A stretch of DNA of 36,004 bases, from contig JAEUHE010000230.1 in the NCBI GenBank assembly GCA_016793885.1, forward strand, positions 1-36,004, read 5' to 3'. A model generated the notes under the pieces. That model did not search any database, had not been told where the DNA came from, and saw nothing but the letters and a program-made list of their open reading frames with translations. The DNA is from Verrucomicrobiales bacterium (GTDB taxonomy: Bacteria; Verrucomicrobiota; Verrucomicrobiia; Limisphaerales; UBA11320). Shown here piece after piece: positions 1 to 36,004 of the stretch. How positions within the stretch are numbered: position 1 is the stretch's first letter; the number at the start of each line of letters is the position of its first letter. The position numbers were made by a program, and so were the translations under genes.

Positions 1-1
1 A

Positions 2-3000
2 GGCGGGCAGGTGTTCGACCAGGTCTTCGCGGCCGTCGATCAGTGTGGATCGGGGCCCGACGTCGGCATCGTCACGCTCACGAACGCCGGCACCTATTCA
101 CTCACTGTCTACGGGATCCTGGACTTCACGACACCGTATGCTTTCCAGATCGTGCCCGTGGTTCCCCAGCAGTTCGCACTCAACCTCGGTCAAACCGTGA
201 CCAACGGGGTTCCCGCCGCCGGCGCCGGCAACATCGAATCTCCAGGAGCCACCGACACCTACACCTTCACCGCAACCGCCGGTCAGACTGTCTACTTCGA
301 TGAAATGACCGGGTTCGGCTGCAACCCATTCCTGCGTTGGCGCCTGGTCAACCCGCAAGGTGGCCAGGTGTTCGACCAGGTCTTCGCGGCTTTCGATCAG
401 TGTGGATCGGGGCCCGATGTCGGCATCGTCACGCTCACGAATGCCGGCACCTATTCCCTCACTGTCTACGGGGTCCTGGACTTCACGACACCGTATGCTT
501 TCCAGATCGTGCCCGTGGTTCCCCAGCAGTTCGCACTCAACCTCGGTCAAACCGTGACCAACGGGTTTCCCGCCGTCGGCGCCGGCAACATCGAATCCCC
601 CGGAGCAACTGATTCCTACACCTTCACGGCAACCGCGGGTCAGATGGTTTACTTCGATGAACAAACTGGTTTAGGTTGCAACCCGCAACTGCGTTGGCGT
701 GTGGTCAACCCACAGGGCGTTCAGGTGTTCGACCAAATCTTCGCAGCGGTGGACCAGTGCAACTCGGGTTCCGACGTCGGCCTTGTCACGCTTACCAATG
801 CCGGCAGCTACACCGTCACCGTCTATGGAGTCCTGGATTTCACGACACCGTATGCCTTCCGAATCGTGCCCGTGGTTCCGCAGCAGTTCGCGCTGAACCT
901 GGGTCAAGCCGTGACCAACGGATCTCCCACAGCCGGTGCCGGCAACATTGAATCCCCCGGAGCCACCGACACCTACACCTTCACCGCAACCGCGGGCCAA
1001 TCGTTCTTTTTTGACGAGTTAACCGGGTTAGGCTGTTCTTCCGGCCTGCGCTGGCAACTGCGGAATCCTCAGGGAATCCGAGTTTTCGATGACCTATTCG
1101 CGGCTATCGATCAATGCAACTCGGGAGGCGATATCGGCAAGGTTACCCTCCCGGCAACCGGGATCTACACCCTCACGGTCTACGGAGTTCTCGACACGAC
1201 CGATACCTATTCGTTTGTGGTCTGGCCGCTGCAAGCGCCGCTGGTTCCCACGATCGCGAATCGGGTGCTCAATGAAGGATCCAGCCTGGACCTCACAGTC
1301 ATAGCCTCCGCCTCCAGCCCCCAGGGATACCCGCTCCGATTTGAGCTGGTGACGGGGCCCAGCGGCGCAACCGTCCATCCCACCTCGGGAAAAGTCCGCT
1401 GGCTCGTTCCTATCGGAGTGTTCGGCGACAATGCCTTCACGATCCGAGTTCGCGACGCGCTGGGCCAGTCAACCTTGGCTTCCTTCTCCGTCGGCGTCGT
1501 CGCCGCCGGTGATCTGACGTTCTCCAAATTCAGCGCTCCGCTCACGGGATCCAGTGGAGCCTCCTTCAATGTGGTCAGCGAGGAGAAAAATGTCGGCAGC
1601 ACCACCCTCGCAGGAAAGTGGGAACAGCGGGTCTGGCTCTCGACCGACGCCGTCCTCGATCCCGACGATACGCTGCTGGGCCTCTTTCCTTCCAATGGAC
1701 CGCTGAGCCCAGGACAACTCATCAGTCGTAACACGCGGTTCACTTGGCCCACCGCACCCGGCACCTACTATCTGTTTGCCCGGGTCGATGCGACCGAGGC
1801 GGTGCAGGAATCGAACGAGGAGAACAACCTCCAGCGGCTGGGGCCGATCACGATTGGACCCGAATACAATGCCGTGGTCTCGAGTGATCTCGAAATCGGA
1901 CTGAGTGGGACCGTCCTGCCGCTGCGCGGCAGCGCCACCAAGCCGGACGGATCACCAGCGGTGAACGTCCCGGTGACCCTGCACATCCAAGTGCGAGCCA
2001 CAACCCGCCGATTGTCCGTGACGACCGATTCCGCCGGACAGTTCGTCACCCTATTTCGGCCGCTTCTGGGAGAGGCGGGAAACTACACCGTGGGCGCTGG
2101 CCATCCCGGTTTGGCCGATGTTCCCGCTCAGGATCAGTTCAAGCTGTTGGGAATATCCCTCAATCCGAGGGAAACGACCATCGCGCTCCCCGCGAACGGC
2201 AGCCAAACCTTCGATCTCAAGCTCAAGAATCGCAGCCAAGAGACCCTGCAAGGGCTTAAGGCCGAACTCCTGGGGCTTCCTGAAGACGCCCCTCTAACAG
2301 TCACCGTGCGACCTCCGTCGAGCTTGGCTGGTGACCAAGAAATCACGGTACCCCTAGAGGTGCGCTCGACCTCGCCGGTGGGATATGCGGCCCGCACCAC
2401 GCTCCGAATCCGGACGGCGGAGGGTGCCATCGCCGAAACGACCTTGCTCATCGAGGTCAGTCCGCTGGCGTCCAAGCTTGTGGCTGTGCCTTCCCCCCTC
2501 AATGGGAGCATGCTGCGTGGCCAACAGAGGGTGATCGAGTTCGACGTTCGAAACACCGGAGCCAATGCCAGTGGTCCGGTCCAGATCTTGTTGCCATCCG
2601 TGGGATGGATGAGCGTTGCCAATCGTCTGCCCTTGGCTTCCATTCCCGCGGGAGGTTCGGCCGCGGTCGGGCTCCTCCTCCAACCGGACGCCTCCCTGCC
2701 CCTGGGCGACCATCAGGGAACGCTGATTCTCACCGACGGGACAACTTCCACAACTCTCCCCTATCGATTCACCGCGACATCCGATCTTCTGGGAAGCCTA
2801 ACCGTCGAGGTGGTCGATGAACTCACCTACTACGCCGATGGGTCACCGAAAGTGTCGGGAGCGAACGTGATCCTGCGTCAGCAGGGCAGCCTTACCGTCG
2901 TGACCAACCAGGTCACCGATGCCCAGGGCCGCGCCCAGTTCCAAGGCCTCCGCGAGGGCTATTACGATGTCGAGGTCACCGCTTCGAAGCACAGCACGTA

Positions 3001-6000
3001 TCGGGGAACGACCCTCTTGGTTGCCGGCCAGGAAAACTCAATCCAACCCTTCCTGACCTATGAGACGGTGCGTTACGAATTCACGGTGCGCCCCACCACG
3101 ATCGAGGATCGAACCCGCATTACCCTCGAGACCATCTTCGAAACCGTCGTCCCGCTACCGGTCATCACACTCGAGCCAAATCTGATTGATCTTCAAGATA
3201 TTCAAAGCGACCGAACCGAGATCGAGCTGCTCATCACCAATCACGGATTGGTGGCCGCTCAGGACATGAAGTTGAATTTCACGAGCAACTCGCGATGGAA
3301 ATTCACTCCGCTGCAGACGCAACTGGGCGCCCTCGAAGCCCGTTCGAGCGTGTCCGTTCCGCTGGTGATTGAAAGACTCTCCGCGCCTGCGCCACTGCCC
3401 AGCCTGGCCGACGGATCGTCCGGGGGAGACTGTGGGCTCGGCGGTCAAGCCTGTTGGACCTTGGTCTGCGGCAAGGTGACCAACAATTACTGCATACCCC
3501 TGGTGATCCCCGGAGCCTGCGTCGGGGATGGAGGACGCTACCTGCCGCCCTTCTTCGGAGGAGACAGCGCCGGCAGCGGTGCGTTCAGTCCTCCGATCTG
3601 TCAGTGCATGCCGGTGCCCTGCGACCCCTGCGCCAACAATGTGGCGGGAGCCTTGCTCGATTACGGCATCTCGGGGCTGATTCCGGTGGTTTCACCCGCC
3701 GCCGGCCCGCCGCTGATCTGTCTCAAAGATGGTGCCAAGTGTTACCAAGATGTCGCTACCTGTTCGACGAATGGAACCTGCAGCACGCAGTCGGTGCTGA
3801 TCGATTGCATCAGCGCGGGCATCAGTTGCGGTGCGGTGGTGGCCGTCGCAGTCGGAGCGAGTGAGCTGGCCGTGCCCCTCGGCGTAGCTGGACTCATCGC
3901 CGGGCTGGCCGGTTTGGGTGATGGCATCGCCAATGCCTGCAAACCGACAGCTGGCGTCGCACCCGCCGGTGCCTCTCTGGCCGGCACGGATCCAACCTTC
4001 TTTCCCGGACAGGCGGCCGTCGCGGTGGAAACCGCTCGGCTACGGGCCATCCTGAATGCTTATGGGGCGCTCTTCGGTGATCCTGCCTGGATTCATCCGC
4101 AACTGGGAACGAACTTTATCGCGTTCGCCAACCAACTCGCGGCAGCAAGCCGGGCCGACAGCCCCGATGGTCAGCGGCTTACACCGGCCGAGCGTGCGGC
4201 CCTACTATCCGGTTCGCGTCCGGAACTGCTCCAGCAGTCGACCATTGAACAATTCCTGGATCGATGGAATCGAACCGTGGACTACAATCGTCGGGGAATC
4301 GCCACGCTCGCGGCACTGCCTGCCGGAGAGAATCCCGACTTTCTGGCAGCGGATGTGCTGGCCGCCAAGTTCGCACTCGCCGCTCAAGCCATCGACGAAC
4401 TCCAGGCGGCCGGTCACGGAGCCGATCTCACCGGCGGCTTCCGGGTCGCCATTCAGAACCTCATCCAGAACCTGGAGGAAGGCTCCGGAGGGGTATGCGC
4501 TCGAGTGCGGTTGCGGCTGACCCAGGACGCGGTGACGACCCGCGAGGCTTTTCAGGCGAGCCTGGAGTTGGAGAACAACTCCCCCGAACCCCTGACCGGC
4601 CTCAAGGTGGAACTGCAGGTCCTGGCGCAAACGGGTGAGGTGGCCACTTCCCTGTTCGGCATCCTGACGCCTGAACTCACGGGCCTCAACGCCGTCGATG
4701 GCAGTGGCATCGTGCCGTCTCAAACCATCGGATCCGCTCGGTGGCTCCTGGTACCAGGCCACAACGCCGTCCCCTCGCCCAACCCCGTCGTCTACTACAT
4801 TGGGGGCTATTTCTCCTACCTGCAGGAAGGGCGAACCGTCCGCGTTCCGCTCAGCCCGGCCCCGATCACCGTCCATCCCACGCCCCGATTGGAGCTGACC
4901 TACTTCCACGAGCGGGATGTGCTCAGCGATGATCCGTTCACCGATGCCATCGAACCGGCGATTCCGTATTCCCTGGCCGTGATGGCGAAAAACGTGGGCT
5001 TCGGCCCGGCTCAGGGAGTGAAGATCATCTCCGGACGACCGGAGATCATCGAGAACGAGAAGGGACTCTTGATCGACTTTGACCTGATTGCCTCGGAAGT
5101 GGCCGGAGAGCCGGTCAGCCCATCGCTCACCGTCGAGTTCGGTGAGATTGCTCCCCAGCAGATCAAGTCAGGACGATGGCTCTTTACCTCGTCCTTGCAG
5201 GGTCAGTTCATCGGCTACTCAGCAACGTTTGAGAACATCGGGCCGCTTAAGGGCCTGCCCGAGCTATCGACCATCGAAGCCGTGTCCATCCACGAGCTCA
5301 CTCACATCGTGCGGGCCGAAGGCCCCACGGTTCTGGATGACGGCAACCCTGACTATTTGGTCAACGATGTTCAGGACGATGAGTTTCTTCCTGATCGGCT
5401 GTATTTGAGCAACGGCACAACCAACTCAGTCTCGGTCATTCGCACGGCCGTCGCCGACGGCGCGCCCACCGCGGGAGATCTCCAGGTTGAAGTGACGGTC
5501 AACGCGACTCAGACCGGCTGGAACTATCTGCGATTCCTCGATCCCTCCCAGGGCCAGTATCGGCTGGTGCGCGTGCAACGAGCCAGCGGAGCGGATCTGC
5601 GGCTGGGTGAGAACGCCTGGACACGAGACCGAACGTTCATTGCGGGCGGACGCCGTCCGCGCTACGAGCACAGCGTTCATCTCTTCGATCACGTCACCCT
5701 GGCTGGCTCCCTGCGGTACACCCTGACCTATGCCTCTCTGGCGGATACCGACACCACCGCTCCAACCAGCGGCATGATCCGGCTCCCTGAGACGAGCCGA
5801 TCGCAGATTCCGTTGCAATGGTTCGGTGGCGACAATCCAGGCGGCAGTGGGATCGCGTTTTACGACGTCTTTGTGGCCGTCGATCGAGGCCCCTACGAAG
5901 CCTGGTTGCGACGCACTCCGCTGACCGGGGCTCTCTTCCCCGGCACGAACGGTCATCACTATGCGTTCTACACCGTGGCTACCGATCTGTCGAACAACGT

Positions 6001-7246
6001 CGAGGCAGCGCCCGGAACCGCCGATACGTTCACGACGGTCGGACTGGGCAACTCTCGTCCGCTCCTGGCCGCGATTCCCGATCAGGTGCTGAATGAAGGC
6101 AGCCTGCTCAGCCTGCAGGTTCAGGCCCAGGACAGCGATCTACCGCTGGACCGACTGACATTCTCGGTCGACGAGAATGCTCCAGCCGGACTGGTTATCG
6201 ATTCGGAAAGCGGTCAGCTTCGCTGGTTAACGGGCGAAGGTAACGGTCCGTCAACGGCACTGGTCAGCGTTCGAGTTCATGACAGCGGATCGCCCGTGCT
6301 GTCCGATGTTAGAACCTTCCGGATCACCATTCGCGAGGTAAACAGCCCCCCCAACCTGGAACCTCTGTCGGACGTGGTGCTGAACGAAGGCGATCTACTG
6401 GACTTGACGCCGGCGGCCTCAGATCCGGATCTCCCTGCCCAGTCGCTTCGCTTTGCCTTGGCAGCGGGCGCGCCGACCACCATGTCGATCGATCCCTTCA
6501 CCGGCGCCCTGCGATGGCAAACGACCGAGCTGGACGGCCCCCGAACGAATCGGATTGTCATCCAGGTTTCCGATGGGGCTGTGGCGGTGGAGCGATCGTT
6601 CGCCGTGGCGGTTCGAGATACACAGGGTGACTTCAGCCTGAAGCTAGGGGAAGTGTTCCTTCGCACGGGAGAAGCAGGCGGGATTGCTCTGCGAGTGAAG
6701 TCCGGAATCGATCTCTCGGAACTGGCGTTCTATCTCGAATTACCGCCTGGAGTTCTCACTGACCTAAACCTTGTCCCCCTCTCGTCAGCGTTAGGAAACC
6801 TTTCGCTGCAGCCTTTGGATGCCACTCACTACGAAGTCCGAATCGCCGCCGCCGCCGGACAGGTGCTCAGCGGAGATGCGGATATCGCACGGCTGGACTT
6901 CAAAGCGCTCGCGGGGCCGAGCTCCGCGAGCATCGCCCTTCGCCCAGTGAACCTTCAGGGTGTGCGGTCCAACGGGGAGCCGCTCCTGTCACCGAGTGTG
7001 GAGAATGGTTTGATCGTGATTATCGGCAGCCAGCCGGTGCTCAGCGTGGATGGCATTGTCGGAAAGCTCCGCATTCATGGCCGGATCGGGGATACCGTCC
7101 GGATCGAGGCAAACCGAGGGCTGGAGTCGGGCGAACCGTGGACGCTCTTCCGCCAACTGGTCCTCAGCGCACCCTTGACGGAGTTGGATATACCGGTGCA
7201 ACCGCCCGGCGCGGAGCCGCTCTTCCTGCGAGCGATCAAGCCGTAG
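2..7246 (+). CDS. Giant secreted multidomain adhesin-like protein (5' end outside window)
   Basis: The reading frame is open from the first bases, so the true start lies upstream; more than 2,400 residues are visible. The N-terminal part is a tandem array of 119-residue units (nt 161, 518 and 875 start equivalent units) resembling bacterial pre-peptidase C-terminal (PPC) domains, with the signature TDTYTFTATAGQ. Then come an Ig/He_PIG-like module (about nt 1231-1500), a CARDB-like module (about 1505-1860), further beta-sandwich modules, a Cys-rich stretch with a following Gly/Ala-rich hydrophobic segment (about 3420-3960), two more PNEG-type cadherin/He_PIG modules (about 6060-6610), a cohesin-like module (about 6625-7020) and a C-terminal beta domain ending in FLRAIKP. 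No catalytic motif was seen. I infer a cell-surface or extracellular structural or adhesive protein. Domain names are from pattern memory; the coding call is firm. Confidence 0.93.
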   Translation, partial: GGQVFDQVFAAVDQCGSGPDVGIVTLTNAGTYSLTVYGILDFTTPYAFQIVPVVPQQFALNLGQTVTNGVPAAGAGNIESPGATDTYTFTATAGQTVYFDEMTGFGCNPFLRWRLVNPQGGQVFDQVFAAFDQCGSGPDVGIVTLTNAGTYSLTVYGVLDFTTPYAFQIVPVVPQQFALNLGQTVTNGFPAVGAGNIESPGATDSYTFTATAGQMVYFDEQTGLGCNPQLRWRVVNPQGVQVFDQIFAAVDQCNSGSDVGLVTLTNAGSYTVTVYGVLDFTTPYAFRIVPVVPQQFALNLGQAVTNGSPTAGAGNIESPGATDTYTFTATAGQSFFFDELTGLGCSSGLRWQLRNPQGIRVFDDLFAAIDQCNSGGDIGKVTLPATGIYTLTVYGVLDTTDTYSFVVWPLQAPLVPTIANRVLNEGSSLDLTVIASASSPQGYPLRFELVTGPSGATVHPTSGKVRWLVPIGVFGDNAFTIRVRDALGQSTLASFSVGVVAAGDLTFSKFSAPLTGSSGASFNVVSEEKNVGSTTLAGKWEQRVWLSTDAVLDPDDTLLGLFPSNGPLSPGQLISRNTRFTWPTAPGTYYLFARVDATEAVQESNEENNLQRLGPITIGPEYNAVVSSDLEIGLSGTVLPLRGSATKPDGSPAVNVPVTLHIQVRATTRRLSVTTDSAGQFVTLFRPLLGEAGNYTVGAGHPGLADVPAQDQFKLLGISLNPRETTIALPANGSQTFDLKLKNRSQETLQGLKAELLGLPEDAPLTVTVRPPSSLAGDQEITVPLEVRSTSPVGYAARTTLRIRTAEGAIAETTLLIEVSPLASKLVAVPSPLNGSMLRGQQRVIEFDVRNTGANASGPVQILLPSVGWMSVANRLPLASIPAGGSAAVGLLLQPDASLPLGDHQGTLILTDGTTSTTLPYRFTATSDLLGSLTVEVVDELTYYADGSPKVSGANVILRQQGSLTVVTNQVTDAQGRAQFQGLREGYYDVEVTASKHSTYRGTTLLVAGQENSIQPFLTYETVRYEFTVRPTTIEDRTRITLETIFETVVPLPVITLEPNLIDLQDIQSDRTEIELLITNHGLVAAQDMKLNFTSNSRWKFTPLQTQLGALEARSSVSVPLVIERLSAPAPLPSLADGSSGGDCGLGGQACWTLVCGKVTNNYCIPLVIPGACVGDGGRYLPPFFGGDSAGSGAFSPPICQCMPVPCDPCANNVAGALLDYGISGLIPVVSPAAGPPLICLKDGAKCYQDVATCSTNGTCSTQSVLIDCISAGISCGAVVAVAVGASELAVPLGVAGLIAGLAGLGDGIANACKPTAGVAPAGASLAGTDPTFFPGQAAVAVETARLRAILNAYGALFGDPAWIHPQLGTNFIAFANQLAAASRADSPDGQRLTPAERAALLSGSRPELLQQSTIEQFLDRWNRTVDYNRRGIATLAALPAGENPDFLAADVLAAKFALAAQAIDELQAAGHGADLTGGFRVAIQNLIQNLEEGSGGVCARVRLRLTQDAVTTREAFQASLELENNSPEPLTGLKVELQVLAQTGEVATSLFGILTPELTGLNAVDGSGIVPSQTIGSARWLLVPGHNAVPSPNPVVYYIGGYFSYLQEGRTVRVPLSPAPITVHPTPRLELTYFHERDVLSDDPFTDAIEPAIPYSLAVMAKNVGFGPAQGVKIISGRPEIIENEKGLLIDFDLIASEVAGEPVSPSLTVEFGEIAPQQIKSGRWLFTSSLQGQFIGYSATFENIGPLKGLPELSTIEAVSIHELTHIVRAEGPTVLDDGNPDYLVNDVQDDEFLPDRLYLSNGTTNSVSVIRTAVADGAPTAGDLQVEVTVNATQTGWNYLRFLDPSQGQYRLVRVQRASGADLRLGENAWTRDRTFIAGGRRPRYEHSVHLFDHVTLAGSLRYTLTYASLADTDTTAPTSGMIRLPETSRSQIPLQWFGGDNPGGSGIAFYDVFVAVDRGPYEAWLRRTPLTGALFPGTNGHHYAFYTVATDLSNNVEAAPGTADTFTTVGLGNSRPLLAAIPDQVLNEGSLLSLQVQAQDSDLPLDRLTFSVDENAPAGLVIDSESGQLRWLTGEGNGPSTALVSVRVHDSGSPVLSDVRTFRITIREVNSPPNLEPLSDVVLNEGDLLDLTPAASDPDLPAQSLRFALAAGAPTTMSIDPFTGALRWQTTELDGPRTNRIVIQVSDGAVAVERSFAVAVRDTQGDFSLKLGEVFLRTGEAGGIALRVKSGIDLSELAFYLELPPGVLTDLNLVPLSSALGNLSLQPLDATHYEVRIAAAAGQVLSGDADIARLDFKALAGPSSASIALRPVNLQGVRSNGEPLLSPSVENGLIVIIGSQPVLSVDGIVGKLRIHGRIGDTVRIEANRGLESGEPWTLFRQLVLSAPLTELDIPVQPPGAEPLFLRAIKP
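161..1230 (+). repeat. Tandem 357-bp (119-residue) coding repeats
   Basis: Equivalent points (the start of GTTCCCCAGCAG or its variant) recur at nt 161, 518 and 875, exactly 357 bp apart. A partial unit precedes them from the window edge. The first and second units are almost identical at the DNA level over long stretches; the third is more diverged and the last is the most diverged. The array encodes PPC-like domains of the giant protein and probably continues upstream of the window. Confidence 0.9.
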
Positions 7247-7273
7247 GAAGGGCGACTTTGGAGTGCGGTAGAC

Positions 7274-7667
7274 CTCATCGTTACCTCCAAAAAGGCGGAC
7301 TAGACAAGCTGGGCAAAACCGTCGTGTCTCACTTTGTCGGCAAGGCCCGAACCCGCAGGGTTCAAAGAGATTTAGCCGGGGGTGCTCGCACCCCCGGAAC
7401 TGTTAAAATACGGAGCATCGCGCAGCGATGCCACCAGCTTCCCAAACGTGCGTCACCCCTCCTCGAACAACCTAATCAGTTCGTCAGTCCGTTCGCCGAA
7501 GGGTGGCACGCCTTTCAGGGTGCTGTCTATTAGGGGGCCGACAGACCGGGGGTGTCGCTGCTCTCCACGCCCCGGCTAATCTCTTTGAACCCCGCGGGTT
7601 CTCCGCCGCGATGAGGGTTGCCAACCTCACCTCGGGTCTAGCGTTGAGATTTAGGGGTCAGGGTAAG
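7274..7667. mobile_element. Decayed copy of the ~0.4-kb palindrome-targeting element
   Basis: This fills most of the gap between the giant gene and the response regulator. The left end CTCATCGTTACCTCCAAAAA matches the terminal repeat of the two well-preserved copies near 24.7 and 26.3 kb. The conserved core is present in the same orientation as the 26.3-kb copy: GAACCCGCAGGGTTC at 7349-7363 and its inverted partner GAACCCCGCGGGTTC at 7587-7601. The right terminal repeat is eroded (GGTAA at 7662-7666). Flanking sequences GGAGTGCGGT (7260-7269) and GCCGGACTCC (7676-7685) are the two arms of the palindrome the other copies sit in. No transposase is encoded. The exact right end is uncertain. Confidence 0.7.
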
Positions 7668-7711
7668 AGAGTCTTGCCGGACTCCATACCACGCCCAATC
7701 CCCCCAGCCAC

Positions 7712-8359
7712 TCACTCCTTTCCAGGCGGGGTTGGCTGTTGCGTCAGCCGTGCGACGGCTTGGGCTCGTGACTGGACGTGCAGCTTCTCGTAGATCCGGC
7801 GCACGTAGGTGTTGACGGTGGGCAGGCTGATCCCGATTGCCTCGGCGATTTCCTTGTAAAGGTAACCCCTGGCTAGAAAGTTGAGGACCTCCCGCTCCCG
7901 GGGTGAAAGAATGTCCGGCTCCGGCGTCTGCACTGCGCTCGGCTGAAAGGATTGCACCACCTTGCGGGCGATGTTGCTCGTCATCGGAGATCCGCCCGCA
8001 GCGATCTCTGTCACGGCGGCCAATAGTTCTTCTCGCGACGTCCGCTTCAATAGGTACCCGGTCGCTCCTGCCGCCATCGCCTCAAAAATATGATCTGAAT
8101 CCTCGTAAACCGTCAGCACCATGAACTGGGTGCTGGGAAGTTGGGGCTTGAGCCGTCGGATACATTCAATGCCACTCATCCGGGGCAGGTTGATGTCCAT
8201 GAGCACCACCTTGGGGGTCAGGCCCGGAAGCGCGTCCAAAGCGCTCTCGGCGCTGGAATGCTCACCGACGCAGGCAAAGCCCTCCGTACGACTCAGCCAT
8301 CCCGCCAGGATCTGGCGAGACGGTGCATCGTCCTCAACAATGGCAACATCGATTCTCAA
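7712..8359 (-). CDS. NarL/FixJ-family response regulator (REC + LuxR HTH)
   Basis: This is a 215-residue cytoplasmic transcription regulator. The receiver domain (about residues 3-120) has the acidic pocket E9/D10/D11, phospho-acceptor D55 in VVLMDINLPRMSG, switch Thr83 and Lys105. A LuxR-type helix-turn-helix follows (about 150-205; LSPREREVLNFLARG, then KEIAEAIGISLPTVNTYVRR). The length is typical of the family. The start is a TTG codon at 8357-8359, because an in-frame stop lies a few codons upstream and no in-frame ATG is available nearby. It lies 73 bp downstream of the sensor kinase gene on the same strand, so the pair is very probably co-transcribed and cognate. Target genes are unknown. 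Confidence 0.95.
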   Translation of the reverse strand: MRIDVAIVEDDAPSRQILAGWLSRTEGFACVGEHSSAESALDALPGLTPKVVLMDINLPRMSGIECIRRLKPQLPSTQFMVLTVYEDSDHIFEAMAAGATGYLLKRTSREELLAAVTEIAAGGSPMTSNIARKVVQSFQPSAVQTPEPDILSPREREVLNFLARGYLYKEIAEAIGISLPTVNTYVRRIYEKLHVQSRAQAVARLTQQPTPPGKE

Positions 8360-8432
8360 GAGATCATCATCCTACCTAGGGAATGTGGGCTTGGATTGTC
8401 ATGAATTTGGATGACACGAGCGCCGCAGGGCT

Positions 8433-11400
8433 CTAGTCCACGATGGTCGGATGTTCAACCCGGAACACAACGCGGGTGCCCTGGCCCACCTGGCTCTCAA
8501 TGAGGCATTGCCCGCCGATTTCCCGCAACCGCTGCTTCATGTTGCCAAGTCCATTCTGGGTGGTGGCCCCGCCCAGCGTCGCACCCTCCCCGGTGGCTCC
8601 TTCCTCGGACCACGAAAACCCCTGGCCATTGTCCTCGACACCCAGCGAAATCCGACGCTCCTGCATTTCCAAGGTGATCCGAACTTCGGAAGCGCCGGCA
8701 TGCTTCACAACGTTATTCAGCGCTTCTTTGAAGGCCAGGAATACATGGTGCCTGATCTCAGCCGATAGTCGAACCGCGGGCAGGCTGAGCGGCACATCCA
8801 ACCGGCAACGGACCCCCGCATCCTGCAGGAACTGCTGTGCGAACTGGCCAAGGTAGTTCACCAAGCTCTCCAGCGTGTCGTGAGCCGGATTGACCGCCCA
8901 GACGATTTCATCCATCGCCCGGGTCAGCTCATGCGCGGTGGAATAGATCCGATCGATGTCGATCGCCGCGACCTCCGGTCGATCCAGATCCGCTCGAGCA
9001 GCCTGGCTCAGCAGGGTGATGCGCGTCAGACTCGCGCCCAAGTCATCGTGGATATCCTTGGCGATCCGAGCGCGCTCGCGTTCGATGGCGCGCTGTTGCT
9101 CCGATCGTTCCAGGCGCAACCGGTACTTCTGCCGCGCGTACGCATACATCCCCCATCCCACGGTTACACCGGCCAGCAGAATGGCAACCACTCGAGCCCA
9201 CCATCGTTCCCACCAGTGCGGGAGCACCAGGAGCCGGACCGCGGCCGGCAACTCGCTCCAATGTCCTTCCGCCTGGCTGGCCGCCACCCAGAAAATATAC
9301 TCGCCCGGAACCAGGAACGAATAGTTGGCCACCCTCTTGTTTCCCACATTCACCCAGTCGGCCTCGATGCCCTCCAATCGATAGCGAAACTGGATCCGAT
9401 CTGGGGCGGCAAAGGAGGGGGCGGTGTACTGAAACTGGAAACGGTGCTCGCCCGGCTCCACGACGATCGTGGTTGGCCCCTGGACTCTCCAGTCCGCGGT
9501 TCGGTTCAGAAGATCTTTCCCCCGCGGTTCGCCATCAATCAACAACTCCTCCACGATCACCCGCGGGACCACGGAGTTGGTGGGCAGGGATGCGGGATCG
9601 ATCACCGCCGGCCCTTTGGTGGTGGAAAACCAAAGGCGCCCATCCTTCGTTCGCGTACCCGCCGGCTGCAACCCTCCCGAGCATTCCACCGAAGCCAGAC
9701 CATCGGCCTTGCCATACACGTGAAACGAAACGGTCTTGACCTGTCCTTCCGCGCACAACTTGAGATCCTGTTTAGAGGCACGCAGAATCCCCCCGTAGGA
9801 GCCGCACCAGAGATAGCCCCGGCCATCCTCTACCAAGTGGGTGAGCACACTGTTGGGAAGCCCCTGTTTTTCTCCGATCACCGAAATCTTGCCCGAGCGC
9901 AGCCGACACAACCCACCGCCAAAGGTTCCAATCCAGAGGATGTCGGAATCCTCCGAGTCCAACAGCAGAGACCAGACATAGTCGCTCGGCAAACCGTCAC
10001 GTTGCCGCCAAACCGACGTGGTGCCATCGCGATTCAACCTACCCAACCCGCCTCCGGACATCCCGAACCAGACCTCACCTCCCGGAGCCTCCACCAAAGC
10101 CCGAACGTCCGACCGCTCCCAGTTCTCAGCGAACTTCCGCACTTCCCCGGCCTTCCAATACCGCACGCCCTTCTGCGTGCCCATCCAGAGCCCGCCCTGG
10201 GGCGATACGAACAGACTGGTGACCGGCGGGTATCCCTCATCTCGAAGGGCATCCACAATCGAGAAACCAGACCCGGTCCAACGAAACAACCCACCGGCCC
10301 ACGTTCCTGCCCAGACCTCTCCCTGGGGATCCTCAACAATCGACCATACAAAAGGATTGCTCAACCCCTCCGCCTCCGCATAACGGCGCCACCCCGTCTG
10401 CTCCTCCCGAAACACACCCGCCCCCTCGGTGCCCATCCACACACTGCCATCGCGCGCAGCCTGCAAGGTGAGCACCGTCCGGCCGCGCAACAGTTCCGAG
10501 GAGGCAGCCATGGTTACAATACGTTCACGAGCAGCGCACACACCGCCGCCCGTGCCAATCCAAACATTACCCTCGCTGTCCTCTCCCAGGCTGCGCACCC
10601 AATCATGAGGAAGACCATTGGTTCGGGTGAAATGCGCGACCGATCCATCCGAGCGCAACACGTAAACACCGCCCGATTGCGTTCCCACCCAAAGGTAACC
10701 GGCTCGATTCTCAAGCATGGCCGTCACGAAATCATCGCCCCATGGGCCCTTCCCCCAAACCTGCAATCCGGAAGTGGGATCCCAGGATTGAACCAGGTCC
10801 GAACAGGCCACCCACAATCCACCCGCGCGCCGACTGCAGGCCCGCACCACGTAGCAATCGAGGGAGGGAACGGAAGCGGTCGTCGGGTTGGCCGGAGTCA
10901 GCTTACCCCCATAAACTCGCCAGAGCGCCCCCTGCGCATCCTTGGCCAACGAAAGCGAGGTCGGAGTTTTGGTCCTCTGTTCCACCGAGACTACCCGTCC
11001 ATCCTCCACGCGAGTCAGGGTCCCCTCCGGATGCAAGACCCAGACCTGGCCTGACTCGTCGTCGCAGATGGAGAGGATCGCTCCGCCGAGAGGGTTGCCC
11101 TTCAATCGAACCGCCTCAAACCGTCCTTCCTGGAATCGGGTAAGCTCGCCCGCATCATGGCCCACCCAGAGCACGCCGCGCCGATCTTCAAACAGACTAG
11201 TGATCCGGCTGCTCACCATGCCCGGGGTGTTGCCGGCATTGAAAACGCGAAACTGAACCCCATCGAACCTAGCCAAACCGCTGTAGGTACCGAACCAGAG
11301 ATACCCGTCCCGAGTCTGAACGATGCTGGTGCTGTGGTTTTGAGGGAGTCCGTCATCCGTGTGCCAGCTTTGAAAAGTGAAACGGCGCCAGTCCGGCGGA

Positions 11401-11516
11401 GCCGCAATAAGCAGGGGCGTGCCCAGTCCGAACAAGCCCAGGAGCAGTCTGAGGCGACAGAGCCACAGCCTGCGTGGATGCAAAATGGACTTCAGGTTGA
11501 ATCGGACTCGGGGCAC
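8433..11516 (-). CDS. Sensor histidine kinase with extracytoplasmic propeller (two-component regulator propeller/Y_Y_Y/HisKA_3)
   Basis: This 1027-residue hybrid-type sensor has an N-terminal hydrophobic signal or anchor (about 18-38) and then many short propeller repeats of the DGYLWFGTYSGLARFDG type (about 45-640). A Y_Y_Y domain follows (about 690-755), a transmembrane helix (about 770-790, WWARVVAILLAGVTVGWGMY), a HisKA_3 dimerisation domain with phospho-acceptor His823 in AKDIHDDLGASL, and HATPase_c with KEALNNVVKHA (about 930), EDNGQGF (about 961) and NGLGNM (about 988). It should sense a periplasmic or extracellular ligand and phosphorylate the adjacent LuxR-type regulator. In related bacteria such propeller sensors often respond to carbohydrates; here the ligand is unknown. 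The start is a GTG at 11514-11516, with an in-frame stop just upstream. Confidence 0.95.
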   Translation of the reverse strand: MPRVRFNLKSILHPRRLWLCRLRLLLGLFGLGTPLLIAAPPDWRRFTFQSWHTDDGLPQNHSTSIVQTRDGYLWFGTYSGLARFDGVQFRVFNAGNTPGMVSSRITSLFEDRRGVLWVGHDAGELTRFQEGRFEAVRLKGNPLGGAILSICDDESGQVWVLHPEGTLTRVEDGRVVSVEQRTKTPTSLSLAKDAQGALWRVYGGKLTPANPTTASVPSLDCYVVRACSRRAGGLWVACSDLVQSWDPTSGLQVWGKGPWGDDFVTAMLENRAGYLWVGTQSGGVYVLRSDGSVAHFTRTNGLPHDWVRSLGEDSEGNVWIGTGGGVCAARERIVTMAASSELLRGRTVLTLQAARDGSVWMGTEGAGVFREEQTGWRRYAEAEGLSNPFVWSIVEDPQGEVWAGTWAGGLFRWTGSGFSIVDALRDEGYPPVTSLFVSPQGGLWMGTQKGVRYWKAGEVRKFAENWERSDVRALVEAPGGEVWFGMSGGGLGRLNRDGTTSVWRQRDGLPSDYVWSLLLDSEDSDILWIGTFGGGLCRLRSGKISVIGEKQGLPNSVLTHLVEDGRGYLWCGSYGGILRASKQDLKLCAEGQVKTVSFHVYGKADGLASVECSGGLQPAGTRTKDGRLWFSTTKGPAVIDPASLPTNSVVPRVIVEELLIDGEPRGKDLLNRTADWRVQGPTTIVVEPGEHRFQFQYTAPSFAAPDRIQFRYRLEGIEADWVNVGNKRVANYSFLVPGEYIFWVAASQAEGHWSELPAAVRLLVLPHWWERWWARVVAILLAGVTVGWGMYAYARQKYRLRLERSEQQRAIERERARIAKDIHDDLGASLTRITLLSQAARADLDRPEVAAIDIDRIYSTAHELTRAMDEIVWAVNPAHDTLESLVNYLGQFAQQFLQDAGVRCRLDVPLSLPAVRLSAEIRHHVFLAFKEALNNVVKHAGASEVRITLEMQERRISLGVEDNGQGFSWSEEGATGEGATLGGATTQNGLGNMKQRLREIGGQCLIESQVGQGTRVVFRVEHPTIVD

Positions 11517-11673
11517 AGCTGCAGCCTAGCACGGACGACGTCGAAAAATCCATGACTTACGGGCCGAGTTCTCGGGAACACTTCTCACGGCTGTTGAACC
11601 GCAACGTTCGGGTATGCGAAGGCGAGAGAAGAGATCTGTTGACCAAAACCGATGAGGCTGTTCAGCAGGGACT

Positions 11674-11727
11674 GCCGCATTAGCCGCATTAGCCGCATTA
11701 GCCGCATTAGCCGCATTAGCCGCAAAA
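11674..11727. repeat. 9-bp tandem repeat, unit GCCGCATTA, five full copies plus a degenerate sixth
   Basis: Five exact copies of GCCGCATTA run head to tail from 11674 to 11718, followed by GCCGCAAAA. The unit, read in register as TTAGCCGCA, is identical to the outer end of the left arm of the adjacent inverted repeat. The array therefore looks like local slippage expansion of the end of that repeat. Confidence 0.95.
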
Positions 11728-11820
11728 ACCGAAAAAAGACGAAAGAAGCAGACGGATTCAGGGGGGTATGATTTCCCGGGGTCGTCATTCTTTCGTCATT
11801 TTTCGTTTCTTGCGGCTAAA
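11715..11820. repeat. 33-bp imperfect inverted repeat with 40-bp spacer
   Basis: The left arm is at 11715-11747 (TTAGCCGCAAAAACCG, then AAAAAAGACGAAAGAA). The right arm is at 11788-11820 (TTCTTTCGTCATTTTTCG, then TTTCTTGCGGCTAAA). The arms are reverse complements with three mismatches. The transcript could form a long hairpin. Its role is unknown: it could be a bidirectional terminator-like structure or a dispersed repeat. Confidence 0.85.
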
Positions 11821-11921
11821 GGAGCTCCGGGGTCATGGCTTAGTGCAGGGGGCGAGACTTGGACATTCCTTGACCAAACTCCGAGAGATTGGACCTAAAT
11901 TCCATCTCCCTCCGATTTTCC

Positions 11922-12027
11922 CATCGCGTCCCTTGCGTCCATCGCGGTTCAAAAAACCGGTCCCCCCTTTCCATTCCGGCTGGGGAGGAAGTTGAACCGC
12001 GAAGCAAAGGACGCAATGGACGCGATG
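11922..12027. repeat. Inverted repeat of CATCGCGTCC-TTGCGTCC type
   Basis: The left arm 11922-11952 and right arm 11992-12027 are reverse complements apart from one substitution and a five-base length difference. Outer ends are CATCGCGTCC and GGACGCGATG; inner ends are GCGGTTCAA and TTGAACCGC. The 39-bp spacer holds nothing recognisable. Confidence 0.85.
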
Positions 12028-12124
12028 TCTGAGGGGAAACGGAATCCTGATTTTCGACAAGATCGGTGTAGTCGTACGCTCTCACAAGCTTTTCCATAAT
12101 CCGAGTCTGGCGGTGCGGTACTAA

Positions 12125-13225
12125 ATGCAACCGACCAAGGCATCACTGCGTATGCATTTTAAAGTAGACTATCAACAGGCGCCGTTGCTCTTGATTTGGG
12201 AAGTCAGCCGAGCGTGCGCACTGGCGTGCCAGCATTGCCGCGCCTCCGCCATCGATTGGCGTGATCCTCGGGAACTGACTCTCGAGGAGGGTTGCAGACT
12301 CATTGATGATGTGGCTGCCATGGGCACGCCTCTCATCGTGTTTACCGGCGGTGATCCGCTCCAACGGGATGATCTTGAGGACTTGATTCGGCACGCCCAC
12401 TCCCGTCGTCTGACGGTCGGGACCATCCCGGCCGCCACGTCGCGTCTCACGCGGGAGCGCATTCTCTCGCTCCAACAAGCGGGTGTGCACCAGATCGCTC
12501 TGAGCCTAGATGCAGAGAACGCAGCCAAGCATGACGCGTTTCGCGGCATACCGGGAACCTTTGACAAAGCCATCGAGGCGGCGGGCTGGATTCGAGAGGC
12601 AGGGGTTAATCTCCAAGTCAACACCGTGTTCGGCTCCTGGAATGCCCGGGACTTTGATGCGATCGCCGAGCTCATCGAAAAACTGGGGGTTGTGTTTTGG
12701 GAAGTGTTCTTCTTGGTCCCGACGGGTCGAGGCTCGGCGTTGCAGGGCTGCTCTCCGGAGCAATTTGAGGAGCTGTTCGAGAAGCTTTACCAACTCTCCA
12801 AACGGGCGCCCTTCGTGATTAAGGTCACGGAAGGACAACATTTGCGCCGCTTCGTCATCCAGAAGGAAGCCGCCGGAGCGCCGGACATTGCCCGGGTCCG
12901 CGCCAAGATGATGATGAGCGGCAAGCCGGTAAACTCCGGTCACGGCTTTTGCTTCGTAGACCACGTTGGCAATGTTTGTCCCAGCGGCTTCCTCCCCGTC
13001 GTCTGCGGCAACGTGCGAAACCAATCAGTGACTGAGATCTATCGTGAGAACCCCATCTTTCAGGAGCTGAGGCGTTTCGATCTACTCAAAGGCAAGTGCG
13101 GGAGCTGCGAATATCGGGACCTCTGCAGCGGCGGCTCGCGCGCTCGCGCCTACGCTTTGACGGGAGACTACCTATCTCCCGAGGAATCTTGCGTCTACGA
13201 ACCGATGGGGGTGACTACCCGATGA
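12125..13225 (+). CDS. Radical SAM/SPASM protein, TIGR04053-like
   Basis: This is a 366-residue iron-sulfur enzyme of unknown substrate. The radical SAM cluster motif is CALACQHC (C-x3-C-x2-C, about residues 31-38), preceded by the family-typical LLLIWEVSRA. FTGGDPL (about 74-80) is the SAM-binding GGE-like strand, and FLVPTGRG is also characteristic. The C-terminal SPASM-like region has Cys at CFVDHVGNVCPSG and CGSCEYRDLCSGG and a final Cys near the end, for an auxiliary cluster. The pattern matches the TIGR04053 family, related to heme-modifying AhbD/NirJ-like enzymes; the reaction is not established. An internal Met at 12152 (MHFKVDYQQ) may be the real start, since homologues usually begin close to that point. 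Its 3' end overlaps the convergent WD40 gene by 11 bp. Confidence 0.93.
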   Translation: MQPTKASLRMHFKVDYQQAPLLLIWEVSRACALACQHCRASAIDWRDPRELTLEEGCRLIDDVAAMGTPLIVFTGGDPLQRDDLEDLIRHAHSRRLTVGTIPAATSRLTRERILSLQQAGVHQIALSLDAENAAKHDAFRGIPGTFDKAIEAAGWIREAGVNLQVNTVFGSWNARDFDAIAELIEKLGVVFWEVFFLVPTGRGSALQGCSPEQFEELFEKLYQLSKRAPFVIKVTEGQHLRRFVIQKEAAGAPDIARVRAKMMMSGKPVNSGHGFCFVDHVGNVCPSGFLPVVCGNVRNQSVTEIYRENPIFQELRRFDLLKGKCGSCEYRDLCSGGSRARAYALTGDYLSPEESCVYEPMGVTTR

Positions 13226-14237
13226 TCTGCAACAGCCCTCCGGCCGTGCCCACGACGAGCCATCGGTCATCGGGCGACCAAGACAACACACTCACCTCGG
13301 AGCCTAACTCCGCCGCCGGCATACCGCCGCTGCTCCGCGCCGGAAGCCATAACCAGACGCTGCCGTCCAGCGCGCCCGAGGCCAAGGTGTCGCCCTGGTG
13401 TTGAAAACCCAATTGGGTCACGCGCTGAGAGTGGCCTTTGAGTTGCAGAGGTGTTCGACCAGCAGGACCCGGACCGGACACATCCCAGACGGTGAGCATC
13501 GGTCCGCCTCCAGTCGCCATGAAACGACTCTCCCGATCCCACGCTAGCGCTCGCACTTTCGACGCATAGCCGCTCATATGCAGCGGCTCCTTGTCGCGGA
13601 ATGGCAGCTTCCAATACGTGACGGTGTTTTCCTGGGAACCGGCCGCGACATGACGTCCGTTCGGACTCCACGCCAACGAGATATGGGAGGTCTTTAACTT
13701 CAGATCCTCGTAGGGTTTAGTCTCCCCCAAGCGGATTAGCTGGACGCGACCGAAACAGGCCGTCCCCAAACCCTTTCCGTCCGGACGCCACAACATCGCC
13801 GCGATCGTACTCTCGTGCTGGTTATATTCGAAGGAGACTGCACCCTGAGAGTTCCATACCTTGAGCGAGCGGCCTGCAGCGCTGGCCAACAACTCCCCAT
13901 CAGGCTGCCAGGCCAAATGCTCAATCCAGCCTTTCTCGCGAACCTCTCGAAGGAGTGATCCATCCTTCGCGCTCCACAGACGGAGGAAACCGTCTTCTCC
14001 TGAACTCGCGATCGTCTCCCCGCGAGGAGCCCAAGCCACGGTCAAGGCCGCGAGCTTGTGCGCCTGCCAACGCTGAACGACGGCGGCTTCCTTCGCATAA
14101 ACCACCACGACCTCGCCATTGCCCAAGGCAATTGCCACCCGACGACTGTCCGGAGACCAACTCACGTGTCGGACATGATCCCCCAGATTCACCGGAGAGG
14201 GATTGGGCAAAACGGGGGGAACGTGAGGATCGCTCAT
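13215..14237 (-). CDS. WD40-repeat protein, translationally coupled to the COG0523 GTPase
   Basis: This is a 340-residue beta-propeller protein with about seven WD40-like blades: VSWSPDSRRVAIALGNGEVVVV, then VAWAPRGETIASSGEDGFLRLW, and so on to LSWSPDDRWLVVGTAGGLLQI, each quoted only in part. No signal peptide is seen, so it is probably cytoplasmic. The chosen ATG at 14235-14237 overlaps the stop of the upstream GTPase gene (ATGA arrangement). The open frame extends further upstream, but that part only shadows the GTPase gene. Tight coupling with a COG0523 GTPase suggests the two act together, perhaps as a scaffold or partner in metal delivery. That function is inference. Confidence 0.9.
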   Translation of the reverse strand: MSDPHVPPVLPNPSPVNLGDHVRHVSWSPDSRRVAIALGNGEVVVVYAKEAAVVQRWQAHKLAALTVAWAPRGETIASSGEDGFLRLWSAKDGSLLREVREKGWIEHLAWQPDGELLASAAGRSLKVWNSQGAVSFEYNQHESTIAAMLWRPDGKGLGTACFGRVQLIRLGETKPYEDLKLKTSHISLAWSPNGRHVAAGSQENTVTYWKLPFRDKEPLHMSGYASKVRALAWDRESRFMATGGGPMLTVWDVSGPGPAGRTPLQLKGHSQRVTQLGFQHQGDTLASGALDGSVWLWLPARSSGGMPAAELGSEVSVLSWSPDDRWLVVGTAGGLLQIIG

Positions 14238-15214
14238 ACTAAACATCCTCGAAACCCGGCGTTGAGTTCCACACGATCCAAGTTGCGGCCGATGAAGATC
14301 AGGGTGCTTCGACGCTCCTGATCGTTCTTCCACTCGCGATCCAACTTCCCCTCGAACTGCATGTGAACCCCATGAAACACAAACCGACGGGGCTGGTTGA
14401 GCACGTTCAAAATGCCTTTCATCCGGAAGATGTCCTGGCCTTTCTTCTGAACGAGCTGACTCATCCACTCGTTGAGCTTGGTGTCGTCGACCGGACGCGA
14501 TTCACTGATGCCCACCGAAGAGACGGATTGATCGTGAGTGTGATCGGCGTGGGAATGATCCGTCCCCCCATCGAGAAAGCCAGGATCGAGATCCAGCTTG
14601 GCATCCAGATCGAACGCATGGACATCCAACACCTGGGCCACGTCGAGCGCGGCGCGCTCCACGCGTAGAAGGGGCGCAAAGGGATTGATGGAGCGGATCC
14701 GGCGCTCGAGTCGCTCCACGTCCGCCGGACCGACCAAGTCCATCTTATTGATCAGGATGCGGTCCGCGAAGGCGATCTGTTCCTGAAATTCGCGACTCTC
14801 TTCCAGGTGCAGCCAGGCATGTTTGGCATCGACCAAAGTGATGATGCCGTCCAGTCGATAACCGGCTTTCACGTCCTCATCCACGAAGAAGGTCTGCGCG
14901 ACCGGTCCGGGGTCGGCCAAGCCGGTTGTCTCCACTAGAACATAGTCGAATTTATCACGTCGCTTGGCCAGGCTGCTCAGAATCCGAATCAGATCACCGC
15001 GGACAGTGCAGCAGATGCAGCCGTTGTTCATCTCGAAAATCTCTTCGTCGGCCTGGATCACCAGCTCGTTATCGATGCCCAGCTCTCCAAACTCATTTTC
15101 GATCACCGCGATGCGGCGTCCATGCTTGGCCGTCAGGATATGATTCAGGAGCGTGGTTTTCCCCGCGCCGAGGAAACCCGTTAACACCGTCACCGGAATC
15201 GGTTGAGTTGACAT
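14234..15214 (-). CDS. COG0523/CobW-family GTPase, putative metallochaperone
   Basis: This is a 326-residue SIMIBI-class GTPase. It has Walker A GFLGAGKTT near the N-terminus, the metal-binding CxCC motif in NNGCICCTVRGDL, VETTGLADP (Walker B region), the NKMDLV guanine-specificity motif, a His/Asp-rich linker (DHSHADHTHDQ) and the C-terminal CobW domain containing RFVFHGVHMQFEG. The family loads or redistributes metals, and many members belong to zinc-starvation regulons. The His-rich linker fits zinc binding. The start at 15214 gives the canonical MSTQPIPVTVLTGFLGAGK N-terminus; the open frame continues upstream without similarity. Its stop overlaps the ATG of the WD40 gene. The exact metal is not provable from sequence. 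Confidence 0.95.
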   Translation of the reverse strand: MSTQPIPVTVLTGFLGAGKTTLLNHILTAKHGRRIAVIENEFGELGIDNELVIQADEEIFEMNNGCICCTVRGDLIRILSSLAKRRDKFDYVLVETTGLADPGPVAQTFFVDEDVKAGYRLDGIITLVDAKHAWLHLEESREFQEQIAFADRILINKMDLVGPADVERLERRIRSINPFAPLLRVERAALDVAQVLDVHAFDLDAKLDLDPGFLDGGTDHSHADHTHDQSVSSVGISESRPVDDTKLNEWMSQLVQKKGQDIFRMKGILNVLNQPRRFVFHGVHMQFEGKLDREWKNDQERRSTLIFIGRNLDRVELNAGFRGCLV

Positions 15215-15300
15215 GCCTCTATCAAAACGGGCGGACGGCCGGGATGTCGACCCGAAATGTACCCCCGGAGGGGAATCCCAGCTCCGCTGGGGAGACCAAA

Positions 15301-15318
15301 GCGGCAGAGGTCTGCCGC
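15301..15318. repeat. Extragenic palindrome GCGGC-N8-GCCGC, unoccupied
   Basis: GCGGCAGAGGTCTGCCGC is an 18-bp near-perfect hairpin with an 8-bp centre (AGAGGTCT, 15306-15313), flanked by CAAA on the left and ACTCCATA on the right. The same palindrome with the same flanks occurs near 28216. It is also the insertion target of the ~0.4-kb elements at 24722 and 26311. Here it lies between the second anchor-M gene and the GTPase gene and is intact. Confidence 0.85.
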
Positions 15319-15383
15319 ACTCCATATGGCTCCCATGCCTAGCGAAACGTCTTGGAGCGAGGTAGCCCACTCTCATCTTCACC

Positions 15384-16427
15384 CTACCTCCATCGCACTC
15401 GAAAAAAACGCTGTGCCTGGCCAGCCACCGGGGCACCATCGAACGCGGTCACGTTTTCCACATGGGAGCCCGGGATCGCTTCCATCTCCTCCGAAGCCGG
15501 GATCCACGGGCCCTCCAGTTGTTCCGCGACCTCCACTGTCCCCTGGCCCGCCAGCAGACCGATCCGACGTTGGAACCGAAGGATCGCCATCTCCTCGCCG
15601 TCACGCGGCTCAATCGCGAACCGGGGGAGCGCTCCAGCGTCGGGGCTGCAGGGATCGGTCCCCAGCACAAACTCGGCAAGGTTCGGGACCGCATCCCCGT
15701 CGGGATCCCCCTCTTCTCCCCGAACCGGCTCAGGAAGGTCTGGATGGAAACTCTGCGGCCACCAGTCGTCGAATCGACTGGCTGGGGGCAAAGGCAGCAC
15801 ATGGAAAACGAATGTTGTCGGCAGGCTTCGCAGGGTTTCGCCACCGCTCAGACGCTTCCCTTCGATTTCGAAAGTTAGCGCATACACGCCCGGGGCCGAG
15901 AAGCCCCAGTTGAAATGCTCATGACTTCCGATCAACGGAAGCGTGCGGTCCGCCTCGCTCACGCCATCTGAGCTATTGAATTTGATAAGGAATTGGCCGA
16001 AAGAAGCCGCTTGCCACGCGAAGAAGGAGCCGGGGCCGACAACCTTCTTAAGTTGAAAAGCGAGCGGACCAGCGAACACTCCCGCGGGAATCTGTTCCGC
16101 CGAAAAACCCAGATAGAGGATGTCGGCGAACTGATTCTGGGGAAGAATCCACAGTGAGTCGCCTTCGTTGCCAAACGGGGTCCCCGAGGGCAGTTCCAAA
16201 CGAGCCGCCTCGGGGACCAGCAACACGACATTGGTCGCCTCGTGGTTCAGCCGACGATCCTCATCCCGTGCGACCACCCTCAAAGATGGAGTGCGTTCCG
16301 GTTCGTAGAGCATACGGAGGTCGGCATGCTCATTGGTGAGCACAACCCGGCCTGCGGCCGTGACAGCACCGGCACCACTGCCGAGATACAGGCCGAGCAG
16401 AAACGCATGAATCACACGTCGGATCAT
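15384..16427 (-). CDS. Secreted choice-of-anchor-M-like protein with Asp-rich linker and no membrane anchor
   Basis: This is a 347-residue exported protein. The signal peptide lies in the first ~25 residues (MIRRVIHAFLLGLYLGSGAG); I chose the ATG at 16427 for this reason, though the frame opens 14 codons earlier. The core (about 26-215) is paralogous to the next upstream gene and shows the NEHADLRM start, LWILPQNQ, and GSHEHFNWGF followed by PGVYALTFE, typical of TIGR03769-like (choice-of-anchor M) domains. A calcium-binding-type linker DPDGDAVPNLAEF follows, then a beta domain ending FFRVRWR. There is no PEP-CTERM tail. In Actinobacteria related domains are linked to metal ABC transporters; a surface metal-binding role here is inference. 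Confidence 0.85.
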   Translation of the reverse strand: MIRRVIHAFLLGLYLGSGAGAVTAAGRVVLTNEHADLRMLYEPERTPSLRVVARDEDRRLNHEATNVVLLVPEAARLELPSGTPFGNEGDSLWILPQNQFADILYLGFSAEQIPAGVFAGPLAFQLKKVVGPGSFFAWQAASFGQFLIKFNSSDGVSEADRTLPLIGSHEHFNWGFSAPGVYALTFEIEGKRLSGGETLRSLPTTFVFHVLPLPPASRFDDWWPQSFHPDLPEPVRGEEGDPDGDAVPNLAEFVLGTDPCSPDAGALPRFAIEPRDGEEMAILRFQRRIGLLAGQGTVEVAEQLEGPWIPASEEMEAIPGSHVENVTAFDGAPVAGQAQRFFRVRWR

Positions 16428-16484
16428 AGGAAGGTAACCTTTAAGCTGCGCATGGGAGTCAGAGGACACGTCGTCGGAAAGGCA

Positions 16485-17225
16485 TCAAGACACCATCGGG
16501 CGGGTGCCCGGGGATCGACGAGAGCGGAGCCAGAGAAGCCCCCCCAATCCAGCCAGGCCCAACGCCAAGCTGCTGGGTTCAGGAACGACAACAAAGGTAT
16601 ATTGCACGCCTTCGCTGGTAGTGACCCCCTGGCCCACTTTGTCCCCACTGGCCTGGAACGTGAGTTTATAGGTGCCGGCTTCGGTAAAAGCCCAGTTATA
16701 GTCCTGATGCCCCAGAGCGAGGACGGTAAAGCTGTTAAGGTCGGCGTCCACGCCCCCTGCCCCCGCCTCCATGACCCGCTGAGGAGAGCCGTCCAACCCA
16801 TTGACCAGATAGGAAAAGAACCGTCCAGGCCCTTCGAACGCGGTCAGTTTCAGCTGCAGGCTATCGCCCACGAACGCTCCATTTTCGATCTCTTCCGCGC
16901 CCGTGCCCAGGAACAGAAGGTTCGGGTCTTCCACCTGAGGAAGAACAAAAATGGGAGCGCCCGAGTTGCCCAGGAACGAATAACGACTGTCGGCCGGAAC
17001 CTGGGTGAGAGCGTTGGCGTTCACCTGGAGAATGGCATCTGCTGGCGCATATTCGATATCGTTGGTTTCATCGTGAAGATGCAGATCCCAAGCGCCATCC
17101 TCAAACGCGACACCGATGTCGACATGTTCGGTGGAGAGTATCGCGAGATCGGCTAGAACAGCCTGTTGCCCAGCCAAGACGAGGCTGGTGGCGGTAAGGA
17201 CAGAATAGTTAAGGAATCGATTCAT
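16485..17225 (-). CDS. Choice-of-anchor-M-like protein with PEP-CTERM sorting signal
   Basis: This is a 246-residue exported surface protein. The signal peptide starts at the chosen Met (MNRFLNYSVLTATSLVLAG); the open frame extends 22 codons upstream but those lack a leader-like character. The core begins with the paralogous LSTEHVDIGVAFEDG and includes IFVLPQVEDPNLLFLG and LGHQDYNWAFTEAGTYKL. The C-terminus is a classic PEP-CTERM signal: VPEPSS, a hydrophobic Gly/Leu stretch, then RSRRS. The protein should be processed by an exosortase and surface-attached. It lies 57 bp upstream of its paralogue on the same strand, probably in one operon. Confidence 0.9.
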   Translation of the reverse strand: MNRFLNYSVLTATSLVLAGQQAVLADLAILSTEHVDIGVAFEDGAWDLHLHDETNDIEYAPADAILQVNANALTQVPADSRYSFLGNSGAPIFVLPQVEDPNLLFLGTGAEEIENGAFVGDSLQLKLTAFEGPGRFFSYLVNGLDGSPQRVMEAGAGGVDADLNSFTVLALGHQDYNWAFTEAGTYKLTFQASGDKVGQGVTTSEGVQYTFVVVPEPSSLALGLAGLGGLLWLRSRRSPGTRPMVS

Positions 17226-17287
17226 AGAACAGAAGAGTTGATCTGGTTGATGGTTACTCATGGAAGGTACTGCGGACGAAACTGGAA

Positions 17288-17992
17288 TCACTGTTTGGGT
17301 TTGGAGAAATCCTCCCCCTGATCGAAGCGGGCTTTGAGCACTGAGGCGGGTATGGCTTCAACATGGCCATCGGCAAAGAGGTAGTTGGCCATGCCCTTGG
17401 AATGATCAGGGCTAGGAGCCCCCGTTAGATGCCGGTCGGGCTGAATGTCGGTCAAAACGGTCTGCCAGCCTTTCGACCAGTTGCGCGAATGCGTATGGTC
17501 CTGGGTGATGGCCGTTCCCGCCTCGTCTGAGACGATAAAAACCGTGGGAGTAGTGGCCGGACTCTTCAGAGTGGACAGACGACGGTAGCTCTCCACCAGA
17601 CGGCCGAACGGGTCCCGCTTGTCGACCGAAGTCCATTCATTCATCACATAACTGGTGCCCCGTTGCGCCAAGCGTTGCGGGCCAAATGGATCGGCCGGAC
17701 AGATTCGCACCCGGTTTACATCGCCCAAATAGGAGGACAGAGTGAAAATCCAGGATGAGTTGGTTCCGGAAAGGTGCGAGGTGGTGGGTAGCCACTCCTC
17801 GTGATCGTCGGCATACATCAGCATGCCGATGCCGATCTGGCGCATGTTGCTGGCGCAGGCGGCTTGTTTGGCCTTGCCCTTGCTCGAACTGAGTGCGGGC
17901 AAAAGCATGGAGCTAAGAACGGCGATGATCGCAATGACCACCAGCAATTCAATCAGCGTGAACGCAGCCGATCGGTTGAGCCTAGATCTCAT
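17288..17992 (-). CDS. Prepilin-like protein with type IV N-terminal methylation motif
   Basis: This is a 234-residue pseudopilin of the kind expanded in Planctomycetes and Verrucomicrobia. [20 protein letters not shown] near residue 10 carries the prepilin cleavage site, with Glu at position +5, and the hydrophobic helix. A soluble domain follows with [18 protein letters not shown] and a C-terminal [10 protein letters not shown], the H-x9-DG-type signature. The frame opens at 18103, but the start at 17992 ([15 protein letters not shown]) gives the short basic leader expected of prepilins. It ends 62 bp before the PEP-CTERM gene and sits within the leftward cluster with the two anchor-M-like proteins. 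It may form a surface assembly; its specific role is unknown. Confidence 0.9.
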
Positions 17993-18120
17993 CAAAAGAG
18001 TCACTCGGGAAATGCAGGCATGACTGGCCCGCAAACTAAACAAAACGAAGGAGGTGATAAGGCCAACCCACAGGACGGAGAGTGCGCGCGAAGCGCTTCT
18101 CACTCGACTGCCGGGACGCC

Positions 18121-18525
18121 TTAAGCCAGAAGAAGGCAGGGAAGACTCGGGGGACCACGGTCCGGAAGAAGGAAAGCAAACAGGGAAACAAACGGCTTAG
18201 CGGGGGCTGGAAATTCGGCCGGCTGGGTTAGGCGAATCAGGACCGCGACCCACTCCGCACACGCCGCGGCTTCGACCAGACCCTGGTCCAGGCTGAAGGC
18301 AAAACAGGTTCCCGAATCACAGGGATCCGAATGCGAATCACCAGAATGAGCATCGTGGTGATGCGCCTCGCCATGATGCCCCACGCCCATTTCGGCGTGG
18401 AACTGGCGGTGCAACCCGCGATCGACCGAAAGCACCAGGGAGAACAACATCGCAAACAGCACCCCGCCCACCAGACACCAGCGTCGGTAGGAACCCGCAG
18501 GGAGTAATTTGCAAACTATTTGCAT
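18121..18525 (-). CDS. Small membrane protein with His-rich metal-binding-like loop
   Basis: This 134-residue protein has a hydrophobic segment at about residues 17-33 ([18 protein letters not shown]), then [10 protein letters not shown] and a striking His-rich loop ([19 protein letters not shown]), then a Cys pair (DPCDSGTC) and a hydrophobic C-terminal part. I do not recognise a named family, but small proteins with this layout accompany zinc uptake and COG0523 genes in related phyla. It heads a run of leftward genes ending with the COG0523 GTPase and WD40 protein. A 15-bp palindrome covers the annotated start codon, so the true start may be further downstream (for example Met26). A zinc-related role is inference. 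Confidence 0.7.
18510..18524. promoter_or_regulatory. Operator-like 15-bp palindrome (TGCAAACTATTTGCA)
   Basis: TGCAAA and TTTGCA are perfect inverted half-sites separated by three bases. The site overlaps the start of the His-rich gene at the head of the leftward cluster. The 15-bp size and near 7-1-7 symmetry are like Fur/Zur-type boxes, but the sequence does not match a consensus I can name. Chance is possible in an AT-rich patch. Confidence 0.3.
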
Positions 18526-18646
18526 TGAACAACACCAATAAACCTTACAGGCCCGCAGAACGCAAGCGAGAATCGAAGGGGCTTTGTCACGCCGCTTTTA
18601 CAAACCCGACAACGTCCTGCCGCACCCGGGGCCCAGAGTCGACTCC

Positions 18647-19027
18647 ATGAGCACTCGAGTATTGATCGTCGACGACGACCAGGATCTGTTGGAGCTTCTC
18701 TCCTTCAACCTGGTGGAGGAAGGATACGAGGTTACGGTGGCACGAAACGGAATGGAGGCGTTAAACGCCGCCAGAATCGCCCTACCGGACCTGGTTCTGC
18801 TGGATGTCAAGTTGGAGGGCTTGGATGGCTACACCGTCTGCCAGATGCTAAAGGCGCTTCCCTCAACTTCCACCATCCCGATTCTATTGGTGACCGGCAT
18901 GCGCGCGCACCTGGACCGACGGAAAGGGATGCTGGCGGGGGCGTCGGACTACATCACGAAGCCCTTCAGAATGAAGGATCTCATCCAGAGGGTCCGGGTC
19001 ATGCTGCCGACCGCCTGGGCCTGCTAG
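18647..19027 (+). CDS. Single-domain response regulator (REC only)
   Basis: This is a 126-residue CheY-like receiver. The acidic pocket is VDDDQD, the phospho-acceptor is in LVLLDVKLEGLDG, the switch Thr is in LLVTGMR and the conserved Lys is in YITKPF. There is no output domain. The frame opens at 18584, but the ATG at 18647 (MSTRVLIVDDD) matches family starts. It is divergent from the His-rich gene with a 121-bp gap. No kinase gene is adjacent, so the partner is unknown. Confidence 0.93.
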   Translation: MSTRVLIVDDDQDLLELLSFNLVEEGYEVTVARNGMEALNAARIALPDLVLLDVKLEGLDGYTVCQMLKALPSTSTIPILLVTGMRAHLDRRKGMLAGASDYITKPFRMKDLIQRVRVMLPTAWAC

Positions 19028-19113
19028 CCCACGCACCTGCAGTCGCGCCCGGCTTTCACAGCCCGCGGTTTTGTGCATTGCGAACACAGCGGCGGTCTGC
19101 TTGTGTATTCGAA

Positions 19114-20064
19114 ATGCCCTCAGGACACCAGAAACCGAAGGCCCGGCCCTCTTCCACGCGTCGGCTGAGTCGACGTTCCTCCCTCAAGGCCATGGGCGTG
19201 ACGGCCAGCGCCGCCCTGCTCTCTCGACCCAGTCGATCGGATGCCCAATCTGCACCGAGTGCAGCCAACCCCCAATTCAAGATCCGCCACGGTCGTATCC
19301 GACAATCCATCATGGGATGGACCTTCAATCCCATGCCCACCGCTGAGTTGGCGCGACTGTGCAAAGACATCGGGCTGGTGGCCATGGAAGGGATCGACCG
19401 CAAGGACTATCCCATGGTTCGGGAGCTCGGTTTGGAGATTTCCTTGGTCGGCAGCCATGGATTCTCCAAAGGACCGGTCAACCGAGCCAACCACAGCGCG
19501 GTTGCCAAAGCGCTCCGGGAAGGAATCGATACGGCGGTTCAATTCAGCTGCAACAAGATCATCACGTTCACCGGCATGCGCGAGGCGGGGATCAGCGATG
19601 CCCAGGCCATCAAGAATTGCGTGGAATGTTGGAAGGAGGTCATCCCGTATGCCGAAGAGAAGGGCGTGACCTTGTGCCTGGAACATTTGAACAGCCGCGA
19701 CAACACGCACCCGATGAAGGGGCATCCAGGCTATTTCGGGGACGACATTGAGCTGTGCGTCGACCTCATCCGCAAGGTCGCCTCACCCCGCTTCAAGCTC
19801 CTGTTCGACATCTATCATGTTCAGATCATGCATGGCGATGTGATCCGCCACCTCCAAACGCATCGTGAGCACATTGCCCATTACCACACCGCTGGCGTGC
19901 CGGGACGCGGAGAGCTGGACGACACCCAGGAGGTGAACTATCCCGCCATCCTGCGAGCCATTCTGGAAACCGGCTACACGGGGTTCGTGGCGCAGGAATT
20001 CATTCCGACCTGGAAAGACAAAGCCCTGGCGCTTCGCCACGCCGCCCAGGTCTGCGATGTCTGA
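19114..20064 (+). CDS. Tat-exported sugar isomerase/epimerase-like TIM barrel (hydroxypyruvate isomerase type)
   Basis: This 316-residue protein belongs to the AP-endonuclease-2-type TIM-barrel family. A twin-Arg leader is visible (TRRLSRRSSLKAMGVTASAA, about residues 15-35), so export to the periplasm is likely. The barrel has the metal-binding pattern of Hyi-like isomerases: Glu in LCLEHLNS, Asp/His in LLFDIYHVQIMHGD, His in AHYHTAGVPGRGEL and Glu in FVAQEFIPTW. These closely match hydroxypyruvate isomerase-like proteins. The frame extends to a TTG at 19078; the ATG at 19114 is preferred. It converges on the SDR gene. Substrate unknown; a role in sugar turnover is inference. Confidence 0.92.
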   Translation: MPSGHQKPKARPSSTRRLSRRSSLKAMGVTASAALLSRPSRSDAQSAPSAANPQFKIRHGRIRQSIMGWTFNPMPTAELARLCKDIGLVAMEGIDRKDYPMVRELGLEISLVGSHGFSKGPVNRANHSAVAKALREGIDTAVQFSCNKIITFTGMREAGISDAQAIKNCVECWKEVIPYAEEKGVTLCLEHLNSRDNTHPMKGHPGYFGDDIELCVDLIRKVASPRFKLLFDIYHVQIMHGDVIRHLQTHREHIAHYHTAGVPGRGELDDTQEVNYPAILRAILETGYTGFVAQEFIPTWKDKALALRHAAQVCDV

Positions 20065-20088
20065 GCCGCCGGTGCGGAAACCCGCGCC

Positions 20089-20838
20089 TCAGGCGATCCG
20101 CATCGTCAAGCCACCGTCGATGGTCATGGTCTCACCCGTGATGTAGTCGTTCTTGACGAGCTCCGCGATGAGGGTGCCGACCTGCTCCGGAGTTCCTTCG
20201 CGATGCAACGGGATCCGTTGCTCCAGATTCAGCTTTTTCTGCGCCTCACTCATCGTGGCGTGAAAAGCAGTCCGCACCACCCCCGGAGCCACGCAGTTGA
20301 CGCGGATGTTGTCATTCGCGAACTCGCGGGCCAGCGCTCGGGTGAACTGAGGAATGGCACCCTTGGCCACCTGATACGCGACGTTGGTGACGATGCCCCG
20401 GATGCCAGCAGTTGAGGAGATCAACACGATCGCCCCCTCCTTGCGCTCGCGCATGGATGGAATCGCAGCCCGACACAGGTAGAATATCGCGTGGACATGA
20501 GCGTCGAAGGCCCCGTGCCATTGTTCCGGGGTCAATTCGAAGAGCCCACCGGGGACCGGTCCGCCTGCTGAATGAACCAGAACATCCAATCGACCGAACT
20601 CCTGGATCGTTTCCTGAACCAGGCGGGTGGACTCGGCGGGATCGGCTAAATCCGCCAAGATGAGATGGGCTCGACGCCCCAGAGACTGAATGCTGGCCAA
20701 GGTCGCGAGCGCTTCCGCATCCTTGTTGCGGCCGCTGATCACCACATCGGCACCCTCGCGCGCCAGCACGAGTGCCGACGCCGCTCCGATACCTTTTGTT
20801 CCGCCTGTCACCAACGCCACTTTGCCGCCAAGATTCAT
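20089..20838 (-). CDS. Short-chain dehydrogenase/reductase (SDR, FabG-like)
   Basis: This 249-residue classical SDR has the NAD(P)-binding TGGTKGIG (residues 11-18), SAGG at 90-93 and the catalytic triad Ser142, Tyr155 and Lys159 (YQVAK). Its C-terminus, with GETMTIDGGLTMRIA, is typical of FabG-type oxidoreductases. The ATG at 20838 (MNLGGKVALVTGG) gives a standard N-terminus; the 23 upstream codons in frame lack similarity. Substrate is not predictable. It is convergent with the sugar isomerase-like gene (24-bp gap), so the two are not in one operon. Confidence 0.95.
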   Translation of the reverse strand: MNLGGKVALVTGGTKGIGAASALVLAREGADVVISGRNKDAEALATLASIQSLGRRAHLILADLADPAESTRLVQETIQEFGRLDVLVHSAGGPVPGGLFELTPEQWHGAFDAHVHAIFYLCRAAIPSMRERKEGAIVLISSTAGIRGIVTNVAYQVAKGAIPQFTRALAREFANDNIRVNCVAPGVVRTAFHATMSEAQKKLNLEQRIPLHREGTPEQVGTLIAELVKNDYITGETMTIDGGLTMRIA

Positions 20839-20940
20839 ACAATAAGCTGCCGAAGGAACCAAGAGCGGCCGCCGAGGGGCCGCTTCCATCCAGAAACGAG
20901 CAACCATCGGCCGTCTATCTCGGGGTTATTCACCGGGACC

Positions 20941-21558
20941 CTAGGTTGGGAACATTTCCACGTCAACCCCCGCAGCTCCGGGCAAGCAGTTCTCATTCGG
21001 ACGCAACCTCCGGGGGTATGGAGTTCCTGCTTGAGCAGGTTTGACGCTCGCTCTCGCATCGATGCCGCCTCCGCCTAGCACGCTGGATTGCGGCTCAGTG
21101 GGTGGTGGATCCGTTCGGAAAAGCTTCGTGAGATCCCCCAGGCCGAGCCCCTGGGTACCCTCTCCCATTATCCTAAACACGCCACTTTCCAAGTCTCCCC
21201 CCGAGACTGATTTGCCATCGGGTGTCAGCTTGTCGATCACTGTCGGCAGCAGAGCCGCCAGGCCCTGAGCGGCTTGGTCCGCAGCCAAGCCCATCTGCTG
21301 GGCCAACTGGTCCACCTGGACAGCCCCGAAGACCTGTGTGAATTGCTCCCCCGTGATCGGAGGGTTCGATCCGTGGCCTACCCATTTTCTCGCCAGCTCA
21401 CCCAATCCGTGCTGCGCAAACTTCTTTACAACCCCCTCGACCCCGCCCCCCTGAGTCAGCAGAGCCATCACCATCTTCAACGCATCACCCTGAAACTGCC
21501 CTCCGTTCCCCTTCAGGCTCCCCACCGCATGGCTCGCCACATTCTCAAGTAAGCTCAT
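20941..21558 (-). CDS. YidB-like (DUF937-related) protein with unusual C-terminal tail
   Basis: This 205-residue protein has an N-terminal ~150 residues with YidB family features: a helical start SLLENVASHAVGSLKG, then GLGELARKWVGHGSNPPITG, GLAADQAAQGLAALLPTVID and the LTPDGK turn. Function in the family is poorly known. The ATG at 21558 is preferred to the TTG three codons upstream. The usual protein ends soon after LGDLTKLF; here about 50 residues rich in Pro, Gly and Arg follow (GTPYPRRLRPNENCLPG). They look like translated repeat or intergenic DNA and not a domain. Confidence 0.85.
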   Translation of the reverse strand: MSLLENVASHAVGSLKGNGGQFQGDALKMVMALLTQGGGVEGVVKKFAQHGLGELARKWVGHGSNPPITGEQFTQVFGAVQVDQLAQQMGLAADQAAQGLAALLPTVIDKLTPDGKSVSGGDLESGVFRIMGEGTQGLGLGDLTKLFRTDPPPTEPQSSVLGGGGIDARASVKPAQAGTPYPRRLRPNENCLPGAAGVDVEMFPT

Positions 21559-21700
21559 AGATTCCAATCTGGTTGCGGGCGGAACATATTGTTAAGCTTG
21601 GCCTAAGTCATCAACAAATATGCTGAGGGAACAGGAAGCGTTTCGCGCCTTGCCACGTTAAGTCGAGATACGCCAAGTTTATGTAAGATTCAGTGCCGGT

Positions 21701-24436
21701 ATGCGTCCATTGCACGAACATCTAGCTGGTCGGCTCTTGAACAAGCTGGCTTTTGCCCTCGAGAATTATCCTAGGTGGTTCGCCTTCTCGCAGGTCCTCC
21801 TCCTGGTGGGCGCCGTTGTCTACACCGCCACCTATCTCCGCTTCAGCACCAATCGCAACGATCTCGTTTCAGCACATGAAAAGTATCAGCGGACTTTTCT
21901 AAAACTGAAGGATGAGTTCAAGTTTCAGGACAGCTTGGTGGCTATCGTCGAAAGCGAGGGTCAGCAAAAAAACAGGCAGTTCGTTGAACGACTAGCTCTT
22001 AAGCTTCAAAGGGAGCCAGACCTTTTTGTCGACGTCTATTTCAAAGGTGATCTGAAGCAAATGGGCCCCAAAGCGCTCTTCTTCCTGCCCGAGGAAACGC
22101 TGGAGGATTTGCGGCTGGCCCTTGTCCAGTATGCGCCGCTCATCGAGACATTCTCTCAGGTGAACAGTTTGAACTCACTGCTCGAATCGGTGAGTCACCA
22201 GTTGCGAAGCGCGCCCGACCCCGCCAGCGCCCAGCAACTACCCATGGCGCGAACGCTGCCTGTGCTCCATCGGATCGTGGAGGAGGCAGCCAAGAGCATT
22301 ACTGAAGCAGCGGTGCCTCCAACCCCTGGAATCACGGCGTTGTTCGGCGATCGTCCCGGGCTCTACCTCACGTTTGCCGGCGGTCAAATCTATGCCGTCT
22401 TCGCCAGCGCTGCGCGCGAAGAAGTGGAGGGACGCGCGATTGATCGTCTGCGCGAACTGGTGCTCGAGACCCAGTCAGAGGTGCCTGGGGTGAACGCAGG
22501 AATAACCGGAGAACCGGTCTTGAAACATGACGAGATGGCTCAGGCCCAGCGTGACGTACATCGGGCAGCTCTGCTTTCATTGGTTCTGGTGGCTGCCATA
22601 TTTATCTACGGCTACCACGAGATTCGGCGGCCGCTATTGGCGACGATCTGCCTGCTGGTCGGGATCGGCTACACGCTCGGGTTTGCCACGCTCACCGTGG
22701 GTCGCCTCAATATCCTGAGCATCACACTGGTGCCCATCTTGATCGGGTTGGCCATCGATTTCGGGGTCCACCTCATTTCCCGCTACGAGGAAGAGCTGCG
22801 CGCCGGAAAGAATCGACGTGCGGCCATGCATAAGGCGCTCGTGTTTTCCGGCATCGGCATCTTTACCAGCGGGTTCACTACTGCCGGCGGTTTCCTGGCC
22901 ATGATCCTGACAGATTTCAAAGGAGTGCGGGAGATGGGTCTTATCTCTGGAATCGGCCTGCTGGTCTGCTTGGTTCCCATGATGACTCTGCTGCCATTGA
23001 TGTTGGTGCGCGGGAAAACTCCGGGACCCGATCACCTGATACAGCAAAGTCGGGGCCGACGGGCGAGCCTCGAGCAGATCTGGCTCAAGCGTCCGAAGCT
23101 GGTGCTGGTTTGCGGCATGACCCTCACCCTCTTGGCTATCGCGCGATTTCCCCACTTGGATTTTGACTACAATCTGCTGCATCTGCAGACCCGGGATCTG
23201 CCATCGGTCAACTTGGAGGAGAAACTGATGCAGTCGGGCTCCCAGTCGCTTCTGTCGGCCATAAGTGTGGCGACCTCGCTCTCCCACGCCCTCGAACGAG
23301 AGGAAACCATGAAGGCGTTGCCGTCCGTGGCTAGCGTGAACTCGATGGTGAAGTATCTGTCCGGGAACCAGGAGGGAAAACTCCGATCTCTACGCGAGAT
23401 CAAAACGAGGGTGGGCGAGATTCGGATTCCCTCACCCGACACCAATCCGGTGGACATCGCCAATCTAGAGCGAAGCCTCGGTTCGCTGGAGTTGTATCTC
23501 GGGGTTGGCCTTGGCAATCTCCTCCGACAAGGCGAGAATACCAAGTTCGTGGCGGACCTGCGTGGGTTGCGGGATGCGGTGGCAAGCTTGCGCAGGACGA
23601 TTGACCAGAACGGCCCTCAGGCAGCCTCAAGATTGACGGCATTCCAGCAGGGGCTGCTGGGCGACGTGCAGGAAACGCTATCGCTGATTCGGAACCAGGA
23701 TGTGAGGCGACAACTGACCGCACAGGACATCCCGCCATTTCTCCGTGAGCGCTTCATCAGCCCTTCGGGCAAATTTCTGCTTCAGATCTATCCACGCGGG
23801 GACGTGTGGCAGCGCTCCGCTCAGGAAGAGTTCGTTCGTGAGCTACGAACTGTGGACCCCAGCGTGACTGGCTCGCCGGTGCAGATCTACGAATACACAT
23901 CGTTGGTGAAGGAAAGCTTCCAAAAAGCCGGCGCCTACGCCGCCGCCGTAATCGCCATCATCGTAGCCATGCATTTCCGGCGCCTTGACTCCGTGGTGCT
24001 GGCTTTCCTCCCGGTGGTGCTTGGGTTCTGTTGGACGCTCGGGGTGATGACGCTGATCGGTCTTCCGTTCAATCCGGTAAACATCATGTCTCTGACTCTT
24101 TTGATCGGGATCGGGGTCACGAACGGAATCCATATTTTGAACCGCTTCGCCGAAGACCCACACCCCAGCATTTTGGCCACGAGCACCGGCAAGGCCGTTC
24201 TGGTCTCGGGTCTCAATACGATCGCGGGATTTGGCAGCCTGTTGGTCGCTAAGCATCAAGGGATCGCCAGCCTCGGAGCCGTGATGGCCATCGGCACCGC
24301 GCTGTGCATGGTGGCTTCGCTCACGGTGCTTCCCGCGGTCTTGAACTTGCTCAACCAGTTCGGGTGGAGCATGACGAGGAAGCGGAAGGCCGACCTCATC
24401 CGCAAAGCCGAGTTGCCTCCAGTCGGGGGTTCTTAA
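21701..24436 (+). CDS. MMPL/RND-superfamily exporter (HpnN-like)
   Basis: This is a 911-residue inner-membrane transporter. There is a first TM helix at about 26-48, a large periplasmic domain (about 50-285), then a five-helix bundle with the family motif GLAIDFGVHLISRYEEEL (about 350). The second half repeats the plan: a TM near 480, a second periplasmic domain to about 740, and a second bundle with GIGVTNGIHILNRFAED. Size and architecture fit MMPL proteins of the hopanoid-transporter HpnN type, thought to move lipids to the outer membrane. No hopanoid genes are next to it, so the substrate is open. It stands alone in a rightward transcript, with 134 bp of upstream intergenic DNA. Confidence 0.92.
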   Translation: MRPLHEHLAGRLLNKLAFALENYPRWFAFSQVLLLVGAVVYTATYLRFSTNRNDLVSAHEKYQRTFLKLKDEFKFQDSLVAIVESEGQQKNRQFVERLALKLQREPDLFVDVYFKGDLKQMGPKALFFLPEETLEDLRLALVQYAPLIETFSQVNSLNSLLESVSHQLRSAPDPASAQQLPMARTLPVLHRIVEEAAKSITEAAVPPTPGITALFGDRPGLYLTFAGGQIYAVFASAAREEVEGRAIDRLRELVLETQSEVPGVNAGITGEPVLKHDEMAQAQRDVHRAALLSLVLVAAIFIYGYHEIRRPLLATICLLVGIGYTLGFATLTVGRLNILSITLVPILIGLAIDFGVHLISRYEEELRAGKNRRAAMHKALVFSGIGIFTSGFTTAGGFLAMILTDFKGVREMGLISGIGLLVCLVPMMTLLPLMLVRGKTPGPDHLIQQSRGRRASLEQIWLKRPKLVLVCGMTLTLLAIARFPHLDFDYNLLHLQTRDLPSVNLEEKLMQSGSQSLLSAISVATSLSHALEREETMKALPSVASVNSMVKYLSGNQEGKLRSLREIKTRVGEIRIPSPDTNPVDIANLERSLGSLELYLGVGLGNLLRQGENTKFVADLRGLRDAVASLRRTIDQNGPQAASRLTAFQQGLLGDVQETLSLIRNQDVRRQLTAQDIPPFLRERFISPSGKFLLQIYPRGDVWQRSAQEEFVRELRTVDPSVTGSPVQIYEYTSLVKESFQKAGAYAAAVIAIIVAMHFRRLDSVVLAFLPVVLGFCWTLGVMTLIGLPFNPVNIMSLTLLIGIGVTNGIHILNRFAEDPHPSILATSTGKAVLVSGLNTIAGFGSLLVAKHQGIASLGAVMAIGTALCMVASLTVLPAVLNLLNQFGWSMTRKRKADLIRKAELPPVGGS

Positions 24437-24461
24437 TTTCTTCTACCACTGGCCCCTCCGT

Positions 24462-24713
24462 TTGTTAGGTCGGACTGCTCAGGTCGCTGTAAAACGTAAG
24501 AGCGTTGCGATCCGGCGCGACGTATGTCCTGGGTACCAAGAATGGGGTTCGTCTTTTTGAACATAGAGATTCGAGTGGTTCAAGGCAGGCGTGTTCGTGG
24601 GCCACACCTGAGCTACGCTGGTTCAACCGGAGTTGGTTTACAAGGCAGTAAGGGTCAGTTGAAACAAGTGCACGAGCGGCGATGACCGATTCCATCGGAG
24701 AGGCCAAAGCAGC
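24462..24713 (-). pseudogene. Internally deleted copy of the VOC-family gene
   Basis: The sequence matches the intact VOC gene near 27.7-28.1 kb at both ends: the C-terminal codons for DRNALTFYSDL and the start region beginning near 24560. A 266-bp middle part is missing (equivalent to 27756-28021). The junction shows a two-base GG microhomology. 266 is not a multiple of three, so the frame is destroyed. DNA upstream of the gene is also duplicated. The right side of the duplicated block was later split by the mobile element. Confidence 0.85.
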
Positions 24714-25140
24714 ACAGGAGTCTCACCTTTACCTTCAAAAAAGGGGACTATACAAGCTGTAGGCACTTCCTCGCATGAGTCCCCGAAGCCGAAGCCCAGA
24801 ACCCGCAGGGTTCAAAGAGATTAGCCGGGGCGTGGAGCGCAGCGACACCCCCGGTCTGTCGGCCCCCTATTCGATAGCACCCTGAAAGGCGTGCCACCCG
24901 TCGGCGAACGGACTGACCAACTGATTAGGTTCTGTGAGGAGTGGTGGCGCACGTCTCAGAAGCCGGTGGCATCGCTCCGCGATGCTCGGTACTTACAACA
25001 GTTCCGGGGGTGCGAGCACCCCCGGCTAAATCTCTTTGAACCCTGCGGGTTCGGGCTCTGCCGGCAAAGCGAGAGACGCCGGCGTTGCCGAGCTTGCCTG
25101 GTCCCCACTTTTGGAGGTAAAGAGGAGACAGGGGTGCCGC
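24709..25140. repeat. Occupied palindrome (GCAGC ... GCCGC) with 8-bp target duplications
   Basis: The palindrome arms GCAGC (24709-24713) and GCCGC (25136-25140) are split by the element. The 8-bp centre appears on both sides: ACAGGAGT (24714-24721) and ACAGGGGT (25128-25135), one mismatch. The duplicate locus has a single ACAGGGGT (28221-28228) in the same place, so this is a filled site with a known empty counterpart. Confidence 0.88.
24722..25127. mobile_element. ~406-bp transposase-less element in a palindrome, copy 1
   Basis: The ends CTCACCTTTACCTTC and (reversed) CTCCTCTTTACCTCC form an imperfect terminal inverted repeat of at least 27 bp with 22 matches. Inside lie GAACCCGCAGGGTTC (24799-24813) and its exact inverted partner GAACCCTGCGGGTTC (25038-25052), plus several GC-rich hairpins. 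The core is inverted relative to the 26.3-kb copy. No transposase or other plausible protein is encoded, so it would need an enzyme supplied in trans (MITE-like). The insertion history is well supported by the empty duplicate site. Confidence 0.85.
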
Positions 25141-25377
25141 ACTCCATAAGGTCAAGCGCCTCGCGAAGCGTTTTGGTGTTGATCCTGAAGCGGTCCGATG
25201 AGGTTTATCGCTCGATGGTCCTGTAACTCTCTGTAAGCATCACTCACAAGTTCCTCGACCAAGTGTTAGAATCCCACAGGGATTCCGCCTCAAAGCCCAG
25301 GGTTGGCGCGAAGCAGGAGCGCCTACCCTGGGTTAGTCGTCGTTTTCCGGCCAACCCCATCGTGGGTTGCGGATCGG
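25136..25377. repeat. Palindrome cluster, copy 1 (duplicated near 28229-28467)
   Basis: This block contains GAATCCCACAGGGATTC (25269-25285), a strong hairpin with arms CCCAGGGTTGGCGC (25296-25309) and GCGCCTACCCTGGG (25319-25332), and CAACCCCATCGTGGGTTG. The whole block is nearly identical to 28229-28467. These are typical extragenic palindromes; no gene is read through them. Confidence 0.85.
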
Positions 25378-25555
25378 AGCTCAGACTACAAATGCCGGCT
25401 GCGACCACGGATGTCTCGGATGGCACGGATGGAAAATGACGGGGAGCCCCACCGTGAGGACTGGAGGGCACAATTGACGCTCACACAGACATTGAAATAC
25501 GCTCCCTTGTCAACTCGGTCTTGACCAAAAGTGCAGCTCCAGGCCACCGTGACTC
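25378..25555. other. Intergenic DNA with a lone CCACGGAT-type repeat arm
   Basis: This stretch precedes the DUF4410 lipoprotein gene and should carry its promoter. At 25405-25430 it has CCACGGATGTCTCGGATGGC and following bases, one arm of the repeat family that forms an inverted pair at 27335-27472. No partner arm is visible here. Confidence 0.6.
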
Positions 25556-26182
25556 ATGACTACGATCGCTCGACGGAGGCATTTACTTCGAACCATTCAC
25601 GCCCTGAGCCTTGGATTGATTTCACTCCTGTTGGCGGGATGCGGCTCCATCTCCAAGATCCAACCCTCGACGGAAGGTCAGTCTACGGATTTGACCAAAT
25701 ACTCCCGAGTCGTTGTGGCGTCCTTTGAGGACAAGGTGAGTGAGAAAGCGAAGGATCCAGAGGTCCAAGCCCGACGACGGACCGGCGTCGGACGCTTTCG
25801 TGAACTGCTAGCTCTCGAGCTCCGATCATCAGGCGCCTTTGCGCACTTTTCCACCGAGGCCTCAACCGAGCCCAATACCCTGCTCATCGGTGGGACGGTA
25901 ACTCGGTATGTCGAAGGAAGCGGCTTCGCCCGCCTGGCCATTGGAATGGGCGCCGGAAATGCCTACTTCGATGCGACAGTGGAGATCCGCGATGCGGCCA
26001 CCAAGCAGCTGCTGGGGACTGTCGTGGTGGACCGCAATAGCTGGGGCGGCGGCGGAGTTTTCTCGATGTCGCAGACCTTGGATAACTTCATGAACGAGGC
26101 GGCCAAGAATGTCTCCGCGCAGATCGTAGCGGCCAAGACCGTCGGACGCTTTACGCCGCCCAAGAACACGCGCCCTCGCTAA
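25556..26182 (+). CDS. DUF4410-family lipoprotein
   Basis: This 208-residue exported lipoprotein has a basic N-terminus, a hydrophobic stretch, then a lipobox LLAGCGS with Cys at about residue 29. The mature domain has VVVASFEDK, then IGGTVTRYVEGSGFARLAIG and MGAGNAYFDATVEIRDAAT, the pattern I associate with DUF4410. Function unknown; probably attached to a membrane facing the periplasm. It is a single gene, flanked on both sides by repeat clusters, with no operon partner. Confidence 0.9.
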   Translation: MTTIARRRHLLRTIHALSLGLISLLLAGCGSISKIQPSTEGQSTDLTKYSRVVVASFEDKVSEKAKDPEVQARRRTGVGRFRELLALELRSSGAFAHFSTEASTEPNTLLIGGTVTRYVEGSGFARLAIGMGAGNAYFDATVEIRDAATKQLLGTVVVDRNSWGGGGVFSMSQTLDNFMNEAAKNVSAQIVAAKTVGRFTPPKNTRPR

Positions 26183-26310
26183 ATCGATTTTCGGTGGTCA
26201 CTGCCACCGAGACTCCGCTACGCCTGTCCGACAGCGCCGGCTCAAATCCCTTCAACAGGGTCTTTGGAATTCCCGACTTCGTGGGGTTTGGACAAAAGCG
26301 GTAGAGAGCT
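26183..26310. other. Short 3' region of the lipoprotein gene and left arm of the target palindrome
   Basis: No gene is seen. The right end holds the left half of the element target palindrome (GCGGT at 26298-26302, then AGAGAGCT at 26303-26310). Confidence 0.6.
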
Positions 26311-26724
26311 CTCATCTTTACCTCCCAAAATGGGGACTAGACAAGTTGGGCCTTACAGCACCTGCTCACCTTGGTCTTAGCGGGTCCGAACCCGCAGGGT
26401 TCATAGACATTAGACGGGGGTGCTCGCCCCCCCCGGAACCGATAAAAATACGGAGCATCGCGCAGCGATGCCACCGGCTTCGGAGGTTGTCGCCCCCCCC
26501 ACTCAAGGAACAAAATCCGTTCCGGAGTCCACTGGCCGACGGGTGGCACGCCTTTCAGGGTGCCGTTCAATAGGGGGCGGTAGACCGGGGGTGTCGCTGC
26601 GCTCCACGCCCCGGCTAATCTCTTTGAACCCTGCGGGTTCTCGGCCGCGGAATCAGGAACTCCCCCGAAGAAGTGAGGATCTCCGACATCTTGTCTACTC
26701 CGCATTTTTGGAGGTAAAGATGAG
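26311..26724. mobile_element. ~414-bp transposase-less element in a palindrome, copy 2
   Basis: This copy has the best preserved terminal inverted repeats: 26311-26345 against 26690-26724, 32 of 35 matching (outer 15 bases CTCATCTTTACCTCC perfect). It sits between GCGGT (26298-26302) and ACCGC (26733-26737) with the 8-bp duplications AGAGAGCT (26303-26310) and AGAGGGCT (26725-26732), one mismatch. Internal inverted pair GAACCCGCAGGGTTC (26388-26402) and GAACCCTGCGGGTTC (26626-26640) plus a GCATCGCGCAGCGATGC hairpin. No protein-coding capacity that I can support. Confidence 0.87.
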
Positions 26725-26808
26725 AGAGGGCTACCGCTCTTTATACCGGCGGAGTCGACCCCTCAACATGTCGCAGCCAGAAAGCGAGGAACCCACGCCT
26801 ATGGAAGT

Positions 26809-27228
26809 TCAATCCCCGATGATTTTGACCAGCACGCGCTTCCGGCGTCGGCCATCGAATTCACCGTAGAAGATCTGTTCCCACGGTCCCAGATCCAGAA
26901 CCCCTTGCGTGATGGCGACTACGACCTCTCGTCCCATGATCTGACGCTTCAGGTGAGCGTCGGCATTGTCTTCGCCGGTGCGATTGTGATGGTATTGAGC
27001 CACCGGCTCGTGCGGGGCCAATTTCTCGAGCCACACGTCATAGTCGTGGAGCAGACCATCCTCGGCGTCGTTGATGTAGACGCTGGCGGTGATATGCATC
27101 GCGTTCACCAGGCAGAGACCTTCCTTCACCCCCGATTGCTTGACTAGCTTCTCAACCGTCGGAGTGATGTTCAGATATCCGCGCCGTTCCGGCACATCGA
27201 ACGGGAGGTATTCGGTCAGCGATTTCAT
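26809..27228 (-). CDS. YjbQ/UPF0047 family protein
   Basis: This 139-residue small cytoplasmic protein covers the full family length. Conserved features are [18 protein letters not shown], then the His/Asp-rich [20 protein letters not shown] and [19 protein letters not shown] near the C-terminus. Members are widespread; some have weak thiamine-phosphate synthase activity in vitro, and the in-vivo role is unsettled. The ATG at 27228 ([15 protein letters not shown]) is a typical start. A fragment of a second YjbQ-like gene is present near 35.6 kb. Confidence 0.95.
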
Positions 27229-27702
27229 GTCGGAAGGAAAGCCGATTTCCAGCCCGGCACGCCAGCCTTTCGGGACGGATTGTTTGCGACTCTGGACCTT
27301 CTGACGTCAGTAAACCTAAAACCGGGAATACCTTAACCACGGATTTCACGGATGACACGGATCAAGACCAGGTTGTGACATTTCCTAACGGGACGATCGC
27401 AGTTCCGTTCAGAGTGATGAGGAGGTCCGTTCAAATCCTTGTCCATCCGTGCGATCCGCGAAATCCGTGGTTAGAACTTCCGTCTTCAGGATGAACATTT
27501 CGGACCTATCGTTCCTCTCGGAACAAGTGATGAAGCTCTACTCGGTAAAGCATCGATGTCGCTTATCTCCCACATCGCGACATCCAGAAAGCAACCAGCG
27601 GCGGCGTCCCGGGCTCATTCGGGTGGCTTGCGGGCGAGGTTCGACGTGAAGGACGCCAGCGCTACGCCACAGGAAATAGTTTTCACCCTCAAGTATTCCC
27701 GT
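27229..27702. other. Gene-free interval with an inverted repeat
   Basis: Apart from the AACCACGGAT inverted repeat listed separately, I see no coding sequence or RNA gene. Short open frames here are not supported by composition or motifs. Confidence 0.6.
27335..27472. repeat. 28-bp inverted repeat of AACCACGGATTTCACGGAT type
   Basis: The arms 27335-27362 and 27445-27472 are reverse complements with three mismatches and an 82-bp spacer. Sequences of this type recur as dispersed repeats in many bacterial genomes. A single related arm lies at 25405-25430. Confidence 0.85.
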
Positions 27703-27704
27703 TG

Positions 27705-28070
27705 CTAGGGTGGACTGCCCAGGTCGCTGTAAAACGTGAGAGCGTTGCGATCCGGGTCGTAGAGCGAGAACTCACGCGTATGCCATGGGGTAATGCGGAC
27801 GCCATCGGCGCTGCACTCGACGCCGCGTTGCTGATACTCGCGGAAGACGGCATCGGGTTCGTCGACCTGAAAGCGCAAACGAATAGTGCTCATCTCGTGA
27901 GGATATTGGAATTGCATATGGACTTCGACCTGGTCGCGGCGGAAGCCAACGTAATTGGGTTCGGCTGGGTGGTCCTGGAAAGCGAGTTCAAACCCGAGTC
28001 GCTCAGTGTAGAACTCGATGGCGCGACGAATGTCCCGGGTACCAATAATCGGATGCGTCTTTTTGAACAT
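27705..28070 (-). CDS. VOC-family (glyoxalase/bleomycin-resistance-like) protein
   Basis: This 121-residue protein comprises one vicinal-oxygen-chelate fold. It has IGTRDIRRAIEFYTERLGFEL at the N-terminus, YVGFRRDQVEVHMQF and the C-terminal strand FSLYDPDRNALTFYSDLG. The usual metal-binding Glu of the DP-GN-EF motif is replaced by Thr here, so it may not be a standard metalloenzyme. The start ATG at 28070 (MFKKTHPIIGT) is clear. A deleted, duplicated copy lies 3.2 kb to the left. Substrate unknown. Confidence 0.9.
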   Translation of the reverse strand: MFKKTHPIIGTRDIRRAIEFYTERLGFELAFQDHPAEPNYVGFRRDQVEVHMQFQYPHEMSTIRLRFQVDEPDAVFREYQQRGVECSADGVRITPWHTREFSLYDPDRNALTFYSDLGSPP

Positions 28071-28768
28071 AGCGATTCGAGTGGTTCAGTGTAGGCGTAT
28101 TCCTGAGCCATACCCGAGCTACCCTAGCCCAGCCAGAGTTGAGCCTACAAGCCAGCAAGGGTCAGTTGAAACAAGTGCGCGGGCGGCGATGACCGATTCC
28201 ATCGGAGAGGCCAAAGCGGCACAGGGGTGCCGCACTCCATAACGTCAAGCGCCCCGCGAAGCGTTTTGGTGGTGATCCTGAAGCGGTCCGATGAGGTTTA
28301 TAGCTCGATGGTCCTGTAGCTCACTCGAAGCATTACCCATAAGTTCCTCGACCAAATGTTAGAATCCCACAGGGATTCCGCCTCAAAGCCCAGGGTTGGC
28401 GCGAAGCAGGAGCGCCTACCCTGGGTTAGTCCTCGTTTTCCGGCCAACCCCATCGTGGGTTGCGGTCGCTTTGGCGTTTGGGTGATCGCCGATCCGCTTA
28501 AAAGCGGAACTCCGTGCGGGGCAGCGGACATCTGAGCTACCTTCTGGCCGGCCATCCGACGTTGAGGATGAACGAACGACCTCGGCATACCTGCCAAGAC
28601 TCCCGGAATCACCCACCACAGCAGACCGTGTTGTGAGGTGTTGCGCACGGTGACGAAAGCGCGATAGGGGCTAAAGCCAGGACTTGAGCGCTAGGAGCGG
28701 CCCTACTCGTCCGCATCGGCAACCAGGGTGACCCGCCCGCATTCGCTCGAGTGCTTTTGTCGGGCATT
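28071..28768. other. Repeat-rich intergenic region with palindrome cluster, copy 2
   Basis: This holds the unoccupied GCGGC-N8-GCCGC palindrome (28216-28233), GAATCCCACAGGGATTC (28362-28378), the hairpin with arms 28389-28402 and 28412-28425, and a CCGCTTAAAAGCGG hairpin near 28496. The part up to about 28467 is the duplicate of 24.5-25.4 kb; the rest is unique. No gene is supported. Confidence 0.8.
28216..28233. repeat. Extragenic palindrome GCGGC-N8-GCCGC, unoccupied
   Basis: GCGGCACAGGGGTGCCGC with centre ACAGGGGT (28221-28228). It lies in the second copy of the duplicated VOC block, at exactly the position where copy 1 carries the 406-bp element. The same flanking bases (CCAAA before, ACTCCATAA after) are present. 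Confidence 0.92.
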
Positions 28769-29509
28769 CTATTTCTCGCGTAGAGTGGCGATGCCTGGAA
28801 TGCCTTTTTTCGTTTCGATTCTTGCCATCGTCTCTAGGGCGGCGTCATAGGCCGCCTTTGAGGGTCTGTTCGTGTTGCTATCCCACATCAGATTGTAGTC
28901 CTGGCCAGTCCGGAACGCTTTGAAGTAAGTGGCGTCCTGCAGGAGTGTGCAAGTACCGGTCATGCCGTTAATGACCTGCTTTCTGTTATCTGCGACGGCC
29001 TCTTCGGCTTGTTTTTCGCTTTCTCTCTTTAAATATTCCCAACCGGGGTGGTAGTCCGCCGCCACTTGAGGTTTCCAGGATTTCACTCTGTCCAGGACCC
29101 TCGCATACACCTTCGGCTCTGCGGTAATCGCAGGATTCACTACTTCTCCCAGCTGTTGATGTGCCGCGCCGCAGGCGAGCATTGGATTGTTCCCGCCGGT
29201 CCCGCGGGGAGGAAAGAGCGCTTTGTCAAACCGCGAGCGAAATCGGGCGACGTACAAGAGGAAGCCTGCATCTTCTAGACGCTTTTTGTGAAACGCGACA
29301 GCGCAAGCAACATAAAGGATCCCCGCGGAATAGTGCTCGGATGAACTAAGGACTCGGTCGAGCGCGGCCGCTGAAGTGGAACCGAGGGCGTTCGGACTCA
29401 ACTGATGGTAAAGCGACTCTTCCGCACGGCATTGCGCTCGTGACGTTGAAATGCTGACTGAAAGGGCAACTAGAGCGGTGATGAGCAGTCTCTTCATGAA
29501 GTGGTGCAT
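28769..29509 (-). CDS. Exported hypothetical protein
   Basis: This 246-residue protein has a signal peptide near the N-terminus (MKRLLITALVALSVSISTSRAQC) and no TM segment after it. It has a few Cys (ACAVAF, LACGAAHQQ, GTCTLL) and a C-terminal part with MWDSNTNRPSKAAYDAALE. I do not recognise the family. I chose the ATG at 29509 because AGGCGG lies four bases upstream; the ATG at 29497 would give a cleaner signal peptide. It stands alone, flanked by repeat-rich DNA on its 3' side. Confidence 0.8.
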   Translation of the reverse strand: MHHFMKRLLITALVALSVSISTSRAQCRAEESLYHQLSPNALGSTSAAALDRVLSSSEHYSAGILYVACAVAFHKKRLEDAGFLLYVARFRSRFDKALFPPRGTGGNNPMLACGAAHQQLGEVVNPAITAEPKVYARVLDRVKSWKPQVAADYHPGWEYLKRESEKQAEEAVADNRKQVINGMTGTCTLLQDATYFKAFRTGQDYNLMWDSNTNRPSKAAYDAALETMARIETKKGIPGIATLREK

Positions 29510-29796
29510 TGTGCCGCCTAACGTCAAAGAGCGCCTAGGCTTGTTAAAAAGCGGATGGCCAGTGGTGTATTCAGACGTGAAGGGCCTTTGCCCGCGAGGT
29601 AGGCCTCAACGCAATCGTCTTGCTCCTCCATTCTTCTATCGTCCAAACCCATACTTCGGTTGAGCAGGCTCACAAAATGGTCACGGGTTCGTGGGCCCTA
29701 AATCGATCCTTCCGGCATGGTTATCCTTTTTTAGGGGGATATGGAAATCACGGGAAGGACACTCAGGCAATCGCCATGAGGTCAGCGCTGTTCGTT

Positions 29797-30270
29797 TCAT
29801 TGCGACAAACGCGGCGCGACAACTTCCAGCAATAGACACAGGATCAAAGGAGCAACCATCAACACCGCCACCGCCAAAAATCCAAGGAACACAACAAAAC
29901 GGCGGCGTTGGAAGATTCGTGCCAGATCTGTCTTTTCCCAGTGACACTCACCTTCTTGAGTCCCGGCCTCCAGGATGGTTTTGGTCATGTCAAATCCTCC
30001 AAGAAGATTATGAGCCAAGACCATCAGTGTGTTTAGAGCACCTCCGAGGGACCACCACCCAAGGAACACGGAAGACACCGAATGCGCAACTCCTCTCCAT
30101 CGGCGGCTCTGCCCTGGTGGGATCCACACAAGTGTGGCTCTGGTGAATGAGAAGAGAATCAGGGATCTGCAGGAGAGATAGACGACGAATGAACCACCGC
30201 GGCGGTGCTGCTGGACACGAAGATCGGACAAGTCGCCCAGTCGTAGAGGTCGTTGTAGGTGCAGATCCAT
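29797..30270 (-). CDS. Hypothetical membrane protein with two hydrophobic regions
   Basis: This 157-residue protein has two hydrophobic regions: about residues 66-90 (SSVFLGWWSLGGALNTLMVL) and about 125-150 (VFLGFLAVAVLMVAPLILCL). The pattern of a basic start, GGSFVVY, an IPPG turn, LGWW and N-L-GG-D-T resembles a widespread small membrane family in which LGWWG-PWG and GGKDVT are conserved. I know no function for it. The open frame is clean and the composition is coding-like; the frame on the opposite strand here is a shadow. Confidence 0.65.
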   Translation of the reverse strand: MDLHLQRPLRLGDLSDLRVQQHRRGGSFVVYLSCRSLILFSFTRATLVWIPPGQSRRWRGVAHSVSSVFLGWWSLGGALNTLMVLAHNLLGGFDMTKTILEAGTQEGECHWEKTDLARIFQRRRFVVFLGFLAVAVLMVAPLILCLLLEVVAPRLSQ

Positions 30271-30644
30271 GCTCGATCGTTCATGAAATTCGCTACCCGG
30301 AGAGGCACCAGTCGTTGTTCCTAGGTGTCAAGATTGCCCACTCCGCAAACTATTCCATCGGCACTGGACCTCCGCTGCTGAAACGATCGGATTGATCTAA
30401 TTGATGGCCACCACTTTGCACAGCCTCTGGGCGAGGCGCGTGCGGGCCAGGGATCACATCTAATATTTAACAATGGGAGCATGTGATCCGGAACAACCTC
30501 TTGAAATCGTAATTGGTTCAGACGGGACAGGAACTAGAAGCACCCAGCTTGTTGAGGCTTCCCGCGCGCTTGTATTGACGGTTGGTCAGGGTGGACTAGA
30601 CCTCCAACTATTTTGGTCTTATCATCCCCGGCAAAGCAAACTTC
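30271..30644. other. Gene-free interval upstream of the PEP-CTERM gene
   Basis: It lies between divergent genes and should hold both promoters. One symmetric feature is seen: GGATCACAT (30451-30459) and ATGTGATCC (30481-30489), a perfect 9-bp inverted repeat with a 21-bp AT-rich spacer. No gene was found. Confidence 0.55.
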
Positions 30645-31277
30645 ATGAGAACGATTCTTATTCTTGTCAGTCTTGCGGTAGTCCCCGCGCTCAGCCTACT
30701 CGGCCAGGCTAGCCTGACCTACCAAAACTCGCTCGGTATCGGGAAGGAAAAGTACATTTTTATGCCTGATCCCTCGGCTCCAACGGTTGCTAGGTACGGT
30801 GGAAGCCTGGAGGATTACGCCACCTTCACAAAAGTGGCAGGACAGGGGTTCTTCGCTGAGCTTTGGATGTCTCCTGCCAAAGACCAACCCGAAGACACCT
30901 TGCGGCCTGTTCCGGGTTCGGTTGTTACTTTCCGACAGGGAACAACAGCTGGCTTGATCGCCGGGAAGCCCAAGCTCGATATCCAGGGTGTGCAGTTGCA
31001 AGACACCGTTACTCTCCAACTCAGAGTGTGGGAGAATTTCGAACGAACGGTGAAGACCTGGGAGGAGGCCATACAGATGGGAAGCATTCGAGGCAGCTCT
31101 CCTCCTTTCAACTACTATTTTCCACATCCAGAGGACTTCGACCTCCCTAACGTGACCGGGAATATCGCGAAGGGATTAACCTATTTCAGCCTCACCGTTC
31201 CCGAGCCTTCGATGGGTTCGTTAGCTCTGATAGCTCTGAGCGGCCTAGTGTTCGGTCGATTTTCGCGGAGGTTCTGA
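30645..31277 (+). CDS. PEP-CTERM sorting-domain protein
   Basis: This 210-residue secreted protein has an N-terminal signal peptide (MRTILILVSLAVVPALSLLGQA). The middle has no domain I can name; it includes MPDPSAP, then YGGSLEDY and FFAELWMSP. The C-terminus is a PEP-CTERM signal: VPEPSMGSLALIALSGLVFG followed by RFSRRF. It should be exosortase-processed and surface-attached. Single gene; no operon partner. Confidence 0.92.
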   Translation: MRTILILVSLAVVPALSLLGQASLTYQNSLGIGKEKYIFMPDPSAPTVARYGGSLEDYATFTKVAGQGFFAELWMSPAKDQPEDTLRPVPGSVVTFRQGTTAGLIAGKPKLDIQGVQLQDTVTLQLRVWENFERTVKTWEEAIQMGSIRGSSPPFNYYFPHPEDFDLPNVTGNIAKGLTYFSLTVPEPSMGSLALIALSGLVFGRFSRRF

Positions 31278-31516
31278 TCTTTCACTGATCTGTAGGAGAA
31301 ATGAGCCTCTCGCTGCTGTTCTCCCGACGTCGTCGCTAAGTTTGCAGTGTAGGAGACGGTAACGAGGCTTGGTTCATGGAGAGAGGCCGTCGGACTTCGA
31401 GTATCGTTCAGCAGGTGCCCCATCAGGACGTTTCGTTGTACCCACGAATTGGTAGACCTCGGCCTGCTAGAACCACCCCGACTCAGAGTCGCGGTGGCTA
31501 TAAGTCCGACAGGCTG
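31278..31516. other. Short gap with an imperfect inverted repeat
   Basis: GAGCCTCTCGCTGCTGTTCT near 31303 and GTAGGAGACGGTAACGAGGC near 31349 are imperfect reverse complements and may form a hairpin between the convergent genes, acting as a terminator-like structure. Nothing else is seen. Confidence 0.4.
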
Positions 31517-32866
31517 CTAAAGCCCCTTCACTTCCCAACCCTTACGGTAAGTGCGTCGCACGAATGGATTCGCCTCTTTGACATCGAAGGTGAGTTTGCG
31601 CGCGTTCCACTGCAGGGTGGTGTGGGGAAACCGGGTGGCCACGCTCCCTAACAAGACCGCCTCGGTGAGGGGGCCGGCGTAATCAAAATTGGCCTGCGTT
31701 TTGTCCTTCCCGAGAATCGCATCCACGAACTGATGCCAGTGGTGAGCCCGTTCCATCTTAGGCTTCTCCATCCCGGCATACTGGTCCACGGGGAACAGCT
31801 TCGGACGGTCGATGTGGGGGAGCAGCATCACGCCCTTCGTTCCGATAAAAATACTCCCTTGATCTGGCAGCCACGGACGCTCCGAGGAAACAACGGCTGG
31901 CTTTACCAGAGATTGAATCTCTTTGGGCGGACGCTGATCGCCGTCATACCAGGTGACCTTCACGGTCTTGCCCTCAGTGAACTGGGTGCCAGGGAAGACA
32001 TAATGAATCACCGCGTCGACGGCCCAGGAATGAGCATTGGGCGACGGCCCCTCGCTTCGCACGCTCAGCGGGGCCGTCAGGGCGAGAGCCTTGAATACCG
32101 GATCATAAATGTGGCAGCCCATGTCCCCGAAGGTGCCGGTTCCAAAGTCGAGTCGCTTACGCCAGTTGCCCGGATGATACCATCCATCGCCGATGAACGG
32201 ACGATCCGCGCAGACACCTAGCCAAAGGTCCCAATCGAAACCCGCCGGGATAGGATCGACTCGATCTGGCTTCGCTTCGGTGTCCCCCCACTTCTTGCTG
32301 CTCCAAGTATGAACCTCTTTGATCTTGCCGATGACGCCTTCCTGCACCATGCGGACAGCGGCGCGATACTCCCCGGAAGAGTGAATCTGAATTCCCATCT
32401 GGGTAACGAGCTTCTTTTCCCGGGCGAACTCGGTGAGCCGACGCGTTTCGTAGATATCATGCGTGAGCGGCTTCTGTCCGTAGACGTGGAGACCGTGACG
32501 CATGGCGCTCATACCCATTGCAGCGTGCATATGGTCCGGGGTGGAGACGTTCACGCTGGTGAGCTCCTTTTCCTTTTCCAGGAGCTGGCGCCAATCCTGG
32601 TAAACACGCAATTCAGGGAACTTCTGTTTGAGGTCGGCAGCCTTCGCTGGCTCGACATCCGCGACAGCCGTCAACTGAACGTTCGGGTGCTTGATGAGCT
32701 CCGACAGATCCGCTCGCGCCATACCCCCAGCTCCGAAGCTGGCATGCAGCACTCGATTCGAAGGTGGAGCAGAGATCAGGCGAGGAACAAACCAAGGGAG
32801 AGCCAGAGCGCTGGCGGTCGTGGTCTTGAGAAACCTACGGCGAGAGAATGAACCGGACGAATGCAT
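31517..32866 (-). CDS. Tat-exported Gfo/Idh/MocA-family oxidoreductase
   Basis: This 449-residue protein has a twin-Arg leader at the N-terminus (SRRRFLKTTTASALALPW). It has an NAD(P)-binding Rossmann domain with FGAGGMARADL, VADVEPAKAADLKQKF, NVSTPDHMHAAM and the catalytic Lys in GQKPLTHDI (family: EKP). A C-terminal alpha/beta domain follows, with WDLWLGVC and GTGTFGDMGCHIYD. Such exported oxidoreductases are abundant in Verrucomicrobia and Planctomycetes and presumably act on sugars; the substrate is unknown. The frame opens at 32908, but the ATG at 32866 gives the normal leader. Confidence 0.95.
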   Translation of the reverse strand: MHSSGSFSRRRFLKTTTASALALPWFVPRLISAPPSNRVLHASFGAGGMARADLSELIKHPNVQLTAVADVEPAKAADLKQKFPELRVYQDWRQLLEKEKELTSVNVSTPDHMHAAMGMSAMRHGLHVYGQKPLTHDIYETRRLTEFAREKKLVTQMGIQIHSSGEYRAAVRMVQEGVIGKIKEVHTWSSKKWGDTEAKPDRVDPIPAGFDWDLWLGVCADRPFIGDGWYHPGNWRKRLDFGTGTFGDMGCHIYDPVFKALALTAPLSVRSEGPSPNAHSWAVDAVIHYVFPGTQFTEGKTVKVTWYDGDQRPPKEIQSLVKPAVVSSERPWLPDQGSIFIGTKGVMLLPHIDRPKLFPVDQYAGMEKPKMERAHHWHQFVDAILGKDKTQANFDYAGPLTEAVLLGSVATRFPHTTLQWNARKLTFDVKEANPFVRRTYRKGWEVKGL

Positions 32867-33056
32867 GCCCGAATGTATGCAGAGCGTGACCTCGGTGGCA
32901 AAGACCAATTATCAGACCGATCGTAAGCGAGTTCTGGGGTTTCGGAGGGGGAGAGAGGATCTGGATCAAACCGAATCCCTATCCAACAAGCCGTCGCATA
33001 CGTCTAAAGTCGGATAGAGGCATCACGCTGATTGAGCTATAAACGGGCTCAGGTCT

Positions 33057-33629
33057 ATGGAAATCCTAATGACGATAGTTTCCAACGTATTGCTGTTTCT
33101 GGCCGCCGTGCTGAGCGCGCAACTGGCCGTAGCTTGGGGTGAACTGGGAAGTCACCCGCTTGAGGGAGACAAGAGCGGCTTTGCCGGTTTCGGGGCCGTC
33201 GTTCTCCTGATGCCCATGCGCTGGCTTATGTTGGCGATTCCGATCGCCGTAGGAGCCCGCCGCGTCGCGCTCGCGGCTTCGATCGCCAACCCGTGGCCCA
33301 AGATCGCCGTCCTACTCGCGCTTCATCTCGCCCTAGGGATTGCCGCCTACTGGGTATTCGATTGGATCATGCAGGAGATCCGCGCAGGCCATGCCGGGCC
33401 ACAGCGATTGGCCGTCTTGTTTGGGCTGCTCCTACCAACCCTCATTTGGTCATTGGCGTTCGCGGGGGTCAATCGCGGGTGGATCTCCCGCCACGGGTGG
33501 ATCGCGTGGATCCTGATGGGATTGATGATCTGGAGCCAGGTGGCGACTTGGCGGCAGGGTTACACTCGACCGCAGCCTTCAGCCTCACCCTCGCCCACCG
33601 CTGAGCCGGACGGCCTCCCGGAGAAATAG
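33057..33629 (+). CDS. Hypothetical four-helix membrane protein
   Basis: This 190-residue protein has four hydrophobic segments: about 5-27 (VSNVLLFLAAVLSAQLAVAW), 43-67, 82-103 and 117-137, possibly a fifth at 147-160. The C-terminal tail is Pro/Ser-rich. Not recognised as a known family. An alternative start is Met at 33069. Monocistronic, divergent from the Gfo/Idh gene. Confidence 0.75.
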   Translation: MEILMTIVSNVLLFLAAVLSAQLAVAWGELGSHPLEGDKSGFAGFGAVVLLMPMRWLMLAIPIAVGARRVALAASIANPWPKIAVLLALHLALGIAAYWVFDWIMQEIRAGHAGPQRLAVLFGLLLPTLIWSLAFAGVNRGWISRHGWIAWILMGLMIWSQVATWRQGYTRPQPSASPSPTAEPDGLPEK

Positions 33630-33946
33630 ATCGGCTGCGCCGCTTCTAGACTGAGCCACTCGGCCGCTCGGAGTCCGCTCGGGGAGCCCGTTGGGATCAG
33701 GAGCCCGTTGGGGTCGGATCTCTTAACTCTGCTATCTGACGCTTCACCACTCAGTTTGTCGTCGTCCCGATGCGGATCCGATCCAGGTGATCCCGAAAAA
33801 CCCTTCCCCGTTCGTTTCAGTATATACCACCACTCGGACACATCGATCTCGAACGGCCTTGCCATGCCGGGACTCTATCGACAGTCCGCAAATCTCGCGG
33901 CCAATATCAGAGTTAAGAGATCTGAGGCTGCGCGGTCCCTGCTAGG
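33630..33946. other. Gene-free interval with a long-range inverted repeat
   Basis: There is no gene in this 317-bp gap. It contains a direct repeat GGAGCCCGTTGGG (33682 and about 33700) and the perfect inverted repeat listed next. Confidence 0.6.
33717..33922. repeat. Perfect 15-bp inverted repeat bounding a 206-bp segment
   Basis: GATCTCTTAACTCTG (33717-33731) and CAGAGTTAAGAGATC (33908-33922) are exact reverse complements, 176 bp apart. The enclosed DNA has no coding capacity. It could be a small MITE-like element; no clear target duplication was found. Confidence 0.7.
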
Positions 33947-35491
33947 CTAAGGGGAACGGAGGCGGAAAAACCGAGTGGGGTGGCTGGCCCATTGCGGATC
34001 GCTGAAGTAGGACGAACCATCGGCCAGGGTGTTGGTTCCCACCGGTGACCAAAGGGAATCAACTACGCTGGGACTGGCCTCCACGACCACGGTCTTACCG
34101 CGAGCCCAGCGGATCGTGAACTCAAAGGGGTTGGCCTGAATGCCGAAGCCTGAGTCACGAGGCAAGATCTGGGGCCTCCAAACAGCGGTCGGGCGACCTC
34201 CGAAGGTTGATCTCCAGCTTAGCGCATCAGGCAAGTAGTAGATGGTCAGGTCGCACGAACAACCGAACACCGTCTCCCCCGAGAGGCTTGGGCGGGTACC
34301 CTCGAAATAGACATTCGCCAGGCTGGTGCAACTATGGAATGCCCCGTTTCCAATGAACTTGACGCTATTGGGGATCGTTACACTCGTCAGGCTCACACAG
34401 GAATGGAATGCATAGTCCCCAATGCTGATGACCTTGTTCGGAACGGTGTACCTTACGGTATTGCCTCCTGGACACTGGATTAGTGTGGTCAGGCTTTTGT
34501 CGAACAAAACTCCGTCCACGCTGCCGTAGTTCGAATTGCCCGCATCCACGGTGATCGCCGCTAGGCTGGTGCAGCCAGCGAACGCGTAGTCGCCGATTCT
34601 GACAACACTGCTGGGGATTGTGATAGCCGCGAGGCTCGGGCAGTCGTAGAACGCCGCTTTGCCGATGCTGGCAACACCGTTGGAGATTCCGACGCTCACC
34701 AACTTGAGACAGGCGAGGAAGGCCGTCTCTCCGATCGTGGTAACGCTGCTGGGGATGATCACACTCGTGAGACTGGCGCAGCCGATGAACGCCGAGTCCC
34801 CGATAGACAGAACGCCGTTGAGGATCGAGACACTCGCCAGCCTAGTGGCGCTAGCGAACGCCCGATCGCCGATGCGGATGACTCGGTCGGGAATCGAGTA
34901 GCTCCCGGACTTGCCCTCGGGACATTGGATCAGCGTGGTCAGGCTCTTGTTACACAGGACCCCATCCACGCTACGATAGGCGGGGTTGTCCTCATCCACG
35001 GTGATTTCCGCCAGGTTGGTGGAGGCGGCGAACACCCCAACCCCGATCATTGTGACGCTGCTAGGAATCCTGATACTCGCTAAGGTGGTGCAGTCTGCGA
35101 ACGCCGCGTCCCCGATGTTCGTGAGGTTGTCGGGAATCGTGATGCTTTCCAGCAGAGTGCAGCGAGCGAACGCATAACTCCCGATGCTCGTAACGCTGTC
35201 GGGTATGGTGACATTCGTCAGGCTGGAGCGATGAAAGAAGGCAAGGGACCCGATTGCGGTGACCGGCAGACCATCGATGGTGCTGGGTATCGTTGCTACC
35301 CTCCCGTTTCCGAAGTATCCGGTGATGGTGACCTTTCCGTCTACGGCGGTGTAGACGTAGTCGGCCGGTTGCGCCGACGCAGATAGAGCTAAAACCAGAG
35401 GCAGCAGCCACCTCAGAGCGCAGACGTCACTAAAGTGCCCGGCCACGGAATTCGGCCAGGCATCACTAGAAATGCAGGTGCTTGGTTGCAT
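33947..35491 (-). CDS. BspA-type leucine-rich-repeat surface protein
   Basis: This 514-residue exported protein has a signal peptide with a long n-region (hydrophobic part LRWLLPLVLALSASAQ, about 27-41). About a dozen LRR_5/BspA-type repeats follow (IGDYAFAGCTSLAAITIP-like), interrupted twice by a distinct block with SVDGVL and KSLTTLIQCPGG. The final ~80 residues are a beta domain ending WSPVGTNTLADGSSYFSDPQ, then RFFRLRSP, a tail common in Verrucomicrobia. The start is supported by GGAGG seven bases upstream of the ATG. Presumably a cell-surface or secreted binding protein; no enzyme motif. Confidence 0.95.
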   Translation of the reverse strand: MQPSTCISSDAWPNSVAGHFSDVCALRWLLPLVLALSASAQPADYVYTAVDGKVTITGYFGNGRVATIPSTIDGLPVTAIGSLAFFHRSSLTNVTIPDSVTSIGSYAFARCTLLESITIPDNLTNIGDAAFADCTTLASIRIPSSVTMIGVGVFAASTNLAEITVDEDNPAYRSVDGVLCNKSLTTLIQCPEGKSGSYSIPDRVIRIGDRAFASATRLASVSILNGVLSIGDSAFIGCASLTSVIIPSSVTTIGETAFLACLKLVSVGISNGVASIGKAAFYDCPSLAAITIPSSVVRIGDYAFAGCTSLAAITVDAGNSNYGSVDGVLFDKSLTTLIQCPGGNTVRYTVPNKVISIGDYAFHSCVSLTSVTIPNSVKFIGNGAFHSCTSLANVYFEGTRPSLSGETVFGCSCDLTIYYLPDALSWRSTFGGRPTAVWRPQILPRDSGFGIQANPFEFTIRWARGKTVVVEASPSVVDSLWSPVGTNTLADGSSYFSDPQWASHPTRFFRLRSP

Positions 35492-35572
35492 AAGTATTCC
35501 TCCACTGAAATGCGCTTCTCAATTCTACGTGGACCATCAAACTTTGGGCTTCTTTTGACGAGACAAATGTCT

Positions 35573-35659
35573 GACGGTGTCGTCGATGTGGATGGCGGCG
35601 ATGACACGCATCGCGCTCACCAAGTAGAGCTCCGCCTTCATTCCCAACTGTTTCGCCAA
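35573..35659 (-). pseudogene. YjbQ-like gene fragment
   Basis: About 29 codons read LAKQLGMKAELYLVSAMRVI followed by AAIHIDDTV. They line up with [20 protein letters not shown] followed by ASVYINDAE of the intact YjbQ at 26.8 kb, and the DNA is similar too. The rest of the gene is absent on both sides. It is joined in a different frame to the end of a PEP-CTERM remnant. Confidence 0.6.
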
Positions 35660-35907
35660 GCAAGCAAAGCGCATGTGGCGGCGATTCCAAGCAACAGCGC
35701 CCCGCTAGGCTCAGGCACGATGTAGAGCCCGATATACTCTAGAAGTTGGGGAGTACAACCAATATTATAGCCCAATTGAGGTTGGCTATGTGCGTCCAAC
35801 CCGCTTAATCGAAAATCATGAACCAACCCGGTAGTCGCACGCGGAACGCTACCATCTGCAAGAACTCTGAGGTGGCCCCAATAGTCCGGCCACTTGGAGG
35901 GTTAGTT
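35638..35907 (-). pseudogene. C-terminal remnant of a PEP-CTERM protein
   Basis: The frame is open only after a stop at about 35905-35907 and reads WPDYWGHLRVLADGSVPRAT and on to LYIVPEPSGALLLGIAATCA, then LLAWRNSWE and a stop. This is a PEP-CTERM tail lacking the N-terminal part and signal peptide. The last codons (RNSWE) come from the YjbQ-like fragment, so the natural C-terminus has been replaced. A real short gene with an unusual start is possible but less likely. Confidence 0.6.
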
Positions 35908-36004
35908 AAGCTATGGTGGCTTGGTGTGGGAAAGGTGTAGTCCATCAGAGATGGAGTCTCAATGTTTTAGTTTCGGTGTGTCGTTGGAGATTTGGAATTT
36001 CGGC

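Follow-up and report, generated by a model that had tools for sequence, protein, structure and literature searches.

In REP/REPIN-RAYT systems (REPtrons), hairpin repeats with a GT[AG]G tetranucleotide at the hairpin foot are arranged in inverted doublets and in arrays beside a single-domain HUH-Y1 gene of signature Y---NP, and gene-less doublets are spread through the genome. IS200/IS605 and RAYT enzymes bind single-stranded DNA hairpins and cut beside them, according to the available part of Quentin et al. 2018 (PMC6006769). In the same partial text, TnpA-Y1 subclass 1.2 includes short proteins with HUH and Y---Q--HH, mostly from Cyanobacteria and Bacteroidetes and generally without terminal secondary structures, and class 3, with signature Y----Q and a CnGA foot, is associated with atypical secondary structures in many copies in Planctomycetes and Acidobacteria. 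The name TIRtrons was given in 2013 to Y1 genes enclosed by double-palindromic repeats (PMC3733652); the portion of that text available reports RAYT-like genes (TIRYT) between inverted repeats, some of them double palindromes, with Acidobacteria included, and holds no link to Acido-Lenti-1. Insertion elements such as ISPpu9 are reported to enter REP sequences (PMC8450116). Acido-Lenti-1 (RF01687; PMC2864571) is an Rfam sRNA of unknown function, composed of a hairpin, GGCTAA, 6 nt and a 15 nt hairpin in this order; it is also treated in the available parts of PMC13298647 and PMC10059132.

The element described here has a core that is probably a transposase-less, REPIN-like doublet of a HUH Y1 subclass 1.2 system, carried in a second, MITE shell. 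The system shares with REPtrons the inverted doublets, the arrays, the neighbouring single-domain gene and the scattered gene-less doublets, but its unit combines a pair of hairpins with ATTAGCC and a linker of constant length, 6 nt, and its enzyme is of the Y---Q--HH type. HUH, Y---Q--HH and the short protein are those of subclass 1.2, to which most of the enzymes are assigned by signature; unlike what is generally described for its members, they are bracketed by units and belong to other phyla. Class 3 is similar in its atypical structures, copy number and phyla and differs in signature and foot. Some TIRtron repeats may be the same as these units, seen before without the Acido-Lenti-1 link. 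The shell, as ISPpu9, inserts into REP sequences; unlike such elements it carries a REPIN-like doublet, and its parent was not found in the genomes searched. Finally, unit U of the core has the same order of parts as Acido-Lenti-1, which is instead filed as RNA and whose score the copy in the window does not reach.

The element and its core

The window, that is, the whole analysed stretch of 36,004 nucleotides (contig C230 of a genome of 8.7 Mb in 274 contigs), contains three copies of an element of ~410 bp (24722-25127, 26311-26724 and 7274-7601). The initial annotation had placed the element in the interval 24722-26724; the copies there are real, but they are two distinct elements kept apart by other sequence, and the third lies elsewhere. 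A first look by BLAST in the same genome yielded 203 candidates for the element; the 40 that were scored gave 40 main matches. The features are the following.

24714..24721: left target duplication of copy A, ACAGGAGT
24722..25127, + strand: element copy A, 406 bp, best of the 40 scored genome matches; ends from the target duplication and the empty site
24722..24756, + strand: left terminal inverted repeat of copy A (repeat search, own genome)
24799..25052, + strand: core of copy A, from alignment A1 of 44 cores; aligns with one array period at the C153 transposase gene
24799..24854, - strand: double-hairpin unit U (hairpin A, linker, TTAGCC, hairpin B), from descriptor match and pair counts
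24877..24894: hairpin h3, GCACCCTGAAAGGCGTGC, from pair counts
24969..24985: hairpin h2, GCATCGCTCCGCGATGC, source of the PVASLRDARY frame, from pair counts
25004..25052, + strand: unit U, inverted twin of 24799-24854 (descriptor match 25004-25055)
25093..25127, - strand: right terminal inverted repeat of copy A (repeat search, own genome)
25128..25135: right target duplication of copy A, ACAGGGGT, one mismatch to the left one
26303-26310 and 26725-26732: target duplications of copy B, AGAGAGCT and AGAGGGCT
26311..26724, - strand: element copy B, 414 bp, core 26388-26640, orientation opposite to copy A
7274..7601, - strand: element copy C, with one terminal repeat at 7274-7308 and core 7349-7601; other end eroded
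28221..28228: empty target site ACAGGGGT in the paralogous block 28020-28465 (repeat families D2-D4 and sequence)

The core spans ~253 bp and, in minus-strand orientation for copy A, reads U(-)-h2-~65 bp spacer-h3-U(+). In unit U, hairpin A (6 bp stem, 3 nt loop) is followed by a short linker, TTAGCC and hairpin B in a fixed geometry. The exact inverted pair reported by the initial annotation was recovered: GAACCCGCAGGGTTC lies at 7349, 24799 and 26388 on the plus strand and, inverted, at 7587, 25038 and 26626 (five sites exact, one with one mismatch; shuffle expectation 0.17), with starts 238-239 bp apart where ~220-240 bp had been claimed, and the hairpins named there, together with GGTGGCACGCCTTTCAGGGTGC, are present in the window copies. 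Throughout the genome 44 full cores of 245-255 bp were aligned (A1, mean column identity 89%); L050, which has an internal deletion, and other, incomplete copies located at contig ends were not included.

Among 58 genomes of the order, this one included, the whole element occurs only in its own genome. Matches to it are found in 10 of the 58, and those listed for the other nine correspond to query positions 74-178, namely to unit U.

Units beside Y1 transposase genes

The same genome encodes a Y1 transposase of 147 aa (C153:31561-32005, PF01797) in which HUH, Tyr, Gln and HH are kept. The gene lies within an array of core modules, U(-)-h2-[TnpA-Y1 gene]-h3-U(+), in the order found in the core, and a gene-less period of the array aligns with the core end to end with scores of 130.5 and 138.5 (200 shuffles: 46-47, maxima 68.5 and 70). 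The core would thus be the inverted doublet U(-)-h2-spacer-h3-U(+) minus the TnpA-Y1 gene, with its complete counterpart on C153. MITE copy L042 has, where the usual hairpin would stand, the type of the C153 array (GATTAGCCGGGCGATCG..GATCCCCGG), a sign that array and MITE may have exchanged sequence. By eye, the Y1 gene of G010:C1 has the same arrangement as that of C153. A second short Y1 gene of the genome that contains the window, on C14, has Acido-Lenti-1 matches on both sides; this Y---Q--HH gene (C14:51800-53000, L089) is accompanied by its own unit family, CCTGGGG...CCCCAGGCTGRGATAGGACGC...

Since these cases had been found by nearness, other Y1 loci were tested. Among the matches listed, Y1_Tnp occurs in 50 of the 58 genomes of the order; 28 short-type loci were taken down the Y1_Tnp listing, without loci already used and without G039:C129 (contig end), and L093-L100, chosen for known nearness, entered no test. 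A structure descriptor was used instead of a covariance model because alignment A2 places the left arm of hairpin B in the wrong register; as the descriptor demands pairing, its paired fractions were not counted as evidence. Units within 1 kb were found at 13 of the 28 short-type loci (35 units, shuffles 0.65; none at the other 15) and at 2 of 20 long-type loci hand-picked as controls from the lower part of the same listing (2 units, shuffles 0.4; p=0.011). Acido-Lenti-1 at E<=0.05 was matched at 9 of 20 short-type loci (19 matches, only L116 over the cut-off) against 1 of the 20 long-type loci (p=0.008), and 13 of 20 loci of the second short-type set were positive by either measure against 3 of 20 long-type loci (p=0.003). 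The long-type proteins are class 2 (Y---NP) at all 20 loci, none with Y---Q--HH, a motif present at 21 of the 28 short-type loci; HUH plus Y---Q--HH, the subclass 1.2 signature, is found in 15 of 15 aligned enzymes (A3), those of C153 and C14 included.

A scan of named genomes with these 15 enzymes returned at least 576 relatives, of which the best 80 were kept; 72 of the 80 have Y---Q--HH. Descriptor units occur at 62 of the 80 loci (146 units in 208 kb, 1.6 in shuffles), in records of Planctomycetota, Verrucomicrobiota, Acidobacteria groups, Methylobacter, Sumerlaeota, Hydrogenedentota and others. Within the same best 80 of at least 576, the nearest upstream unit is inverted in 47 of 54 cases, the nearest downstream unit direct in 36 of 45, and 28 of 37 two-sided loci have the (-,+) arrangement; the median distance from unit to gene is 63-68 nt, with gene ends partly approximate. 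A further hairpin between U(-) and the start codon is found at 28 of 43 loci (shuffles 10.1, maximum 16). The similarity of the units follows that of the enzymes (r=0.57, 43 loci, 0 of 2000 permutations), a correlation that may reflect joint inheritance. At 18 of the 80 loci no descriptor unit was found, 17 of them with the subclass 1.2 signature; Prevotellaceae and Bacteroidetes loci (L221, L244) are among these.

At the level of sequence, the association of units with Y1 subclass 1.2 genes is well supported: as in REPIN-RAYT systems, a Y1 transposase gene lies between the units, and the units are arranged as inverted doublets. By analogy with the IS200/IS605 and RAYT enzymes, the subclass 1.2 enzyme would use unit U, and the gene-less inverted doublet would be a REPIN-like miniature; the enzyme would bind and cut the hairpins as single-stranded DNA and would once have copied the doublet. 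This binding, cutting and past copying are inferred from the co-location, the shared order of parts and the covariation reported below.

Acido-Lenti-1 and compensatory change

The units of this genome and of its relatives follow the Acido-Lenti-1 plan: hairpin, GGCTA, linker and a hairpin with a 6 bp stem and a 3 nt loop. The link between core and family is carried by the order of parts and by intermediates, not by score. The window gave no match in an Rfam scan at gathering scores, its copy none to the Acido-Lenti-1 model up to E=10, and the C153 array none up to E=0.5. Of 11 core-like loci scanned, 6 gave 7 matches at E<=1 (34.6 bits at L075, 21-29 at the others), so that core-like loci stay at or below 34.6 bits; because it does not reach the cut-off of 37 bits, the copy in the window is not counted in the family. 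Elsewhere in the genome that contains the window 34 matches are listed at E<=0.01, 13 of them over the cut-off. Among the matches listed, the family is present at E<=0.001 in 43 of the 58 genomes of the order (32 over the cut-off) and in none of 14 control genomes, one of which has a match at E<=0.01, below the cut-off; the Acido-Lenti-1 and Y1_Tnp listings share neighbouring places. In the openly accessible main texts searched, no paper was found that links Acido-Lenti-1 to a transposase, and the family stands beside the word "transposase" in the 2010 paper only.

Compensatory change in the hairpins, which the initial annotation had proposed as one check on selection for a structured DNA or RNA, is clear between genera only. 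Among the copies of this genome both-sided pair changes occur in 3 of 1795 cells (column shuffles 0.2), no more frequently than with slid partners (0-4), and RNAalifold gave a covariation term of 0.15, without support. For the comparison between genera, loci were chosen by BLAST sequence similarity alone; the anchor ATTAGCCGG was found at 16 of 17 loci examined from other genomes and is absent at L070. In 13 distinct sequences of hairpin A (two rows identical to others left out) 77 of 78 cells are paired, against 75.9% in shuffles and 14-50% with slid partners, and 5 of the 6 pairs are changed on both sides. As these loci were found by similarity, the hairpin A structure is kept across genera by compensatory change.

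These data are read here in favour of a DNA function, and we lean towards the view that Acido-Lenti-1, rather than being an RNA, is the unit of single-stranded DNA that TnpA-Y1 subclass 1.2 enzymes recognise, of REPtron type, with two hairpins in a fixed geometry, and that it accompanies genes of Verrucomicrobiota, Planctomycetota, Acidobacteriota and Methylobacter; in the present genome the doublet would be carried in a MITE that inserts into a second REP family, as mobile DNA nested three deep. It is unlikely that the units are instead structured RNAs, as Acido-Lenti-1 is catalogued, with a cell role such as termination or mRNA stability and with the nearness to Y1 genes a secondary matter. 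The Rfam entry as sRNA is in line with such a role, compensatory changes between genera suit an RNA as well as single-stranded DNA, and REPs are believed to work in part at the RNA level (PMC3733652, in the part available); but a role in the cell would account poorly for units that bracket Y1 genes in inverted orientation at so short a median distance, that are rare at class 2 Y1 loci and that resemble one another as their enzymes do. If the DNA reading is true, two orphans would be joined: a class of HUH enzymes for which DNA partner structures are described as generally absent, and an Rfam RNA whose function is unknown. The annotated ncRNA family should then be called mobile DNA, and one oligonucleotide of ~50 nt would suffice to test the substrate of subclass 1.2 in vitro.

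A unit-like sequence is also seen by eye outside the elements: on the minus strand of window 25270-25332, and in a paralogue near 28363-28425, CCCAGGGTAGG...CCAACCCTGGG CTTTG AGGCGG AATCCCTGTGGGATT has the plan of unit U, and a similar unit, again by eye, lies beside the Y1 gene of L193.

The MITE shell and the decay of the core

The shell is an ordinary MITE, with terminal repeats of ~35 bp, an 8 bp target duplication and an empty site; inverted repeats are present at both ends and no transposase gene inside. In the same genome 21 bases of the terminal repeat have 63 matches (reversed control, 0), and by fuzzy matching 15 of the 44 copies have both repeats, 9 the left only, 13 the right only and 7 neither. 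The paralogue at 28020-28465 is without the element, and ACAGGGGT is single there; copy A is flanked by ACAGGAGT and ACAGGGGT. An 8 bp duplication with at most 2 mismatches is found in 8 of the 15 two-ended copies (3 exact), and in the other 7 the flanking octamers have at least 3 mismatches. GCGG precedes the octamer within six bases at 37 of 52 ends (background 2.2%). The target AAAGCGGYNGAGGGCTNCCGC has 208 occurrences in the genome at up to 2 mismatches (control, 1) and, among the matches listed, is often in alternating arrays, which indicates a REP-like palindrome; at C20:27344-27849 and elsewhere in this genome such palindromes alternate in orientation ~61 bp apart.

The shell moved with duplication of 8 bp of target DNA, preferentially into the centre of these palindromes. 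The target duplications attribute to it the copying visible in this genome, and there is no sign of the core moving alone, since all copies seen with flanks look MITE-borne. No convergent long pair, as expected of a full transposon with these ends, occurs among the 63 matches, and the shell transposase was not found in the same genome; the exact terminal-repeat pattern has no match in the genome contig database. Among relatives, one repeated near-match to the shell ends is present at nine identical sites of G057, adjoining one truncated gene with an IS4/Tn5 DNA-binding domain (PF14706). The sole other PF14706 gene of G057, on C162, has no such repeat within the 2.9 kb examined, and the truncated protein has no match in the genome of the window, a search of little weight. 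On this single truncated relative, the shell enzyme may tentatively be taken as of the IS4/Tn5 type.

Conservation is concentrated in the core. Mean pairwise identity in 14 of the 15 copies with both terminal repeats (L020, with a poor right end, was left out) is 0.873 in the core, 0.73-0.76 in the subterminal DNA and 0.76-0.81 at the termini, and within the core 0.88-0.96 in hairpin parts against 0.73-0.86 in spacers. The centre is therefore better conserved than the subterminal DNA, as the initial annotation had maintained, and the uniform decay that it named as contrary evidence is contradicted. Its description of a symmetric, hairpin-rich core without a transposase of its own also holds, with the hairpins best conserved; what it judged unusual for a dead MITE is indeed an unusual core, but the plain MITE shell and the matching enzyme gene elsewhere in the genome had been overlooked. 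Of the two causes that it offered, selection or frequent recent copying, the former is not proven for the hairpins within this genome: they would stay similar to one another through recent copying, or through exchange between copies, as well. Continued use by an enzyme, exchange with unit arrays and recent copying are all possible causes of the slower hairpin decay.

The terminal repeats, the 8 bp duplications, the empty site and the scarcity of compensatory changes among the copies of this genome are what would be expected if the whole were a plain MITE, with the core a passive passenger conserved only by recent copying or exchange between copies. As a full account this is quite improbable: the hairpins and spacers of the same copies decay differently, the plan of the core recurs at Y1 genes in other phyla, and the mobility seen here is explained but not the origin of the core, for which the REPIN-like doublet is preferred. 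That the core is a coding remnant is scarcely credible, for although open frames of 111 and 122 aa run through the cores, PVASLRDARY is the translation of hairpin h2, recurs as such in the hairpin arrays beside the C153 transposase gene (L090), on the other strand from that gene, and belongs to a frame that does not look like a gene, and conservation tracks the hairpins.

Other elements share the shell. Miniatures of ~150-200 bp (L053, L054) have the same ends and the core only in part, and a second MITE subfamily (L047 517-652, L062 1-136, L058) has the same terminal repeat and a different interior with a CCCAGGGTT hairpin. In addition, a direct repeat of 300 nt occurs three times in window 1-1014, at a spacing of 357 bp, within a frame of 2411 aa.
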